Assembly (NCBI RefSeq): GCF_015291745.1
Contig: NZ_CP030059.1
Coordinates: 1,267,501-1,331,500, forward strand
Origin: Bradyrhizobium sp. CCBAU 53351
Lineage (GTDB): Bacteria; Pseudomonadota; Alphaproteobacteria; Rhizobiales; Xanthobacteraceae
Length of the DNA: 64,000 bases
Reading direction: 5' to 3'
The position numbers and the translations under genes are program-made. The notes under the pieces are model-generated. The model did no database searches, was not told the DNA's origin, and worked only from the letters and a program-made list of their open reading frames with translations. The stretch's first letter is position 1. Each line of letters opens with the position of its first letter. Positions 1-64,000 of this stretch are shown here, piece after piece.

Positions 1-1
1 A

Positions 2-766
2 GCGCTGTGGGAGCTGGGCGCGGACGTCGTGCCGATCGGCGTCGAGCCCGATGGCTTCAACATCAACAAGGATTGCGGTTCGACATCGCCGGAAGCGCTG
101 TCGCGGAAGGTGCGCGAGATGCGCGCCGACATCGGCATCGCGCTCGACGGTGACGCCGATCGCGTCATCCTGGTCGACGAGCGCGGCCATGTCGTCGACG
201 GCGACCAGCTGCTGGCGGTGATCGCGCAGAGCTGGAAGGAAGACGGTCGGCTGTCGCGCCCCGGCATCGTCGCCACCGTGATGTCCAATCTCGGCCTCGA
301 GCGCTTCCTGAAAGGGCAGGGGCTCGATCTCGTCCGCACGCCGGTCGGCGACCGCTACGTGCTCGAGCAGATGCTGAACGGCGGCTACAATCTCGGCGGC
401 GAGCAGTCCGGCCACATCATCCTGTCCGACTACGCCACCACCGGCGACGGCTTCGTGGCGGCGTTGCAGGTGCTGGCCGTGGTGCAGAAGCTGCGCCGCC
501 CGGTATCCGAGGTCTGCCATCGCTTCGATCCGCTGCCGCAGATCCTCAAGAACGTCCGCCACAAGGGCGGCAAGCCGCTCGACGATACCGATGTGAAGTC
601 GGCGATCTCCGACGGCGAGAAGCGGCTCAACGGCCACGGCCGCCTCTTGATCCGCTCCTCCGGCACCGAGCCCGTGATCCGCGTGATGGGCGAGGGCGAG
701 GACCGCATCCTGGTCGAGGACGTCGTCGACACCATCGTTACGGCGCTGGGCCAGGCGGCGGCGTAA
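2..766 (+). CDS. glmM: Phosphoglucosamine mutase, C-terminal part (cut by window start)
   Basis: GlmM converts glucosamine-6-phosphate to glucosamine-1-phosphate in the cytoplasm, on the way to UDP-GlcNAc for peptidoglycan and LPS. The reading frame is open from base 2, so the N-terminal domain with the phosphoserine loop lies outside the window. Visible family marks are the metal-binding DGDADR motif, the sugar-binding GGEQSGH motif, and the C-terminal phosphate-binding loop [12 protein letters not shown]. The C-terminus looks complete, and a 10-bp hairpin follows 7 bases after the stop. The family call is secure from the motifs. Phosphomannomutase relatives share them, but GGEQSGHI fits GlmM best. 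Confidence 0.93.
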
Positions 767-772
767 GACTTT

Positions 773-795
773 CTTACCCTCCCCTGGAGGGTAAG
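773..795 (+). terminator. Hairpin after glmM (possible terminator)
   Basis: There is a perfect 10-bp stem (773-782 with 786-795) and a 3-base loop, 7 bases after the glmM stop. No T-run follows, so it may be a weak or factor-assisted terminator, or an mRNA-stabilising hairpin. Confidence 0.45.
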
Positions 796-870
796 CGACG
801 AGAGCGCCCGCGCATCCCAGCCATTTGCGATTGACGCTGGTTCCGCATCCGCTTGCATCGTAATGAGCGG

Positions 871-2166
871 ATGCGGCGGTTCGCCGCGCCTGCCGGGATC
901 GCTGCATTGAACAAGCCTGTCGTCGTCTCAGAGGAAACGCTGACCGAGCCCGTCGTCGTCGCTGACGTCGCACCCGGCGCCAAGTCAGCTGCCGAGGCGG
1001 CAGGCCCGGCCTACATCGTGCTCGCCGGCATCAGCGTCTCGCACTTCCTCAACGACACCATGCAGTCGCTGATCGCCTCGGTGTATCCGATCCTGAAGGA
1101 CACCTACGCGCTCGATTTCGCGCAGATCGGCATGATCACGCTGGCCTTCCAGTTCACCGCCTCGCTGCTGCAGCCCGTGGTCGGGCACTACACCGACAAG
1201 AAGGCACAGCCTTACTCGCTGGCGATCGGCATGGCCTCGACCTTCTTCGGCCTGCTGCTGCTCAGCGTCGCGCAGCAATATCTCGTCATCCTCGTCGCTG
1301 CGGCCTTCGTCGGTCTCGGCTCGGCGGTGTTTCACCCGGAGTCCGCGCGCATCGCGCGGCTCGCCTCAGGCGGCCGCTACGGCTTTGCGCAATCGGTGTT
1401 TCAGCTCGGTGGCAGTTTCGGCACCTCGATGGGGCCGGTGCTGGCGGCGCTGATCGTGGTGCCGTTCGGGCAGGGCAGCATCGCCTGGTTCTCCTCGATC
1501 GCGTTCCTCGCGATCGTCATCCTCTGGCGCATCGGCCGCTGGTACGCACCGCAGATCAAGGCAAAGAAGATGGCGGCGGTGCAGGCCCATCCGGACGCGC
1601 CGAGCTCGCGCCGCGTCGTCGTCGCACTGCTCGTGCTGGTCGCGCTGCTGTTCTCGAAGCAGCTCTACGTCTCGAGCCTGTCCAGCTACTACATCTTCTA
1701 TCTGATCGACCGCTTCGGCGTGTCGACGCAGGCCGCGCAGATCTACCTCTTCATCTTCCTCGCGGCGAATGCGGTCGGCGCATTTCTCGGCGGGCCCCTG
1801 GGTGACCGCTTCGGCCGCAAGATCGTGATCTGGATTTCGATCCTGGGCGCGCTGCCGTTCACGCTGGCGCTGCCCTATGCCGGGCTCCATGCGAGCGCAG
1901 TGCTCAGCGTGATTATCGGCCTCATCATCTCCTCGACGACGTCGTCGATCATCGTGTTCGCGCAGGAGCTGGTGCCGCACCGTTTCGGCATGATCTCCGG
2001 CGTGTTCTTCGGCGTCGCCTTCGGCATCGGGGGCCTCGGGGCCGCCGTGCTCGGCAAGCTCGCAGACCACACCTCGATCGAGTTCGTCTATCAGGTCTGC
2101 GCTTATCTGCCGGCGATCGGCCTGCTTGCGGTGTTTCTGCCCAGGCTGCCGCGGCACACGCGTTAA
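871..2166 (+). CDS. fsr: MFS transporter, fosmidomycin-resistance (Fsr) family
   Basis: This is an inner-membrane major-facilitator protein of about 430 residues with the expected string of hydrophobic helices. The stretch HPESARIARLASGGRYG followed by GGSFGTSMGP is the hallmark of the Fsr (fosmidomycin resistance) branch. A second-half MFS loop motif, GGPLGDRFGRK, is also present. Fsr members export fosmidomycin and probably other small molecules; the natural substrate here is unknown. The start is uncertain. ATG at 871 is used, but TTG at 907 sits 8 bases after a GGGA and would remove a non-conserved leader. It is separated from glmM by a hairpin, so it is probably its own unit. Confidence 0.85.
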   Translation: MRRFAAPAGIAALNKPVVVSEETLTEPVVVADVAPGAKSAAEAAGPAYIVLAGISVSHFLNDTMQSLIASVYPILKDTYALDFAQIGMITLAFQFTASLLQPVVGHYTDKKAQPYSLAIGMASTFFGLLLLSVAQQYLVILVAAAFVGLGSAVFHPESARIARLASGGRYGFAQSVFQLGGSFGTSMGPVLAALIVVPFGQGSIAWFSSIAFLAIVILWRIGRWYAPQIKAKKMAAVQAHPDAPSSRRVVVALLVLVALLFSKQLYVSSLSSYYIFYLIDRFGVSTQAAQIYLFIFLAANAVGAFLGGPLGDRFGRKIVIWISILGALPFTLALPYAGLHASAVLSVIIGLIISSTTSSIIVFAQELVPHRFGMISGVFFGVAFGIGGLGAAVLGKLADHTSIEFVYQVCAYLPAIGLLAVFLPRLPRHTR

Positions 2167-2305
2167 CACTTCCTCTCTCGCTGCAGCGCACTTTCACGGA
2201 TCGTTAGCAATTGCGGCCGGGGCGTCGCAATTGATGCGGCATTCCTGCAACGCTCACGCGCCGCGCGCGCGAGCAGTCAGAAAAAATCAACCTTAAAAAT
2301 TAGGG

Positions 2306-2320
2306 TTAAGTGGCGCTTAA
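2306..2320. promoter_or_regulatory. CtrA-type box upstream of outer-membrane protein gene
   Basis: The sequence is TTAA-GTGGCGC-TTAA, an exact match to the TTAA-N7-TTAA consensus for the cell-cycle regulator CtrA in alphaproteobacteria. It lies 84 bases before the ATG at 2404, in an AT-rich patch within a G+C-rich region. That CtrA binds here is inferred from the motif alone. Confidence 0.5.
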
Positions 2321-2403
2321 ACATTTGCTGGCATCGTCCGCTCCGTGAGTTTCCAGAACGTGAGGCCTGCGTATTTGCCTCACCGGCCAAAAGGACGAAG
2401 CCA

Positions 2404-3252
2404 ATGCGTAGCGTTAAGTCTCTCCTTGCCGCGGGTGCGGCAACCCTGATCTCGTCGATGGCGTTCGCCGCCGATATGCCGATCGCGGCGCCCCCTCCCA
2501 TGTACGCGCCGCCGGCTCCGCCCGCCGACTTCGGAGGCTGGTATCTGCGCGGCGACATCGGCTTCAGCAATCAGAAGACCAGTGATCTTCACTACGGTCG
2601 CGAGTCCGCCTATTCGCAGCTCACGTCGTTCGATCAGAAGACGTCGTTCGATACCGCCGGCATCTACGGCGTGGGCGTCGGCTACCGCTTCAACAACTGG
2701 TTCCGCGCCGACGTGACCGGACAATATCGCGGCAACTCGAATTTCAAGGGCACGGATCGTTTCACCGGCACCGCGGGCGGTGTTGCCTATAACGGAATCG
2801 ACAACTACGGCGCCAGCAAGTCCGAATGGCTGGTCCTGGCCAACGCGTATGTCGATCTCGGTACGTGGTGGTGCATCACGCCGTTCGTCGGCGCCGGCGT
2901 CGGCGGCGCGCGGGTCTCGATCTCGAATTTCACCGACACGGGCACCAACAGCCTGCCGTTCTCCACCACGAGCTTCGCCACGGCTCCGACCGGCTCGCAG
3001 TGGAATTTCGCCTGGGCGGCTCATGCGGGTCTTGCCTACAAGGTCAATCCGAACCTGGTCCTCGAACTCGCCTACAGCTATGTCGATCTGGGCCCGGGCC
3101 AGACCGGAGTGCTGTCGGATTACACCGGCGCGACGACCAACAACGTCTTCAAATTCAAGGATATCACCTCGCACGACCTCAAGCTCGGCGTGCGCTGGAA
3201 CCTCGACAGCCCGCCGGCCTACGCGCCGCCGCCGCTCGTCACCAAGGGCTGA
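2404..3252 (+). CDS. Outer-membrane beta-barrel protein (Omp25/31-like)
   Basis: This is a 282-residue exported protein. Residues 1-22 are a clear Sec signal peptide (basic start, hydrophobic core, AFA cleavage site), followed by a Pro-rich spacer (about residues 26-41). The rest alternates polar and hydrophobic residues, as in an eight-stranded barrel. Phrases such as GWYLRGDIG, GVGVGYRF, LVLELAYSYVDLG and the final DLKLGVRWNL are typical of rhizobial and Brucella Omp25/31 relatives, which make up much of the outer-membrane surface. The start follows a GGACGAAGCC ribosome site. A strong terminator follows. A second barrel gene lies next on the same strand, and the CtrA-type box upstream suggests cell-cycle control. 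Confidence 0.85.
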   Translation: MRSVKSLLAAGAATLISSMAFAADMPIAAPPPMYAPPAPPADFGGWYLRGDIGFSNQKTSDLHYGRESAYSQLTSFDQKTSFDTAGIYGVGVGYRFNNWFRADVTGQYRGNSNFKGTDRFTGTAGGVAYNGIDNYGASKSEWLVLANAYVDLGTWWCITPFVGAGVGGARVSISNFTDTGTNSLPFSTTSFATAPTGSQWNFAWAAHAGLAYKVNPNLVLELAYSYVDLGPGQTGVLSDYTGATTNNVFKFKDITSHDLKLGVRWNLDSPPAYAPPPLVTKG

Positions 3253-3280
3253 TCAGCAGCCTCACCGGTTAAACTCTCTT

Positions 3281-3309
3281 AACGGCGCGGGATCATCCCG
3301 CGCCGTTTT
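3281..3309 (+). terminator. Rho-independent terminator
   Basis: A perfect 12-bp G+C-rich stem (3281-3292 with 3296-3307) has a TCA loop and runs into TTTT. It closes the first barrel gene, 28 bases after its stop. Confidence 0.85.
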
Positions 3310-3421
3310 GCTTTGCGTATTTTTCATGGCGAGTGGCGGCGAAGGCGGCTTACGCAACCATTGGTTAAGGTTAACGAGCCATGATCACGAGCGAAAAGTT
3401 CGAGTTCGATGGAGCGTTGCG

Positions 3422-4180
3422 ATGCGTGGGCTTTTGTTGGCAGCAGTGATGTTGGGGACGGTGTCAGCTGCGCACGCGGCCGACATGCCGGATCTGCCGA
3501 TCCTGCGCGGCAGCTTCACCGACGGCCTGACCAATGCCCGGCCGAATTGGCAGGGCTACTACGTCGGTGGTCAGGGTGACTACGGCACGATCACCTCGAA
3601 AGTCTCCTCGACGATCAACAGCGATCTGCAATCGACTTTCGTCACTCCCGGGCCAGGCTACAATTGGCAGCCGCTTGGCGCCGCGCAGAGCAGCACGGCC
3701 GGTTACGGCGTGTTTGCCGGATATAACGGGCAATGGGACGACGTGGTTCTCAGCATCGAGGCGAATTACATCCATGGCGGCTTCAAGTCGACCTCGAGCT
3801 CGACGGGACTGGCGTTCGACAACAATACCGTCGCCGCCACCACGAAGGTCTCCGCGGTCGTCGCGATACCGGACTTCGGCTCGCTGCGCATGCGTGCCGG
3901 CTATGCCTGGGGATGCTTCCTGCCCTACGCTTTCTTCGGCGGTGGCCTCGGCAGTCAGACCGTCGACCGTTACGCCGCGGCATGGCCCTCGCCGGCACGG
4001 CCGGCGACGACGTTCGCTACCAAGACCAAGCTGGTTTATGGCTATTCGGCCGGCGCCGGCGTCGACGTCATGCTGGTCGGGGGACTGTTCGCCCGTGCCG
4101 AATATGAATACCAGCGCGTGACGGCGGACATCGAATCGAACATCCACTCCGTTCGCGCCGGCCTCGGCTACAAGTTCTGA
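3422..4180 (+). CDS. Outer-membrane beta-barrel protein, second copy
   Basis: This exported barrel has 252 residues. The signal peptide (MRGLLLAAVMLGTVSAAHA, residues 1-19) is followed by ADMPDLP. The mature start NWQGYYVGGQGDYG and the C-terminal SVRAGLGYKF, ending in an aromatic residue, fit the porin-like opacity/Omp25 family whose last strand is read by the BAM machinery. The ATG at 3422 has GGAG 7 bases upstream. The frame is open further upstream, but that part lacks a signal peptide. It belongs to the same broad family as its upstream neighbour but is clearly diverged, and the intervening terminator suggests separate transcription. Confidence 0.82.
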   Translation: MRGLLLAAVMLGTVSAAHAADMPDLPILRGSFTDGLTNARPNWQGYYVGGQGDYGTITSKVSSTINSDLQSTFVTPGPGYNWQPLGAAQSSTAGYGVFAGYNGQWDDVVLSIEANYIHGGFKSTSSSTGLAFDNNTVAATTKVSAVVAIPDFGSLRMRAGYAWGCFLPYAFFGGGLGSQTVDRYAAAWPSPARPATTFATKTKLVYGYSAGAGVDVMLVGGLFARAEYEYQRVTADIESNIHSVRAGLGYKF

Positions 4181-4255
4181 AACGGGGCAGCCGCGCCGCG
4201 GTTGACAGTTCTCATCCGTCCTGATGCTCTGTCGCTCCATGGCGGGGCGGCAGCG

Positions 4256-4846
4256 ATGAAGATCTACGGCGACAGCAATTCCGGAAACTGCCTGAAGGTG
4301 AAATGGGTCTGCGATCATCTCGCAGTGCCCTATCAGTGGATCGAGATCGACACGCGCAAGGGCGAGACGCGCACCCCGCAATTCCTTGCGATGAACGGCG
4401 CCGGCCAGGTGCCCGCTGTGCAATTCGACGACGGCCGCACGCTGGCGCAGTCCAACGCCATCATCCGCTATCTCGCCCGCGACAGCGTGCTGGTTCCGCG
4501 CGACGCCTTTACAGCCGCGAAGATGGACGAATGGCTGTTCTGGGAACAGTACAGCCACGAGCCCTATGTCGCGGTGTGCCGCTTCCTCCTCGTCTATCTC
4601 GGCAAGCACGTCTCCGAGCTCGATCCCGACAAGGTCAAGCGCGGCTATGCGGCGCTCGACCGCATGGAGCAGCATCTTTCGGCCAGCCGCTTCTTCGCCG
4701 GTGAGGCGGTTTCGCTCGCCGACGTTTCGCTGCTCGCCTATACCCGCCTGGCGCATGAGGGCGGCTTCGATCTCGGCCGCCATGCTTCCGTCCGCCGCTG
4801 GATCGGCGAAACTGAGGCGTTTCTCGGTCTTCCGCCGGCGCGCTGA
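4256..4846 (+). CDS. Glutathione S-transferase family protein
   Basis: This is a 196-residue cytosolic protein with a thioredoxin-like N-terminal domain (residues 1-77: MKIYGDSNSGNCLKVKW, then GQVPAV and the glutathione-contacting QSNAIIRYLA) and an all-helical C-terminal domain. The cis-proline (VPAV) and Q-S-N-A pocket are conserved. The substrate cannot be read from sequence. The start is set at ATG 4256, where homology begins; the upstream TTG at 4202 only adds an unstructured leader. The GNAT gene begins 17 bases downstream and is likely co-transcribed. Confidence 0.85.
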   Translation: MKIYGDSNSGNCLKVKWVCDHLAVPYQWIEIDTRKGETRTPQFLAMNGAGQVPAVQFDDGRTLAQSNAIIRYLARDSVLVPRDAFTAAKMDEWLFWEQYSHEPYVAVCRFLLVYLGKHVSELDPDKVKRGYAALDRMEQHLSASRFFAGEAVSLADVSLLAYTRLAHEGGFDLGRHASVRRWIGETEAFLGLPPAR

Positions 4847-4863
4847 GGTTGGAGTTGCCTGGC

Positions 4864-5328
4864 ATGAACGCCGTATCCGTCTCCATTCGCATCGCGCGCC
4901 GCGACGACGTTCCCGCCATCGTGGCGATGCTGGCCGACGATCATCTCGGCCGCGCGCGCGAGCGCGTGGAGGATCCGTTGCCGGCTGCCTATTACGATGC
5001 CTTCGCGCGGGTCGAGCGCGATCCTAATCTCACGCTCGTGGTGGCCGAGAGCGAGGGCAGGGTGGTCGGCTGCCTGCAACTCGCGATCCTGCCGGGCATC
5101 AGCTCGCAAGGCGGCAGTCGCGGCCTGCTCGAAGACGTGCGCGTTGCCACTGATTGCCGCAGCCGCGGCATCGGCGAGCAGCTGGTGCAATGGGCGGTGA
5201 CGGAAGCAAAGGCACGCGGCTGCAATCTGGTCGAATTGCTGACGCACCACACGCGAACCGACGCGCAGCGCTTCTACGCGCGGCTCGGATTCACAGCGAG
5301 CCACGTCGGTATGACTGTCCGCTTTTGA
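4864..5328 (+). CDS. GNAT family N-acetyltransferase
   Basis: A 154-residue single-domain GNAT protein. The acetyl-CoA-binding motif A is VRVATDCRSRGIGEQLV (about residues 95-111), followed by the conserved NLVELLTHH strand and the FYARLGF motif near the end. The acceptor is unknown. ATG 4864 is preceded by GGAG at 4851-4854. The short gap after the GST gene suggests a two-gene unit. Confidence 0.85.
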   Translation: MNAVSVSIRIARRDDVPAIVAMLADDHLGRARERVEDPLPAAYYDAFARVERDPNLTLVVAESEGRVVGCLQLAILPGISSQGGSRGLLEDVRVATDCRSRGIGEQLVQWAVTEAKARGCNLVELLTHHTRTDAQRFYARLGFTASHVGMTVRF

Positions 5329-5517
5329 CGCAGATGTCCTCGCGCGAAGCGGATACCGGTTCGCGGAAGAAAACGCGTCAATCAGGAAATCCACAGCCCC
5401 CGCGATGTATCGGAATGGGCCTCTGACCGCATGCGTTGCTTGATCAGCAGAATCGGATCGCACGTTCGTTCATCTTAAGGGCTGATAAACTACCCGTCCT
5501 TCGTTCATGTTCCCGCG

Positions 5518-5542
5518 GGAACGAACGGTGCTACGCAGCGTC
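5518..5542 (+). promoter_or_regulatory. Weak EcfG-like promoter candidate
   Basis: GGAAC-N16-CGTC lies 33 bases before the small gene at 5575. The -35 matches the alphaproteobacterial general-stress consensus exactly and the -10 matches 3 of 4 bases. GGAAC is also one half of a perfect 14-bp palindrome at 5509-5522, so a repressor site is an alternative reading. Confidence 0.3.
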
Positions 5543-5574
5543 AGAAACCGGGCTCGGTCGGTTCGGGGATTTCG

Positions 5575-5781
5575 ATGACAAGCTATTCAATCATCAAGGT
5601 CGGCAACGACTATGTCGTGCAGGCCAACGACAAATGCATTTTGAAAGTCGGCAGCCGCCGCCGGGCCGCGCAATTGATCAGCGAAGCCACGGGCTTGCTG
5701 AATGCACTGGCGGTCGTGCAATCCCCTGATATCGCAGCGGAAGCGCCTTCACTCCAGCGTGAGACGCCGGAACTTCCTTGA
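5575..5781 (+). CDS. Small conserved hypothetical protein (68 aa)
   Basis: A 68-residue protein: a short beta-rich start (SYSIIKVGNDYVVQANDKCILKVGSRRRA) and then a helical segment (AQLISEATGLLNAL). There is no signal peptide or membrane helix. I do not recognise a named family, though small proteins of this type are common in Bradyrhizobium genomes. ATG 5575 follows a GGGG ribosome site. An EcfG-like promoter sits just upstream. It reads away from serC's leader and ends 79 bases before serC. Confidence 0.6.
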   Translation: MTSYSIIKVGNDYVVQANDKCILKVGSRRRAAQLISEATGLLNALAVVQSPDIAAEAPSLQRETPELP

Positions 5782-5860
5782 CTGCCCTTCCCGATTCCCG
5801 TATCAGCCGCAGCGGGACACCTCCCCCCAACGGGAGGCTTACTATCTGGAAGGGTAGATT

Positions 5861-7033
5861 ATGACTGTAGCGAAGCCCGCTTCGCGGCCCAACGTGCCGC
5901 ATTTCTCCTCCGGCCCCTGCGCCAAGCGCCCCGGCTGGAACGCCCAAAATCTCAAGGACGCAGCGCTCGGCCGCTCGCATCGCGCGAAGGTCGGCAAGAC
6001 CAAGCTCAAGCTCGCGATCGATTTGACACGCGAGGTGCTCGAGGTGCCCGCCGATTACCGCATCGGCATCGTGCCGGCCTCCGATACCGGCGCGGTCGAG
6101 ATGGCGCTTTGGTCGCTGCTGGGTGCGCGGCCCGTCACCACGCTCGCCTGGGAATCCTTCGGCGAGGGCTGGGTCAGCGACATCGTCAAGGAATTGAAGC
6201 TCAAGGACGTCACCAAGCTGAACGCAGCCTATGGTGAAATCCCCGATCTCTCCAAGGTCGATCCGAAGTCCGACGTCGTCTTCACCTGGAACGGTACCAC
6301 CTCAGGCGTGCGCGTGCCGAACGCCGATTGGATCAGCGCGACCCGCGAAGGCCTGACCATCTGCGACGCGACGTCTGCAGCGTTCGCGCAGCCGCTCGAC
6401 TGGGCCAAGCTCGACGTCGTCACCTTCTCCTGGCAGAAGGCGCTCGGCGGTGAAGCCGCGCACGGCATGCTGATCCTGTCGCCCCGTGCAGTGGAACGGC
6501 TCGAGACCTACAAGCCGGCCTGGCCGCTGCCGAAGATCTTCCGCATGACCAAGGGCGGCAAGATCAACGAAGGCATCTTCGTCGGCGAGACCATCAACAC
6601 GCCGTCGATGCTCTGCGTCGAGGATTATCTCGACGCGCTGAACTGGGCCAAGTCGATCGGCGGCCTCAAGGCGCTGATTGCGCGTGCCGACGCCAACACC
6701 AAGGTGCTCGCCGACTGGAAGGCGAAAACGCCCTGGATCGACTTCCTGGCCAAGGACGCGGCGATCCGCTCCAACACCTCGGTGTGCCTCAAGTTCACCG
6801 ACCCCGCGATCACCTCGCTGTCCGAGGATGCGCAGGCCGACTTCTCCAAGAAGCTGGTTGCGCTGATCGAGAAGGAAGGCGCCGGTTACGACTTCGCCTA
6901 TTACCGCGATGCCCCGGCGGGCCTGCGTATCTGGTGCGGCGCCACCGTCGAAGCCAAGGACGTCGAGCTGCTGACGCAGTGGATCGATTGGGCCTTCGCC
7001 GAGACCAAGGCCGCGCTCGCCAAGGCAGCGTAA
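5861..7033 (+). CDS. serC: Phosphoserine aminotransferase
   Basis: SerC is a PLP enzyme that transaminates 3-phosphohydroxypyruvate with glutamate to O-phosphoserine, the second step of serine synthesis. The 390-residue protein opens with [13 protein letters not shown], a family signature. The PLP lysine is K193 in SWQKALGGE. The length and motifs match the longer alphaproteobacterial SerC subgroup. GGAAGGG lies 7 bases before the ATG. serA, the preceding step, follows on the same strand with only a repeat-containing gap. Confidence 0.95.
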
Positions 7034-7064
7034 GCAGGCTTCGCTCGTCGCGTTATCTCATCTC

Positions 7065-7095
7065 GTCATGGCCGGGCTCGACCCGGCCATCCATC
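7065..7095. repeat. Intergenic palindromic repeat, GTCATGGCCGGG type
   Basis: GTCATGGCCGGG is followed by a 9-bp inverted repeat (7068-7076 with 7082-7090). Related sequence may continue to about 7165. Similar arms occur at 27110-27135 and, degraded, near 61967-61996. It lies between serC and serA. Confidence 0.5.
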
Positions 7096-7199
7096 AATCA
7101 AGGCAGATGGATCCGCGGGTCTCTAGCGCCAAGACGTGCTTCGCGCTTCAGCCCTGCGGGTGACGTTCCGTAAATGCAGCTCGCACCACGGATCATCCC

Positions 7200-8789
7200 A
7201 TGACCAAACCCAAAGTTCTCATTTCCGACGCGCTCTCTCCCGCCGCCGTTCAGATCTTCAAAGACCGCGGCGTCGAGGTCGACTTCCAGCCCAACCTCGG
7301 CAAGGACAAGGACAAGCTCGCCGAGATCATCGGCAATTACGACGGCCTTGCGATCCGTTCGGCGACCAAGGCGACCGCCAAGATCCTTGAGAAGGCGACC
7401 AACCTCAAGGTGATCGGCCGCGCCGGCATCGGCGTCGACAACGTCGAGATCCCGGCCGCCACGGCCAAGGGCATCATCGTGATGAACACGCCGTTCGGCA
7501 ATTCGATCACGACCGCCGAGCACGCCATCACCCTGATGCTGGCGCTCGCCCGCGAGATTCCGCAGGCCGATGCCTCCACCCAGGCCGGCAAGTGGGAGAA
7601 GAACCGCTTCATGGGCGTCGAGATCACCGGCAAGGTGCTCGGCGTCGTCGGCTGCGGCAATATCGGTTCGATCGTCGCCGACCGCGCGCTCGGTCTGCGC
7701 ATGAAGGTGATCGCGTTCGATCCGTTTCTGTCGCCGGAGCGCGCCAAGGACATCGGCGTCGAGAAGGTCGAGCTCGACGATCTGCTCAAGCGCGCCGACT
7801 TCATCACGCTGCACACCCCCCTGACCGAGAAGACCAAGAACATCATCGACGCGGCCGCGATCGCCAAGATGAAGAAGGGCGTGCGCCTGATCAATTGCGC
7901 CCGCGGCGGTCTCGTCGACGAGCAGGCGGTGGTGGATGCGCTCAATTCCAAGCACATCGCCGGCGCCGCCTTCGACGTCTTCGTCGAGGAGCCCGCGAAC
8001 AAGAACGTGCTGTTCGGTCATCCCAACGTGATCTGCACGCCGCATCTCGGCGCCTCCACCACCGAGGCGCAGGAGAACGTCGCGCTGCAGGTCGCCGAGC
8101 AGATGTCGGATTATCTGCTCACCGGCGCGATCTCGAACGCGGTCAACTTCCCCTCGATCACGGCGGAAGAGGCGCCGAAGCTGAAGCCGTTCATCTCGCT
8201 CGCCGAGAAGCTCGGCTCGTTCGCGGGCCAGCTCACCGAGAGCGGCATTCTCAAGGTCGAGATCACCTATGAGGGCCATGTCGCCGAGATGAAGATCAAG
8301 GCGATCACCTCGGCCGTGCTGTCGGGCCTGCTGCGCCCGATGCTGGGCGAGGTCAACGTCGTGTCCGCGCCCGTCGTCGCCAAGGAGCGCGGCATGGTGG
8401 TGGACGAGATCGTGCGCGCCGCCCAGAGCGACTATGAGAGCCTGATCACCGTCACCGTCACCACCGAGCGGCAGGAGCGGTCGGTCTCGGGCACCGTCTA
8501 TGCCGACGGCAAGCCGCGCCTCGTCGACATCAAGGGCATCCGGGTCGACGCCGAATTCGGCAAGTCGATGATCTACGTGACCAACGAAGACAAGCCGGGC
8601 TTCATCGGCAAGTTCGCGAGCCTGCTCGGCGATGCCAAGCTCAACATCGCCACCTTCCATCTCGGCCGCGTCGCGCCCGGCAGCGATGCCATCGCCCTCG
8701 TCGAGGTCGACGGCGCGGTGCCGGCGGACCTGCTCGCCAAGGTGCAGGCCCTGCCGCAGGTCAAGCAGGCCAAGGCGCTGACGTTCTAG
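7200..8789 (+). CDS. serA: D-3-phosphoglycerate dehydrogenase
   Basis: SerA oxidises 3-phosphoglycerate to 3-phosphohydroxypyruvate with NAD, the committed step of serine synthesis. The 529 residues hold a split substrate domain, a Rossmann NAD domain (GxGxxG at residues 151-156), catalytic R235, E264 and H282, an intervening ASB domain (about 320-450), and a C-terminal ACT domain (about 455-529, SMIYVTNEDKPGFIG). This long form with both regulatory domains usually senses serine or a related effector. A perfect terminator follows at 8901. Confidence 0.96.
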   Translation: MTKPKVLISDALSPAAVQIFKDRGVEVDFQPNLGKDKDKLAEIIGNYDGLAIRSATKATAKILEKATNLKVIGRAGIGVDNVEIPAATAKGIIVMNTPFGNSITTAEHAITLMLALAREIPQADASTQAGKWEKNRFMGVEITGKVLGVVGCGNIGSIVADRALGLRMKVIAFDPFLSPERAKDIGVEKVELDDLLKRADFITLHTPLTEKTKNIIDAAAIAKMKKGVRLINCARGGLVDEQAVVDALNSKHIAGAAFDVFVEEPANKNVLFGHPNVICTPHLGASTTEAQENVALQVAEQMSDYLLTGAISNAVNFPSITAEEAPKLKPFISLAEKLGSFAGQLTESGILKVEITYEGHVAEMKIKAITSAVLSGLLRPMLGEVNVVSAPVVAKERGMVVDEIVRAAQSDYESLITVTVTTERQERSVSGTVYADGKPRLVDIKGIRVDAEFGKSMIYVTNEDKPGFIGKFASLLGDAKLNIATFHLGRVAPGSDAIALVEVDGAVPADLLAKVQALPQVKQAKALTF

Positions 8790-8794
8790 CTCTT

Positions 8795-8871
8795 GTCATT
8801 CCGGGGCTCGCGAAGCGAGAACCCGGAATCTCGAGATTCCGGGTTCGGCTCTTCGAGCCGCCCGGAATGAC
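8795..8871. repeat. Palindromic repeat, GTCATTCCGGGG family
   Basis: The element begins GTCATTCCGGGG and ends CCCGGAATGAC, with two internal hairpins. It sits between the serA stop and its terminator, so it would be part of the serA 3' untranslated RNA. Confidence 0.75.
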
Positions 8872-8900
8872 GAACAACATATATTCCGACCCGCGGAACA

Positions 8901-8936
8901 ACGCCGCCTCCATCATCTGGAGGCGGCGTTTTTATT
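8901..8936 (+). terminator. Rho-independent terminator of serA
   Basis: A perfect 12-bp stem (8901-8912 with 8918-8929) and a 5-base loop are followed by TTTTTATTT. Confidence 0.92.
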
Positions 8937-9014
8937 TCTCCCGCAGCCTGCCGACTTTGTGTACCAATGGCGTCCAGGACGCTTCGTACCAATCGTTCGA
9001 CAAGGGAGAAAACA

Positions 9015-10187
9015 ATGCGTGAAGCCGTCATCGTTTCCTATGCGCGCACGGGCCTCGCAAAATCCGGCCGCGGCGGGTTCAACATTACGCCGCCGATGTC
9101 GCTCGCGGCGCACGCCATCCACCACGCGGTCGACCGCGCCGGCGTCGACAAGGACTACGTCGAGGATTGCTATCTCGGCAATTGCGCCCATGGCGCGCCG
9201 AACATCGGCCGCCAGGCCGCGCTGCTCGCCGGCATGCCGAAGACCACCGCTGGCGTCTCGGTGAACCGCTTCTGCTCCTCGGGGCTGCAGACCATCGCGA
9301 TGGCCGCCAACTCGATCCGTTCCGATGGCGCGGACTGCATCGTCGCCGGCGGCGTCGAGAGCATCTCGATGCCCGGCGGCGGCACGCCGAAGGAATCGAT
9401 CGATCCTGAATTGCTCAAGGTCGCCCCCGATATCTTCATGGCGATGATCGACACCGCCGACATCGTCGCCGAGCGCTACAAGCTCAGCCGCGAATACCAG
9501 GACGAGTTCTCGCTGGAATCGCAGCGCCGCATGGCGGCGGCCCAGCAGGCGAACAAGTTCAAGGACGAGATCGTCCCGATGAAGACCAGGATGAAGGTCG
9601 TCGACAAGCAGACCAAGGCCGAGTCGATCGTCGATTACGTCGTCGATCGCGACGAGTGCAACCGCCCCGAGACCACGATGGAAGGCCTTGCCAAGCTTGA
9701 GCCGGTGAAGGGGCCCGGCAAGTTCGTCACCGCCGGCAATGCCAGCCAGCTCTCCGACGGCGCCGCCGCCGTGGTGCTGATGGAAGCCAAGGACGCCGAG
9801 AAGCGCGGCCTCAAGCCGCTCGGCCGCTTCGTCGCCTGGGCCACCGCGGGCTGCGAGCCCGACGAGATGGGCATCGGCCCGGTGTTCGCGATTCCGAAGC
9901 TCTTGAAGCGCACCGGCCTCAAGATCGACGACATCGATCTGTGGGAGCTCAACGAGGCCTTTGCGAGCCAGTGCCTGTATTGCCGCGACCAGCTCGGCAT
10001 CGATCCCGCCAAGTACAACGTCAACGGCGGCTCGATCGCGATCGGTCATCCCTTCGGCATGACCGGCGCCCGTCTCACCGGCCATCTGCTGCAGGAGGGC
10101 GCCCGCCGCAAGGCCAAGTGGGGCGTGGTCACGATGTGCATCGGCGGCGGCCAGGGCGGCGCCGGCCTGTTCGAGATCTACAGCTGA
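9015..10187 (+). CDS. Thiolase (acetyl-CoA acyltransferase)
   Basis: A 390-residue thiolase. The nucleophilic cysteine is C87 in NRFCSSGLQT. The catalytic H345 is in GHPFGMTGAR, and C375 in CIGGGQGGAG is the acid/base cysteine. It cleaves 3-ketoacyl-CoA or condenses acetyl-CoA units. The sequence resembles the FadA/PcaF-like degradative group more than PhaA, but the chain-length preference cannot be read. ATG 9015 has AGGGAG 6 bases upstream; the upstream in-frame start at 8967 is rejected. It stands alone between two terminators, so it is likely monocistronic. Confidence 0.92.
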   Translation: MREAVIVSYARTGLAKSGRGGFNITPPMSLAAHAIHHAVDRAGVDKDYVEDCYLGNCAHGAPNIGRQAALLAGMPKTTAGVSVNRFCSSGLQTIAMAANSIRSDGADCIVAGGVESISMPGGGTPKESIDPELLKVAPDIFMAMIDTADIVAERYKLSREYQDEFSLESQRRMAAAQQANKFKDEIVPMKTRMKVVDKQTKAESIVDYVVDRDECNRPETTMEGLAKLEPVKGPGKFVTAGNASQLSDGAAAVVLMEAKDAEKRGLKPLGRFVAWATAGCEPDEMGIGPVFAIPKLLKRTGLKIDDIDLWELNEAFASQCLYCRDQLGIDPAKYNVNGGSIAIGHPFGMTGARLTGHLLQEGARRKAKWGVVTMCIGGGQGGAGLFEIYS

Positions 10188-10216
10188 TCCGTAAGCGACG
10201 ACCTCGATATTCCGAG

Positions 10217-10247
10217 CACGGCGCCGCGAGGCGCCGTGTTTCATTTT
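10217..10247 (+). terminator. Rho-independent terminator of the thiolase gene
   Basis: A 9-bp stem (10217-10225 with 10230-10238) has a GCGA loop and continues into TTTCATTTT. Confidence 0.85.
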
Positions 10248-10256
10248 CGGAATTGG

Positions 10257-10280
10257 TTTGTGCACTCAACCGTGCACAAA
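10257..10280. promoter_or_regulatory. Inverted repeat, operator-like, before chemoreceptor gene
   Basis: TTTGTGCAC-N6-GTGCACAAA, with perfect 9-bp arms, lies 111 bases before the chemoreceptor ATG. The same 9-mer recurs in the intergenic spaces at 19391-19399 and 21891-21899. A second small palindrome, CAAATACACGTATTTG, lies about 20 bases downstream. The regulator is unknown. Confidence 0.4.
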
Positions 10281-10390
10281 GGCGAGTGATGCAACAAATA
10301 CACGTATTTGTACGTGCCCGCAAATTAACGGAAGGTTTGATGCCTTAGCGCTTCATCAACCGTATCTGTCACCATCGGGTCTTTCGTCAG

Positions 10391-12364
10391 ATGCGGCTTC
10401 TCTCTCTTCGTCTCACCCACAAGATCACCGCGATCGGCGTGATCGGCGTCGTCGGCGTCGTCCTGATCGGCGGCATTCACCTCTACGGTGAGAAAGCAAT
10501 AGCCGCCTATCGCAACGCCGCCGAAGAGGCGCGCACGGTGTTCGAGCTGAACAACAGGATCGCGGTCGAGCTGCTGGAAGCGCGCCGGGCCGAAAAGGAT
10601 TTCCTGCTGCGCAGCGATCCGGCCAGGGCCCAGCGCCAGGCCGAGATCAGCCGGCAGGTGGCGCTCGACATCGACACGCTTCGCGGCAGGATCTCCGGCC
10701 TCGGCAAGCCCGAGCTGGCGCAAAAGATCGACGCGATGAACGCATCGCTGAAGACCTACCAGGCGCGCTTTGCCGCGGTGGTCGAGGAACGGCAGCGGCT
10801 CGGCCTCGACGAGAAATCCGGGCTCGAAGGGCGCCTGCGCGCCTCCGTGCACGGCATCGAGAGCCAGGTCGACCAGCTGCAGGACTCCTCTCTCAAGGTG
10901 ATCATGCTGATGATGCGCCGGCACGAAAAGGATTTCATGCTGCGGCGCGACGCCAGATATGGCGATGACATCAAGAAGCGTGGGACCGAATTTTCAGCCG
11001 CCCTCAACGCCAGCGCCATTCCTGACCACGCGAAAGCCGAGCTTCGCCAGAAGCTCGCCGATTACCAGCGCGATTTCTCCGCCTGGATGGAGACCGCGCT
11101 GAAGCTCGCGGCCGAGCTGAAGGCGATGTCCGAAGCCTTCTCCGCGGTCGAGCCCGTTATCGAGCACATCTCGAAGTCGGTCGACCAGATTCGCATCGAG
11201 GCCGACCGGCTGAACGAGGCCGAGCGTAGCGGCATCCAGTTCTGGATTGCGGTCGCGATCGCGCTGATCGCATCCGCCGTGCTCGGCCTCGGCATCTTCA
11301 TCGGCCGCTCGGTGTCGAAGCCGCTGACCGCGATGCGCGCGGCGATGATCGAGCTCGCCAACGGCAATTTCGCCATCGTGCTGCCCGGGCTCGGCCGTCC
11401 CGACGAGATCGGCGAGATCGCGCAGGCCGTCGAGACGTTCAAGATCAATGCCGAGCGCAAGGCGAAGGAAGAGGCGGAAGAGAAGATCAGGCAGGACAAG
11501 CTCGCCGCCGAGCGCCGCCGCGCCGACATGATCCGGATGGCCGACGATTTTGAAGGCGCCGTCGGCGAGATCGTCGAGACCGTATCGTCCGCCGCCAACG
11601 AGCTCGAGGCTTCGGCCACGTCTCTGACCACGACGGCCGGCCGGTCGAGCGAGCTTGCCACGCTGGTCGAGGCGGCGTCCGAGGAGGCTGCGACCAACGT
11701 TCAGTCGGTGGCGTCCGCGGCGGAAGAGCTCACCGCCTCCGTCAACGAGATCAGCCGCCAGGTGCAGGCCTCCGCCCGCATGGCCGGCGAGGCCGTCAGC
11801 CAGGCCGGGCAGACCAACGACCGCGTCAGCGAGTTGTCGAAGGCGGCCGCACGCATCGGCGACGTGGTCGAGCTGATCAACGCCATCGCGGGCCAGACCA
11901 ATCTGTTGGCGCTGAACGCCACCATCGAGGCCGCGCGCGCCGGCGAAGCGGGGCGCGGCTTTGCCGTGGTGGCCTCTGAAGTGAAGGCGCTGGCCGAGCA
12001 GACCGCGAAGGCGACCGGCGACATCGGCCAGCAGATCTCGAGCATCCAGGTCGCAACGCAGGATTCCGTCGGCGCGATCAAGACCATCGGCGGCACCATC
12101 GAGCGGCTGTCCGAAATCTCATCGACCATTGCGGCCGCGGTGGAAGAGCAGGGCGCTGCGACCAGTGAGATCTCGCGCAACGTCCAGAACGCCGCCGCCG
12201 GCACCACGCAGGTCAGCGCCAACATCTCCAGCGTGCGCCAGGGCGCGACCGAGACGGGATCTGCCTCCTCGCAGGTGCTGTCCGCGGCGCAGTCGCTGTC
12301 GAACGACAGCAACCGGCTGAAGATCGAGGTCAGCAGGTTCCTGGAGACGGTGCGCGCGGCGTGA
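10391..12364 (+). CDS. Methyl-accepting chemotaxis protein with HBM sensor domain
   Basis: A 657-residue transmembrane chemoreceptor. TM1 is near residues 12-34. It is followed by a periplasmic all-helical sensor with two EKDF(L/M)LR motifs ([10 protein letters not shown] and [12 protein letters not shown]), the mark of the helical bimodular (HBM) domain. TM2 is near 283-304, then HAMP, then a signalling domain (about 430-657) with the hairpin tip [23 protein letters not shown] receptors such as McpS bind organic acids; the ligand here is not known. No C-terminal CheR-tethering pentapeptide is seen. The gene stands alone, outside a che cluster. Confidence 0.93.
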
Positions 12365-12380
12365 GCTAAGGGGCGCGCTG

Positions 12381-12404
12381 CCTCTTCGCTACGCTCGCAA
12401 TGAC
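12381..12404. repeat. Half of a GCGAGCGTAGCGAAG-type repeat
   Basis: CTTCGCTACGCTCGCAATGAC matches, in reverse orientation, one end of the fuller element at 31919-32004. It lies between the chemoreceptor and the convergent kinase gene. Confidence 0.4.
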
Positions 12405-12414
12405 GGTGGGCGCC

Positions 12415-15400
12415 TCACGCCCCCGCCAGCGCCGGTGCGAACACGACTTCGATCAGCGTGCCGTGGCCCGCGCTCTTGATGTTGAAGCGGGCGCGGTTGG
12501 CTTCGACCAGGGCCTTGGTCAGCGACAGGTTCAGCGCCGCATTGTCCGCGGCATCGCCCGGCGGCGGGGTGCGGAACGGCTCCATGGCGGCGGCGACCTC
12601 GCGCTCGGAAAGGCCATGGCCGGTGTCGCGGATGCGAAGTGCAATCTCGCCGCGGTCGGTCGTGGCGGTCGAGACGATGACCTGTCCGCCGGCACTGGCG
12701 AGCCGGATCGAGTTCGAGATCAGATTCATGGTGATCTGCCGCATCGCGCGCGCATCGACATGCACCTGCGGCAGCGCATGCGCCAGCGAGGTCCGGATGA
12801 TGATGCGCTCGCGATTGGCCTGCGGCTGCATCACCGTCACGCAAGCTTCGACGAGGTCGTTGAGGTTGAGGTTGGCGAAGTTGAGGTCGAGCTTGCCGGT
12901 CTCGATCCGCGACAGCTCCAGCAAATCGTCGATGATCGCGATGACACGCTCGCCGGAGGCGCGGATGTCCTTCATGTATTCGCCGTAGCGCTCGTTGCCG
13001 AGCGTGCCGAAGCGCTCGGAGATCATCACCTCGGCAAAGCCGATGATGGCGTTGAGCGGCGTGCGAATCTCGTGGCTGATCCGCGCCAGCATGTCGGCCT
13101 TGGCGTTGGCCGCACCGTGGACGAGGCGGCGCGCCTGCGTCAGCTCGCTCTCGCCCTGCTTGCTCTGGCTGAGGTCGCGGAACACGGCGAAGAAGTTCGG
13201 CCCGTCCGGCCGCGTGCGGCCCATGATCATCGCGAGCGGAATGACGCCGCCCTTCTTCTCGCGCCCCAGCACCTCGCGGCCGTGGTCGAGCAGGCTCGCA
13301 ATGTCCTGGCTCTTGAGGCTTTCGAGATAGTCGACGACGATCTGCTGGCTCTCGGGCGCGAACAGCGTCACGAGGTTCTGCTCGAGCAGCGCCTCGCCGT
13401 CATAGCCGAACAGCGCTTCCGCGCTGCGGTTGCAGGCGTGGATGTTGCCTTCGGCATCGAACATGACGATGCCCTCGGCCGTGGTGTCGAGGATCGCGGC
13501 GAGATCTTCCGCCTCGGCTTCGCCGACCGCGGGCTCGAGCTCGGGCGCGTAAGGGAACGACTCCGGGACGATGGCTTCGGCAACGACGCTCTCTGCGATC
13601 ACGGCGGCGGGCGCCGCCGGCGGCAGCGCGCAGATCAGCGCATGCGCGCTCTCGCCGTCCCAGTCGATCGTGTGCAGATGCGCTTCCGTGGTCGGAAGCG
13701 GCGCTTCGCCGTTCGCGACCGTCGCGCTGATCGCAACCGGCGTGCCGGCCTGCGAGGTGCTGCTCGCCGGGGACACGCCGGGCGCGACATAGAGCGCATC
13801 CAGCCCGCCGGCATCTTCCAGCGCATGGAGGTCGGCATAGCCGATGCGCGCGAGAAACGCGGGGTTGGCGTAGAGCAGGCGGTCGAGCCGGTAGATCAGG
13901 ATGCCGCTCGGCAACAGGTCGAGCAGAGTGCGGTCGCGCGCGCTCATCCCGCGCGGCGGCGGCGCGGGCTCGGTCAGCCATTCTGCCGCGGGTGGCGGCG
14001 CAGGCTCCGGCGCCGGCGCTTCAGCAGTGATCTCCGCCGCGGGCTCGGACGATTCCGCGATCGCCTCGCGCTCGCGCTCCAGCCGTTCGGACAATTGCCG
14101 GGCGAGCTCGTTGAACGCGCTGTTCTCGACCGGCGTCAGCGTCGGCGACGATCGCGCATCGCCGGCCAGACGGAACGGCACGACATTGGGAGGGGTTTCG
14201 ACTGGCGTTTCCACTGGGCTGTCCGGATCTTTTGGCTGTGAATTCGCGTCGCTGGTCGGTTCGGTGTGTTCGGCTTCGGCGGTCGGCTCGGGCGGCTCGA
14301 TCGGTGGAGGCGGCACCTCCGCCACCGGCTCGGGCTCTTCCACCGGCTCGGCCTCTTTCAATGGCTCCGGCTCGACCACCTCGGTGGCCAGGCCGTGCTG
14401 CGCCGGCGGCTCGCTCAGCAGCTCGAAGCGCCTGAGCGCATCGAGCCGGTTGAGAGCGTCGAGATCGCGGCAAACGCCAAAGCCCTTGAAGCCCGCGAAC
14501 TCGCGCGCGGCATCGTAAGTCGGCAGGCCCGCGAGCTCGACCGGCAGAAGCGCGCCGCCATCGGCCGGCCAGTTCAATGTGATCCCGGCCCAGGTGTCGT
14601 GGCTCGCCAGCGCCTGTGCGACGCGCCCCTGCGGGTCGAGCGCGAATGTGTCCGCGATCTCGTGCCAGGGACGGCCGAAACCCCCGGCGGTGCGCGCGCC
14701 GATCAGGCGGATGAATTCGTCGGAGAGCAGCACAAAGCGGCCCTCGGCATCCGTCTGCCAAAGGAAGCGCAGCGGATGCTGACGCGGTGCGGGCGGCTCT
14801 TGACCCGACAAGTCTTGACCCGGCGGCGGCTCGACCATGGAAGACGTGATCGGCGCAGCCTGCGGCGACACCATGGCTTCCGGTGGGTTTTCAACCGGAG
14901 TCTTTGCCGTGATGTCGGCGGCCTGCTCGGCCACGTCACGCACCGGATCTCGATCGGTCTGTTCGACCGTGTCCTCAACCGTGTCTTGCGGTTCGGGCGC
15001 GGTCTCGTTTGCTATGGGCGCCTCGACCGGCTCGGCGAACGCATCGAACAAGGAGATTCCGGCCGAGACGTCCTGCGATGGCAGCGGCTCGCTCGGCATG
15101 GACGCCGCGTCTTGCGCGGGCTCGACCGGCGCCTCGCGCGTGCTCTCCGCCGTGCTCTCGGGCATGGGCTCGGCAGGCCTCTGCTCGACGGGCCTTTCTT
15201 GCGCCGCGGCCGTCGGCTCGATCAGCGCGACCAGGCCGACATCGGCGCCGCGGCCGACCCGTTGCAGCACCATGTGGCCGATCCCGATCGGCGTCTCGAC
15301 GCGGCCGTCGCGCAGCGCATCGCTGCGCGCCTGCTCGAGGCCGGCCTCGCCGAGATCGCGAAAGCCGAGCAGGGCGCGGGCGGCGGCGCTGGCGCCGACG

Positions 15401-15858
15401 AACAGGCCGTCGGGCGCGAACGCCGCCATCGGCATGTCGGCGCCTTCGACCAGGCGATGCAGCCGCTCGACCAGCGGCATGCTGCGCAGGCTCGGGTCCA
15501 TCGCGGCGACGAGCACCGCATGGCTGCCGTCGGCAAATTCGAGCCGGGCGCAGGCGCAGGTCATCAGCGTGCCGAGCTTGGCGCCGAAGCCGCGCAGGCG
15601 TTCGAGCCGCACACTGCCGTTCGCCGGCAGCTGGCGCGCGAGCCTGACGATCTGGCGGCGATGGGGGTCGGCAGGGCCGAACGCCTTGTCCGCCAGCGCC
15701 GCGCTATGCGCCGCGCCGAACAGCCTTGCGCCGACCGGATTGGCCCACAGCACACGCGCGCCGTCGGTCGACCACAGCCAGGCCGGCAAAGGGGAGGTCG
15801 CATGCACGGCCAGCCGCGGATCGCCCACCCCTCGCAACTGGAAATCCGAACTCGTCAT
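12415..15858 (-). CDS. PAS-domain sensor histidine kinase, PleC/DivJ/PdhS type
   Basis: A soluble kinase of about 1147 residues with no clear membrane helix. It holds at least three PAS-like units (near residues 18-70, 375-480 and 725-890; the last has LAAILDTTAEGIVMFDAEG) joined by long Pro/Glu/Ala-rich linkers. A HisKA domain (ISHEIRTPLNAIIGF, phospho-accepting H929) and a HATPase domain follow. The kinase core is very like the PleC/DivJ/PdhS group that sets DivK and CtrA activity in the rhizobial cell cycle. The N and G1 boxes are present, but the usual G2 box (GxGLGL) is replaced by AALNLSLTK. Start ATG 15858 is chosen because the 32 residues upstream look non-coding. A CtrA-like half-consensus lies 54-68 bases upstream. 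Confidence 0.85.
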   Translation of the reverse strand: MTSSDFQLRGVGDPRLAVHATSPLPAWLWSTDGARVLWANPVGARLFGAAHSAALADKAFGPADPHRRQIVRLARQLPANGSVRLERLRGFGAKLGTLMTCACARLEFADGSHAVLVAAMDPSLRSMPLVERLHRLVEGADMPMAAFAPDGLFVGASAAARALLGFRDLGEAGLEQARSDALRDGRVETPIGIGHMVLQRVGRGADVGLVALIEPTAAAQERPVEQRPAEPMPESTAESTREAPVEPAQDAASMPSEPLPSQDVSAGISLFDAFAEPVEAPIANETAPEPQDTVEDTVEQTDRDPVRDVAEQAADITAKTPVENPPEAMVSPQAAPITSSMVEPPPGQDLSGQEPPAPRQHPLRFLWQTDAEGRFVLLSDEFIRLIGARTAGGFGRPWHEIADTFALDPQGRVAQALASHDTWAGITLNWPADGGALLPVELAGLPTYDAAREFAGFKGFGVCRDLDALNRLDALRRFELLSEPPAQHGLATEVVEPEPLKEAEPVEEPEPVAEVPPPPIEPPEPTAEAEHTEPTSDANSQPKDPDSPVETPVETPPNVVPFRLAGDARSSPTLTPVENSAFNELARQLSERLEREREAIAESSEPAAEITAEAPAPEPAPPPAAEWLTEPAPPPRGMSARDRTLLDLLPSGILIYRLDRLLYANPAFLARIGYADLHALEDAGGLDALYVAPGVSPASSTSQAGTPVAISATVANGEAPLPTTEAHLHTIDWDGESAHALICALPPAAPAAVIAESVVAEAIVPESFPYAPELEPAVGEAEAEDLAAILDTTAEGIVMFDAEGNIHACNRSAEALFGYDGEALLEQNLVTLFAPESQQIVVDYLESLKSQDIASLLDHGREVLGREKKGGVIPLAMIMGRTRPDGPNFFAVFRDLSQSKQGESELTQARRLVHGAANAKADMLARISHEIRTPLNAIIGFAEVMISERFGTLGNERYGEYMKDIRASGERVIAIIDDLLELSRIETGKLDLNFANLNLNDLVEACVTVMQPQANRERIIIRTSLAHALPQVHVDARAMRQITMNLISNSIRLASAGGQVIVSTATTDRGEIALRIRDTGHGLSEREVAAAMEPFRTPPPGDAADNAALNLSLTKALVEANRARFNIKSAGHGTLIEVVFAPALAGA

Positions 15859-15911
15859 CCGACCGGCTTTAAGTCTCACGCTGGCAGCTGGCAGCTGCCG
15901 GAATGGCAGCC

Positions 15912-15926
15912 TTAAGAAAGGGTTAG
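15912..15926. promoter_or_regulatory. CtrA-like box (7 of 8) before the PAS kinase
   Basis: TTAA-GAAAGGG-TTAG matches the TTAA-N7-TTAA pattern except at the last base. It lies 54-68 bases upstream of the kinase start. With one mismatch this is only suggestive. Confidence 0.25.
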
Positions 15927-16060
15927 TATCGCGCGCACCCGCGCATAGGTCCACGGCCCCGCCATTGGGAGGACCCCCAAAGCCGCGATAACCTTAATCC
16001 CGCCACCCAGGCAAGCCGGAGCCGGGGTGCATCCAAGGGATTCGGTCGACTTACTCCGCC

Positions 16061-16165
16061 GTCATTCCGGGGCGCGCGTAGCGCGAGCCCGGAATCCATC
16101 TATCCTCCGGCTCTGCTGCCCGATGGACTCCGGGCTCCCTCGCTTCGCTCGTGCCCCGGAATGAC
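16061..16165. repeat. Palindromic repeat, GTCATTCCGGGG family (full element)
   Basis: A 105-bp element bounded by GTCATTCCGGGG and CCCCGGAATGAC, with an inner AATCCAT...ATGGACTCC pair. The whole can fold as one long cruciform carrying two hairpins. The rest of the gap between kinase and phasin (15859-16436) shows no gene. Confidence 0.8.
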
Positions 16166-16436
16166 GAGGAGGGGAATTTTCTCAACCCCCGGTTCCCCCT
16201 TACCGGAACCTCACCCTGCCCGAGATTAAATTTGCGCGCCGCACCCTCGAGGCGCATTGCGCTGCACAATGTTGACACGATAGGCTGCAATATTATGGGG
16301 GCTGGGCGAGCCATCTCGTTGTTTCGCGTTTCCAGTCTTCGTTCCCGCCAGTCTTCAAAGCAGAGACAAGGCCCCGGTTGGCCGGCGGGCGCGCCAGAAG
16401 GCTCACTCCATTTTTTCATTATCGTGAGGGACGACC

Positions 16437-16871
16437 ATGACAGGTGCGACTGATCCGTTTTCTGCCTCGATCATTCCGTTCGAGGTTCCCGAGCAGATGC
16501 GTGCGTTCGCCGAAAAGGGCGTGTCGCAGGCCCGCGAGAACTACGCCAAGTTCAAGGACGCGGCCGAGACCCATAACGGCACCGTCGAGGCCGTGTTCAC
16601 CTCGGCCTCCAAGGGCGCCAGCGAGTACAATGCCAAGCTGGTCGAGTTCATGAAGGCCAACACCAGCGCGCATCTGGACTTCGCCCAGGAGCTGTTCAGC
16701 GTGAAGTCGCCGTCGGACGCGTTCGCGCTGTGGACCAACCATTCCCGCAAGCAGCTCGAGACCTTCCAGTCCCAGGCCAAGGAGCTGGCCGAGCTCGCCC
16801 AGCGCGTCGCCGCCGAGACCGCCGAGCCGATCAAGGCCTCTGCCTCGAAGTACATGCCGCCCGCCGCCTGA
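16437..16871 (+). CDS. Phasin family protein
   Basis: A 144-residue, almost wholly helical and amphipathic protein with the phasin pattern: FEVPEQMRAFAEKGVSQARENYAKFK at the start and FAQELFSVKSPSDAFALWTNHSRKQLETFQSQAKELAELAQRVA in the middle. Phasins coat polyhydroxyalkanoate granules and control their number and size. Some rhizobial relatives have wider stress roles. GAGGG lies 6 bases before the ATG. A strong terminator follows, so the gene is monocistronic. No PHA synthase gene is in the window. Confidence 0.88.
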   Translation: MTGATDPFSASIIPFEVPEQMRAFAEKGVSQARENYAKFKDAAETHNGTVEAVFTSASKGASEYNAKLVEFMKANTSAHLDFAQELFSVKSPSDAFALWTNHSRKQLETFQSQAKELAELAQRVAAETAEPIKASASKYMPPAA

Positions 16872-16898
16872 GCGGTCAGGCCGGATTTGAGTTGAGAG

Positions 16899-16933
16899 AA
16901 ACCCGGGCGGAGCGGCCCGGGTTTTTTCTTTCT
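16899..16933 (+). terminator. Rho-independent terminator of the phasin gene
   Basis: A perfect 10-bp stem (16899-16908 with 16915-16924), a 6-base loop, and a run of T to 16927 followed by CTTTCTT. Confidence 0.92.
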
Positions 16934-16936
16934 TCG

Positions 16937-17012
16937 CCTCTCCCGCCTGCGGGAGAGGCCGGCGCCAGACGATGCGAAGCATCGCCGGGCGACGGGTGAG
17001 GGCTCTCACCGC
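16937..17012. repeat. Intergenic repeat with CCTCTCCCGC palindrome
   Basis: A perfect 10-bp inverted repeat (16937-16946 with 16949-16958) is followed by a second short hairpin around GATGCGAAGCATC and GGGTGAGGGCTCTCACC. This resembles intergenic repeats I know from Bradyrhizobium. Nothing else is visible from here to tRNA-His. Confidence 0.5.
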
Positions 17013-17222
17013 CCGGGGACTGCCTCGGCAGGCGGCATCGGGCGCACAACACCCCGATGCCCGCCATCGCACCCGATTTCCCCGCACCGAACGCGATTTC
17101 AGCCGGTTTTTCACCCCAATGCGGCCTTGCCAAACCGGGCCGTTGCACCTAGTTTCCGCCCCGTCCAGCCCCCCTCGGCAACAGGCCTTTTCAGGCACCC
17201 CTTGAGGGCGGCTCGCCAGGAT

Positions 17223-17299
17223 GCAGTTGTAGCTCAGTTGGTTAGAGCGCCTGTCTGTGGAACAGGAGGTCGGTGGTTCGAGCCCACCCAACTGTACCA
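17223..17299 (+). tRNA. tRNA-His (GTG anticodon)
   Basis: A full cloverleaf: acceptor GCAGTTG/CAACTGT, anticodon stem CCTGT/ACAGG with loop CTGTGGA (anticodon GTG at 17257-17259), T-arm with GTTCGAG, and an encoded CCA (17297-17299). The base before the gene is T, so no G-1 is encoded. The first pair is G1-U72 and the discriminator is A73. This is the unusual alphaproteobacterial tRNA-His type, read by a divergent histidyl-tRNA synthetase. Confidence 0.96.
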
Positions 17300-17586
17300 G
17301 CGGTTAGCGTTCGACGGTCTTTTTAGCGGTAGGGCCTAGATACCAATTAGCTACCATGCTCGCAGGTTGGCTCCGTGGTCGCGGCTGCTCAACATGGGCT
17401 TGTTGGTTGAATGCAGGTGCGCTGCGCCCTCCCTTCCCACCTCCGAGGGGAAGGAGCCGAACTCTTCAATCCAAACTCCGGCATGCGCTTCCGCTAATTT
17501 GCGGCGAATCCAAGATATGGGCCGTATTGCTGGCAGACCACGACTCGTGGTTGAAATGATCTTTCGCTCCAAATGAGTTTGCCGCG

Positions 17587-18477
17587 ATGCCAGTCGATCA
17601 CGAGTTCGGCGATCAACACACAGAGCTAAAGCTCTCTATAGTCGAAAAATATCTGCACTTCTTCACTACGGCGCTGAGAGGAAAGTTTGGCGAGCTTTGG
17701 TATATTGACGCCTTTGCAGGCACTGGCTCGCGAACGGTTCGGCATGAAGAACGGCCGGCTGGCCTCTTAGACGGTGGCGAACCGGAAAGAGTAGAGCGTC
17801 GCCGCGGCTCTGCCAAGATTGCTATCGACGTGCGACCGGCCTTTGACTTTATCGTATTCATTGAAAACAAGCCGACGTATTTTGCGGCTCTGGAAGAATT
17901 GAGAGCAATCCATTCGGGTAGGCGCATCGCGGTGATCAAGGATGACGCCAACGATGCGCTCCAATCACTCATCGCTGGTAACAGCTGGCATTCTAAGCGC
18001 GCCGTCCTGTTCCTTGATCCGTACGGAATGCAGTTGGATTGGTCGACCCTCGAAAAGGTGGCGGCAACAAAGGCCATCGATGTTTGGTTTCTATTTCCGT
18101 TATCTGGACTGTACCGCCAAGCTACGCGCGACTTGGCCGATATCGACCAGCACAAACGAGCCGCCCTCACTCGCATGTTTGGTTCTGACGCATGGGAAGA
18201 AGAACTCTACCCAAAGACAGTTCGAGAAGATCTGTTTGATGGTATCGTAGAGGAACCGCGGCAGCGATCGGCGGACGTTGCCGGCCTTGAGGCGTACGCC
18301 AAAAAGCGGCTGGAAACCATCTTCGCTGCTGTACTCAAGCCACTGCCGTTGCCGCTACACGATCGGCCGCAGCGCTTCTCGTTGTTCTTCTGCGTTTCGA
18401 ACGATGATCGGAAAGCGATAGGGCTGGCCAGCCGCGTTGGGAATCACATCCTCAAAGCCGGCGGCATGGCGTCGTAA
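17587..18477 (+). CDS. tcmP: Three-Cys-motif partner protein TcmP
   Basis: A 296-residue protein of the TcmP family, which is defined by pairing with three-Cys-motif (DUF5131, phage Gp37/Gp68) proteins. The N-terminal half has a Rossmann-like pattern: WYIDAFAGTGSR (motif I-like), then FIEN, then AVLFLDPYGMQLDW (a DPPY-like motif IV). This suggests a methyltransferase-like fold; no reaction is established. Its partner lies immediately downstream in convergent orientation, and the two 3' ends overlap by 34 bases. Wobble positions are visibly richer in A/T than in flanking genes. The position next to tRNA-His suggests an acquired islet, although no integrase or repeated tRNA end is present. Confidence 0.8.
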   Translation: MPVDHEFGDQHTELKLSIVEKYLHFFTTALRGKFGELWYIDAFAGTGSRTVRHEERPAGLLDGGEPERVERRRGSAKIAIDVRPAFDFIVFIENKPTYFAALEELRAIHSGRRIAVIKDDANDALQSLIAGNSWHSKRAVLFLDPYGMQLDWSTLEKVAATKAIDVWFLFPLSGLYRQATRDLADIDQHKRAALTRMFGSDAWEEELYPKTVREDLFDGIVEEPRQRSADVAGLEAYAKKRLETIFAAVLKPLPLPLHDRPQRFSLFFCVSNDDRKAIGLASRVGNHILKAGGMAS

Positions 18478-19199
18478 GTGCGGCCGTGGAGTAGGCGACC
18501 GGCAGCTTTCTTATTTTTGCCACCCCATTGTTTGAAGAAGAATGCCGTTCCAGCGCGCTGGCACATGGCTTCGATCTCCTCCACCCATTCGGGCTTCATC
18601 TCACGCGCTCGGGGTCCGCTTTCCCCACCGACAATCGCCCAATCGATGCTGGATAAGTCTCCGGCCGCAACAGAGCCGATTAAGGGCTCAAAGGAAACGA
18701 AGCGCACCGCCGCCGGCACGGCTCGCAGTGCGTCCAGTCGCGAGAGTACCCGAGTGTCTTCAACGCTTGTGCCCAGCCAGACGTTAGGCAAAACACTGAA
18801 GCGGGAATCTGAAAGCATCTCCGCCATAATCTCAGGTCGCTTTGTCAGAATTTGATAGGTGTGCCGCGGTGTTTCTTTCATCACCTTCCACACCTGCAAA
18901 ACGAACGTTTTCGGGACCTTCGGATGAAAAAGGTCGGACATTGAGTTGACGAATACCTTCCGCGGCTTCTTCCAGGCATGCGGCGCTTCGAGAGATTTGG
19001 CGTCCAGCCGGATCTTTCCGGTCCAAACAGCTCGGCCGCCGCTCTTGCGGGTCAACCCGGCGTATTTGTCGAGCCCCATCGCATCGAGCCTAGCCGCCAT
19101 TCGCATAGCGTAGCAATTGGTGCAGCCAGCCGTCAGCACGGTGCACCCGGCAACGGGATTCCAAGTTGCGTCGGTCCATTCAATTGAAGTTTCCGCCAT
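18444..19199 (-). CDS. DUF5131 (phage Gp37/Gp68) three-Cys-motif protein
   Basis: A 251-residue protein starting MAETSIEWTDATWNPVAGC, the family's opening. Three cysteines, C19, C26 and C29 (spacing CX6CX2C, then Y-A), could hold an iron-sulphur cluster as in radical-SAM-like enzymes. Later family motifs are FVNSMSDLFHPKVP, YQILTKRPE, WLGTSVED, IVGGESGPRAREM and FFFKQWGG. Members occur in phages and mobile islets beside tcmP; the chemistry is not established. Convergent, overlapping placement with tcmP is visible here. Confidence 0.82.
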   Translation of the reverse strand: MAETSIEWTDATWNPVAGCTVLTAGCTNCYAMRMAARLDAMGLDKYAGLTRKSGGRAVWTGKIRLDAKSLEAPHAWKKPRKVFVNSMSDLFHPKVPKTFVLQVWKVMKETPRHTYQILTKRPEIMAEMLSDSRFSVLPNVWLGTSVEDTRVLSRLDALRAVPAAVRFVSFEPLIGSVAAGDLSSIDWAIVGGESGPRAREMKPEWVEEIEAMCQRAGTAFFFKQWGGKNKKAAGRLLHGRTYDAMPPALRM

Positions 19200-19552
19200 T
19201 GAGACACTGAATCAGAAGACCGCGAACATGGGAATCAAAATTTGAAGTTGGCGGCCAATGATTGGCACATTGTCCCACTGGCTGGTTCGCGACATCCTAC
19301 CATCTATCTGCACCGGCCGAAATGGTGGCGTCGCCGGCGGCTACTTCGCCCTATCGAGCTCTAAGACATTCGGAATTACGGTGCATTCTAGTGCACAAAA
19401 CTCCGCAGGGAGTGCCCTACCCGGGAAGTGCCTCTTCACAACGCTGGTCAAAGCCAATTTTCTGCGCTGTTACCGTGGCTCCCCCGTTCGCAATGCGTTA
19501 TCGATCGCGAGCCAAAGACGTTCATGGACAAGCAAGCCAGGCGGACAACATC
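19200..19552. other. Intergenic region between DUF5131 and tenA
   Basis: No gene is supported. The stretch would hold the divergent promoters of the DUF5131 gene and tenA. It contains GTGCA-TTCTAG-TGCAC (19381-19396), which shares the GTGCACAAA 9-mer with the sites at 10272 and 21891. No copy of the tRNA-His 3' end that would mark an integration site was found. Confidence 0.4.
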
Positions 19553-20236
19553 GTGAGTTTCTTCGAGCGTCTCAAGACAGCAGCATCCGGTGAGTGGCGG
19601 GCCTACACCGAACATCCCTTCACGAACGGATTGGCGGACGGCTCGCTCCCCGAAGCTGCATTTCGTCACTACCTTGTTCAGGATTACCTGTTCCTCATCG
19701 AGTTTGCCCGCGCCTACGCGCTCGCGGTCTACAAGTCGCCCTCGCTTGCCGACATGCGCGAGGCCGCTTCCGGCCTGTCGGCCATTCTCGATGTCGAGAT
19801 GAACCTGCATGTAAAACTCTGTGCCGATTGGGGCCTGTCGCCGGCTGACCTTGAACAGGCCCCGCCGGCGGCCGAGATGCTGGCCTATACACGCTACGTG
19901 CTCGACGCCGGGATGCGCGGCGATCTGCTGGCGCTCAAGGTGGCGCTTGCACCTTGCGTGATCGGGTACGCCGAGATCGCAACCCGGCTCGCCTCGCTGC
20001 CCGGTGCAGACGCTGCGACGAACGCCTATCGCGTTTGGATCGCCGAATACGCCGGCGTGCCGTACCAGGAGGTCGCCGCCAACGCGCGAGCGCATCTGGA
20101 TCATCTCGCCGATCGCTACGTCACGCCGGCCCGCGAGGCCGAACTGACCGCAATCTTCAAGGAAGCCACCCGGCTCGAGGCGGACTTCTGGGAGATGGGC
20201 TGGCGCGCGGGCAAGCCTGTTGCCGAGTTACGGTGA
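19553..20236 (+). CDS. tenA: TenA family protein (aminopyrimidine aminohydrolase / thiaminase II)
   Basis: TenA hydrolyses aminopyrimidine breakdown products of thiamin for salvage. The 227-residue helical protein keeps the family's active-site set: D44 (QDYLF), C135 (LAPCVIGYAE) and E214 (DFWEMGW), with GVPYQEV before the last helices. The start is taken as GTG 19553, eight bases after AGGCGG. The open frame continues upstream to 19262, but those residues do not match the family. No TPP riboswitch pattern was seen upstream and no other thi gene is nearby. Confidence 0.87.
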   Translation: MSFFERLKTAASGEWRAYTEHPFTNGLADGSLPEAAFRHYLVQDYLFLIEFARAYALAVYKSPSLADMREAASGLSAILDVEMNLHVKLCADWGLSPADLEQAPPAAEMLAYTRYVLDAGMRGDLLALKVALAPCVIGYAEIATRLASLPGADAATNAYRVWIAEYAGVPYQEVAANARAHLDHLADRYVTPAREAELTAIFKEATRLEADFWEMGWRAGKPVAELR

Positions 20237-20273
20237 CAATGCGCGGTAACTCCTCGCGGAGCTGCATCCCGCC

Positions 20274-20678
20274 TCAGCCAATCATCGCCTTGATCTGCGC
20301 CGTATCCGCGAACTCGATCAGCTCCGCGATCTTGCCGTCCTGGAATCTGAACAGGTCCAAAATCTCGGTGCTGACCGTTTTCCCGGTCGGATGGTATCGC
20401 ACGTTGAGGCGGCAATGGACGGCGACGCGATCGCCGTCGACCAGCTCGGCCAGGATTTCGCGGTTCTCGAAACCGAAGCCGGCGGTCAATTGCGTGAATG
20501 CTGCATGCAGGGTCGGGTGGCCCTGCATTCGCCCCGTCAGTTCGAGCGCGCTTTTGTCACCCATCAGCGTGAATGCGCCCTCGGGATGAAAGGCCGTCAT
20601 GAGGCTGTCGGTGTCGGCGCCATCGCGCGCGGCGTAGGCGTCCTTGATCAATGCGAGCATGTCTTCGCGGCTTGCCAT
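20274..20678 (-). CDS. Nuclear transport factor 2 / SnoaL-like protein
   Basis: A 134-residue one-domain protein with the cone-shaped NTF2-like fold pattern: an N-terminal helix (REDMLALIKDAYAARDGADTDSLMTAFHPEGAFTLMG) and a later beta sheet (VAVHCRLNVRYHPTGKTVSTEILDLFRFQDGKIAELIEFADT). Members bind small hydrophobic molecules or act as isomerases or hydrolases; this one cannot be assigned. It is followed tail to tail by tenA. Confidence 0.75.
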   Translation of the reverse strand: MASREDMLALIKDAYAARDGADTDSLMTAFHPEGAFTLMGDKSALELTGRMQGHPTLHAAFTQLTAGFGFENREILAELVDGDRVAVHCRLNVRYHPTGKTVSTEILDLFRFQDGKIAELIEFADTAQIKAMIG

Positions 20679-20761
20679 GTCACCCTCCCTGCAAGACGTA
20701 TCAGGGCAGCTTAACGACCTCTACGGGTAAAGGCAAAACGTCGCGATCATGGTGCAGGTGC

Positions 20762-21700
20762 TCAGCGCGCCACCACCCAAACCACCACCGGCAGCGTCAC
20801 CGCCGCCAGCAGCGTGCCCAGCGCCACCGCGCCCGACACCGGGTTCACCAGCCGCTGATACTGCACCGCGAAGATGTAGGCATTCGCACCGGTCGGCATC
20901 GCCGCGAACAGCACGACGACGCCGGCGGCGATTGGGGGCAGGTCGAGCAGTCGCGTCAGCACGAAGGCGGCGGCCGGCATGACTGCGAGCTTCAGCGCGC
21001 ACATCACCAGGATGCTCAGCTTCTCGCCCTTCACCTCGAAGCGGAACAGATTGATGCCGAGCGCGATCAGCGCCGTCGGCGAGCCCGCTTGCGCGAGCAG
21101 CTCGATAGTGCGGTCGATGACGGGGGTGAAGCCAAGGCCGGTGAAGCGCCAGATGACGCCGAAGCCGATCGCCAGCATCAGGGGGTTGCGGGCGAGATCG
21201 GTGAGCACGGGGCGGATCACCGACAGCGCCGAGCCGGTGCGCTTGCGGCTGACCAGCTCCATCTGCAGGATGCCGCAGAGCCAGAGCAGCGGTGTATTCA
21301 CCGACAGGATCAGCGCCATCGGCCCCGCCGCCTCGTTGCCGAGCGCGGAGAGCACGAGGGGAATGCCGAGCATCACGATGTTGCCGTAGACCGAGCCGAT
21401 CGCGAACACGACGCCGTCCTCGCGGTCCTCGCGCCGCGCGCGGATCAGCGCGGAGATCAGAAGCGCCGCGATCCAGGTCAGGGCGAGCGCGCCGTAATAG
21501 GCGCCCCACATCCGGTAGGGGCTGACATCGGGGAATTCCGAGACGACGATGGTGCGGAACAGCAGGGCGGGGATCGCGATGCTGAAGGCGAATTCGCTGA
21601 TGCCCTTGTGCGCGCTTTCCGAGACGAAGCGAAACAGCACCGCGGCATAGCCGGCGGCGATCAGCGCAAACACCGGAGCGACGATCAGCAGTGTGGCCAT
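20762..21700 (-). CDS. AEC family transporter (auxin efflux carrier type)
   Basis: A 312-residue inner-membrane protein with about ten hydrophobic helices in two repeated halves. The family features FSIAIPALLF, YGNIVMLGIPLV, NTPLLWLCG, and NPLMLAIGFG before the second half are visible. AEC carriers export or import carboxylates such as malate. The decayed 3' end of a CitE-like gene lies 7 bases upstream of the ATG in the same orientation, which suggests the transporter once followed that gene in an operon. Confidence 0.85.
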   Translation of the reverse strand: MATLLIVAPVFALIAAGYAAVLFRFVSESAHKGISEFAFSIAIPALLFRTIVVSEFPDVSPYRMWGAYYGALALTWIAALLISALIRARREDREDGVVFAIGSVYGNIVMLGIPLVLSALGNEAAGPMALILSVNTPLLWLCGILQMELVSRKRTGSALSVIRPVLTDLARNPLMLAIGFGVIWRFTGLGFTPVIDRTIELLAQAGSPTALIALGINLFRFEVKGEKLSILVMCALKLAVMPAAAFVLTRLLDLPPIAAGVVVLFAAMPTGANAYIFAVQYQRLVNPVSGAVALGTLLAAVTLPVVVWVVAR

Positions 21701-21706
21701 GCGCGC

Positions 21707-21830
21707 CTACGATCCCAGTTCGATGATCCCGCGCGCGATCTGCACATTGGGAGTAGCCAATCATTCCTGCCTTCCAGCGTCTCCGCCGCTGATGACGATG
21801 ATGTGCTCCATGATGGCGAGAGGTGACAGG
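21707..21830 (-). pseudogene. Decayed 3' end of a second CitE-like lyase gene
   Basis: Read on the minus strand, the last codons give NVQIARGIIELGS and TAG, matching the end of the intact CitE-like gene at 23216 (NVRMARRIIGLGS). DNA similarity continues upstream (GAGACGCTGGAAGG against GTGACGCTGGACGG). A one-base insertion just before this segment breaks the frame, and similarity fades before 21830. The two CitE ends lie in the same orientation on either side of the luxR gene. Confidence 0.65.
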
Positions 21831-22027
21831 AACTCCCGCAACGCGAGTGCAAAATAGCGGCAAGGCCGACCAAAGACAATTTTGTGCACCGCCACCGTAA
21901 TCGATTTCATACTCAGAAATCCCGTGGAAGTTTCGGGAGAGCGGCCGGATCGCAATTGCCGAAGGGCAATCTCGTGTAACCTGCAGCTTCTTTTAACCTA
22001 ATGTATTCTCTGATCGATTGGGAACCC

Positions 22028-23167
22028 ATGGCCCTTGCCGCCGACCGTCTCCTCCCTGCCATCGAAGCGATCTATGATGCCGCAGCGAGCCCATCACTTT
22101 GGCCATCCGCTCTTGGCAAGATCGCCGACTGCTTCGATGACACCGGCGCGATCCTGCAGTGGCGAAGGGACGATGGGGCGTTCGGAGCCATTGCCTCCGA
22201 ACGCCTCGCGCCTGCGCTCGCCGACTATGGGGCGCGTTGGGCGCAGCATGATTTCAAGGCCGAACGTTGCGTTTCGTCCGGCCTTTACGTCAGCGGCGAG
22301 CCCTTCACCGATCGACACATCGGCCCGATCGACGACGCCTACCTCAACCATCCCTTCAGCAAGGAATTCCTTGCAAGGCATGGTTTGGGCTGGTTCGGAT
22401 CGATCGGGGTGTCACCCGACGCACGGATCCTCGTGGCGCTCAGCGTGCAGCGAGCCTTCGCCAAGTCGCAGTTCTCCGACGCCGAACTGGACCTGATAGC
22501 GACGCTCGGACGCCATGCCGAGAAATCGTTGCGGCTGTCGATCCGGCTGCTTGATACCGAACTGGCCAATCTGGGCCTTGGCGACGCACTCGCGCGGATC
22601 GGCATTGGCGTGTTCGCGCTGGACTCGTCGGCCCGTGTGCTGTTCGCCAATCCGGTCGGGGAGAGCCTTCTCGGAGAGGTGTTCGACCTCGTGAACGATC
22701 GTCTGCGTGTTCGCATGGCAGCGAGCCGGGCGCCGTTCGAGACCGCGATGACGCAAACGCTTCGCGCCGAGGCGCGCGATCTGCTGGCCGAGCCGAGACC
22801 CATTCTCGTCGAGGCGAGCGCAACTGGCCGGCGTTTCGTCATCTACCTCCTGCCGATCACCGCCGGCGCACACCCGGAGAGTCATTTTCTGACCCGCACG
22901 CGAGCGATCGTGCTCGCGATCGAGTTGAAATCGGCCGAGCCGCCGGATCCCGCCATCGTGCGGGACATCCTGGGCTTGACGCTCGGGGAGGCCAGGATCG
23001 CCTCGCTGGTGGGGTCGGGCGTTCCGCCGAAACAAGCTGCGGGGCGGCTTGGGATTGCCGAAGAGACGGCGCGCAATGTGCTGAAGCGCGTGTTTCAGAA
23101 GCTCGGCATATCCAGGCAGAGCGAACTCGCAGCGCTGCTTGGCCGGCTCGTGTTGCGCGGGCCCTGA
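22028..23167 (+). CDS. LuxR-type transcriptional regulator
   Basis: A protein of about 379 residues with an N-terminal sensory part (PAS-like segment around LARIGIGVFALDSSARVLFANPVGESLLG) and a C-terminal LuxR/FixJ-type helix-turn-helix (LTLGEARIASLVGSGVPPKQAAGRLGIAEETARNVLKRVFQKLGI). There is no receiver domain or autoinducer-domain signature. ATG 22028 has GGGA just upstream; ATG 22001 is an alternative without a ribosome site. It lies beside the lyase/CoA-transferase pair and the AEC transporter, which it may control. The effector is unknown. Confidence 0.82.
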   Translation: MALAADRLLPAIEAIYDAAASPSLWPSALGKIADCFDDTGAILQWRRDDGAFGAIASERLAPALADYGARWAQHDFKAERCVSSGLYVSGEPFTDRHIGPIDDAYLNHPFSKEFLARHGLGWFGSIGVSPDARILVALSVQRAFAKSQFSDAELDLIATLGRHAEKSLRLSIRLLDTELANLGLGDALARIGIGVFALDSSARVLFANPVGESLLGEVFDLVNDRLRVRMAASRAPFETAMTQTLRAEARDLLAEPRPILVEASATGRRFVIYLLPITAGAHPESHFLTRTRAIVLAIELKSAEPPDPAIVRDILGLTLGEARIASLVGSGVPPKQAAGRLGIAEETARNVLKRVFQKLGISRQSELAALLGRLVLRGP

Positions 23168-23215
23168 ACCACCGGCCTTCGGAGGATCGGCGTCGGGAAC
23201 GGCTTTCAATCGCCG

Positions 23216-24145
23216 CTACGATCCCAGTCCGATGATGCGGCGCGCCATGCGCACATTGGCATAGTCGATCATCTTGCCGTCCAGCGTCACCGCGCCCTGG
23301 CCGTTCGCCTCCGCCTGCTCCATGGCCTCGACGATCCGCCGCGCCTGCGTCAGCTCCGCGGCCGTCGGCATGAACGCGCGCCGCGTCGGCTCGATCTGGT
23401 CGGGGTGGATGACTTGCTTGCCGTCGAAGCCCATCGCCGCGGCCTTCTGCGCGCTGGCCTCGGTCAAAATGGCGTCGCGGAACGCGCCGCAGGGGCCGTC
23501 GATGGCGATGAGGCCGCGCGCGCGGGCGGCCACCAGCAGGCGCATCATGGGATAGGCGAACAGGTCGAGCGGCGCTGAGGCATAGCCGGTCTGCACTGAA
23601 CCGACATGGCGGTAGCCGTCCGGCGACACGCCGATGTCGGAGGAGCGCGCGCCGATGGAAGCGGCGAAATCGCCGACGCCGAGGTGCAGCGCGGCGACGC
23701 TGGCGTGGCACGCGGCGAGCGCGTCGACATTGACGAGGCCGAGCGCGGTCTCGATCAGCAAGTCCAACGCGACCGGTTCGGCGCGATCGGGCGCGGCCGC
23801 GCGCAGCTGATCGGCAATCGCCACGATGTCGCTCGGGTTCTCGGCCTTCGGCACGATCAAGGCATCGAGCCGCGGCAGCGCCGCCAGCGCGCGGAGCTCT
23901 TCGGCGATGAACGGGCTGTCGACGGCGTTGATCCTGACAGTCACGCGCTTGCTGCCCCAGTCGAACGCGGCGAGCGATTGCACGGCTTCGCCCAGGGCAA
24001 GGCTCTTCTCGGACGGCGGCACCGCGTCCTCGAGGTCCATGAACACCGCATCCGCCATGGAGCTAGCTGCCTTGGCGACGAGACGGGCGCGATGCGCGGG
24101 GACGGCGAGGGTGGCCCGCACGGGCTGCTGATGCGCCATCGTCAC
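23216..24145 (-). CDS. HpcH/HpaI (CitE-like) CoA ester lyase
   Basis: A 309-residue TIM-barrel protein. The motifs FMDLEDAVPPSEKSLA (metal and phosphate side), VRINAVDSPF and ALDLLIETALGLVNVDAL place it with citrate-lyase beta-like and malyl-CoA-type lyases, which cleave or form 3-hydroxyacyl-CoA thioesters; the substrate is not known. The GTG start at 24145 overlaps the stop of the upstream CaiB gene (GTGA), showing translational coupling. ATG at 24139 is a close alternative. The CoA-transferase partner suggests that a CoA thioester is made and then cleaved. Confidence 0.85.
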   Translation of the reverse strand: MTMAHQQPVRATLAVPAHRARLVAKAASSMADAVFMDLEDAVPPSEKSLALGEAVQSLAAFDWGSKRVTVRINAVDSPFIAEELRALAALPRLDALIVPKAENPSDIVAIADQLRAAAPDRAEPVALDLLIETALGLVNVDALAACHASVAALHLGVGDFAASIGARSSDIGVSPDGYRHVGSVQTGYASAPLDLFAYPMMRLLVAARARGLIAIDGPCGAFRDAILTEASAQKAAAMGFDGKQVIHPDQIEPTRRAFMPTAAELTQARRIVEAMEQAEANGQGAVTLDGKMIDYANVRMARRIIGLGS

Positions 24146-25308
24146 GCGTCCTTCTCAAGGCCAAGTTCGCTGATGATGGCCTCGTTGTGCTGCCCCACAT
24201 CGGGCACCGGATCCATCCGCGGCGTGAGGCCGGGAATGGTCAGAGCGGGCAGGAAGCTCATCACCGGCCCGCAGGGCGAGCCCACGCTTTGCACGCGCGA
24301 GCGCGCATGGAGCTGCTCATGCGCGAGGAACGCCTCGACCGAGTTCAGATGCGCGTTGGCGACCCCGGCCTCATCCAGCAGCCGCAGCACCTCTTCGCCG
24401 GTCATGGACGCAAAGCGCTGCTCGATATGGGCCTGCAGCTCGTCGCGGTTCTGCATGCGCAGCGGATTGGTGCGGAAGCGCGGGTCGTCGGCAAATGCGG
24501 CATCGCCGAGCACGATGCGGCAGAGCGAGCGCCATTCCCGGTCGTTCTGGATGCCGAAGAAGACGGTCGCGCCGTCGCCGACCCGGAACGGGCCGTAGGG
24601 CGCGATCGTGGCGTGCCTTGCGCCGGTGCGCGGCAGCGGCCGGCCGGTACTCTGTGTGTAGAAGGCGGGATAGCTCATCCAGTCGGTGATGGAATCGAAC
24701 AGCGAGGCCTGGAAGGCGGTGCCCTTGCCGGTCCGCTCGCGGCGGTACAGCGCCATCAACACGCCGTTGAGGATGTACATGCCGGTGGCAATGTCGACCA
24801 CGGACAGCCCGACCTTGGCCGGCTCCGCCTCGGTGCCGTTGATGGCGAGCACGCCGGCCTCGCACTGCACCAGCAGGTCATAGGCCTTCTTGTCGCTGTA
24901 GGGACCGCCGGTGCCATAGCCCGAGACGTCGCAGGCGATGATGCGCGGATGCTTTTTGAGGAGCGACGCCGCATCGAGGCCGAGTCTTTCAGCCGCGCCC
25001 GGCGCGAGGTTCTGGATGAACACGTCGGCCTGCGGCAGCAGGGCGTCGAGCACCTTGCGGCCGCCCTCGCTCTTGATGTCGATGGCAAGGCTCTCCTTGG
25101 AGCGGTTGGTCCAGACGAACTGGCTCGACATCCCGTTCATCACATGGTCGTAGTCCCGGCAGAAATCGCCCGCGCCAGGCCGCTCGATCTTGATGACCCG
25201 CGCGCCCCAGTCGGCCAGATGACGGCTCGCCAGCGGCGCTGCGATGGCCTGCTCGAGCGAGACCACCGTGACGCCCGAGAGCGGCAGCTCCGCCTCATTC
25301 CCCTCCAT
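24142..25308 (-). CDS. CaiB/BaiF family CoA-transferase
   Basis: A 388-residue class III CoA-transferase. It opens with LSGVTVVSLEQAIAAPLASRHLADWGARVIKIERPGAGD, the family's CoA-binding start. The catalytic aspartate is D172 in SVVDIATGMY, matching the formyl-CoA transferase residue. These enzymes move CoA between carboxylic acids, probably here to supply the CitE-like lyase encoded next in the overlap. The start at 25308 is fixed by AGGAGA 7 bases upstream; the longer frame to 25389 lacks support. Confidence 0.9.
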   Translation of the reverse strand: MEGNEAELPLSGVTVVSLEQAIAAPLASRHLADWGARVIKIERPGAGDFCRDYDHVMNGMSSQFVWTNRSKESLAIDIKSEGGRKVLDALLPQADVFIQNLAPGAAERLGLDAASLLKKHPRIIACDVSGYGTGGPYSDKKAYDLLVQCEAGVLAINGTEAEPAKVGLSVVDIATGMYILNGVLMALYRRERTGKGTAFQASLFDSITDWMSYPAFYTQSTGRPLPRTGARHATIAPYGPFRVGDGATVFFGIQNDREWRSLCRIVLGDAAFADDPRFRTNPLRMQNRDELQAHIEQRFASMTGEEVLRLLDEAGVANAHLNSVEAFLAHEQLHARSRVQSVGSPCGPVMSFLPALTIPGLTPRMDPVPDVGQHNEAIISELGLEKDA

Positions 25309-25651
25309 GTGACTTCTCCTCACGTGCGCTTGTCGACCGGCGCAGGAGACAAGCCAGCCACCCCACGCGCATCTTCTTGGATGTGACATGATGCCCCTGT
25401 TTTGCCCGACAAGTCAAACGTGGCTTCGTTTAATCCTAAAAATTGCTGAGGGATTACCGGCACTTGGCTACTGTGCATGGGGTTGTTTTCGCGTTTTTTG
25501 GGGTTGGCCTTCAGGAACCGTCGATTGCTGGTGCCAGGCTGTCCGCCTGTTGCCGAGACCGCACAGCTCCGACCTTTCGCATCTCCCATCGGTTGCCAAC
25601 CAACCGCGGTTCACCCACTATCCGCTTCCTGTTCGACCTGTGGGGGACGAG
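25309..25651. other. Intergenic region with likely dispersed repeat
   Basis: No gene is supported between the CaiB promoter and 25652. The stretch around 25399-25500 (TTTTGCCCGACAAGTCAAAC, then TACTGTGCATGGGGTTG) resembles an intergenic sequence I associate with Bradyrhizobium genomes. This is a memory-based impression, not tested. Confidence 0.35.
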
Positions 25652-25996
25652 ATGCCGGCGCTTCGCTTCAAGACATCCTTGGCTGCTGTCACCTTTGGGA
25701 TGGCCCTGGCCGTGCTGGTCCAGCCCGGTGCCGGCTTCGCCTACACCCAGGAGGAGCAGCAGGCCTGCACGCCGGATGCGATGCGACTGTGCGGCGAGTT
25801 CGTGCCGAACGTCGATGCCATCACCGCCTGCATGATCAAGAAGAAGGCGCAGCTCTCGCCGCAATGCGCGGTGTTCTTCCGCCGCGGACCGGAGCCGGGC
25901 GAGCAGCGTGCCGGCAGGCCGACCAACATCGCGCCCAAAACGGCGAAGAAGACCACCAAGCCGGCGAGCAAGAAGAAGAAGACCAGCGACGGCTGA
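25652..25996 (+). CDS. Small exported Cys-rich protein with basic tail
   Basis: A 114-residue protein with a signal peptide (residues 1-29, ending GAGFA), a domain with four cysteines spaced CTPDAMRLC...ITACMIKKKAQLSPQC, and a Lys-rich tail (KTAKKTTKPASKKKK). The cysteine pattern (C-x5-D/RLC, C, LSxxC) resembles the cysteine-rich repeat seen in Golgi glycoprotein 1-type proteins and in many Bradyrhizobium small exported proteins. Function is unknown. GGGGGA precedes the ATG. Confidence 0.65.
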   Translation: MPALRFKTSLAAVTFGMALAVLVQPGAGFAYTQEEQQACTPDAMRLCGEFVPNVDAITACMIKKKAQLSPQCAVFFRRGPEPGEQRAGRPTNIAPKTAKKTTKPASKKKKTSDG

Positions 25997-26359
25997 GCGC
26001 GGGGGGGCCTGCGTTCCTCTTTCGAAACCTCGTAAGGTAACGGACTCCTTTTGTTCGCGCAGACTGGCGCGAGGCTTGCGGCGTTGACGGACAGGCGCAA
26101 CGGAAAAGAGTCGGGTGCCGCTCTGCGCGGCGAGGTTGCATCCTGTTTTTCCCGAACGACTGCTCAAAAAACGCACACAAGCCTGGATGCACTGCGTTTC
26201 ATTGCAGTTCGTGTCGCGCCTCGCACATCGCAGTGTGACTCAAAAGCCAGCACGCCTTGTTATTTCGTGACCGCCGCGCAACTCTCGATAAATTTATCTT
26301 TCACGAATCAGCGCGGTGATTCATTTTCGCAGCCTGGGGTCAATCTGGAGGCCGAAGGT
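25997..26359. other. Intergenic region before parA-like gene
   Basis: No gene is supported. The sequence turns AT-rich near 26280-26330 (AACTCTCGATAAATTTATC), where a promoter for the ParA-like gene is plausible. No clear inverted repeats or parS-like sites were seen. Confidence 0.35.
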
Positions 26360-27037
26360 ATGAACGTTATTGTTTTTGCATCGCGTAAAGGCGGCTCGGG
26401 CAAGAGTACCCTCGCCGCACATCTTGCCGCACAGATCAAGGCGAGCAAGCAGGTCATGCTTGTGGACGCGGACCCGCAGGGCTCGCTGACGCTGTGGCAC
26501 AAGCTGCGCGGCACCAACGAACCGCCGATCAAGGCGGCCGTGAACTCCGTCAGCGGCATCGTCTCCGCCGCCAAGCGCGACGGTTATGAATGGGTGCTGA
26601 TCGACACGCCGCCGAACCTGTCGGCCGTCGTCGACGACGCGATCAAGAACGCCACCATGGTGGTGATTCCCGCCCGTCCCGGCGTGTTCGACGTCAACGC
26701 GGTGCAGGAGACCATCCAGATGTGCCGCGCCGCGCGCAAGCCCTATGCGGTCGTGCTCAACGGTGCGCCGGCCAAGCGCGACGAAGCCGAAAGCCCGATC
26801 GTCACCATCGCCCGCGAAGCCCTGGCGAAATTCCGTGCGCCGGTGTGGGGCGGCCAGATCACCAACCGTTCGGATCTCCTGATGGCGTTGAGCCATGGCG
26901 AGGGCGCGCGGGAGTATCAGGCCGAGAGCCGTGCGGCCCAGGAAATCGCAAGGCTGTGGGCGGCAATCGAGCGTTCAGTGAAGGCCATTCGCGGCACGGC
27001 GTCGGCATCCGGCGCAATGCACAAGCAGGCAGCCTAA
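26360..27037 (+). CDS. ParA/MinD family ATPase (orphan)
   Basis: A 225-residue deviant Walker A ATPase: KGGSGKST at residues 10-17, switch I DADPQGS, and switch II LIDTPPNLSAVVDDAI. ParA-family ATPases position chromosomes, plasmids, chemoreceptors or other cargo. No parB or parS is nearby, so the cargo is not known. ATG 26360 is preceded by GGAG; the in-frame extension to 26051 has no family similarity. A terminator follows. Confidence 0.88.
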   Translation: MNVIVFASRKGGSGKSTLAAHLAAQIKASKQVMLVDADPQGSLTLWHKLRGTNEPPIKAAVNSVSGIVSAAKRDGYEWVLIDTPPNLSAVVDDAIKNATMVVIPARPGVFDVNAVQETIQMCRAARKPYAVVLNGAPAKRDEAESPIVTIAREALAKFRAPVWGGQITNRSDLLMALSHGEGAREYQAESRAAQEIARLWAAIERSVKAIRGTASASGAMHKQAA

Positions 27038-27064
27038 TTTTTCATAAATCATTCCCCGGACGAC

Positions 27065-27092
27065 AAACGCGCGGACGCCCGCGCGTTTTGCG
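27065..27092 (+). terminator. Rho-independent terminator after the ParA-like gene
   Basis: A perfect 10-bp stem (27065-27074 with 27079-27088), a 4-base loop, then TTTTGCGTTT. Confidence 0.75.
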
Positions 27093-27109
27093 TTTCTGGA
27101 TGATGGTCC

Positions 27110-27135
27110 GTCATGCCGGGACAAGCCCGGCCATG
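27110..27135. repeat. Palindromic repeat, GTCATGCCGGG type
   Basis: GTCATGCCGGGACAAGCCCGG followed by CCATG gives short inverted arms. It is related to the element at 7065-7095. Confidence 0.4.
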
Positions 27136-27171
27136 GCGACGAGGAAGGAGAGCTGACCTGCAAGCCGAAGC

Positions 27172-27336
27172 TTACGCCACCATCAGCATGTAGAACACGA
27201 TGACCGGCGACAGCGTCAGGATCACCGACCAGATGCCGACGGCCCAGAGAATGTCCTCGGTGGTAAAACCCTGCTCGGTGGACAGCTTCTCGTAATCAGC
27301 GTCGAAATGCGACGCCATTTCATTATGACTATTCAC
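27172..27336 (-). CDS. Very small membrane protein (54 aa)
   Basis: The frame starts at GTG 27336, six bases after GGGGGC, and gives a hydrophilic N-terminus (NSHNEMASHFDADYEKLSTE) and one hydrophobic segment ending L-S-P-V-I-V-F-Y-M-L-M-V-A. ATG 27318 is an alternative giving 48 residues. It resembles the next small gene upstream on the same strand: both share F-x3-D-(I/L)-L and then L-x-P-x3-F near the end. No known family is recognised. Such proteins often belong to respiratory or transport complexes, but nothing here proves that. Confidence 0.5.
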   Translation of the reverse strand: MNSHNEMASHFDADYEKLSTEQGFTTEDILWAVGIWSVILTLSPVIVFYMLMVA

Positions 27337-27466
27337 AAACGCCCCCGCGATTTCTTCGCTTATGGGCGTGGACGATACCCGGGATGTTTTAAAATTCCGG
27401 CTTGCAGGCTGCAGCGTATTTGAACACAGCTCTGCCCTTCGGATTAACCATCCGGGCTCGTCTGTG

Positions 27467-27616
27467 TCAGCCGACCAGCCAGACCCGAAACAGCAGCGCC
27501 GGCATCAGGCCGAGCATCACCGCCCAGAACCCGAACGACGATACGACGAGAATTCCCTGCAAAAGATCGGCCGGCGCGAACTGGCTCGCGGCCGTCGGCC
27601 GTGTGCGATGCCCCAT
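27467..27616 (-). CDS. Very small membrane protein (49 aa), paralogue of the neighbour
   Basis: ATG 27616 is seven bases after AGGGGGA; an ATG at 27622 is too close to that site. The protein has a short polar start (MGHRTRPTAASQFAPADLLQ) and one membrane helix ending VMLGLMPALLFRVWLVG. The last 17 residues align without gaps to those of the downstream small protein (V-x-L-x-L-x-P ... F ... V). The two genes are 130 bases apart and probably form one unit. Function is unknown. Confidence 0.5.
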   Translation of the reverse strand: MGHRTRPTAASQFAPADLLQGILVVSSFGFWAVMLGLMPALLFRVWLVG

Positions 27617-27748
27617 GGTCATTCCCCCTGTGAGAAGCCTTTCGAGGCCTACGATAGGCACCAGAGCGTAAACGAGGCGTGGATGCGCAATGCCGCGGAT
27701 GCGAAGGCTGTTCGCGCGATGTTAACCACGGGGCGGTCTCTCACCACG

Positions 27749-27787
27749 GTCATTCCGGGTTCGCGACCTCGTCGCGCCCGGAATGAC
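27749..27787. repeat. Short palindromic repeat, GTCATTCCGGG family
   Basis: A 39-bp version with GTCATTCCGGG and CCCGGAATGAC arms, just past the stop of the DapA-family gene. Confidence 0.65.
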
Positions 27788-27809
27788 ATGCGGAAGCAGT
27801 GACGAGCCG

Positions 27810-28718
27810 CTACGCCGCGACCTTCGTCCGCCGCTCGATCTCGCGATCGATCGTCGCCGCGAGCTCGCTGCTGACCTCCACCATCGGCAGGCGCACTTCG
27901 GGGCTGTCGATCAGGCCGCAGCGCCACAGCCAGTACTTCGCCGGCGCCGGGCTCGGTTCGGTGAACAACAGGCGCGTCAGCTCGGCGACCTCATGCCAGC
28001 GTGCCAGTGCCGCGTCGTGATGGCCGCGCTTCAGTTCGTCATGGACGGCCGCAAAGGTCGCGGTCTCGACATGGGCGGACAGCACGATGCCGCCGTCGGC
28101 GCCGTCGGTGAGCGCCTCGAAATAGTTCGCGTCCTCGCCGGTGAGCACGCGAAACTGCTTCGGGCGATCGCGCAGCAGCGCGATGGATTGCTCGCGGCTC
28201 GCGCCGCAATCCTTCAGGCCGACGATGTTCCTGTGCTCGGCGAGCCGCAGCATGGTCTGGTTGGTGATGTTCACCGAGGTGCGATAGGGAATGTTGTAGA
28301 GCGCGAGCGGCCAGGCGGCGTGATCGGCGAGCGTCTCGAAATGCGCCAGGAGGCCGCGCTGCGAGGGCCGCACATAATAGGGGCTCGCGATCAGATAGCC
28401 GTCGATCGGCCAGTCCGCGGTCTCGTCGAGACGCTCCTGCAGCCGCGCGGTGTCGGCGCCCGACAGCCCGAGGCAGATCGGCACGGTCCGCCGGCCGGCT
28501 GCCATCTCGTCGCGCACGATGGCGACCAGACGTTCGAGCTCGGCCTCGCGCAGCGTCATGCCTTCACCGGAGGTCGCCCCCAAAATAAGGCCGTCGATGC
28601 CTTGCCCGGCGTAGTGCCGCGTCAGCCGCTGCAGCGAGCGCTCGTCGAGCGCTCCATCGCGAAACGGCGTCACCAGCGGCAGCCACAGCCCGTGCAATTG
28701 TTCCTGTAGACCAGTCAT
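27810..28718 (-). CDS. Dihydrodipicolinate synthase / N-acetylneuraminate lyase family protein
   Basis: A 302-residue TIM-barrel aldolase. The key residues are Y141 in YNIPYRT, Schiff-base K169 in GLKDCG, the carboxylate-binding loop GATSGEG (about 47-53), and R146, which in true DapA binds the second carboxylate. That arginine makes DapA-like activity possible, but many family members act on other keto acids. The gene is not beside other lysine genes. ATG 28718 has GGAGA 7 bases upstream. A hairpin plus U-run sits 46-74 bases before the start, so leader control is possible. Confidence 0.83.
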   Translation of the reverse strand: MTGLQEQLHGLWLPLVTPFRDGALDERSLQRLTRHYAGQGIDGLILGATSGEGMTLREAELERLVAIVRDEMAAGRRTVPICLGLSGADTARLQERLDETADWPIDGYLIASPYYVRPSQRGLLAHFETLADHAAWPLALYNIPYRTSVNITNQTMLRLAEHRNIVGLKDCGASREQSIALLRDRPKQFRVLTGEDANYFEALTDGADGGIVLSAHVETATFAAVHDELKRGHHDAALARWHEVAELTRLLFTEPSPAPAKYWLWRCGLIDSPEVRLPMVEVSSELAATIDREIERRTKVAA

Positions 28719-28763
28719 GTTTCCATCTCCTTCTCGGGAAAAACCTGAGACGGAGGGCACATG

Positions 28764-28792
28764 AAAAAACCCCGTCCAGGCGGCGGGGTTTT
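28764..28792 (-). terminator. Terminator or attenuator hairpin
   Basis: A perfect 9-bp stem (28766-28774 with 28784-28792) and a 9-base loop. On the minus strand it runs into six U (28769-28764). It lies 46 bases before the DapA-family ATG. Confidence 0.7.
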
Positions 28793-28911
28793 CGAAGATT
28801 TGCAGCGATGACGAAGCTTAGCTAGCGCGCGCAAACATCCGAGGCCCCGGGATGGGGGCCTTTTTTCGAGGCGATCGCCTTGAACGAGATTGCGCACGAC
28901 TTCGTGATCAT
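28764..28911 (-). ncRNA. Candidate leader RNA / small RNA before the DapA-family gene
   Basis: On the minus strand a promoter at 28946-28918 would start RNA near 28911. The RNA contains a 7-bp hairpin (28861-28855 with 28848-28842), then at 28837 a tiny frame ATG TTT GCG CGC GCT AGC TAA (MFARAS), and ends at a hairpin with six U at 28764. It could be an attenuator for the gene at 28718 or a free small RNA of about 150 nt. I do not recognise it as a known Rfam family. Confidence 0.4.
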
Positions 28912-28917
28912 TTGCAA

Positions 28918-28946
28918 ATGATGCGGGGTATGCGCGGAACTGTCAA
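28918..28946 (-). promoter_or_regulatory. Sigma-70-type promoter
   Basis: TTGACA (28946-28941), a 17-base spacer, and CATCAT (28923-28918; 4 of 6 to TATAAT). It lies between the LysR-gene terminator and the leader RNA. Confidence 0.5.
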
Positions 28947-28977
28947 TACACGCGGAGGGCGAACGCCGATTTGGCAG

Positions 28978-29007
28978 AAAAAAAGCCGGGCCCAAAGAGC
29001 CCGGCTT
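28978..29007 (-). terminator. Rho-independent terminator of the trxB-lysR unit
   Basis: A perfect 9-bp stem (28983-28991 with 28999-29007), and on the minus strand a run of seven U. It lies about 175 bases after the lysR stop. Confidence 0.85.
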
Positions 29008-29180
29008 AAGGTATTGGCCACGTGAGGCCGACACAATCACCTTCCAAGAGGGATTACTGAACTCCCGCGCCACTGGAGGAGGGGGACAAATGCGCAACGC
29101 GAAGGCTCAGCGTGCAAACAGTATGGGCTTGACGAGCGGCCTGCAGCAACAGCCGAGGCCGCATGTCAGTCATGCGGAAA

Positions 29181-30074
29181 TCAGGACGGCCAGCGCTGCG
29201 CCTTGCTGACCACGAAGTCGCGGAACACCTGCACGCGCGCGACGGTCTTCAACTCCTCGGGATAGACGAAGTAGGTGTCGAGCTGGATCGAATCGGACTC
29301 GCCGAACAGCTGCACGAGTTTGCTCTGTTCCTCGACGAGGTAGTCGGGCAGCGCGGCGATGCCGAGACCCTGCTGACAGGCGCGCACGAGTCCGAGGATG
29401 TTGTTCACTCGGAAATAGGCTTCGCGCGGACCGGAGCCGTTGCGGCCGGCTTCGACCAGCCAGTTGCGGTTCTGCAGGTGCGGCGCGAAGTTGCCGTCCG
29501 AGAGCGTGATGATGCGGTGGGAGTCGAGCTCCTCCAGCGTGCGCGGCGTGCCGAAGCGCTTGATGTATTCCGGCGAGCAATAGGCGTGGAAGCCCATCGC
29601 GAACAGCTTGCGCTGGATCAGATCCGGCTGCGTCGGCTTGCGGGTGCGGATCGCGACATCCGCCTCGCGCATCGACAGGTCGAGCTCCTCGTCGGTGACG
29701 ATCAGGGAGATCCGGATCTCGGGATAGAGCGCGGTGAACTCGCCGAGCCGCGGGATCAGCCAGTTGATGCCGACGCCGGGCGTGGTGGTGATCTTGAGGT
29801 CGCCGCTCGGCCGCTCGCGGCTGTCGGTGAGCTTCGCGCGCGCCGCCTGCAGCTGCATGAACACGTCATGCGCGGTGCGGAACAACAGGTCGCCCTGCTC
29901 GGTGAGGATCAGGCCGCGGGCGTGGCGGTGGAACAGCGAGACCGAAAGCTCCTGCTCCAGCGCCGAGACCTGGCGTGACACCGCCGATTGCGACAGGCCG
30001 AGCTGCTCGCCGGCATGCGTGAAGCTGCCCGCTTCCGCCGCTGCGTGAAACACCTTCAGCTTGTCCCAGTCCAT
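29181..30074 (-). CDS. LysR family transcriptional regulator
   Basis: A protein of about 297 residues. The N-terminal winged helix is MDWDKLKVFHAAAEAGSFTHAGEQLGLSQSAVSRQVSALEQELSVSLFHR; the rest is the type 2 periplasmic-binding-like effector domain. ATG 30074 is chosen because LysR family proteins begin at this point; ATG 30104 adds ten residues. It starts within 36 bases of the trxB stop and is probably co-transcribed with it. The open frame continues far upstream through trxB in another frame, but that is antisense-free shadow coding, not a fusion. The target genes are unknown. Confidence 0.88.
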   Translation of the reverse strand: MDWDKLKVFHAAAEAGSFTHAGEQLGLSQSAVSRQVSALEQELSVSLFHRHARGLILTEQGDLLFRTAHDVFMQLQAARAKLTDSRERPSGDLKITTTPGVGINWLIPRLGEFTALYPEIRISLIVTDEELDLSMREADVAIRTRKPTQPDLIQRKLFAMGFHAYCSPEYIKRFGTPRTLEELDSHRIITLSDGNFAPHLQNRNWLVEAGRNGSGPREAYFRVNNILGLVRACQQGLGIAALPDYLVEEQSKLVQLFGESDSIQLDTYFVYPEELKTVARVQVFRDFVVSKAQRWPS

Positions 30075-30109
30075 ATCCGTAAATCCGTCGCGTGTTCGAG
30101 GCATGATCG

Positions 30110-31075
30110 TTATTCCGCTGCCGCGCGCTCGCTGGCGCGCAGGGCCAAGAAACGTTCGGCCTCGAGCGCTGCCATGCAGCCGAGGCCTGCGGCCGTCACG
30201 GCCTGGCGATAAGTCTCGTCGGCGACATCGCCGGCGGCGAACAGGCCGGGCACCGAGGTGGCGGTCGAGTTCGGGGCGGTCTCGACGTAACCCGACGGTT
30301 TCAGCTTGATCTGGTCTTTCACGAGCTCGGTCGCCGGCGCATGGCCGATGGCGATGAAGACGCCGTCGGTCTTCACGTCCGTCAGCGCGCCGGTCTTGAC
30401 GTTCTTGAGGCGCACATGGGTGACCTTGTTCGGGTTCTCGGTGCCGCAGATCTCGTCCACGGCCGAGTCCCAGATCACCCTGATCTTCGGATGCTTGAAC
30501 AGGCGCTCCTGCAGGATCCGCTCGGCGCGGAAATGATCGCGGCGATGCACGATGGTGACCTGCGAGGCATGGTTGGTGAGGTACAGGGCTTCCTCGACCG
30601 CGGTATTGCCGCCGCCGACCACCACGACCTCCTTGTTGCGGTAGAAGAAGCCGTCGCAAGTGGCGCAGGCCGACACACCGCCGCCCTGGAATTTTACTTC
30701 CGACGGAAGCCCGAGCCAGCGCGCCTGCGCGCCGGTGGCGAGAATGACGGCGTCGGCGAGATAGACGTCGCCGGAGTCGCAGGTGAGGCGGAACGGCCGT
30801 TGCGCCGTATCCAGCTTGATGACCAGGTCGGTGACGATCCTGGTGCCGACATGGACCGCCTGCTTCTCCATCTGCTCCATCAGCCAGGGGCCTTGGATCA
30901 CGTCGGCAAAGCCCGGATAGTTCTCGACATCGGTCGTGATGGTGAGCTGGCCGCCAGGCTGGATGCCCTGAATCAGGATCGGCTCGAGCATCGCGCGCGC
31001 GGCGTAGATCGCGGCGGTGTAACCGGCGGGGCCGGAGCCGATAATGACGACCTTTGCATGAACAGGAGCGGACAT
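30110..31075 (-). CDS. trxB: Thioredoxin reductase
   Basis: TrxB reduces thioredoxin with NADPH through FAD in the cytoplasm. The 321-residue protein has an N-terminal FAD fold (GSGPAGYTAA), the redox pair C137 and C140 in ACATCDGFF, an NADPH fold (VVGGGNTAVEEAL) and the final FAD contact GLFAAGDVAD. The length is normal. It is divergent from the Lrp regulator gene and is followed by lysR. Confidence 0.96.
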   Translation of the reverse strand: MSAPVHAKVVIIGSGPAGYTAAIYAARAMLEPILIQGIQPGGQLTITTDVENYPGFADVIQGPWLMEQMEKQAVHVGTRIVTDLVIKLDTAQRPFRLTCDSGDVYLADAVILATGAQARWLGLPSEVKFQGGGVSACATCDGFFYRNKEVVVVGGGNTAVEEALYLTNHASQVTIVHRRDHFRAERILQERLFKHPKIRVIWDSAVDEICGTENPNKVTHVRLKNVKTGALTDVKTDGVFIAIGHAPATELVKDQIKLKPSGYVETAPNSTATSVPGLFAAGDVADETYRQAVTAAGLGCMAALEAERFLALRASERAAAE

Positions 31076-31341
31076 TTCGATGGACGCCTTTCACGGGGGA
31101 TCTGCAGCGCGGGCGCGGAACATGCCGGGAGGCGTCGCGGAGGCGCTGAAATATCAGAGCTAATCTAAGCGTTCTGGTGAGCTATGCAAGAATTGCATTC
31201 CCTGTCGGCGGATTTTTCCAACAGGGAACAAAAGTCGATTGCGGTGCACGCGCAATAAAATTGCGCTGGCCGTGCAGACTGGGTATGAGGATTGCGATAA
31301 GCCCACCAATACCGCCGTTAAAGGCCAGGAGTTCCAATCAC

Positions 31342-31821
31342 GTGTCGCGGAACCTAGACGAGATCGACCTGAAGATTCTCACCGAGATTCAGGCCGACGG
31401 TCGAATCACGAATGTCGAGCTGGCCAAGCGCGTCGGCATCTCGCCGCCGCCCTGCCTGCGCCGCGTCCGGGCGCTGGAGGAGGAGGGCTATATCCACGGC
31501 TATCGCGGCCTGCTCGACGCCCGCAAGCTTGGCTTCGACGTGACCGTGTTTGCCGCCGTGCACCTGTCCAGCCAGGCCGAGGCCGATTTGCGCGCCTTTG
31601 AGGAATTCGTCCGCGCCGAGCCGCTGGTTCGCGAATGCTGGATGCTGTCGGGCGAGGTCGATTTCATCCTCAAATGTGTCGCCCCCGACATGGCGACCTT
31701 TCAGGATTTCGTCACCCATCTCACCGCCGCGCCGCATGTGCGGAATGTGCGGACCTCGCTGGTGCTGCATAATTCGAAATACGAGGCCGCCGTGCCGCTC
31801 GAGGTGAAGGGGCGGAGGTAG
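31342..31821 (+). CDS. Lrp/AsnC family transcriptional regulator
   Basis: A 159-residue protein with an N-terminal helix-turn-helix (LDEIDLKILTEIQADGRITNVELAKRVGISPPPCLRRVRALEEEGYI) and a C-terminal RAM ligand-binding domain (ECWMLSGEVDFILKCVAPDMATFQDFV). Members usually sense amino acids. The start is GTG 31342, ten bases after AGGAG; the in-frame extension to 31177 is not supported. It is divergent from trxB across 266 bases. Confidence 0.9.
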   Translation: MSRNLDEIDLKILTEIQADGRITNVELAKRVGISPPPCLRRVRALEEEGYIHGYRGLLDARKLGFDVTVFAAVHLSSQAEADLRAFEEFVRAEPLVRECWMLSGEVDFILKCVAPDMATFQDFVTHLTAAPHVRNVRTSLVLHNSKYEAAVPLEVKGRR

Positions 31822-31918
31822 AGCGCCGCTCTCGTGCGCCTGACGCAGCGCAGCGCCACTTCGGCGGTGCGCTGCAGAGCCGAGACACGAGGGTGGTGGA
31901 TGTCGCTGCTGCGCACTC

Positions 31919-32004
31919 CGTTATTGCGAGCGTAGCGAAGCAATCCAGAGTCTTTCCGCAGCGGCAGTGCGGATTGCTTCGTTGCTTTGCTCCTTGCAAT
32001 GACG
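31919..32004. repeat. Palindromic repeat, GCGAGCGTAGCGAAG type
   Basis: ATTGCGAGCGTAGCGAAGCA at the left end pairs with TGCTTTGCTCCTTGCAATGAC at the right end, with a GATTGC-type inner pair. It is a different family from the CCGGAATGAC elements. It occupies the gap between the Lrp gene and greA; nothing else is seen there. Confidence 0.6.
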
Positions 32005-32045
32005 TGCGGTAAGAGCGCGTGTCCACTCCCGCAGGTCATCTGCCG

Positions 32046-32077
32046 AAACAAAAAGGCTACGCACTGCGCGGCCTTTT
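32046..32077 (-). terminator. Probable terminator of greA
   Basis: Arms AAAAGGC and GCCTTTT (32051-32057 with 32071-32077) with an inner CGC/GCG pair. On the minus strand it is followed by TTGTTT. It lies 28 bases after the greA stop. Confidence 0.6.
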
Positions 32078-32104
32078 CGAAACATCAGGGCAGGCGGCAA
32101 ATCC

Positions 32105-32578
32105 TTACCGCCACTCCACCTTGGTGATCTCATAGGCCTTGGCGCCGCCGGGGGCGTTGACCTCGACGGTCGAGCCCTTCTTCTTGCCGATCAGCGCGCG
32201 GGCCAGCGGCGAGGTGATGGAGATGCGGCCTTTCTTGGCGTCGGCCTCGACCTCGCCGACGATCTGCCACACCGCCTTCTTCTCGGTGTCCTCGTCGACC
32301 AAAGTCACGGTGGCGCCGAACTTGATGGTGTCGCCGGAGAGCTTCGAGATGTCGATGATGTCGGCGCGCGCGAGCTTGTCCTCGAGCTCGGCGATGCGGC
32401 CCTCATTGTGGGACTGCTCTTCCTTCGCGGCATGATATTCCGCGTTCTCCGACAGGTCTCCGTGCGAGCGCGCTTCCGCGATATGCTCGATGATCCGCGG
32501 ACGATCTTCCGACTGGCGCTTCTTCAATTCTTCCCCGAGCGCGACAAAGCCGGCCTGGGTCATCGGAACCTTTTCCAT
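32105..32578 (-). CDS. greA: Transcription elongation factor GreA
   Basis: GreA binds the secondary channel of RNA polymerase and stimulates cleavage of backtracked RNA. The 157-residue protein has the N-terminal coiled coil with the tip acidic residues in [17 protein letters not shown], and the C-terminal FKBP-like domain ending [34 protein letters not shown]. It lies 210 bases downstream of carB on the same strand. Confidence 0.96.
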
Positions 32579-32761
32579 CTCTTCTCTCGTCCTTCAGCTG
32601 CGCGCCTCACAAAGACCGCGGGGCGCGGCAACCTTGATTCGTCGATATTCCCGGGGCTGAACACGCGCCCGCCGGGAGTTTATGTGGGTCTGGCGCCGGA
32701 ACAGAACAACCGCATGGCCGGATCAGTTCCTCCGGCCATTGTGGCTTCATTGCCAATCACT

Positions 32762-32784
32762 TAGCGGCGGTTTCACCGCCGCTA
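32762..32784 (-). terminator. Hairpin after carB
   Basis: A perfect 10-bp stem (32762-32771 with 32775-32784) and a 3-base loop, 4 bases after the carB stop. No U-run follows on the minus strand, so termination may be partial and allow read-through to greA. Confidence 0.5.
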
Positions 32785-32788
32785 GCGA

Positions 32789-35700
32789 TCAGGTTTCCGA
32801 AAAGTAGCTCTGCAGGGTACGAACCTCAAGGTCCCCGCCCAGATAGGCGCGGATGCCCTGCGCGGCCGCCACGGCCCCGGAAAGAGTGGTGTAATACGGC
32901 ACTTTATGCAAGAGGGCCGCGCGCCGCAGCGAACGGCTGTCGGCCAGCGCCTGCGGGCCTTCCGTGGTGTTGAAGACGAGCTGAACGTCGCCATTGGTGA
33001 TGGCGTCGACGATGTGCGGCCGTCCTTCCAGCACCTTGTTCACCTTCTCGGTCGGGATGCCCTGATCGGTCAGGAAGCGCTGCGTGCCGGAGGTCGCCAG
33101 CACCTTGAAGCCGAGCGAATGCAGTTCGCGCACGGCTTCCGCGATACGCGTCTTGTCGCTTTCACGCACCGAGACGAACACCGTGCCCTTGCGCGGTACT
33201 CGCGTGCCGCCTCCGAGCTGGCTCTTGGCGAAGGCCACCTCGAAGTTGCGGTCGATGCCCATGACCTCGCCGGTCGAGCGCATCTCGGGGCCGAGCACCG
33301 TGTCGACGCCGGGGAAGCGCGCGAAGGGGAAGACCGATTCCTTGACGCCGACGTGCTTGAGCTTCGCCTTCTTCAGCTTGAAATCGGCGAGCTTCTCACC
33401 GGCCATGACGCGCGCGGCGATCTTGGCGACCGGCGTGCCGACCACCTTGGCGACGAAGGGCACGGTGCGCGAGGCGCGCGGGTTGACCTCGAGCACGTAG
33501 ATCTCGCCGTCCTTGATGGCATATTGCACGTTCATCAGGCCGACGACGTCGAGGCCGAGCGCGAGCTCGCGGGTCTGCCGCTCCAGCTCCTCGATCATCT
33601 TCCCATCGAGCGAGTGCGGCGGCAGCGAGCAGGCGCTGTCGCCGGAATGGATGCCGGCTTCCTCGATGTGCTCCATGATGCCGACGATGAAGGTGTCCTT
33701 GCCGTCGCAGAGGCAGTCGACGTCGATCTCGGTGGCGTCGGACAGATAGCGGTCGAACAGCAGCGGGTTCTTGCCGAGCACGGTGTTGATCTGCCCGGTC
33801 TTGTCGTTCGGATAGCGCGCCTTGACGTCCGCCGGCACCAGCTCCGGCAGCGTGCCGAGCAGATAGTCGTTGAGCTGATTCTCCTCGCGGATGATCTGCA
33901 TCGCGCGGCCGCCGAGCACGTAGGACGGGCGCACCACCAGCGGCAGGCCGAGATCTGCGGAGACGAGCCTTGCCTGCTCGACCGAATAGGCGATGCCGTT
34001 CTTCGGCTGCTTGAGGCGAAGCTTGTCGAGCACGCGCTTGAAGCGGTCACGGTCCTCGGCAAGGTCGATGGCGTCGGGCGAGGTGCCGAGGATCGGCACT
34101 TCGGCAGCTTCCAGCGCGCGTGCCAGCTTCAGCGGCGTCTGGCCGCCGAACTGCACGATCACGCCGTGCAGCGTGCCGTTCGAGCGCTCCTTGGCGATGA
34201 TCTCCAGCACGTCCTCGGCGGTGAGCGGCTCGAAATAGAGCCGGTCGGCCGTGTCATAGTCGGTCGACACCGTCTCCGGATTGCAGTTGACCATGATGGA
34301 TTCGTAGCCGGCATCATGCAGCGCGAAGCAGGCGTGACAGCAGCAATAATCGAACTCGATGCCCTGGCCGATACGGTTGGGCCCGCCGCCGAGAATGATG
34401 ACCTTCTTCTTGTCTGACGGGGTGCTCTCGTCCGCCGGCGCACCTGCAAACAACGCCTCATAGGTCGAATACATGTAGGCGGTGGGCGAGGCGAATTCGG
34501 CCGCGCAAGTGTCGATGCGCTTGTAGACGGGTCGAACGCCGAGCGCATGGCGCTTCGCGGTGACCTCGGCCTCCGTCGTCTGGGCGAGCACCGCGAGCCG
34601 CGCGTCGGAGAAGCCCATGCTCTTCAGTGTGCGCATGCCGAAGGCGTTGCCGGGCAGGCCGTTCTTCCGGACTTTCTCCTCCATGTCGACGATGCCGCGC
34701 ATCTCGCTGAGGAACCACGGGTCGATCTTGCAAGAGTTGAAGATGTCCTCGTTCGACCAGCCGAGCCGCATGGCCTGGGCGACCTGGAGCAGCCGGTTCG
34801 GCGTCGGCGTGCCCAGTGCGGCACGGATCGCGTTCTTGTCGTCGTCGCGGCCGAGACCCTCGATCTCGATCTCGTCGAGGCCCGTGAGACCGGTCTCGAG
34901 CCCGCGCAGGGCCTTTTGCAGGCTTTCCTGGAAGGTGCGGCCGATCGCCATGACCTCGCCGACCGATTTCATCGACGTGGTCAATGTGGTCGAGGCGCCC
35001 GGGAATTTCTCGAAGGCGAAGCGCGGCACCTTGGTGACGACGTAGTCGATGGTCGGCTCGAACGAGGCCGGCGTGGCGCCGCCGGTGATGTCGTTGGCGA
35101 TCTCGTCCAGGGTGTAGCCGACCGCGAGCTTGGCGGCGACCTTGGCGATCGGAAAGCCGGTGGCCTTGGACGCAAGCGCGGAGGAGCGCGACACGCGCGG
35201 ATTCATCTCGATGACGACCATGCGGCCGTCTTCGGGATTGACGCCGAACTGCACGTTGGAGCCGCCGGTCTCGACGCCGATCTCGCGCAGCACCGCCAGC
35301 GAGGCGTCGCGCATGATCTGGTATTCCTTGTCGGTCAGCGTCAGCGCCGGCGCCACCGTGATGGAATCGCCGGTGTGCACGCCCATCGGATCGAGGTTCT
35401 CGATCGAGCAGACGATGATGCAATTGTCATTCTTGTCGCGCACCACCTCCATCTCGTACTCTTTCCAGCCGAGCACGGATTCTTCGATCAGCACTTCGTT
35501 GGTGGGAGACGCATCGAGGCCGCGCTCGATGATGTCGAGGAACTCTTCCTTGTTGTAGGCGATGCCGCCGCCGGTGCCGCCCATGGTGAAGGAGGGGCGG
35601 ATGATCGCGGGCAGGCCGATCTCGGACAGCGCCATCATCGCCTGTCCCATCGCATATTCCTGATAGCGCTTGCGACGGTCGCCTTCGCCCAGCGTCCATT

Positions 35701-36253
35701 GCCGCTCGAGCTCTTCGAGCGCCGCGCCGGACGCCTTCTCGCGCGCCGCCTGGTACTTGTCGCGGAAAGACTTCTTCAGGTCGGAAGCATTGGCGAGCCG
35801 CGACTTCGGCGTCTCCAGCCCGATCTTGGTCATGGCCTCGCGGAACAGCTGGCGGTCCTCGGCCTTGTCGATGGCGTCGGCGGTGGCGCCGATCATCTCG
35901 ACGTCGAACTTCTCCAGCGTGCCTTGCCGTCGCAGCGACAGCGCGCAGTTCAGCGCGGTCTGTCCGCCCATGGTCGGCAACAGGGCGAAGCCGCCGGGGA
36001 TGACGTGACGTTCCTTCTCAATGATCTTGGCGACGATCTCGGGCGTGATCGGCTCGATATAGGTCGCATCGGCCAATTCCGGGTCGGTCATGATGGTGGC
36101 CGGGTTGGAATTGACGAGGACGATGCGATAGCCCTCCTCCTTCAGCGTCTTCACCGCCTGGGTGCCCGAATAGTCGAACTCGCAGGCCTGGCCGATCACG
36201 ATGGGACCGGCGCCGATGATCAGGATGGTGGTGATGTCTGTACGTTTGGGCAT
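32789..36253 (-). CDS. carB: Carbamoyl-phosphate synthase large subunit
   Basis: CarB makes carbamoyl phosphate from ammonia supplied by CarA, bicarbonate and two ATP, for arginine and pyrimidines. The 1154-residue protein carries two ATP-grasp halves ([10 protein letters not shown] in the first) and a C-terminal MGS-like allosteric domain. An insertion of about 45 residues (around 159-205, rich in K, E and R) lies in the first half and is absent from the E. coli enzyme of 1073 residues; such extended forms are usual in Rhizobiales. The start [18 protein letters not shown] is at 36253; the frame open to 36406 is not coding. Its partner carA is at 40458-41648. Confidence 0.96.
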
Positions 36254-36395
36254 CAACTCTCGCCGGACTGGAATTTGGGCACAAAAAAAGGGCGCGCTGC
36301 TGCGCGTCCCTGTGGCCGAGAGCGCGGTGGTCTCCCTCGCGCGCGGGTGGGTCTTAGACCAGTTTTTGGGGCGGCGAAACCCCGAAAAACGCCCA

Positions 36396-37565
36396 TCAAC
36401 CGGCAATTTTGACTGGTTTTGGCCGGGCCTGCCAGCCGCGGGCGAGATGCACCAGAAGCGAGGCCGCTACGCTCACACCGCCGATCCAGCCGAGGTCGTT
36501 GGGCGACAGGGTGGCCAGCACCGCGCCGCCGAGGGCCCCGCCTATGGCGAAGCCGAGATACATGGCGGAGGCGTTGAGCGAGAGGGCGATCATCGAGGCC
36601 TGCGGCTCGATCCGGATGATGCTGGCGATCTGGGCCGGATAGAACGCCCAGCCCGAGATGCCCCAGAGGAAGATCGCGCCCAGCACGGCGTAATGGGCCT
36701 GGCCGGGCATCAGCTTCAGGACCAGTGAATGCAGGATGAGGGCGCTCGCCATGCCGGCGAGCCCGAGCGCTGCGGTGGTGAGCGTGCCGAGCCGGTCGGC
36801 CAGGACGCCACCGATCATGTTGCCGATCGCCGCCGCGCCGCCAAACACCAGCAATGCCAGGCTGATCTGCGAGGCGTCGAAGCCGAGATTGCGCAGTGGA
36901 ACCGCGAAATAGGTGAAGACGGTGAAGCCGCCGAGCGCCCATAATATCGTGATCAAAAGTGCGACCACGACATTGCCGTGGCGCGCCACCGCGAGCCGCT
37001 CGCTGAGCGAAGCCGTGTTGCGCGGCAGGCCGCGGGGCAGGCCGAGCAGGAGGCCCGCGAGCGCGACGGCGCCGATCAGGGCAACCATGGCAAAGGTCGC
37101 GCGCCAGCCGAGCAGGCTGCCGACGAGATTGCCGAGGGGAACGCCAATGACAGTCGCGACCGTGAGTCCGGAGGTGACCAGCGCCACCGCGCGGCCCCGC
37201 CGTTCGGGCGATGCGATGGCGATCGACACGGCGAGGGCCGTCGGCATGCACAGGCCCGAGCCCAGCGCCATCAGCATCCGGGAGGCGAGCAGCAGGGCAT
37301 AATTCGAAGCCACCATCGCTGCGAGGTTTCCGGCGATGAAGGTCGCCAGCGCCAGGGCCAGCACGGTTCGGCGGTCGATATTGTTCAGCGCCACCGCCAG
37401 GATCGGGGAGCCCACGGCATAGGTAAGGGCGTAGGCGGTGACGAGCTGGCCGGCGGCCGGGACCGAAATTGACAGATCACCCGCGATTGCAGGCAAAAGC
37501 CCAGCAATCACAAAGCCTTCAGTACCGATCGCAAAGGCTCCCAAGGCCAGCCAGAACACGCTCAT
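36396..37565 (-). CDS. MFS transporter (AraJ-like efflux family)
   Basis: A 389-residue inner-membrane protein with twelve hydrophobic segments. It opens [25 protein letters not shown], the DHA1/AraJ-type start, with the second-loop motif [12 protein letters not shown] and [13 protein letters not shown] later. These pumps export drugs or sugars; the substrate is unknown. ATG 37565 has AGGA 9 bases upstream. It is divergent from an ArsR-type gene with two identical palindromes between them, so the pump is very likely repressed by that regulator. Confidence 0.88.
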
Positions 37566-37580
37566 TGGACCACATCCTAT

Positions 37581-37598
37581 GTTCAACGCTTATTGAAC
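37581..37598. promoter_or_regulatory. Palindromic operator 1 (GTTCAA-N6-TTGAAC)
   Basis: GTTCAACGCTTATTGAAC, 16 bases before the MFS ATG. It is identical in arms and spacing to operator 2. Confidence 0.75.
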
Positions 37599-37630
37599 AA
37601 TTGAATGTACAAAGGTGGCGATGTCAATCG

Positions 37631-37648
37631 GTTCAAGAACTATTGAAC
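37631..37648. promoter_or_regulatory. Palindromic operator 2 (GTTCAA-N6-TTGAAC)
   Basis: GTTCAAGAACTATTGAAC, 32 bases before the ArsR ATG. Its start is exactly 50 bases from that of operator 1, close to five helical turns, so both face nearly the same side of DNA. Confidence 0.75.
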
Positions 37649-37679
37649 ATTGCTGCCGCATCGCTATGATTTCCTGGTC

Positions 37680-38051
37680 ATGAGCCGCACGCCTCTCCAC
37701 CCCACCCGCGAGCAGATCGAGCTGCCGATGGTTCTGGATTGCCTCAGCGATCCGATCCGGTTGGCGATCGTGTACCAGCTCGCAGCGCAGGAACGTGTCA
37801 GCAGCGAACTCTGCTGCGGCGATTTCAATGGGCTCGGGGCCAAGTCGAACCTGGCCTATCACTTCGCCAAGCTGCGCGAATGCGGCCTGATGCAGACGCG
37901 CGTGGCCGGCACCAACCGCTTCATGCGATTGCGCCGCGAGGATCTGGATGCACGCTTTCCGGGCCTGCTGGACGCGGTGATTGGCTCCGCGGCGAAGGAT
38001 GCCGAGCGGCTGCACTTGTTGTCGGAGGGGGATGTGGTCGAGGCGGATTGA
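37680..38051 (+). CDS. ArsR-type winged-helix regulator
   Basis: A 123-residue regulator. The family core is LPMVLDCLSDPIRLAIVYQLAAQERVSSELCC, then a recognition helix region KSNLAYHFAKLRECGLMQTRVAGTNRFMRLR. It lacks the classic metal-binding ELCVCDL motif: the cysteines here are ELCCGDF, so metal or thiol sensing through C-C is possible but not shown. ATG 37680 begins where homology begins. It is divergent from the MFS pump; the paired palindromes suggest auto- and cross-regulation. Confidence 0.85.
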   Translation: MSRTPLHPTREQIELPMVLDCLSDPIRLAIVYQLAAQERVSSELCCGDFNGLGAKSNLAYHFAKLRECGLMQTRVAGTNRFMRLRREDLDARFPGLLDAVIGSAAKDAERLHLLSEGDVVEAD

Positions 38052-38164
38052 GGTTCGGGCGGGCAGTCCGTCTTCGCTTGCGCTTCGCTCCAGCTACGCC
38101 GTACACGCTTCGTCCATTCGGGACTGGCGTGACTGCGCCACGCGCAGCCCGTAGGGGCGAAGCG

Positions 38165-38240
38165 TGGAGACCCGGCCTGGATTTGAACCAGGATGAAGAG
38201 CGTTGCACCGCCCTCGCGTAGACGCTTCCGCCACCGGGCC
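38165..38240 (-). pseudogene. tRNA-like remnant (type II tRNA, Leu-like, without a proper anticodon arm)
   Basis: The minus strand gives an acceptor pair GGCCCGG/CCGGGTC, an end TCCA, a D-arm start TGGCGGAAG as in tRNA-Leu, and a perfect T-arm CCTGG-TTCAAAT-CCAGG. Between them lies a hairpin GGGCG/CGCTC that looks like the long variable arm. No 5-bp stem with a 7-base loop and T33 can be drawn, and the D-loop lacks the GG pair. It is 76 nt long. The neighbouring sequence to 38052 shows only repeat-like DNA. Confidence 0.5.
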
Positions 38241-38294
38241 GCAGCGATCATGTCCGATTGCGGTGCCACAAGCCACAACGGCTAATTGTTATGC

Positions 38295-38996
38295 TTAACG
38301 AACCAGGGGCGGCCGCGCGATGAAGGTCATGCGCCAGCGATTGTGGCCGATATTGGTGTGGGCGCGCTGGACCGCGAAGCCGGCTGCGCTCAGCTTGGCG
38401 GTGATCTCGTCCTCGCTGTAGCGCTGCAGCCCGATGCGCGTGCGCAGTTGGCGGTAATCCGACAGCGCGGTGCTGATCAGCCCGATCAGCGCGTCCTTCA
38501 GAAAGCCGTGGCGCAGGCCGAAGCCGAGCAGCGCCATGACATCCCTGAACATGCCGACATTGGGCTGCAGGATGTCCCCCAGCACCAGCTTGCCGGAGGG
38601 CCGCAGGATCCTGCGGATGTTGAGGAACGCGGCATCGAGCTCTTCCGGCGCCATGTATTGCGCGACCGAGTTCATCACCACGAGGTCGATGGACTGGTCC
38701 TGCATATTGCGGACGTCGTCGAGCGAGCGGACGCGGATCTTGGTGTTCGGTGCAAAGCGCGCGATCAGCCGGCCGCGCACCCCGGGCGCTGGCTCGGCCA
38801 GGATCAGCTTGCCGCATGCGGCCGCGACCTGGTTCGCCGACAACGCCTCGCCGCAGGCGTAGTCGAGCACGGTCGCCTCGGGCGAGGCGATGTAGCCGAT
38901 AATGTCCCGCGCGATGATCTGGAAGTGCAAGTCGCGATGCAGCTTGCTGACATAGATCGTATGCGTCGAGTCGTAATAATCGATCCAATCGTCCAT
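38295..38996 (-). CDS. Class I SAM-dependent methyltransferase
   Basis: A 233-residue protein with motif I VLDYACGEALSANQVAAACGKLILAEPAP (about residues 43-71), post-motif SIDLVVMNSVAQYMAPEELDAAF, and motif LRPSGKLVLGDI. It starts MDDWIDYYDSTHTIYVSKLHRDLHFQIIARDI. The substrate is unknown. It is divergent from dps with the stress promoter between them. Confidence 0.85.
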   Translation of the reverse strand: MDDWIDYYDSTHTIYVSKLHRDLHFQIIARDIIGYIASPEATVLDYACGEALSANQVAAACGKLILAEPAPGVRGRLIARFAPNTKIRVRSLDDVRNMQDQSIDLVVMNSVAQYMAPEELDAAFLNIRRILRPSGKLVLGDILQPNVGMFRDVMALLGFGLRHGFLKDALIGLISTALSDYRQLRTRIGLQRYSEDEITAKLSAAGFAVQRAHTNIGHNRWRMTFIARPPLVR

Positions 38997-39023
38997 GGTA
39001 TCCCGCCCAGCGGTTCCTGTCTG

Positions 39024-39048
39024 GGAACCGCGCTGCCCGCCTTGCGTT
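39024..39048 (+). promoter_or_regulatory. EcfG-type general stress promoter of dps
   Basis: GGAAC, a 16-base spacer, and CGTT: an exact match to the alphaproteobacterial sigma-EcfG consensus. It lies 53 bases upstream of the dps GTG. The GGAAC also forms an inverted repeat with CGGTTCC just upstream. Confidence 0.72.
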
Positions 39049-39100
39049 AGGGGTGCGACGGCGCGCCGTCAATGTCCGCGTCCTAACAGGAAGGTCTCCC

Positions 39101-39622
39101 GTGAGCAAAACCAACAAGGTCTCGCCCGATCTCGATACTCCCACCGATCTGTCGCCCGACGGGGTCAAGAAGGTCTCGGAGGCGCTCAACGTGCTTCTGG
39201 CCGACGCCTTCGCGCTGTATCTGAAGACCAAGAACTTCCACTGGCACATCAGCGGTCGGCATTTCCGCGACTACCATCTGCTGCTCGACGAGCAGTCGGA
39301 CCAAATCTTCGCCACCACCGACCAGCTCGCCGAGCGTGTCCGCAAGATCGGCGGCACCACGCTGAAGTCGATTGGCCAGGTCGCAAAGCTGCAGACCATC
39401 AAGGACAACAACGAGGACTACGTCCCGCCGCGCGAGATGCTGCGCGAGCTGATGCAGGACAACAAGCATGTCGCCGCCGCGATGCGCAAAGCCCATGAGG
39501 TCTGCGACGATGCCGGCGACGTCGCCAGTGCCAGCATCCTCGAAGTCTTCATCGACGAGACCGAGCGGCGGACGTGGTTCCTGTTCGAGGCGACGCGGCA
39601 GGAAGGTGGCAACGAGGCGTAG
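39101..39622 (+). CDS. dps: Dps family ferritin-like DNA-protection protein
   Basis: Dps forms a 12-mer that oxidises and stores iron and may bind DNA under stress. The 173-residue protein has the four-helix pattern and the inter-subunit ferroxidase residues: FHWHISGRHFRDYHLLLDEQ (His, Asp, Glu). It starts at GTG 39101, six bases after AGGAAGG, and ends with the helix around ASILEVFIDETERRTWFLFEA. The EcfG promoter upstream gives a strong regulatory context. Confidence 0.93.
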   Translation: MSKTNKVSPDLDTPTDLSPDGVKKVSEALNVLLADAFALYLKTKNFHWHISGRHFRDYHLLLDEQSDQIFATTDQLAERVRKIGGTTLKSIGQVAKLQTIKDNNEDYVPPREMLRELMQDNKHVAAAMRKAHEVCDDAGDVASASILEVFIDETERRTWFLFEATRQEGGNEA

Positions 39623-39633
39623 GCCGAGCTGTC

Positions 39634-39771
39634 GGAGGGTGGGCAAAGGCACGCTGTTCGCGCGCCTGCCCACCATCTCTCTCGATCGCAAAAATGCGTG
39701 GGCACGCTTCCGCCTTCGCTCTTCGAGCTACGGCGGACAAGCCGCTCTGCCCGCCCTACGGCACCCTTCTC
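39634..39771. repeat. Intergenic repeat, GGGTGGGCAAAGGCACG type
   Basis: GAGGGTGGGCAAAGGCACG is mirrored by CGCGCCTGCCCACCATC and followed by a CTACGG-type tail. The pattern (gggcaaa...tgcccacc) looks like a dispersed intergenic element. It fills the gap between dps and the cupin gene. Confidence 0.45.
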
Positions 39772-39775
39772 CTGG

Positions 39776-40297
39776 CTATCGCCACAGCCTCATCAACGCG
39801 CCATCCTTCCCCGTGACGGGATCCGCCGGCGGCAGCGCGACTTGCGGAATCGTCTTCAGCGCCTTGGCGTGGTTCTCCGGCGTCGCCCTCGTGATCTCCA
39901 TCTTGCTGCCTGGCGGATAGGCGCCGATCACGCAGAAATCGTTGCTCGCCTTGATGCATTGATGCCCGGTGCCGGCAGGCAGGATCGCGACGTCGCCGGC
40001 CTTGATGTCCAGCTCTTGGCCGTGGTCGCCGCCGAAGCGGACCCGTGCGCTGCCGCGCGCGACGCCGAGCACCTCGTGCACCGTCGCGTGATAATGCAGA
40101 TAATCGTAGACGCCGTTGCGCCAGGTGCCGCCCCAGCCGTTCGCCTCGAACAGATCTTCGATGGTCGCTTCCGGCTGCTTCGGATCAAGCTTCACCGCGG
40201 CTTGGTAGACCAGGAACGGACGGATGTTGTTCGGCGTAAGGCCGTCGTCCTCGAACACGATGGCGAGTGGCTCGGCGTTGTCGCGGACGACGGACAT
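39776..40297 (-). CDS. Cupin-domain protein
   Basis: A 173-residue single-cupin protein. Motif 1 is YLHYHATVHEVLGVARGSARVRFGG (two His and one Glu as metal ligands) and motif 2 is GDVAILPAGTGHQCI. It resembles the YjlB-like group. Members are enzymes or sensors of unknown substrate. It lies tail to tail with dps. Confidence 0.82.
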   Translation of the reverse strand: MSVVRDNAEPLAIVFEDDGLTPNNIRPFLVYQAAVKLDPKQPEATIEDLFEANGWGGTWRNGVYDYLHYHATVHEVLGVARGSARVRFGGDHGQELDIKAGDVAILPAGTGHQCIKASNDFCVIGAYPPGSKMEITRATPENHAKALKTIPQVALPPADPVTGKDGALMRLWR

Positions 40298-40367
40298 GGC
40301 GGGGCTCCTGCGCGAATCTAGCAGGGATCAACGAGGGGCGTGAGGCGGCGTTCCTCGGTCCTCCGTC

Positions 40368-40398
40368 AATCCGGGGCGACGCGTGAGCCCGGAATGAC
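40368..40398. repeat. Short palindromic repeat, CCGGAATGAC family
   Basis: GTCAATCCGGGGC paired with GAGCCCGGAATGAC, a 31-bp form between carA and the cupin gene. Confidence 0.55.
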
Positions 40399-40400
40399 AA

Positions 40401-40424
40401 GAGCCCGGGACAAGGCCCGGGCTC
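40401..40424 (-). terminator. Probable terminator of carA
   Basis: A perfect 9-bp stem (40401-40409 with 40416-40424) and a 6-base loop. On the minus strand it is followed by TTGTCATT. It lies 33 bases after the carA stop. Confidence 0.6.
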
Positions 40425-40457
40425 GATGTCGTCAAGGCAGTTGCGGAAGAGCGCGCC

Positions 40458-41648
40458 CTACGCGCTCTTCTTCTGCCGCATCAGGTCCGCAAAGCGCTGG
40501 AACAGATAGTGCGAGTCGCGTGGACCTGGTGAGGCCTCGGGATGGTACTGCACCGAGAACACCGGCTTGCCGTCGAGCTGGATGCCGCAGTTGGACCCAT
40601 CGAACAGCGAGATGTGGGTCTGCGTCGCACCCTTCGGCAGCGTGGCCTCGTCCACCGCAAAGCCGTGGTTCATCGAGGTGATCTCGACCTTGCCGGTGGT
40701 CTCGTCCTTCACGGGGTGGTTGGCGCCGTGATGGCCCTGATGCATCTTCTTGGTCTTGGCGCCGACGGCCAGGCCCAGCATCTGGTGGCCGAGACAGATG
40801 CCGAAGGTCGGCGTGCCCGACTTGATGACGTCCTGGATGACAGGCACGGCATATTTGCCGGTTGCAGCCGGATCGCCCGGACCGTTGGACAGGAACACGC
40901 CGTCCGGCTTCATCGCCAGGATGTCTTCGGACGAGGTCGTCGCCGGCACCACCGTCACCTTGCAGCCGACGCCGGCGAGCAGGCGCAGGATGTTGCGCTT
41001 GATGCCGTAGTCGATGGCGACGACGTTGAACTCCGGCTTGTCCTGGCGGCCAAAGCCCTTGTCCCACAGCCAGGGCGTCTCGTCCCAGGTGAAACGCTGG
41101 CCGCTCGTGACCATCGGCACGAGGTCCATGCCTTCGAGGCCGGGCCATTCGCGCGCTTCTTCCTTGAGGCCATGCAGGTCGAACTCGCCGTTTTTGGCGT
41201 GCGCGATCACGGCGTTGGGCATGCCCTTGCTGCGGATCAGTGCGGTCAGCGCGCGGGTGTCGATGCCGGAGAGGCCGATGATGCCGCGTGCCTTCAGCCA
41301 CTGGTCGAGATGCTTGGTGGCGCGGTAGTTCGAGGGATCGGTGATCGCGGTGCGCAGGATCACGCCGCGCGCGCCCGGCGTTGCCGCCATGTTCACCGTC
41401 TCGATGTCTTCCTCGTTGGTACCGACATTGCCGATATGCGGGAAGGTGAAGGTGATGAGCTGGCCGGCATAGGAGGGATCGGTGAGGATCTCCTCATAGC
41501 CGGTCATCGCGGTGTTGAAGCAGACTTCACCGACGGCGTGGCCTTCGGCGCCGAGACCAAAGCCTTCGAGCACCGTGCCGTCAGCAAGCACCAACAGCGC
41601 GGTCGGTTTTTGGTCCGGCCAGGCGGGATCGTTGTCATGTTGTGTCAT
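40458..41648 (-). CDS. carA: Carbamoyl-phosphate synthase small subunit
   Basis: CarA hydrolyses glutamine and channels ammonia to CarB. The 396-residue protein has the N-terminal CPSase domain and a class I glutamine amidotransferase domain with C285 (TFGICLGHQM) and the His-Glu pair in QYHPEASPGPRD. It is monocistronic as far as visible; carB lies about 4.2 kb downstream on the same strand with seven unrelated features between. Confidence 0.96.
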   Translation of the reverse strand: MTQHDNDPAWPDQKPTALLVLADGTVLEGFGLGAEGHAVGEVCFNTAMTGYEEILTDPSYAGQLITFTFPHIGNVGTNEEDIETVNMAATPGARGVILRTAITDPSNYRATKHLDQWLKARGIIGLSGIDTRALTALIRSKGMPNAVIAHAKNGEFDLHGLKEEAREWPGLEGMDLVPMVTSGQRFTWDETPWLWDKGFGRQDKPEFNVVAIDYGIKRNILRLLAGVGCKVTVVPATTSSEDILAMKPDGVFLSNGPGDPAATGKYAVPVIQDVIKSGTPTFGICLGHQMLGLAVGAKTKKMHQGHHGANHPVKDETTGKVEITSMNHGFAVDEATLPKGATQTHISLFDGSNCGIQLDGKPVFSVQYHPEASPGPRDSHYLFQRFADLMRQKKSA

Positions 41649-41794
41649 GAGCGCGTTTCATAGTCTCCGAAGGCGCCGCCGTCAAAGCGGGAGAGGCCCG
41701 ATTCACATGCGTTTTTGCATATTTGACAGGCCTCCTCGGCCGCTTAAGCTCGGTCGCATAATTTCCGGCAATTTGAGGGGCTTGCGAGGCAATA

Positions 41795-42505
41795 ATGGAC
41801 CAGACCACCCCGATCGTGCTGGTTCCGGGGCTGGCCTCCTCGGCCCGGATCTATGCCCCCGTCGTCCCGGCCCTGTGGCGGTTCGGCCCGGTGATGATCG
41901 CCAACCATATCCGCGATGACAGCATGGCGGCGATCGCGGCCCGGGTGCTGAGCGAGGCGCCGCAGCGCTTCGCGCTCGCCGGCCATTCCATGGGCGGCTA
42001 CATCGCGCTCGAGATCATGCGTCAGGCACCCGAGCGGGTTGTGAAACTCGCACTGATCAACACCCAGGCCCGGCCCGACACCGCCGAGGCGACCGCACGC
42101 CGCCGCGGCCTGATGGAGCGCGCCAGGCGCGGCGAGCTCCGCGCCATCCGCGAGGAGAGCTTTGCGGAGCTTGTGCATCCGTCGCGACGCGACGATGCCG
42201 AGATTCTCGAGCTCGTCCATGCGCACGACGAGGATGTCGGCGTCGCGGGATATCTGCGGCAGCAGACCGCGATCATCGCGCGGGTGGATTCGCGCCCGAC
42301 GCTTTCCGCCATCAGCTGTCCGACATTGGTGCTGACGGGCGATGTCGACAACACCATTCCCAACGCGTTCTCCAAGGAGATGGCCGAGGGCATCGCCGGC
42401 GCAAGGCTCAAGGTTCTCGAGCGCTGCGGACACCTGCCGCAAGCCGAGCAGCCGGACGCGACAGTGCGTGCGCTCACCGAATGGCTCGGAACCGAGGTTG
42501 TCTAG
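41795..42505 (+). CDS. Alpha/beta-fold hydrolase
   Basis: A 236-residue hydrolase. The nucleophile is S65 in LAGHSMGGYI; an acid is likely in the DVDNTIP region, and the histidine in ERCGHLPQAEQPD. The oxyanion loop is PGLASS. The substrate is unknown. It starts divergent from carA and is followed by the GatB/YqeY gene on the same strand 51 bases later. Confidence 0.86.
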   Translation: MDQTTPIVLVPGLASSARIYAPVVPALWRFGPVMIANHIRDDSMAAIAARVLSEAPQRFALAGHSMGGYIALEIMRQAPERVVKLALINTQARPDTAEATARRRGLMERARRGELRAIREESFAELVHPSRRDDAEILELVHAHDEDVGVAGYLRQQTAIIARVDSRPTLSAISCPTLVLTGDVDNTIPNAFSKEMAEGIAGARLKVLERCGHLPQAEQPDATVRALTEWLGTEVV

Positions 42506-42556
42506 GGGCCACGAACGGCCTAGATCAGGCCTCAGATATTCGAAGGGATCACGATC

Positions 42557-43012
42557 ATGCTGCGCGACGAGATCAACAATGCGGTCAAGGAGGCCATGAA
42601 GGCCAAGGACGAGCGCAAGCTGTCCACGCTGCGCATGGTCAACTCGACCATCAAGAACGCCGACATCGAGGCCCGCGGCCAGGGCAAGCCGCCGCTGTCA
42701 GATGCCGATCTGCTCGGCGTCTTTCAGAAGATGATCAAGCAGCGCCAGGAATCGGTCGAGCTCTACGACAAGGGCGGCCGCGCCGAGCTCGCAGCCCAGG
42801 AGCGCGAGGAGATCGCGGTGATCTCGGCATACCTGCCGAGGCAGATGGCCGACGACGAGGTGAAGAAGGCGATCGCGGATGCGATCGCCGAGACGGGCGC
42901 AGCCGGCATGAAAGACATGGGCAAGGTGATTGCCGTGCTGCGCGCGAAATACGCCGGCCAGATGGATTTTGGGAAGGCCAGCGGTTTGGTGAAGGCGGCG
43001 TTGTCGGGCTAG
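42557..43012 (+). CDS. GatB/YqeY domain protein
   Basis: A 151-residue stand-alone YqeY-domain protein (LRDEINNAVKEAMKAKDERKLSTLRMVNSTIKNADIEARG ... EIAVISAYLPRQMADDEVKKAI). The domain matches the tail of the GatB tRNA amidotransferase subunit and is thought to bind tRNA. In alphaproteobacteria this gene is often near carA and dnaG, as it is here. The exact role is unknown. Confidence 0.9.
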   Translation: MLRDEINNAVKEAMKAKDERKLSTLRMVNSTIKNADIEARGQGKPPLSDADLLGVFQKMIKQRQESVELYDKGGRAELAAQEREEIAVISAYLPRQMADDEVKKAIADAIAETGAAGMKDMGKVIAVLRAKYAGQMDFGKASGLVKAALSG

Positions 43013-43015
43013 GCC

Positions 43016-43118
43016 GTCATTCCGGGGCGACGCGAAGCGTCGAGCCCGGACTCCATCAGGCCGCCAGCCCTGTTGCTCAATGGATTCCGGGTTCGTGCTT
43101 CGCACGCCCCGGAATGAC
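43016..43118. repeat. Palindromic repeat, GTCATTCCGGGG family (full element)
   Basis: A 103-bp element starting 4 bases after the YqeY stop and ending 22 bases before the epoxide-hydrolase ATG, with the same outer and inner pairs as at 16061-16165. Confidence 0.8.
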
Positions 43119-43139
43119 AAAAAGAAACTGGGAGGCACG

Positions 43140-44276
43140 ATGACCGCGATCAAACCGTTCCGCATCGCCATCAGCGACGACATCCTCACCGATCTCAAAT
43201 CGCGCCTCGCGCGTACGCGCTGGCCGGAGGCGGAGCTGGTCGACGACTGGAGCCAGGGCGCGCCGCTGAAATGGATCCGGGAGATCTGCACCTATTGGGG
43301 GAATGACTATGACTGGCGGGCGCGTGAGGCCAAGCTCAACCGCTTCGAGCAGTTCACCACCGAGATCGACGGGCTCGACATCCATTTCATTCACGCACGC
43401 TCCAAGGAGCCGGCCGCGCTGCCGCTGATCATCACCCATGGCTGGCCCGGCTCGATCGTGGAATTCCAGAAGGTGATCGCGCCGCTGACCGATCCCGCCG
43501 CGCATGGCGGCAATCCCGCCGACGCGTTTCACGTGATCTGTCCCTCGCTGCCGGGTTTCGGCTTCTCGGCCAAACCCAAAGAGACCGGCTGGGGCGTCGA
43601 CCGCATTGCCGCGACCTGGGCCAGGCTGATGGAGCGGTTGGGCTATGCGCGCTACGGCGCGCAAGGCGGCGACTGGGGCTCGGCGGTGACGACGTCGCTC
43701 GGCGCGCAGGACGCGGCGCATTGCGCCGGCATCCACATCACGCTGTCCTTCAACTCGCCACCGCGCATCGAGGGCGAGCCGACGGCGGAAGAGAAGCGGG
43801 CGCTCGCCGGCCTCAAGCATTATGTCGATCTCGACTCCGGTTATTCCAAGCAGCAATCGACGCGCCCGCAGACGCTCGGCTATGGCCTGACGGATTCGCC
43901 GAGCGGGCAGGCGGCCTGGATCCTGGAAAAATTCTGGGCCTGGACTGATTGCAACGGCCACCCCGAGAACATCTTCACCAAGGACGAGCTGCTCGACAAC
44001 GTCATGCTCTATTGGGCGACGGAGACGGCGACCTCCTCGGCGCGGCTCTATTGGGAAAGTTTTGGCAAGCGCCGCACCACGCCGGTCGTCAAGGTGCCGA
44101 CGGGCGTGGCCACCTTTCCCAAGGAGATCATCACGCCGGTGCGGCGCTGGATGGAGCCGAACTTTCCTGACATCACGCATTGGAGCGAGATGGAGAAGGG
44201 TGGCCATTTCGCCGCGTTCGAGCAGCCGGAGCTGTTCGTACGGGAGGTCAGGAAGTTTTTCGCGTCGGTGCGGTAA
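43140..44276 (+). CDS. Epoxide hydrolase-family protein (EHN type)
   Basis: A 378-residue alpha/beta hydrolase with the N-terminal epoxide-hydrolase (EHN) domain (FRIAISDDILTDLKSRLARTRWPEAELVDDWSQG). HGWPG at 100-104 forms the oxyanion site. The nucleophile is D178 in GAQGGDWGSAV, which supports epoxide hydrolysis rather than a serine esterase. The catalytic histidine is in KGGHFAAFEQPELF. ATG 43140 has GGGAGG about 6 bases upstream; the frame extending into the repeat is not coding. Confidence 0.9.
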   Translation: MTAIKPFRIAISDDILTDLKSRLARTRWPEAELVDDWSQGAPLKWIREICTYWGNDYDWRAREAKLNRFEQFTTEIDGLDIHFIHARSKEPAALPLIITHGWPGSIVEFQKVIAPLTDPAAHGGNPADAFHVICPSLPGFGFSAKPKETGWGVDRIAATWARLMERLGYARYGAQGGDWGSAVTTSLGAQDAAHCAGIHITLSFNSPPRIEGEPTAEEKRALAGLKHYVDLDSGYSKQQSTRPQTLGYGLTDSPSGQAAWILEKFWAWTDCNGHPENIFTKDELLDNVMLYWATETATSSARLYWESFGKRRTTPVVKVPTGVATFPKEIITPVRRWMEPNFPDITHWSEMEKGGHFAAFEQPELFVREVRKFFASVR

Positions 44277-44278
44277 CG

Positions 44279-44381
44279 GCATCCCGGGGCGACGCGCTGG
44301 CGTCGAACCCGGAATCCATCAGGCGGCGTTTCCTGTGGCTCGATGGATTCCGGGCTCGCCCTGCGGACGCCCCGGAATGAC
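44279..44381. repeat. Palindromic repeat, CCGGAATGAC family (full element)
   Basis: A 103-bp element whose left end is GGCATCCCGGGGC, slightly altered from GTCATTCC. It begins just past the epoxide-hydrolase stop. Confidence 0.75.
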
Positions 44382-44450
44382 GGGACTTTGTTCCGCGCCC
44401 CTGTGGCTCTAGACTACACAACAACAAGACATCGGGAAACGATCCGGCCC

Positions 44451-46061
44451 ATGCTGACCGAAGCCGCAACCTACGACGAACTCGTCCGCAATTTCCGCTG
44501 GGGCATCCCTGAGCGCTTCAACATGGCGGAGGCGTGCTGCGACCGCCATGCTGACGGCTCGGGCCGCCTCGCGCTGGTCTATGTCGACGACAATGGCGCG
44601 ACCAGCCGCACCTCCTTCGACGAGGTCGCCGAGATGTCGCGCCGCTTTGCCAATGTGCTGAAAGCGGACGGGCTGTCGCGCGGCGATCGCGTCGCGGTGT
44701 TCCTGTCGCAGTCGCTGGAATTGCCGGTCGCGCATATGGCGGCATTCCGCTCCGGCCTGATCTCGATCCCGCTGTTCGCGCTGTTCGGCGAGGATGCGCT
44801 CGAGTTTCGCCTGTCGAATTCCGAGGCAAAGGCTATCATCACCGACGAGGGCGGCTGGGAGAAGCTTGCGAAGATCCGCGATCGCCTGCCGCAATTGAGG
44901 ACCGTCTATGTCGTCGGCGAGCGTGCACCTGCGGGCACGACGTCGTTCTGGGGTGCAATCAAGGCCGCTTCGCCCGACTTCGCGCGGGTCGATACCTCCG
45001 CGGATGATCCCGCGCTGATCATCTACACCTCGGGCACGACGGGCAACCCGAAGGGCGCGCTGCACGCGCACCGCGTCGTGCTCGGTCACCTCCCCAACGT
45101 CGAGATGTGTCACAACTTCTTGCCGAGGCCCGGCGATCTCATGTGGACGCCGGCGGATTGGGCGTGGATCGGCGGCCTCGTCAACGGCCTGCTCGCGTTC
45201 TGGTACCACGGCATCCCCCTCGTCGGCCATCGCGCACGCAAGTTCGAGCCGCAGGCGGCGATGCAGATGATGGCCGATCTCGGCGTCCGCAACGTCTTCC
45301 TGCCGCCGACGGCACTCAAGCTGGTGCGGCAGGCCGGCGCGAAGCATCCGGGCGTCAAGCTGCGCAGCATCTTCACCGGCGGGGAATCGCTCGGCGGCGA
45401 ACTGCTCGGCTGGGTGCGCGAGACCTTCGGCATCGACGCGCATGAGGTGTTCGGCCAGACCGAGTGCAATCTCGTGATCGGCAGCAACTCCAATCTGTTT
45501 CCGATCCGCCCCGGCGCGATGGGCAAGGCGACGCCGGGCTTCGACGTCCGCATCGTCAACGACAAGGGCGAGGAATTGCCGCGCGGCCAGCGCGGCGTCA
45601 TCGGCGTGCGCCAGCCGTGCCCCGTCACCATGCTCGAATACTGGCGCAATCCGGATGCGACGGCGAAGAAATATGCCGGCGCGTTCCTGCTCACCGGCGA
45701 TCTCGGCGTGCAGGACGAGGACGGCTATTTCTGGTACGTCAGCCGCGAGGACGACGTCATCACCACCGCGGGCTATCGCGTCGGCCCGTCCGAGATCGAG
45801 CACACGCTGATGAAGCATCCATCGGTGGCCATGGCCGCCGTGGTCGGCATTCCCGATCCGATCCGCACCGAATCGATCAAGGCGTGGATCGTCTTGCGGC
45901 CCGGCTTCAGCGCCGGCGACGCGCTGGCGCGCGAGATTCAGGAGTTCGTCAAGGTGCAGCTTGCCGCACACGAATATCCGCGCTTCGTCGCATTCGCCGA
46001 GACGCTGCCGATGACGGCGACGGGCAAGGTGCTGCGGCGCGAGCTGCGAGCCAAGGGCTGA
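44451..46061 (+). CDS. Acyl-CoA synthetase / AMP-forming ligase
   Basis: A 536-residue ANL-superfamily enzyme. The P-loop is IIYTSGTTGNPKGA, the adenine-binding segment GQTECNLVIG, and the hinge and C-terminal lysine are in TAGYRVGPSEIE and LPMTATGKVLRREL. Such enzymes activate fatty or aryl acids as acyl-AMP and then acyl-CoA. The medium-chain/acetyl-like branch is most likely (GDLMWTPADWAWIGGL). A MarR gene follows 8 bases later, so the regulator may respond to its substrate. Confidence 0.92.
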   Translation: MLTEAATYDELVRNFRWGIPERFNMAEACCDRHADGSGRLALVYVDDNGATSRTSFDEVAEMSRRFANVLKADGLSRGDRVAVFLSQSLELPVAHMAAFRSGLISIPLFALFGEDALEFRLSNSEAKAIITDEGGWEKLAKIRDRLPQLRTVYVVGERAPAGTTSFWGAIKAASPDFARVDTSADDPALIIYTSGTTGNPKGALHAHRVVLGHLPNVEMCHNFLPRPGDLMWTPADWAWIGGLVNGLLAFWYHGIPLVGHRARKFEPQAAMQMMADLGVRNVFLPPTALKLVRQAGAKHPGVKLRSIFTGGESLGGELLGWVRETFGIDAHEVFGQTECNLVIGSNSNLFPIRPGAMGKATPGFDVRIVNDKGEELPRGQRGVIGVRQPCPVTMLEYWRNPDATAKKYAGAFLLTGDLGVQDEDGYFWYVSREDDVITTAGYRVGPSEIEHTLMKHPSVAMAAVVGIPDPIRTESIKAWIVLRPGFSAGDALAREIQEFVKVQLAAHEYPRFVAFAETLPMTATGKVLRRELRAKG

Positions 46062-46069
46062 CGTCCACG

Positions 46070-46537
46070 ATGGCAAAGACTTCTCAAGCCGCGGGACTTC
46101 ATCGCGCCTCGCTCGACAAGCTGCACGATCTCGATGCGGCGCTCGAGCTCATGTATTACGGCTGGCGCGGCATGACGCTGGAAGCCGACGAATACCTCGC
46201 GAAGCAGGGCCTGTCGCGTCCGCACCATCGCATCCTCTACGTGGTGGCGCGCCGGCCCGACATCGCGATCGGCTCGCTGCTCGAGGTCCTCGGCATTTCC
46301 AAGCAGGCCCTCAACCGGCCGCTCAATCTGCTCTTGGAGCGCAAGCTCGTGACGTCGAAGCGCTCGCCCGAGCAGCATCGCTCGAAGCTGCTGCGCCTGA
46401 CGGCCGCCGGCCAGCGTATCGAGCAGCGCGCCTCCGACCACGAGCGCAATGTCATGCGCAAGGCGTTCGATCGCGCCGGTTCGACCAGTAAGGCGGCATG
46501 GATGGCCGTCATGGAGGCGATTGCCGACCATAACTGA
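46070..46537 (+). CDS. MarR family transcriptional regulator
   Basis: A 155-residue winged-helix protein: DEYLAKQGLSRPHHRILYVVARRPDIAIGSLLEVLGISKQALNRPLNLLLERKLVTSKRSPEQHRSKLLRLTAAGQRI covers the DNA-binding part and the wing. It lies 8 bases after the acyl-CoA synthetase gene. A 15-bp palindrome lies just beyond its stop and before the next gene, and may be its operator. Confidence 0.88.
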   Translation: MAKTSQAAGLHRASLDKLHDLDAALELMYYGWRGMTLEADEYLAKQGLSRPHHRILYVVARRPDIAIGSLLEVLGISKQALNRPLNLLLERKLVTSKRSPEQHRSKLLRLTAAGQRIEQRASDHERNVMRKAFDRAGSTSKAAWMAVMEAIADHN

Positions 46538-46546
46538 CAGTCTCAA

Positions 46547-46561
46547 GTCAACGTAGTTGAC
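46547..46561. promoter_or_regulatory. 15-bp palindrome, MarR-operator-like
   Basis: GTCAACGTAGTTGAC is perfectly palindromic apart from the centre. The TTGACA it overlaps could act as a -35 box for the downstream small gene, so binding here would block transcription. Confidence 0.5.
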
Positions 46562-46616
46562 ATGAAGATCGTGCTTTGCCATTCTCCGCGCCATCGAGCG
46601 AGGGGAGGGCCGCGTC

Positions 46617-46985
46617 ATGGGCGGACAGACGATGAATCGCGCGGCCGCCGAAGCCTTTGTCGCGGCATGGTGCGCGAGCTGGCGCAAGGTCGATATCGAC
46701 GCCGTCGTCGCGCATTTCGCCGAGGACGCGCAGATGCGCAGTCCTCTGGCGTTGACGCTGACCGGCTCGCCGGTCGTGAGCGGTGCCGAAAACATCCGCG
46801 CCTATTGGCGGAAAGCCTATGGCCACATCGAAAGCGCCGACCTCAAGGTATTGAGCTGGAGCTGGGACGATACGATCGCGCGGTTGGTCGTCTGGTGGCA
46901 GCTCGGCGACACCCGCGCAAGCGAGTTCATGGATTTCGACGATGCCGGCCGCGTCGTACGCAGCGAAGCCTTTTACGGGAAATAA
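46617..46985 (+). CDS. NTF2/SnoaL-like protein
   Basis: A 122-residue single-domain protein (FVAAWCASWRKVDIDAVVAHFAEDAQMRSPLALTLTGSPVVSGAENIRAYWRKAYGHI ... LVVWWQLGDTRASEFMDFDDAGRVVRSEAFYG). The fold is clear; the activity is unknown. GAGGGGAGGG lies 7-8 bases before ATG 46617. It overlaps nothing, and the membrane-protein gene starts 3 bases after its stop, so they are co-transcribed. Confidence 0.75.
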   Translation: MGGQTMNRAAAEAFVAAWCASWRKVDIDAVVAHFAEDAQMRSPLALTLTGSPVVSGAENIRAYWRKAYGHIESADLKVLSWSWDDTIARLVVWWQLGDTRASEFMDFDDAGRVVRSEAFYGK

Positions 46986-46987
46986 CC

Positions 46988-47431
46988 ATGCGTCTTTCCG
47001 ATATCGTCCTGCTCCTCAACACGCTCTGGTTCGTCGGTGCCTTTGTCCAGTTCAGCATCGCGCAAACCAACACGCTGAAGATCCTGCTGCCGCGGGAGGA
47101 GCGCAGCAATCCGATCGCGCCGACCCTGGCGGCGAGCGTTGCGTTCCTCGGCGGCATGAACCTGCCGATCGGTCTGCTGTCGTTCTACCTTCTGGCGGCG
47201 CGTCCGTCCTTCTTCCAGCCGGTCGAGGCGCAGATCGTGCTATTCCTGTTCTTTGCCGCCTGCCATTTCAGCCAGTTCGTCTACAACGTTCCGGTGCTGA
47301 TGCGCGGCGGCCGCGTCGGGGTGGCCTACTGGCCGGTGCTGAAGGGTCCGATGCTGCGGATCTTCGTCATCGACGCGGGTCTGTTTGCGGCCAATCTCGC
47401 CGTGGGGATTCTGCTCGCGTCGCGCTTCTGA
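46988..47431 (+). CDS. Conserved integral membrane protein (4 TM)
   Basis: A 147-residue protein with four hydrophobic segments (IVLLLNTLWFVGAFVQFSIA, LAASVAFLGGMNLPIGLLSFYLL, IVLFLFFAACHFSQFVYNVPVLM, LRIFVIDAGLFAANLAVGILLA). I do not recognise a named family. It sits directly after the SnoaL-like gene, and its stop touches the stop of the convergent kinase gene. Confidence 0.7.
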   Translation: MRLSDIVLLLNTLWFVGAFVQFSIAQTNTLKILLPREERSNPIAPTLAASVAFLGGMNLPIGLLSFYLLAARPSFFQPVEAQIVLFLFFAACHFSQFVYNVPVLMRGGRVGVAYWPVLKGPMLRIFVIDAGLFAANLAVGILLASRF

Positions 47432-49660
47432 CTATCGCGGCCGCGCCGCCAGGGCGGACCGCAGCATCGCGGCAAGATCCTGCCTTCGGAACGGCTTTGT
47501 CAGAATGCGGGCGTCGATCCCGTCCGGCGTCTTGACGGGATCCTGGCTGTAGCCCGAGGTGAAGAGCACCTTGAGATCGGGCCGCAGCATGGTGGCTTGT
47601 CTTGCGAGCTCCGGCCCGAACATGCCGCCGGGCATCACCACGTCGGTGAACAGCAACCGGACGTCGTCGCTCTGCCGCAGCAATTCCAGCGCCGCGGGCC
47701 CGTTCGAAGCCGTGATGACGCGGTAGCCGAGCGTCCTGAGCTCGTTCTCGATATAGGCGCGCACCATGTCGTCGTCTTCGACGAGGAGAATGGTCTCGTG
47801 GTCCGCTTGCGTGACGGTCTGCTCCGCGGGAGGCGGATCTTCGCTCGGCGGTGTTGCGAGACGGGGAAAGAACAGCCTGACGACGCTGCCTTGTCCCGGC
47901 TCGGACTGCATCTGCACGAGTCCGCCGGATTGTCGTGCAAACCCGTAGACCATGCTCAGGCCGAGGCCGGTCCCCTTGCCGACCTCCTTGGTCGTGAAGA
48001 ACGGCTCGAATGCGCGTCCCAACACTTCGCTGCTCATGCCGCTTCCGGTATCCTTCACGGACAGCATGACGTAATCGCCCGGACGCGCTTCGCCGTTGAC
48101 GTCGATGTCGGTCTCACCGAGCGATGCGTTGCTCACCTCGACCATCAGCTTGCCGCCGTCAGGCATCGCATCGCGCGCGTTGAGCACGAGGTTGAGCACG
48201 GCGGTGGCCAATTGGCCGGGATCGACGCTGGCGAGCCACAGATCGGGCGCGAATGTGAAGCTCGATTCGATGTGCTCGCCCAGCGTCCTCCGAAGAAGCT
48301 GCTTCATGCCGGTGACCTGCTCGGCGATGTCGATCTCTCGCGGTCTCAGCGGCTGCTTGCGCGCGAAGGCGAGAAGGCTTCGTGTCAGGTCGGAGCCGCG
48401 CTCGGCGGCGGTCGCAATATCGTTGGCGATCCGGTGCAATTCCTTGTTGCCCGCCAGCCTGTCGGCGAGATGTTCCGAATTGCCGAGAATGACGGTCAGG
48501 AGATTGTTGAAATCATGCGCCACGCCGCCGGTGAGCTGACCCATCGCTTCCATCTTCTGAGACTGGCTGAGCTTGTGGCTGAGATCGGCGATTGCGGCAC
48601 GCTGCTGCTCGAGCGATTCGGCCGTGCTGTTGAGCAGGGTCATCAACCCGCCGAGCTCTCCGCCCGGGTGAGGCTCTGGAATGCGCGCGCTGAGATCACC
48701 GCGCCCGAGGCGCTTCGCCATGGCAGCGAGCCGCCCGACCTGACGTCCGATGCTCACGGTCGTGAGGATCCAGAGGCCGCCGAGGAGCAGCAGCGAGGCC
48801 ACCGCGAGAATCGCCATGTCCTCGTAAAGTCTGCGGTTCGCCGCCGCGACCAGGACGTCCTTGGATCGCCCGACCAGGATGTAGAGGCCGGCCTTGCGGA
48901 TCGCCGGCGAGCGGGCAACGCCCCATATCCGCGTACGGCCCCCGCCGGCGGTGACCTCTCGAAATGGCTCGCCATCGGGCGCTGCAGCGAAGCGGAACAG
49001 GTCGGAGCCGGCGATGGATCCGCCGACGGGCACGCTCCAACCGCCGCCCTTGGGGGCGGCCAGCACCGTTCCCTTGGCGTCGACGAACAGGATGTCCTTC
49101 TCGGCGAGCAGCCGCTTGTCGTGAAACTCGGCGAACTTGTTCAGGTTGAAGGACGCGAGCAGCACGAACTTCAACGCGCCCGTCTCCGATCGCACAGGAT
49201 AGGCGATCTGGAGCACGGACAGGCCGGTGAGGCGGCCGAACACCGGCTCGACTGCGACGACGCCTTGAAGGGTCTTGACCTCTTTGAAATAGCCGCGGTC
49301 GTTCAGGTCGAGCGTGCGGTTGGTCCGCAGCGAGTCGCAGAACAGGTGGCCGTCGGGATCGATGGTCAGGATACCCGTGAACTGCGGATATTCCTCGCGG
49401 ACATCCGACAGGAATGCCGAGCACGCCGCCTTGTCGCGCGTGTCGAGGTCGCGGGCCCGGGCGAGCCCGTAATGGAGCTGGGCGGTGCCCTGGATCTTCT
49501 CGCCGAGATCACTTGCGATGTCGTCGGCGGATGCGGCCAGATTGGCCAGCGCGGCGTCGATCTCGCTGGCCCGGTTCTGCATGAACCGCAGCCCGACCAG
49601 GATCGCCGGCACGAGCATGGCCGCGATGACAAGGATCAGTAACCGGGTACGCAGGCTCAT
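47432..49660 (-). CDS. Hybrid sensor histidine kinase with C-terminal receiver
   Basis: A 742-residue membrane kinase. TM1 is near 7-24, then a periplasmic Cache-type sensor (about 30-275, with DDIASDLG, FTGILTIDPDGHLFC and DRGYFKEV), TM2 near 283-303, a HAMP region, a HisKA domain (phospho-accepting H382 in GGVAHDFNNLLTVILGNSEHL), a HATPase domain (NLVLNARDAMPDGG, DTGSGM, GKGTGLGLSMVYG) and a receiver with phospho-D673 (FTDVVMPGG) and K722. The HDFNNLL form belongs to the HWE/HisKA-like group common in rhizobia. No partner regulator gene is adjacent, so the receiver may pass phosphate on elsewhere. Confidence 0.92.
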   Translation of the reverse strand: MSLRTRLLILVIAAMLVPAILVGLRFMQNRASEIDAALANLAASADDIASDLGEKIQGTAQLHYGLARARDLDTRDKAACSAFLSDVREEYPQFTGILTIDPDGHLFCDSLRTNRTLDLNDRGYFKEVKTLQGVVAVEPVFGRLTGLSVLQIAYPVRSETGALKFVLLASFNLNKFAEFHDKRLLAEKDILFVDAKGTVLAAPKGGGWSVPVGGSIAGSDLFRFAAAPDGEPFREVTAGGGRTRIWGVARSPAIRKAGLYILVGRSKDVLVAAANRRLYEDMAILAVASLLLLGGLWILTTVSIGRQVGRLAAMAKRLGRGDLSARIPEPHPGGELGGLMTLLNSTAESLEQQRAAIADLSHKLSQSQKMEAMGQLTGGVAHDFNNLLTVILGNSEHLADRLAGNKELHRIANDIATAAERGSDLTRSLLAFARKQPLRPREIDIAEQVTGMKQLLRRTLGEHIESSFTFAPDLWLASVDPGQLATAVLNLVLNARDAMPDGGKLMVEVSNASLGETDIDVNGEARPGDYVMLSVKDTGSGMSSEVLGRAFEPFFTTKEVGKGTGLGLSMVYGFARQSGGLVQMQSEPGQGSVVRLFFPRLATPPSEDPPPAEQTVTQADHETILLVEDDDMVRAYIENELRTLGYRVITASNGPAALELLRQSDDVRLLFTDVVMPGGMFGPELARQATMLRPDLKVLFTSGYSQDPVKTPDGIDARILTKPFRRQDLAAMLRSALAARPR

Positions 49661-49920
49661 CTGTTGGGCGGTCCGTTTTGATCGTCACGCGCGCGGCTTG
49701 AAGGTAAAATTTGCGGACGATTGTCTACGCAGTCCATAGGAATCTGCTCGAAAATCGCACAGAAGACTAAAGAATTCGAGCCGCCGCCGCGTCACCTCCG
49801 CAGGCCGGCGCCGTTCTCGCCCCGCCATCAGCCGTCAAGTTGCGCCCGCGGGCGGCAACGCTAATATCGCGTTCAATCTGCGCGCGACGAAAGATCGCGC
49901 CGATGTGGGGAGGAAAGCTG

Positions 49921-50697
49921 ATGTCCATCTCGGGCAAGGTCGATCCGGTGGTCCGTCCCGTCGCGGTGACCGACATCGCCGAGGCGCTGGTCGAGGGCCT
50001 GCGCGATTTCCAGGCGCTGCCGCTGTACGGTCTCTGCTTCGGCGTCCTCTACGCGGCTGGCGGCATCGCCATCATGCTGTGCTTCACCGCCTTCGGCATG
50101 GTCTATCTGGTCTATCCCCTGGCGGCAGGTTTCGCGCTGATCGGACCGTTCGTGGCCATCGGCCTCTACGAGGTCAGCCGCCGCCGCGAGCGCGGCGAGC
50201 CGGTCTCCTTCGGCGCGGTCTGGTCCGCCGTGCGCTCGCGCAGCGAGATCGGCTGGATGGCGTTCGTCACGCTGTTCGTGTTCGTGGTCTGGATGTACCA
50301 GGTGCGGCTCCTGATCGCGCTGTTGCTCGGCCTGCACGCCTCGTTCTCCAGCCTTCAGGAATTCATGACGGTGGTGCTGACGACCAATGAGGGCCTGCTG
50401 TTCCTCGGCATCGGCAACGCGGTCGGCGCCGTGCTGTCGCTGATCCTGTTCTCGCTGACCGTGGTGTCGTTTCCGCTGCTGCTCGACCGCGAGGTCGATT
50501 TCGTCACAGCGATGGTGACGAGCGTGCGCGCGGTGGTGATGAGCCCGTTGCCGATGATCTCCTGGGCCGCCGTGATCGTGATGCTGCTGATCGTCTCGGC
50601 GCTGCCTTACTTTCTCGGGCTGATCGTGACGCTTCCGGTGCTCGGTCACGCGACCTGGCATCTCTACCGGCGGCTGGTGGCGCCGGTGCCCGCCTAG
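49921..50697 (+). CDS. DUF2189 family integral membrane protein
   Basis: A 258-residue protein with about six transmembrane segments, starting IAEALVEGLRDFQALPLYGLCFGVLYAAGGIAIM and followed by YPLAAGFALIGPFVAIGLYEVSRRRERGE, the core of the DUF2189 (YciC-like/UPF) family. Function is unknown. ATG 49921 follows AGGAAA by 5-6 bases. The 260-base gap from the divergent kinase holds its promoter. Confidence 0.82.
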   Translation: MSISGKVDPVVRPVAVTDIAEALVEGLRDFQALPLYGLCFGVLYAAGGIAIMLCFTAFGMVYLVYPLAAGFALIGPFVAIGLYEVSRRRERGEPVSFGAVWSAVRSRSEIGWMAFVTLFVFVVWMYQVRLLIALLLGLHASFSSLQEFMTVVLTTNEGLLFLGIGNAVGAVLSLILFSLTVVSFPLLLDREVDFVTAMVTSVRAVVMSPLPMISWAAVIVMLLIVSALPYFLGLIVTLPVLGHATWHLYRRLVAPVPA

Positions 50698-50699
50698 TC

Positions 50700-50800
50700 G
50701 TCATTCCGGGGCGCCCGAAGGGCGAGCCCGGAATCCATTCATCCACCAACCCTGCTGCGAGGTGGATTCCGGGCTCGCGCTACGCGCGCCCCGGAATGAC
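50700..50800. repeat. Palindromic repeat, GTCATTCCGGGG family (full element)
   Basis: A 101-bp element directly after the DUF2189 stop and before the convergent SRPBCC gene. Confidence 0.8.
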
Positions 50801-50807
50801 TCCGCAC

Positions 50808-51320
50808 CTACGGCGTCTTGATCCCCATCGCCTTCAGCGCGTCCAGCATCTTCGCCGGCGGGGACATCTTGATCTGCGGTGCCTTGCCTGTCTCCAGCAG
50901 GCTCTTCAATCCGGAGAGGATCGCGGGCCAGCCGGTGCGGCCGCCGGACAGGATGTCGTCGCTGAGTTCGCGGTCGTGGCGCTCGCTCATGGTGAGACGG
51001 ACGGCTTCACCGGCTGCCTCGATCTCGTAGGTGACGAGCGTGGAGCCGAGCTTGGCGACGAGGCCCGGCCAATTGACGTTCCAGCTCACCGTGAGCTTCC
51101 TCGGCGGATCGTATTCGAACACTTCGCCGCTGATGTGCTCGGAGCCGTCGGGTGCGCGCACGATGAAACGGCCGCCGAGCTTCGGCTCCATCTCGACCGC
51201 AAAGCCGGAGAAATACTTTCGGCTGAACTCCGCCGAGGTCAGCGCCTCCCACACCTTCTCCGGCGTGGAGGCGATGTAGATGGTGTAGACGGTCAGCGGC
51301 TTGAATTGTTCGATATTCAT
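50808..51320 (-). CDS. SRPBCC (AHSA1-like) protein, second of two
   Basis: A 170-residue START-fold protein: YIASTPEKVWEALTSAEFSRKYFSGFAVEMEPKLGGRFIVRAPDGSEHISGEVFEYDPPRKLTVSWN. ATG 51320 overlaps the upstream stop (TGATG), so translation is coupled. This is a paralogue of the protein encoded just before it. AHSA1-like proteins bind hydrophobic ligands; the ligand is not known. Confidence 0.88.
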   Translation of the reverse strand: MNIEQFKPLTVYTIYIASTPEKVWEALTSAEFSRKYFSGFAVEMEPKLGGRFIVRAPDGSEHISGEVFEYDPPRKLTVSWNVNWPGLVAKLGSTLVTYEIEAAGEAVRLTMSERHDRELSDDILSGGRTGWPAILSGLKSLLETGKAPQIKMSPPAKMLDALKAMGIKTP

Positions 51321-51787
51321 CACGCAAATCCTTCGATGCCGAGCGCGGCGGGCGGGATCGTCGGCGCCTTGCCGGTTTCCAGCAGGCTCTTGAGTCCGGA
51401 CAGGATGGCCGGCCAGCCCTTGGAGATGCCGTCGAGTAGCTTGCTGCCCGCGGCGAATCCTTCGTGCGTCACCGTCAGCTTCACGAGATTGCCAAAGGGC
51501 GCCAGAGTGAAGACGACTTTCGTCGCCGCTTCGTTCCGCATCTCCTCCATCAATTCGTGCTTGAACGTGTAGGATAGTCGCCGCGGCCGGTCGGCCTCGA
51601 GGATCTCGCCGGTGTCCGTGACCTTGCCGCCCATCACGAGGGCAAAGGGCGAGCCGACCTTCCAGTCGGACCTGACCTCGGTGTCGAACCAGTACTGGCG
51701 CGTGAACGCGCTCGACGTCAGCGCCTCCCACAGCTTTTCCGGCGTGGTCTCGATATAGGTCACGTAGACGAATTCCGGCTTACTCAT
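51320..51787 (-). CDS. SRPBCC (AHSA1-like) protein, first of two
   Basis: A 155-residue START-fold protein (YIETTPEKLWEALTSSAFTRQYWFDTEVRSDWKVGSPFALVMGGKVTDTGEILEADRPRRLSYTF). It shares the ending GWPAILSGLKSLLETGKAP with the downstream paralogue. The 3' end of the ArsR gene overlaps its start by 8 bases. The ArsR plus AHSA1 pair is a widespread arrangement. Confidence 0.88.
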   Translation of the reverse strand: MSKPEFVYVTYIETTPEKLWEALTSSAFTRQYWFDTEVRSDWKVGSPFALVMGGKVTDTGEILEADRPRRLSYTFKHELMEEMRNEAATKVVFTLAPFGNLVKLTVTHEGFAAGSKLLDGISKGWPAILSGLKSLLETGKAPTIPPAALGIEGFA

Positions 51788-52094
51788 CGCGCTTCTCCAA
51801 CTGGCGTTTCAACTCGCTGAGCGCAGCTAACTTGCCGCGCTCGAATTTCTTGATCCAGCGTTCGCCGATCTGATGGATCGGCACCGGGTTGAGGTAGTGC
51901 AGCTTCTCGCGGCCATGCCTGATGGTCGTGACGAGACTGGCCTCCTCCAGAATCGAAAGGTGCTTGGTCACGGCCTGCCGCGTCATCGCGAGGCCCTCGC
52001 AGAGCTCTTTCAGCGTCTGGCCGTTCCTGGCGTGAAGCCGGTCCAAGAGCGAGCGTCGTGATGCATCGGCGAGCGCTTTGAAGACCTCATCCAT
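51780..52094 (-). CDS. ArsR family transcriptional regulator
   Basis: A 104-residue winged-helix regulator: MDEVFKALADASRRSLLDRLHARNGQTLKELCEGLAMTRQAVTKHLSILEEASLVTTIRHGREKLHYLNPVPIHQIGERW. No metal-site cysteine motif is seen. Start ATG 52094 is where the family begins; the longer frame from 52112 adds six residues. It is the first gene of a three-gene overlapping operon with the SRPBCC pair. Confidence 0.9.
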   Translation of the reverse strand: MDEVFKALADASRRSLLDRLHARNGQTLKELCEGLAMTRQAVTKHLSILEEASLVTTIRHGREKLHYLNPVPIHQIGERWIKKFERGKLAALSELKRQLEKRDE

Positions 52095-52223
52095 GGCGAC
52101 GACAATACGCAACCAAATGGTTGCATGTCAAGCGCGAGCCGCGAAATCGTGTTTTGGTCGCCCGCATTCGGCTGTGTTAGCCTTTGATCTCAGCCAACAC
52201 AGATTGGTTCCGGGAGGACTTTG

Positions 52224-53672
52224 ATGTTTCGTTGCGTCCTGACTGCTGCAAGCCTCGTCCTTTTTGCTTGCAGCACGGCGGTCCACGCCCAGAAGCAAAC
52301 CATCGGCGCGCCGCCCGAAGCGTCCAACATGAAGCTCGTGGGCACCAGCGACCTGCAGGCGCGCAGCGCTTATCAGCCGACCATCCATCATCAAGGCGAT
52401 CGCTGGATCGCTTATATCGGCCATCACGGCGGCACCGACGACGTGCCCGCTCCCGTCAACCCGATGACGGGCAAGGCCGAGCCGAACGGCACCTCGATCG
52501 TCGACGTCACCGATCCCGCGCGCCCGAAATATCTGCGGCATCTGCCGGGGCAGGAGGGCAAGTACGAATCCGGCGGCGCGCAGATGGTGCGGGTCTGCGA
52601 CGGCAAGGCGTTGCCGAAGGGCGATCCCAACGCGGTCTACATGCTCAGGACTTTCGGCAGCGAGGCGCATGAGATCTGGAACGTCAGCGATCCCGCCAGT
52701 CCGGTGCTCATCACGCGCATTGGCGGCCTGAAGGACACGCACAAGAGCTGGTGGGAGTGCGACACCGGCATCGCCTATCTCGTCTCGGGCGCGCCCGACT
52801 GGCGCACCCGGCGTATGACGCAAGTCTACGATCTCTCCGATCCCGCGCGTCCGCAGAAAATCCGCGACTTCGGCCTGCCGGGTCAGGAGCCGGGCTCGAC
52901 CGGCGCGGTGCCGACCGAGCTGCACGGGCCGATCTCGACCGGGCCCGATGGCAACCGCGTCTATTTCGGCTACGGCACCAACAAGGGCGGCATCTTGCAG
53001 ATCGTCGACCGCGACAAGCTGCTGAGCGGACCGAAGCAGCCGACGCCGGACAATCTGCGCTATCCCGAGATTGCGCGCCTGCCGATGTCCGCCTTCAACG
53101 GCGCGCACACGACATTTCCGATGCTCGACATGCCCATCGCCGAATTTTCCGAGGACAAGGACGGCAAGACCCGCGATATCGTCATGATCGTGGACGAGGC
53201 GATCCTCAACGAATGCGGTGAAGCCAGGCAGATGGTGTGGTTCGCCGACGTCACCACCGAGACACGGCCGATGATGATCTCGAGCTACACCGTGCCGGAG
53301 GCGAGCGGGCAGTTCTGCCAGCGCGGCGGCCGGTTCGGCGCGCATTCATCGAACGAGAGCATGGCGCCGGTCTACTACAAGAAGATGGCCTTCATCGCCT
53401 TCTTCAATGCCGGCGTGCGCGCTCTCGACATCCGCGACCCCTATCATCCCCGGGAAGTCGGCTATTTCATTCCCGCGATCACGGCTGCGACCGACAAGCG
53501 CTGCATTCCCATCGAAGGCGGCGAGCGTTGCAAGGTGGCGATCCAGACCAACAATGTCGAGACCGACGACCGCGGCTACATCTACATCGTCGACCGCGCC
53601 AATACCGGCCTGCACATCCTCGAGCTGACCGGAGCGGCGCGCGCGGCTGCCGGCCTGGCGAAGAATGGATGA
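52224..53672 (+). CDS. Exported LVIVD-repeat-type protein
   Basis: A 482-residue secreted protein. The signal region CVLTAASLVLFACSTAVHAQ contains LFAC, which could be a lipobox, or VHA-Q may be a normal cleavage site. The mature protein repeats short beta-propeller phrases of the form (I/V)(V/W)DV(T/S)DPARPxxLR (GTSIVDVTDPARPKYL, EIWNVSDPASPVLI, VYDLSDPARPQKI, ALDIRDPYHPREV), as in LVIVD-repeat proteins. The function is unknown; a periplasmic propeller is likely. GGGAGG lies 6 bases before ATG 52224. Confidence 0.78.
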   Translation: MFRCVLTAASLVLFACSTAVHAQKQTIGAPPEASNMKLVGTSDLQARSAYQPTIHHQGDRWIAYIGHHGGTDDVPAPVNPMTGKAEPNGTSIVDVTDPARPKYLRHLPGQEGKYESGGAQMVRVCDGKALPKGDPNAVYMLRTFGSEAHEIWNVSDPASPVLITRIGGLKDTHKSWWECDTGIAYLVSGAPDWRTRRMTQVYDLSDPARPQKIRDFGLPGQEPGSTGAVPTELHGPISTGPDGNRVYFGYGTNKGGILQIVDRDKLLSGPKQPTPDNLRYPEIARLPMSAFNGAHTTFPMLDMPIAEFSEDKDGKTRDIVMIVDEAILNECGEARQMVWFADVTTETRPMMISSYTVPEASGQFCQRGGRFGAHSSNESMAPVYYKKMAFIAFFNAGVRALDIRDPYHPREVGYFIPAITAATDKRCIPIEGGERCKVAIQTNNVETDDRGYIYIVDRANTGLHILELTGAARAAAGLAKNG

Positions 53673-53739
53673 GTGAGCTTCCGTTCCCGCTCGTCCCATG
53701 CATTAATACCTTCAAACCGCTTTCAGCCGAGTCCCTCCC

Positions 53740-54360
53740 ATGATGTCCATGCAAGCCTATCTCGCCTTCCTCGCCGCCTGCATTGCGCTTGCGCTGCTGC
53801 CGGGGCCGATCGTCACTCTCGTCATCGCCAACGGCCTGCGCCACGGCACGCGGGCCGCGCTCACCAACGTGGCCGGTGCGCAAGCCGGGCTTGCCATCGT
53901 CATCGGCATCGTCGCGATCGGCCTGACATCACTGATGGCGACCATGGGCTATTGGTTCGACTGGGTGCGCTTTGCCGGCGCCGCTTACCTCGTCTGGCTC
54001 GGCATCAAGCTGATCTGGGCGCCGGTCGAGGGCGTCGATGTCGATACGCCGCCTCCGCCGCCACGCGGCGGCTTCTTCCTGCAAGGGTTTCTGGTGCTGC
54101 TGTCGAACCCGAAGGTGCTGGTGTTCTTCGGCGCCTTCATCCCGCAGTTCATGGACTTGAACCAGCCGCACTTTCCGCAAGTCGCGCTCCTGGGTGCGAC
54201 CTTCATGGTCACCGCCGTGATGACGGATGCGCTCTACGCCATCGCCGCCGGCCGCGCGCGAAAATTCTTCTCGGCGCGCCGCACGCGGATGATGTCGCGC
54301 ATCTCCGGCGGCTTCATGATCGGCGGCGGCATCTGGCTGGCGCTGACCCGGGCGAAATAA
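53740..54360 (+). CDS. LysE/RhtB family amino acid exporter
   Basis: A 206-residue inner-membrane exporter with six hydrophobic segments. It starts QAYLAFLAACIALALLPGPIVTLVIANGLRHGTRAALTNVAGAQAGLAI (the family PGP...RGxxxxxxNxxGxxxG pattern), then WVRFAGAAYLVWLGIKL and LSNPKVLVFFGAFIPQF. The exported amino acid or homoserine lactone is unknown. It follows the LVIVD gene by 67 bases. Confidence 0.9.
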   Translation: MMSMQAYLAFLAACIALALLPGPIVTLVIANGLRHGTRAALTNVAGAQAGLAIVIGIVAIGLTSLMATMGYWFDWVRFAGAAYLVWLGIKLIWAPVEGVDVDTPPPPPRGGFFLQGFLVLLSNPKVLVFFGAFIPQFMDLNQPHFPQVALLGATFMVTAVMTDALYAIAAGRARKFFSARRTRMMSRISGGFMIGGGIWLALTRAK

Positions 54361-54441
54361 CCTCCGCGGACACGTCTCGGCTTGAACCATTTGCAGCGGC
54401 GATGCGTCCAATCGGACATTGCCGCTGACGAAGGTTTTGCC

Positions 54442-55425
54442 GTGCCCGATCTGCCCTGGACCGTCTATGCGATGCTGCTCGCGCCACTTGGACTCCTCCT
54501 GGTTGCCGCCATCGTCAAGACCTGGCAGGTGCGCGAGGCACGAAGCTGGCTATTGGCGCCGGGTAAGGTCGTTGTCTCGGCTGCAGAGGTGCGCGAGGTC
54601 AGGGTCTCCGACAGCGACCGCGAGGACGGCTATCGCCTCGAGAAACGCAATTTTGCGAACGTGACTTACGAATATGCGGTCGGCGGCCGCAAGCTGCGCG
54701 GTGGCCGCATCTCGATCGGAGAGGATCTCGGCAATTTCGAGGTCGCCGAGAAGCTCGCAAAGTATCCCGCCGGAAGCATCGTCACCGTCTACTACAATCC
54801 GCGCCATCCCGAGCAGGCCGTGCTGGAGCGCGACCTGCCCAAGGGACTGTGGGGCTGCCTCGGCATCGGCACGGCGATCGTGTTTGGCATCGTGTTCGGC
54901 TCGGCGTTCGGGCTCAACCAGACTTATGCATACCTCGCGCACCACATCGCCCGGCCCGATCTCGCGGGCCTCGTCGTCGGCCTCGGCGCGTTCGGCCTCG
55001 TTATCGCACTGATGGGATATGGGGTGCGACGTCAGGCGTCGATGGCCGCACGCTGGCCGGTCGTGCAGGGCACGATCAAGCTGTCGGCGCCCGAGCATTA
55101 TTACGAGGCCAGCGAGCCGGGCGAGCGCCGCGGTACCGAGATGTTCGGCAGGCGCGTGACCTACACCTATCGCTACCAGAACGTCAGCTACACCAATGAA
55201 TGCGCGCGCGTTGCGGCCGGCACCCCGTCGGGGTCCGAGAAGATGTTAAAGAAGCTCATGGCGCGCTACCAGGACGGCGCGACCGTCGAGGTCCGCGTCA
55301 ATCCCGACAACCCGGTCGAGGCAACGCTCGATGCAAACGGTGCGAGCCGCATCGCCTGGCTGCTGTGGGGCATCGCCGCGATCTTCGCCGCGCTCGCGCT
55401 GTTCGTCGCAACGCGAGGCGGCTAA
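54442..55425 (+). CDS. DUF3592 domain membrane protein
   Basis: A 327-residue protein with an N-terminal helix (LPWTVYAMLLAPLGLLLVAAIV), a first DUF3592-like unit (FANVTYEYAVGGRKLRGGRISIGED ... YPAGSIVTVYYNPRHPEQAVLE), two middle helices, a second unit (RRVTYTYRYQNVSYTN ... YQDGATVEVRVNPDNPVEATLD) and a C-terminal helix. The role is unknown. GTG 54442 with AAGG 7 bases upstream is the likely start; TTG 54382 is an alternative. Its 3' end overlaps the convergent N-formylglutamate amidohydrolase gene by 4 bases. Confidence 0.78.
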   Translation: MPDLPWTVYAMLLAPLGLLLVAAIVKTWQVREARSWLLAPGKVVVSAAEVREVRVSDSDREDGYRLEKRNFANVTYEYAVGGRKLRGGRISIGEDLGNFEVAEKLAKYPAGSIVTVYYNPRHPEQAVLERDLPKGLWGCLGIGTAIVFGIVFGSAFGLNQTYAYLAHHIARPDLAGLVVGLGAFGLVIALMGYGVRRQASMAARWPVVQGTIKLSAPEHYYEASEPGERRGTEMFGRRVTYTYRYQNVSYTNECARVAAGTPSGSEKMLKKLMARYQDGATVEVRVNPDNPVEATLDANGASRIAWLLWGIAAIFAALALFVATRGG

Positions 55426-56228
55426 CCGACCAGCAGCTCCGGCCGCAGCTCCGCCTCGATCTCGCCAAGGATCCGCGCCAGCCGTTCGGCCCATTGCCGC
55501 TGGCCGGAGGGGTCCGTGATCAGATCCTGCCGGATCTCGATGCCGGTGTTGACGAGGCCGCGTCCTTCGCCGTGGACCGGGATGGTGTAGTCGGTGAGGT
55601 CGCTGACCGCATAAGGCTCGTTGTCGCCGACGACGAGATCGCCTTCCGCGCGCAGATGCCTGAGCAGGAGCTGCGGCAGCACGGTGTCGCGGTTGTAGAG
55701 CGCGGCGATGTGCCAGGGCCGCGCGACGCCGGCATAGACTGGCGTGAAGCTGTGCAGCGACACCAGCACGGTCGGCCGCTTGGCGTGCAGGCGGGCGTCG
55801 ATCGCGGCATCGATGCGATCATGATAGGGCTCGAAGATCTCGCGCCGCCGCGCCTCGCGCTCGTCATCCGAGATGCCTTCGTTGCGCGGAATCGCCGTCG
55901 CCTCGGAGATGACCGGGATCGAGCTTGCCGCGGCAGGGGGGCGGTTACAGTCGATCACGAGCCGCGAATAGCGCTGCGCGATCAGATGGGCGTCGAGTAA
56001 CTTGGCAAGCCCGTCGGCGACGCCGGCAATGCCGATGTCCCAGCCGATGTGCCTGACGAGCTCGCTTTCCGCGATGCCGAGGTCTCCGAGCGCGCGCGGC
56101 AGCACCCGACCGTAATGATCCGAGGTGAGCAGGAAGGGCGATCGTCCCTCCGCATTCACCTCATGCACGGGCGCAATGTCGCCCTCGCCGAGCAGTTGAT
56201 CGGTCGCCTCGGCCGTATGCAGGTCCAT
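55422..56228 (-). CDS. N-formylglutamate amidohydrolase family protein
   Basis: A 268-residue protein. The family segments are FLLTSDHYGRVLP, IGWDIGIAGVADGLAKLLDAHLIAQRYSRLVIDCNRPP, VLVSLHSFTPVYAG, and DNEPYAVSDLTDYTIPVHGEGRGLVNTGIEIRQDLI. HutG-type members hydrolyse N-formylglutamate at the end of histidine breakdown, but no hut gene is near and many relatives act on other substrates. Confidence 0.87.
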   Translation of the reverse strand: MDLHTAEATDQLLGEGDIAPVHEVNAEGRSPFLLTSDHYGRVLPRALGDLGIAESELVRHIGWDIGIAGVADGLAKLLDAHLIAQRYSRLVIDCNRPPAAASSIPVISEATAIPRNEGISDDEREARRREIFEPYHDRIDAAIDARLHAKRPTVLVSLHSFTPVYAGVARPWHIAALYNRDTVLPQLLLRHLRAEGDLVVGDNEPYAVSDLTDYTIPVHGEGRGLVNTGIEIRQDLITDPSGQRQWAERLARILGEIEAELRPELLVG

Positions 56229-56302
56229 CCTGATTGCCTATGAAACGATTGCGTGTTGAAACGAGTAACGATATTGCACCGACGTCGCAACGTTAGAACA
56301 GC

Positions 56303-56701
56303 ATGACCTCCGATCGCCTCTTCGTCTACGGCACCCTGATGCGGGGCTTCGACCATCCGATGGCGCGGCTGCTGGCGGGGCACGCGGATTTTCTGGGCGA
56401 GGCGACCTGCCGCGGCCGGCTGGTTCTGGTGAAGCACTATCCGGGATTGCTGCTGTCGGAGACGGCCACCGACATCGTCCATGGCGAGCTCTTCCGGATG
56501 CGCGTGCCTGAGGAGCTGTTGGCCGAGCTCGACATGTATGAGGCCTGCGGCGAGGGCTTTCCCGAGCCGACCGAATATCTGCGCCGGCTGGTCGACGTGA
56601 CGCTGCCGGATGGTGCCACGGAGAAGGCCTGGACCTACGTCTACAACTGGCCGGTCACCGATCTGCCGCGCATCGAATCCGGGCGATTCCTGGAGCATTA
56701 A
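56303..56701 (+). CDS. Gamma-glutamylcyclotransferase-like protein
   Basis: A 132-residue AIG2/GGCT-fold protein. The YGTLMRG substrate loop is at residues 9-15 and the catalytic E80 sits in LDMYEACGEGFPEPTEY. Members form 5-oxoproline from gamma-glutamyl peptides or amines. It ends 4 bases inside the convergent chlorite dismutase gene. Confidence 0.87.
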   Translation: MTSDRLFVYGTLMRGFDHPMARLLAGHADFLGEATCRGRLVLVKHYPGLLLSETATDIVHGELFRMRVPEELLAELDMYEACGEGFPEPTEYLRRLVDVTLPDGATEKAWTYVYNWPVTDLPRIESGRFLEH

Positions 56702-57261
56702 GCCGACAGCGCTTCCTTCACCATGCGCACGTCGACCTCGTGCTCGACGTAGCGCCACTCCTCGGTCTGCCGGAGCATCGCGACCAGCTCCTCGAACAGC
56801 GAGGCGTGCGCCGGGGCGAATTCGAACCATGTGAGGAAGTCGAAGGGGCCGCCGAGGTCGCGGCAATGATAGAGCTGGCGCGCGATGGCGGGCAGGAAAC
56901 GAAGACTGCTCGCGATGTGGTGCGATCTGTCCTCGAAGATCTGGCGCCGCTCGTCCTGTGTCAGATCCCACCAGGCCTGCGACTTGCGGATCGGGATCAG
57001 TGCCGCGCTGGTGGCCTCTACCCGGCCGAGCCCGGCCTGCACGGCCACGAGCTGCTGCTTCTCAGGCCTTTCGGTGTAGCGCAGGCTGCTGGCGACGCCG
57101 ACCAGCCGCCAGGCATTGCGCGAGGGCACCAGCGGCAACGAGACCGCCTCGCTGTCGGTGACCGACAGCGCCGGTACGAAGGGCAGGGGCTCGCCCGTCA
57201 CTGCTGCGACCGAGGTCACCCGCCAGCCCCCGCTCTGGCCGCCGCGAAACGTCCTGAACAT
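56698..57261 (-). CDS. cld: Chlorite dismutase, dimeric (clade 2) type
   Basis: A short, 187-residue haem enzyme that converts chlorite to chloride and oxygen. The sequence is close to what I recall of Nitrobacter winogradskyi Cld. Proximal haem ligand H115 and distal R128 are present with the required 13-residue spacing (SHHIASSLRFLPAIARQL), followed by YHCRDLGGPFDFLTWFEFAP. The distal arginine separates real chlorite dismutases from coproheme decarboxylases (HemQ), which have Gln there. No chlorate-reduction genes are nearby, so it may serve in detoxification. Its start is 160 bases from the divergent dnaG. Confidence 0.87.
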   Translation of the reverse strand: MFRTFRGGQSGGWRVTSVAAVTGEPLPFVPALSVTDSEAVSLPLVPSRNAWRLVGVASSLRYTERPEKQQLVAVQAGLGRVEATSAALIPIRKSQAWWDLTQDERRQIFEDRSHHIASSLRFLPAIARQLYHCRDLGGPFDFLTWFEFAPAHASLFEELVAMLRQTEEWRYVEHEVDVRMVKEALSA

Positions 57262-57422
57262 GGCCCATGGAAGCGTGGAACCGGGCGCGGTTCAAGCTTT
57301 CCGTCGAAACTTTCACCTGTGAATAGCCGGGAGAAGCCACACATGCTTCGTATTTCCCGGGGCCGTCCCTATATGCCTATCCGGTTGGCCATAACGTCCG
57401 ACTCAGCCCAGAAATCAGCATA

Positions 57423-59435
57423 ATGCGCTTCACGCCCCAATTCCTCGACGAGCTTCGTGCCCGGCTTTCGGTCTCCGAAGTCGTGGGCAAGCGCGTGAAG
57501 TTGAAGAAGGCGGGGCGGGAGTGGAAGGGGCTGTCGCCGTTCCAGCAGGAAAAGACGCCGTCCTTCTACGTCAACGACCAGAAGGGCTTTTACCACGACT
57601 TCTCCTCCGGCAAGCACGGCGACATCATCTCCTTCGTGATGGAGACCGACGGCGTGCCGTTCGCCGAAGCCGTGGAGCGGCTCGCGGGCATGGCGGGCCT
57701 GGCGCTGCCGGCGGTGACGCCGGATGCGGCGCGGCAGGAGCAGCGGCGCCGCACGCTGCATGACGTCATGGACCTCGCCGCGACCTATTTCGCGGAGACG
57801 CTGGCCTCGCGCCTGGGTGCCAAGGCGCGCGGCTATCTCGCCGACCGCGCCATCTCGCCGGCGACGCAATTGCAGTTCCGCCTCGGCTATGCCCCGCCGG
57901 ATCGCTTCGCGCTGAAGGAGCATCTCGGCAAGCTCGGCGTGTCCGTCGACGACATGGTCGAGACCGGCTTGCTGGTCGCCGGCGACGACATCCCCGTGCC
58001 TTACGACCGCTTCCGCGATCGCGTGATGTTTCCGATCACGGATTTGCGCGGCCGCGTCATCGCCTTCGGCGGGCGTGCGCTGGAGAAGGACGTACCGGCA
58101 AAATACCTGAATTCGCCGGAGACGCCGCTCTTCCACAAGGGCGACAATCTCTACAACCACCAGACCGCACGCAAGGCGACCCATGACGGCGCATCGCTGA
58201 TCGTGGTCGAAGGCTATGTCGACGTCATCGCGATGGTCACCACCGGTTTTCCCGGCGCCGTCGCGCCGCTCGGCACCGCGCTCACCGAAAGCCAGCTCGC
58301 GCTGCTCTGGAAGATGGCGGACGAGCCGATCCTCTGCTTCGACGGCGACCGCGCCGGCCAGAAGGCGGCGTATCGCGCTGCGGATCTTGCCTTGCCCTAT
58401 CTCGCGCCCGGGAAGAGTCTTCGTTTCGCGCTGCTGCCGGAAGGGCAGGACCCCGACGATCTCGCACGCTCCGGCGGGCGCGGCGCGATCGAGGAGGTGA
58501 TTGGAGCGGCCCGCCCGCTCGCCGACATGATCTGGTCGCGCGAGCTCGAAGGCGGCAATTTCGCTACCCCTGAACGCCGCGCCGCGCTGGAAGCGCGCAT
58601 CAAGGAGCTGACCAACGGCATCCGCGACGAGGTGGTGCGGCGCTATTACCGCGACGAATTCGTCGAGCGGCTGCAGCGCGCCTTTGCCCCCGAAGGCGGG
58701 CGCGGCGGCTTCGGCGGCCGGGGCAATTTCCGCCAAGGCCAGGGCGGCGGCCGCGCCTTCCAGCCCAGGGGCGGCGGCGCGAATCGATTCGGCGGTCAGG
58801 GATTCGGTGGAGGCCGCCGGGGGCCGGCCGGCCCCACCCCGCTACCGTCAGGCCCCTATCAGGCGGCCAGCCCCCAGCTGGCGGCCAGCCCGATCATGAG
58901 GGGACAGCGCAGCGCCATCTCGCGCCGGGAGGCCCTGATCCTGCAAATTCTGATCAACCACCCCTGGCTGCTGCACGATCATCTTGAGGAAGTCGCGGCC
59001 CTGGAGCTCGCCCATCCCGAAGTCCACAAGCTCCGGGCCGGCATCATCGCCGCCTTCGCCAACGACCACCACCATTCGCCTGATCCCGAAGAGCAGGCCG
59101 AGAAGATGCGGTCCGATCTCGAAAAGGGCGGATTTGCGCAAGTTCTTCAAAGGGTTGAGAGCGGCATCACCACCGCGGCGGTGTGGGGCGCGCGCGAGGG
59201 CGCGGCACGGGACGACGTTCTCTCCACCTGGCATCAGCTCGTTGCCTTGCATCGGCAATGGCATTCACTACTTAGGGAGTTGAAGGACGCCGAGCTGGCC
59301 TTGGGGGAGGACCCCAGCGAGGCCAATTTGGCGTGGCTGCGTGACGTCAAGGCCCGGATGGCCGAGGTCGATGGCACCGAAGCCCTGATCGAGGGTTTTG
59401 GCGAGCTGTCGGGCCGGTTCCAGAAGAGCGTGTGA
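57423..59435 (+). CDS. dnaG: DNA primase
   Basis: DnaG makes RNA primers at the replication fork. The 670-residue protein has an N-terminal zinc-ribbon-like region, a TOPRIM catalytic core (VVEGYVDVIAM and CFDGDRAGQKAA) and a C-terminal helicase-binding domain. The usual CHCC zinc ligands are S38, Q41, D59 and S62 here, so the zinc site appears lost. A Gly/Arg-rich linker (about residues 420-475, with GGFGGRGNFRQ and GGQGFGGGRRG) joins the core to the C-terminal domain. rpoD follows in the usual macromolecular-synthesis order. Confidence 0.95.
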   Translation: MRFTPQFLDELRARLSVSEVVGKRVKLKKAGREWKGLSPFQQEKTPSFYVNDQKGFYHDFSSGKHGDIISFVMETDGVPFAEAVERLAGMAGLALPAVTPDAARQEQRRRTLHDVMDLAATYFAETLASRLGAKARGYLADRAISPATQLQFRLGYAPPDRFALKEHLGKLGVSVDDMVETGLLVAGDDIPVPYDRFRDRVMFPITDLRGRVIAFGGRALEKDVPAKYLNSPETPLFHKGDNLYNHQTARKATHDGASLIVVEGYVDVIAMVTTGFPGAVAPLGTALTESQLALLWKMADEPILCFDGDRAGQKAAYRAADLALPYLAPGKSLRFALLPEGQDPDDLARSGGRGAIEEVIGAARPLADMIWSRELEGGNFATPERRAALEARIKELTNGIRDEVVRRYYRDEFVERLQRAFAPEGGRGGFGGRGNFRQGQGGGRAFQPRGGGANRFGGQGFGGGRRGPAGPTPLPSGPYQAASPQLAASPIMRGQRSAISRREALILQILINHPWLLHDHLEEVAALELAHPEVHKLRAGIIAAFANDHHHSPDPEEQAEKMRSDLEKGGFAQVLQRVESGITTAAVWGAREGAARDDVLSTWHQLVALHRQWHSLLRELKDAELALGEDPSEANLAWLRDVKARMAEVDGTEALIEGFGELSGRFQKSV

Positions 59436-59514
59436 AGAAAAGAATCATGCGGACGGCCGGGGCCGGAACCGCTAAAAGACTCGCCAAATCTTGGGTTTGG
59501 CGGCAAAAACAGGG

Positions 59515-59530
59515 TTAATCGAGGCTTAAC
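59515..59530. promoter_or_regulatory. CtrA-type box between dnaG and rpoD
   Basis: TTAATCGAGGCTTAAC is TTAA-N7-TTAAC, an exact match to the extended CtrA consensus. It sits 80 bases after the dnaG stop and 283 bases before the rpoD start. The rest of this 377-base gap shows no supported gene. Confidence 0.5.
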
Positions 59531-59812
59531 GGTCTTGTAGCACTTTGGCCATCAGGCGGCCGCAGGCAGAACAGACGCGTCAGGAATGAATCCGCGCAAT
59601 CGCTGTTGGCACTTCACCTGCATCCGCTGCGACAAAGAGGCTGACGAAGCGTTAGGCAATTCCGGCGAGAGAAGGTTGGGGGTGGCGATAGACATGCGCG
59701 CCGCCCTTTCCGTGTCGAGAGCTGCCGAAGCGAGAGCGTCGGGCAACAGGTTCATGTGAATTCACGCGGACGCGGCGCAGCGTCCTGCATGAAGCGCGTT
59801 TAGGAGCAATGG

Positions 59813-61957
<2,145 letters not shown>

Positions 61958-61999
61958 TTGGGATTCAGCCCGGGCTCGACTCGGCCATTCATCCAAACG

Positions 62000-62034
62000 A
62001 AAGCGGCGGGGGTAAGCCCGCCGCTTTTGTTTCT
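62000..62034 (+). terminator. Rho-independent terminator of rpoD
   Basis: A perfect 11-bp stem (62000-62010 with 62017-62027) and a 6-base loop followed by TGTTTC. On the other strand it faces the reverse-transcriptase gene and may also serve it. Confidence 0.88.
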
Positions 62035-62059
62035 GGATGGGGAATTTGCCTAGCTCGAA

Positions 62060-63295
62060 CTAAGCGAAAAGATCGCTATTAGTTTCGTCGAAATCGACAT
62101 GGCTCATACCAAGAAATTTTCGTTGGTCGTCGGTTAAACGAGAGAGAGCCTTTTCTCCGAAAAGATCGAGAAAAATATCACCAATTATCTTTCGCGATGT
62201 CCCCCGGAGCGCGGAATCAAGTGAGACGAAGTTGTGAGCACCTTTGTAAATCGAGAAGTATGCTGAAATCGAATCCCAAACGTCGATGATCGTCTCTTGA
62301 AAATTGCTGTCTGCTTTCATGCGGGCCTGGATGGTGTATTCGTCCTCTAGCTTGCGCGCGATTTTTTGAATCTGTTTGGTGGCAACTCGCCAGACAGCCT
62401 GCTTATCATCTCCGACTCTGACAATTTCTCTGCCAAGGAAATCGATTGGATCGTCTGGGCCGAGAAGCTGCGTCTTGGACACATCGCTCATGCCAGGGAT
62501 TGACAAGCTAATGCGAGCCAGAGCGTCGCTGATTATCTTATGGCCTTTTTGGGCTTCTTGTTTGGTTTCAAAAAATGCCGCTATGTCATCCGCGTAGCGG
62601 ACCATTCTCACGCCAAGATACTCCATACGACTGTCAAATTCTGAAAGTACTAAGTTCGCCAAGATTGGCGACAGCGGCATTCCTTGTCTTATGCCATGCC
62701 CAAGCTGTATGCCGTGCTTTGAAATTTTGGCGCGATTCCAGATCGTGGGCTTCACCTCACAATCAATGAACTTGGAGATTATGGGAACGAGACTGTGCTT
62801 GCCGAGTGCTTTGCCCACGCGAGCTTTGAGATATTGGCGCGGTATTCTGTCAAAGAAGGACTCGATATCAGTCTTGAGGCACCAATCGTAAGATTGCCGA
62901 TATCCTACAGTCGCTTTAATGGCGGCTTCCGTTCCTAGGTCGCGCAAAAAGCCGAACGACGATGAATTGTATATTGGGAATTTTCGGTTCTTATCGAGAT
63001 AGAAGATGATCGCTCGTTGGACGAGACGATCGCACACCGTAGGGATGCAGATCATTCTTTCTTTTTCCGAGTTCGGCTTCGGAATAAAGACAGCCTTTAA
63101 CTGTGATGGCCCATATTGGCCCTGCTTCAATCTGCGAGCGAGTATGGCGAGATTGTTGTCTAGGTTCGCAGCGAACGCTGAGGCGGTTATGTTGTCGACT
63201 CCCGGTCGACCAGCACTCGGAGAGGAATCTCGAGACTCGTTCCAAGCCAACCGCAGCTTGGACTTTGAAAGGATTCTTGTTGGTCTCGGCGTCAT
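62060..63295 (-). CDS. Stand-alone reverse transcriptase
   Basis: A 411-residue RNA-directed DNA polymerase. The N-terminal finger part is group II-intron-like (LRLAWNESRD...PGVDNITASAF, KAVFIPKPNSEKERMICIPTVCDRLVQRAI). Catalytic residues are D143 (KTDIESFFD) and the YADD box at 234-237, with FLG at 286-288. Motif 4 is QGMPLSPILAN: it has SP rather than the SQ of diversity-generating retroelements. The thumb and C-terminal tail carry no maturase or endonuclease signature, and no intron domain V RNA is seen. Wobble bases are AT-richer than in rpoD. A group II-like or defence-associated (UG/DRT) RT is possible. Confidence 0.85.
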   Translation of the reverse strand: MTPRPTRILSKSKLRLAWNESRDSSPSAGRPGVDNITASAFAANLDNNLAILARRLKQGQYGPSQLKAVFIPKPNSEKERMICIPTVCDRLVQRAIIFYLDKNRKFPIYNSSSFGFLRDLGTEAAIKATVGYRQSYDWCLKTDIESFFDRIPRQYLKARVGKALGKHSLVPIISKFIDCEVKPTIWNRAKISKHGIQLGHGIRQGMPLSPILANLVLSEFDSRMEYLGVRMVRYADDIAAFFETKQEAQKGHKIISDALARISLSIPGMSDVSKTQLLGPDDPIDFLGREIVRVGDDKQAVWRVATKQIQKIARKLEDEYTIQARMKADSNFQETIIDVWDSISAYFSIYKGAHNFVSLDSALRGTSRKIIGDIFLDLFGEKALSRLTDDQRKFLGMSHVDFDETNSDLFA

Positions 63296-63343
63296 GCCGT
63301 TCGCACAAGCTCAGGATCGAGGATGTTGGTGCACCTAAGCTTG

Positions 63344-63634
63344 CTAGAACTGGCACCACCAGATGGTCAAAGACGCATCTGCTGGGTCTTGGAGCTTTGC
63401 AGCTGCCACGCTTGCGCGCGACACGCTCGGCTCGTGACAGATCACCGTCGTCTGGTCAATGGCGACAGTGAAGCCGCCACCAGATCCGGTAATTAGGTTG
63501 TTCGCCAGGCAAGTTCCCGCGAGCAGCGAAAGAACAAACCATGTACGAACGGTATCGGCCCACCGTCCCCGCTCTTTCGGCGCTCCGTCACAATTATCAA
63601 TAGTCCGCCTCTTAGCGTTACGCACCACGGACAT
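63344..63634 (-). CDS. Small membrane protein gene upstream of the reverse transcriptase
   Basis: A 96-residue frame. GGAGG lies 5 bases before ATG 63634, a strong ribosome site. It has a basic N-terminus, one hydrophobic helix (TWFVLSLLAGTCLANNLI), a GSGGG stretch, and then TTVICHEPSVSRASVAAAKL. That last part is the product of the 96-bp direct repeat copy at 63356-63451. The stop lies 48 bases before the RT start on the same strand. No family is recognised. Confidence 0.5.
   Translation of the reverse strand: MSVVRNAKRRTIDNCDGAPKERGRWADTVRTWFVLSLLAGTCLANNLITGSGGGFTVAIDQTTVICHEPSVSRASVAAAKLQDPADASLTIWWCQF
63356..63451. repeat. 96-bp direct repeat, copy 1
   Basis: Identical to copy 2 (63659-63754) except for one base: G at 63434 against T at 63737. 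It encodes the last third of the small membrane protein on the minus strand. The offset between copies is 303 bases, and both copies are in the same frame. Confidence 0.92.
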
Positions 63635-63658
63635 TGACACCTCCGTTGTTCTGCCGTG

Positions 63659-63754
63659 CCACCAGATGGTCAAAGACGCATCTGCTGGGTCTTGGAGCTT
63701 TGCAGCTGCCACGCTTGCGCGCGACACGCTCGGCTCTTGACAGATCACCGTCGT
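63659..63754. repeat. 96-bp direct repeat, copy 2
   Basis: The second copy lies upstream, on the minus strand, of the small membrane protein gene. Read in the same frame it gives CQEPSVSRASVAAAKL where copy 1 gives CHEPSVSRASVAAAKL. The frame stays open through both copies from 63874 to 63344. Confidence 0.92.
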
Positions 63755-64000
63755 GAGGCCGCTTTCGGAAAAGAAGCGATTGCCAACATTGTGAGAGCTA
63801 GGATCGAGATCCGATTCGCGCAAGAGTTGAACGGAAGCCGACGCAAAATTGGTTGGGTTTTCCAACTTTTTCACAGGCGGAAGTAAGCTGCTACCTCACC
63901 GACGGCTTCGCCCCAACCCGTTCGGTATGCTCACTCGCATCTGGCTCTCTCTAACAAATCTTCCGACGTGAAAGGCCCACTGATGCCTACCCGTCTCACC
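63755..64000. other. Islet end without a supported gene
   Basis: No gene could be supported here. The minus-strand frame that includes copy 2 opens at a GTG near 63874, but it has no clear ribosome site. The plus strand has no convincing start before the window ends. Confidence 0.4.

Follow-up and report, generated by a model that had tools for sequence, protein, structure and literature searches.

Long in-phase direct repeats beside a stand-alone reverse transcriptase in Bradyrhizobium and related loci: a possible template for an endless reading frame

What does a reverse transcriptase (RT) that stands alone in a bacterial chromosome copy, and do two long, nearly identical direct repeats beside its gene belong to the same unit? 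We addressed this question in a 64,000-nucleotide stretch of Bradyrhizobium sp. CCBAU 53351 (NZ_CP030059.1, positions 1,267,501 to 1,331,500; hereafter the window), which is part of an 8.3-Mb assembly of two contigs. A sequence-only reading had described here an RT gene with a small membrane-protein gene and the repeats directly upstream, and had proposed the repeat segment as a template or product region. On the minus strand, the elements follow one another in the order first repeat copy (R1), spacer (S), second repeat copy (R2), stem-loop and RT:

61962..63994, no strand: gap from the aligned end of rpoD to the next conserved gene, holding the islet, an insertion of about 1.9 kb
62060..63295, minus: stand-alone group II-like RT of 411 aa with YADD at the active site; it has an RT domain and a helical thumb
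63299..63350, minus: stem-loop with covarying pairs, behind R2 and ahead of the RT start codon
63344..63634, minus: small ORF, 96 aa, one candidate transmembrane stretch, stop just past R2
63344..63895, minus: stop-free frame over R1, S and R2, running from about 63895 to the stop at 63344
63356..63451, minus: direct repeat R2, 96 bp, which encodes almost the whole C-terminal third of the small ORF
63452..63658, minus: spacer S, 207 nt, containing the start and hydrophobic stretch of the small ORF; it evolves faster than R
63640..63644, minus: GGAGG, ribosome-binding site for the small ORF, with 5 nt between it and the ATG
63659..63754, minus: direct repeat R1, 96 bp, sharing the phase of the small ORF

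Re-measurement confirmed the two repeats of the earlier reading, with one mismatch (A in R1, C in R2) and a start spacing of 303, and the frame that it had described as open across both copies is indeed open. When the 303-nt unit is circularised, the small ORF frame contains zero stops; this holds for one sense frame, and the antisense frames contain 2, 1 and 4. The small gene is present with the ribosome site claimed for it, but its membrane character is less clear-cut in the window, where the best 17-residue hydrophobic stretch has a modest mean of 1.59, a value reached by 86 of 500 shuffles. Pfam assigned no family to the ORF adjoining the RT and found no SLATT match in it; the other neighbour is rpoD. 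The islet had also been called AT-richer than its flank, and its GC is 0.48–0.57 vs mostly 0.60–0.71 in flanking 500-base windows. No further copies of R-S-R2 were found in the window's own genome, which returned two matches of only 23 and 28 nt.

Placement of the reverse transcriptase

The catalytic motifs reported for the RT are intact: YADD is present and Pfam RVT_1 matches with an E value of 3.7e-28. In agreement with the first description, the Pfam search detected no endonuclease domain in the window RT, and Rfam at gathering thresholds detected no group II intron RNA in the window region (L005) or in the related loci L006 and L007. The group_II_RT_mat score of the window RT was 190 bits, below the curated cut-off of 300, and scores of 141–183 bits were obtained for P0191, L013, L021, L027 and L014. 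The best retron model reached 67 bits, also below its cut-off (235 bits).

The suggestion that the RT is of the UG/DRT type fared less well. Its Drt2 NCBIfam score was 47 bits vs a cut-off of 390, and its Drt3a score fell far under the cut-off; the UG17 profile, which has no published cut-off, gave 136.8 bits over profile positions 10–296 of 429, covering the RT domain only. The nearest folds were those of GsI-IIC RT (template-switching complex included) and G2L4 RT, and DRT10 was not among the fold matches listed. The window RT nevertheless differs from GsI-IIC RT and G2L4 RT in that no intron RNA was found around it, in belonging to a clade of its own relative to five group II RTs, and in its motif 5, which reads YADD and not the YIDD given for G2L4 RT in the available text of PMC4244168.

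The phylogenetic tree placed 16 repeat-bearing RTs, L014 and 14 homologues in one clade (support 99/97), separate from the outgroups, which comprised five group II RTs, two CRISPR RTs and three DGR-like RTs; L026, whose RT is broken, was omitted. The RTs of L022–L024 branched away from the repeat-RT clade. UG17 is not represented in the tree: searching 60 relatives and 14 control genomes for the family at 1e-60 returned nothing, an outcome that carries no weight either way. We rejected a group II intron, the outcome that the sequence-only reading had set against itself (an RT inside the group II clade with intron domains in the flanking DNA), on the intron RNA not found by Rfam, the score below the cut-off and the separate clade. 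The tests made thus place the window RT outside DRT2, the DGRs, the retrons and the group II introns; it may belong to a UG class without a model in PADLOC.

Three more RT genes or pieces lie on the second contig of the same genome (C2; 34699–35079, 113428–114084 and 116337–117035), and the two of them that were placed in the tree branch with group II intron RTs.

Conservation of repeats, reading frame and structure

The upstream DNA of each relative was compared with itself for direct repeats. A pair of 75–150 bp was present in 17 of the 20 distinct RT-group loci with enough upstream DNA (the window, L006, L007, L010, L011, L012, L013, L017, L018, L019, L021, L026, L027, L028, L050, L051 and L053). 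Loci fetched twice were counted once, L029 was merged with its near relative L013, and L020, with 129 nt upstream, was left out. The three repeat-less loci are L014 (Acetobacter, intact RT), L030 (rearranged RT) and L054 (RT fragment). The repeats occur in Bradyrhizobium and further members of the same family and order, in Acinetobacter, and on contigs from viral collections; RT identity to the nearer query RT (window or L013) ranges from 92% to 31%. Four other RT loci examined likewise (L002, L003, L004 and L008) had no such repeats. Because the pair recurs in 17/20 loci of the RT group and in 0/4 of the others, we conclude that it is not a chance feature, and the possibility that homologues never keep the upstream repeat, which had also been raised against the initial proposal, is answered by the same count. 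More distant RT loci on viral contigs either lacked repeats (L035) or carried DGR-type repeats of 77–86% identity (L022–L024, L036, L038, L039 and L040); L037 yielded no usable match.

Within a locus, the two copies are 0.90–1.00 identical vs 0.41–0.90 between loci (median 0.54; 13 representative loci), so both copies change together. Homogenisation is incomplete, since the window, L006, L007 and L011 have kept a common mismatch (A in R1, C or T in R2). Synonymous divergence of R2 is 0–0.11 in four Bradyrhizobium-group pairs while that of the RT is too high to compute, which argues that R is constrained as nucleic acid in this group. In the L027/L028 pair, R2 has diverged as much as S (50% nucleotide identity, dS 3.75). 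So R, as nucleic acid, is under constraint or is exchanged among close relatives, and it turns over from one group to the next. Constraint on S is weak, with a dN/dS of 0.43–0.63 in five pairs. On the Acetobacter plasmids L013 and L029, S is identical at an RT dS of 0.255; the repeat segment of this pair is probably either strongly constrained or exchanged.

For the reading frame, the unit was taken from the R1 start to the R2 start and treated as a circle. By start spacing, 13 of the 17 distinct units are multiples of three, all 13 with at least one stop-free sense frame. An 8-nt duplication in R1 shifts the start spacing of L050, in which the 3' repeat end joins S in phase and the frame is open. 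Measured at the repeats' 3' end, and with L050 added, 14/17 loci are in phase and stop-free when circularised, an excess over one-third (p 4.7e-5) that is also found when RT clusters are counted (10/11, p 1.3e-4). Clusters grouped RTs of >60% identity (the window, L006, L007 and L011; L010 and L053; L027 and L028), and L019 was joined with L026, to which it is 73% identical over 2.2 kb of DNA (repeats 97%). The frame is broken in L007 (302 nt, 1-nt deletion, RT intact), L017 (382 nt, RT intact) and L026 (452 nt, RT broken).

One open sense frame is not rare by chance in GC-rich units: the fraction of shuffles with one was 0.09–0.51 in the GC-rich in-phase units and <0.02 in L013, L019, L027 and L028. 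The highest chance openness (0.51) belongs to L021, where two antisense frames are also open. In the AT-rich Acinetobacter units L027 and L028 (GC 0.36–0.38), the open frame has 0 stops and the other two sense frames have 9–24. The small ORF has to be open through S and R2 in any case, which accounts for part of the openness. It does not account for R1 being in phase or for the lack of a stop at the R1-to-S junction. This junction is short (2–32 codons), with a chance of no stop of 0.25–0.93 per locus. Upstream of R1, only 0–5 codons are open in L018, L019, L021, L027, L051 and L053. Of 13 loci, 8 lack any ATG, GTG or TTG there in that frame; the start is not conserved, and the window has a GTG. 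Because the units are in phase and stop-free and no conserved start precedes R1, the R1-to-S junction appears to be kept for translation from a concatemer or circle.

Across eight loci, the stem-loop after R2 comprises 112 cells, of which 96.4% pair and 6 carry a change on both sides, a level that 0 of 500 shuffles attained. Pairing falls to 55% or less when the partner is shifted one column along. RNAalifold on R2 plus the hairpin gave 29 pairs, nine of them with at least one double change; the pairs include a hairpin inside R that has a GNNA-type loop in most rows. Single-sequence folding of R varies by locus (z of −4.1, significant, for window R2; 0.3, not significant, for L010).

The small protein measures 89–127 residues in 13 tabulated loci, with a best 17-residue hydrophobicity of 1.43–2.83, a value that at most 25 of 500 shuffles reach in 10 of these loci and 75–97 in the window, L013 and L053. 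The hydrophobic stretch sits in S in all 14 in-phase loci. A ribosome site and ATG lie in S in the 13 tabulated loci, whose starts were chosen by that criterion. Before the hydrophobic stretch of L019 there are only GTG codons and no ATG with a ribosome site, and in L013 the stop of the small ORF overlaps the RT start.

Three loci deserve separate mention. L014/L046, on Acetobacter pasteurianus plasmids, has an intact RT of the clade and no direct repeats, with a recombinase gene upstream and type ISP restriction genes behind. L026, on a viral contig, is a relative of the L019 unit with repeats 97% alike; its RT is broken and its unit is shifted out of phase by one base, as expected once selection ends. 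The L007 record (JAUEPE010000046.1) is titled Frankia sp. RB7, yet over 3.4 kb, rpoD and the islet included, it shares about 90% identity with the window; its Frankia label looks wrong.

Genomic setting and occurrence

Among nine relatives compared, G017 (L063) has about 95 bp between rpoD and the next conserved gene vs about 2.03 kb in the window, so the window islet is an insertion of about 1.9 kb. The islet lies directly behind rpoD in the window, L006 and L007; in L011/L076, rpoD itself is about 3 kb away and the islet adjoins a 71-nt copy of the 3' end of that gene. Such short extra copies of the rpoD 3' end, 64–71 nt long, were located next to the RT islet at L076:4630-4700 (86%) and L006:7254-7317 (81%), a hint that the rpoD end may be an integration site.

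Other loci have other neighbours: uvrA in L053/L078 (by Pfam) and in L010/L077 (by 94% identity to L053/L078), an AcrB-type gene in L051/L075, a terminase and DNA methylases near the RT on viral contig L021, DarT1 and its antitoxin (NADAR) near L028, and type ISP restriction beside the RT of repeat-less L046. No conserved partner gene emerged from the loci looked at, for which 20 neighbouring ORFs were scanned with Pfam (8 without a family). Such varied sites suit a cargo or defence gene and prove nothing.

The RT is rare in isolates, with 3 of 146 genus genomes matching at E 1e-40. It occurred in 5 of 391 family genomes, and 7 of 242 genus genomes matched in a search with the alignment at 1e-50, these samples overlapping one another; two phylum scans (398 and 329 genomes) matched the window's genome alone. 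Viral-collection scans yielded four contigs and six distant RT loci (L035–L040), with none or the same four contigs in other scans, and the phages collection yielded five partial matches to the window RT and none to P0191. Of 8,000 candidates scored in an alignment search for the RT family, 5,699 proteins passed E 1e-20, although the search probably reaches other RTs too; one Acinetobacter baumannii cluster accounts for 1,004 sequences.

Possible use of the repeats and alternative explanations

Two defence-associated RT systems serve as precedents for template jumping, with much shorter repeats. As described in the available text of PMC11100668 and PMC12039810, DRT2 is an RT beside a structured RNA whose repeated copying in a multiple-of-three unit creates a stop-free ORF; the studied system has a 120-bp unit with short conserved motifs at the template ends, and the neo ORF lies on the reverse complement of the RNA template (PMC12039810, methods). 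DRT10, in the available text of PMC12632851, has an A-B-A' template bounded by a direct repeat, from which tandem-repeat cDNA is made, and a SLATT partner; in Eco3DRT10, A is 4 nt and the unit 9 nt.

The likeness to DRT2 lies in a multiple-of-three unit with a stop-free frame, seen in the window and in 14/17 loci. The window group differs in its 75–150-nt repeats and 273–453-nt unit, in an RT outside the Drt2 family, and in an ORF that lies in the RNA sense with its start and hydrophobic stretch already present, whereas DRT2 neo is antisense. With DRT10 (UG17) it would share a repeat-bounded template, but DRT10 has a 4-nt repeat and SLATT, and the window has long repeats and a neighbouring ORF without a SLATT match. 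DGRs also combine an RT with two near copies of about 100 nt, but the window group lacks adenine-specific mismatches. A literature search by title and abstract start, with most subscription papers outside its coverage, returned nothing on long direct repeats beside such an RT.

The reading we favour, at about even odds, is that a group II-like RT jumps or recircularises on its own RNA by means of the repeats, producing tandem DNA with an endless membrane-protein ORF, like DRT2 neo. The islet would then be one retroelement-like unit whose RNA runs R1, S, R2, hairpin, RT and would be bound and copied by the RT. Because R1 and R2 are near-identical over 75–150 nt, the cDNA end made on R1 could re-anneal to R2, on the same or another RNA, and synthesis would continue; alternatively, a linear R1-S-R2 copy might recombine through the repeats into a circle. 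The product would be tandem or circular DNA of R+S units. Read in the small ORF frame, it would meet no stop and would encode a long membrane protein to which every unit contributes one hydrophobic stretch, whereas the genomic gene would yield the short protein only. Unlike in DRT2, every concatemer junction is already present in the genome and no new promoter or ORF start is formed; since all junctions exist there, a concatemer would add only copy number and the loss of the stop. This counts against the model, as do the three loci with a broken frame, the repeat-less Acetobacter member with its intact RT, the chance openness of GC-rich units, the weak constraint on S, the divergence of R2 in L027/L028 and the uneven folding of R. 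By analogy with DRT2, the product might be made or expressed under phage attack and be toxic, stopping growth in defence.

An endless R-S-R product is the simplest reading of the long near-identical repeats, their joint evolution, their phase and the lack of a conserved start before R1, and the original idea of a template or product region gains support from the conserved layout, the co-evolving repeats and the kept frame. The covarying hairpin and the fold similarity to GsI-IIC RT and G2L4 RT also speak for the model. These loci might further represent a distinct retroelement class that is spread widely through the proteobacteria. Its group II-like RT would employ long direct repeats on its own RNA much as retroviruses employ their terminal repeats, making a small membrane-protein gene into a tandem or circular one that lacks a stop, and endless-ORF synthesis would have been invented independently of DRT2, in the RNA sense and with repeats and start already genomic; we hold this broader claim tentatively, as somewhat short of an even proposition.

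Several alternatives account for part of these observations. A two-gene system without concatemers, which we consider rather unlikely, would make the S+R2 membrane protein a toxin or sensor and R1/R2 an RT-binding or translation-regulating RNA, with the RT making some other short cDNA. It accommodates a small ORF with its own ribosome site and stop, the L013 stop that overlaps the RT start, the conserved hairpins in R and the three loci with broken phase, yet leaves unexplained why R1 is in phase and stop-free with S in 14/17 loci and why the copies are near-identical over their whole length. The same frame, open over R1-S-R2 in 14/17 loci and with an upstream GTG in the window, could instead belong to an ordinary gene with an internal duplication, in which R1-S-R2 encodes one protein starting at or before R1. 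We judge this improbable: no start or ribosome site is conserved before R1, 8/13 loci have no start codon there (although starts inside R1 are possible), and the repeat is kept at the DNA level in the four Bradyrhizobium-group pairs (R2 dS 0–0.11).

A mobile retroelement, with R1/R2 like terminal repeats and a unit moved or exchanged via its own RT, would suit an islet that is missing at the same site in a relative, neighbours that differ between loci (rpoD, uvrA, AcrB, phage terminase), a patchy distribution (3/146 genus genomes at E 1e-40) and the 64–71-nt rpoD 3'-end copies in L006 and L011/L076. It is very improbable in our estimation, as the RT lies outside the repeats, the window's genome has no second R-S-R2 copy, no target-site duplication was seen around the window islet, and the window, L006 and L007 share the same site behind rpoD. 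The chance that the locus is a DGR, with R1 as the template and R2 as the variable region of the small gene, is close to nil. R2 is the 3' part of that gene, R1 is its near copy and the one mismatch in the window has A in R1 where R2 has C, but ungapped pairs have 0–5 mismatches each, of mixed types. The DGR pattern does appear in distant loci, where A lies in the second copy at 36/36 mismatches in L022–L024 (L022 and L023 being near-identical), 12/15 in L036, 31/32 in L038, 28/29 in L039 and 27/27 in L040. With these seven DGR-like loci as positive controls, DGR was rejected on mismatch types.

Long-repeat strand transfer is known from retroviruses. If the template-jumping reading is true, it would gain a bacterial counterpart with a coding product, and template-jumping gene synthesis would not be peculiar to DRT2, having arisen once more in a large family of group II-like RTs. 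A locus of 1.9 kb would also allow a direct test of what these unexplained RTs do.

L017, one of the loci with a broken frame, has a particularity of its own: in a concatemer, its ORF would reach a stop immediately ahead of its own ATG (TAGTATG), where stop-restart coupling could take the place of an endless frame.
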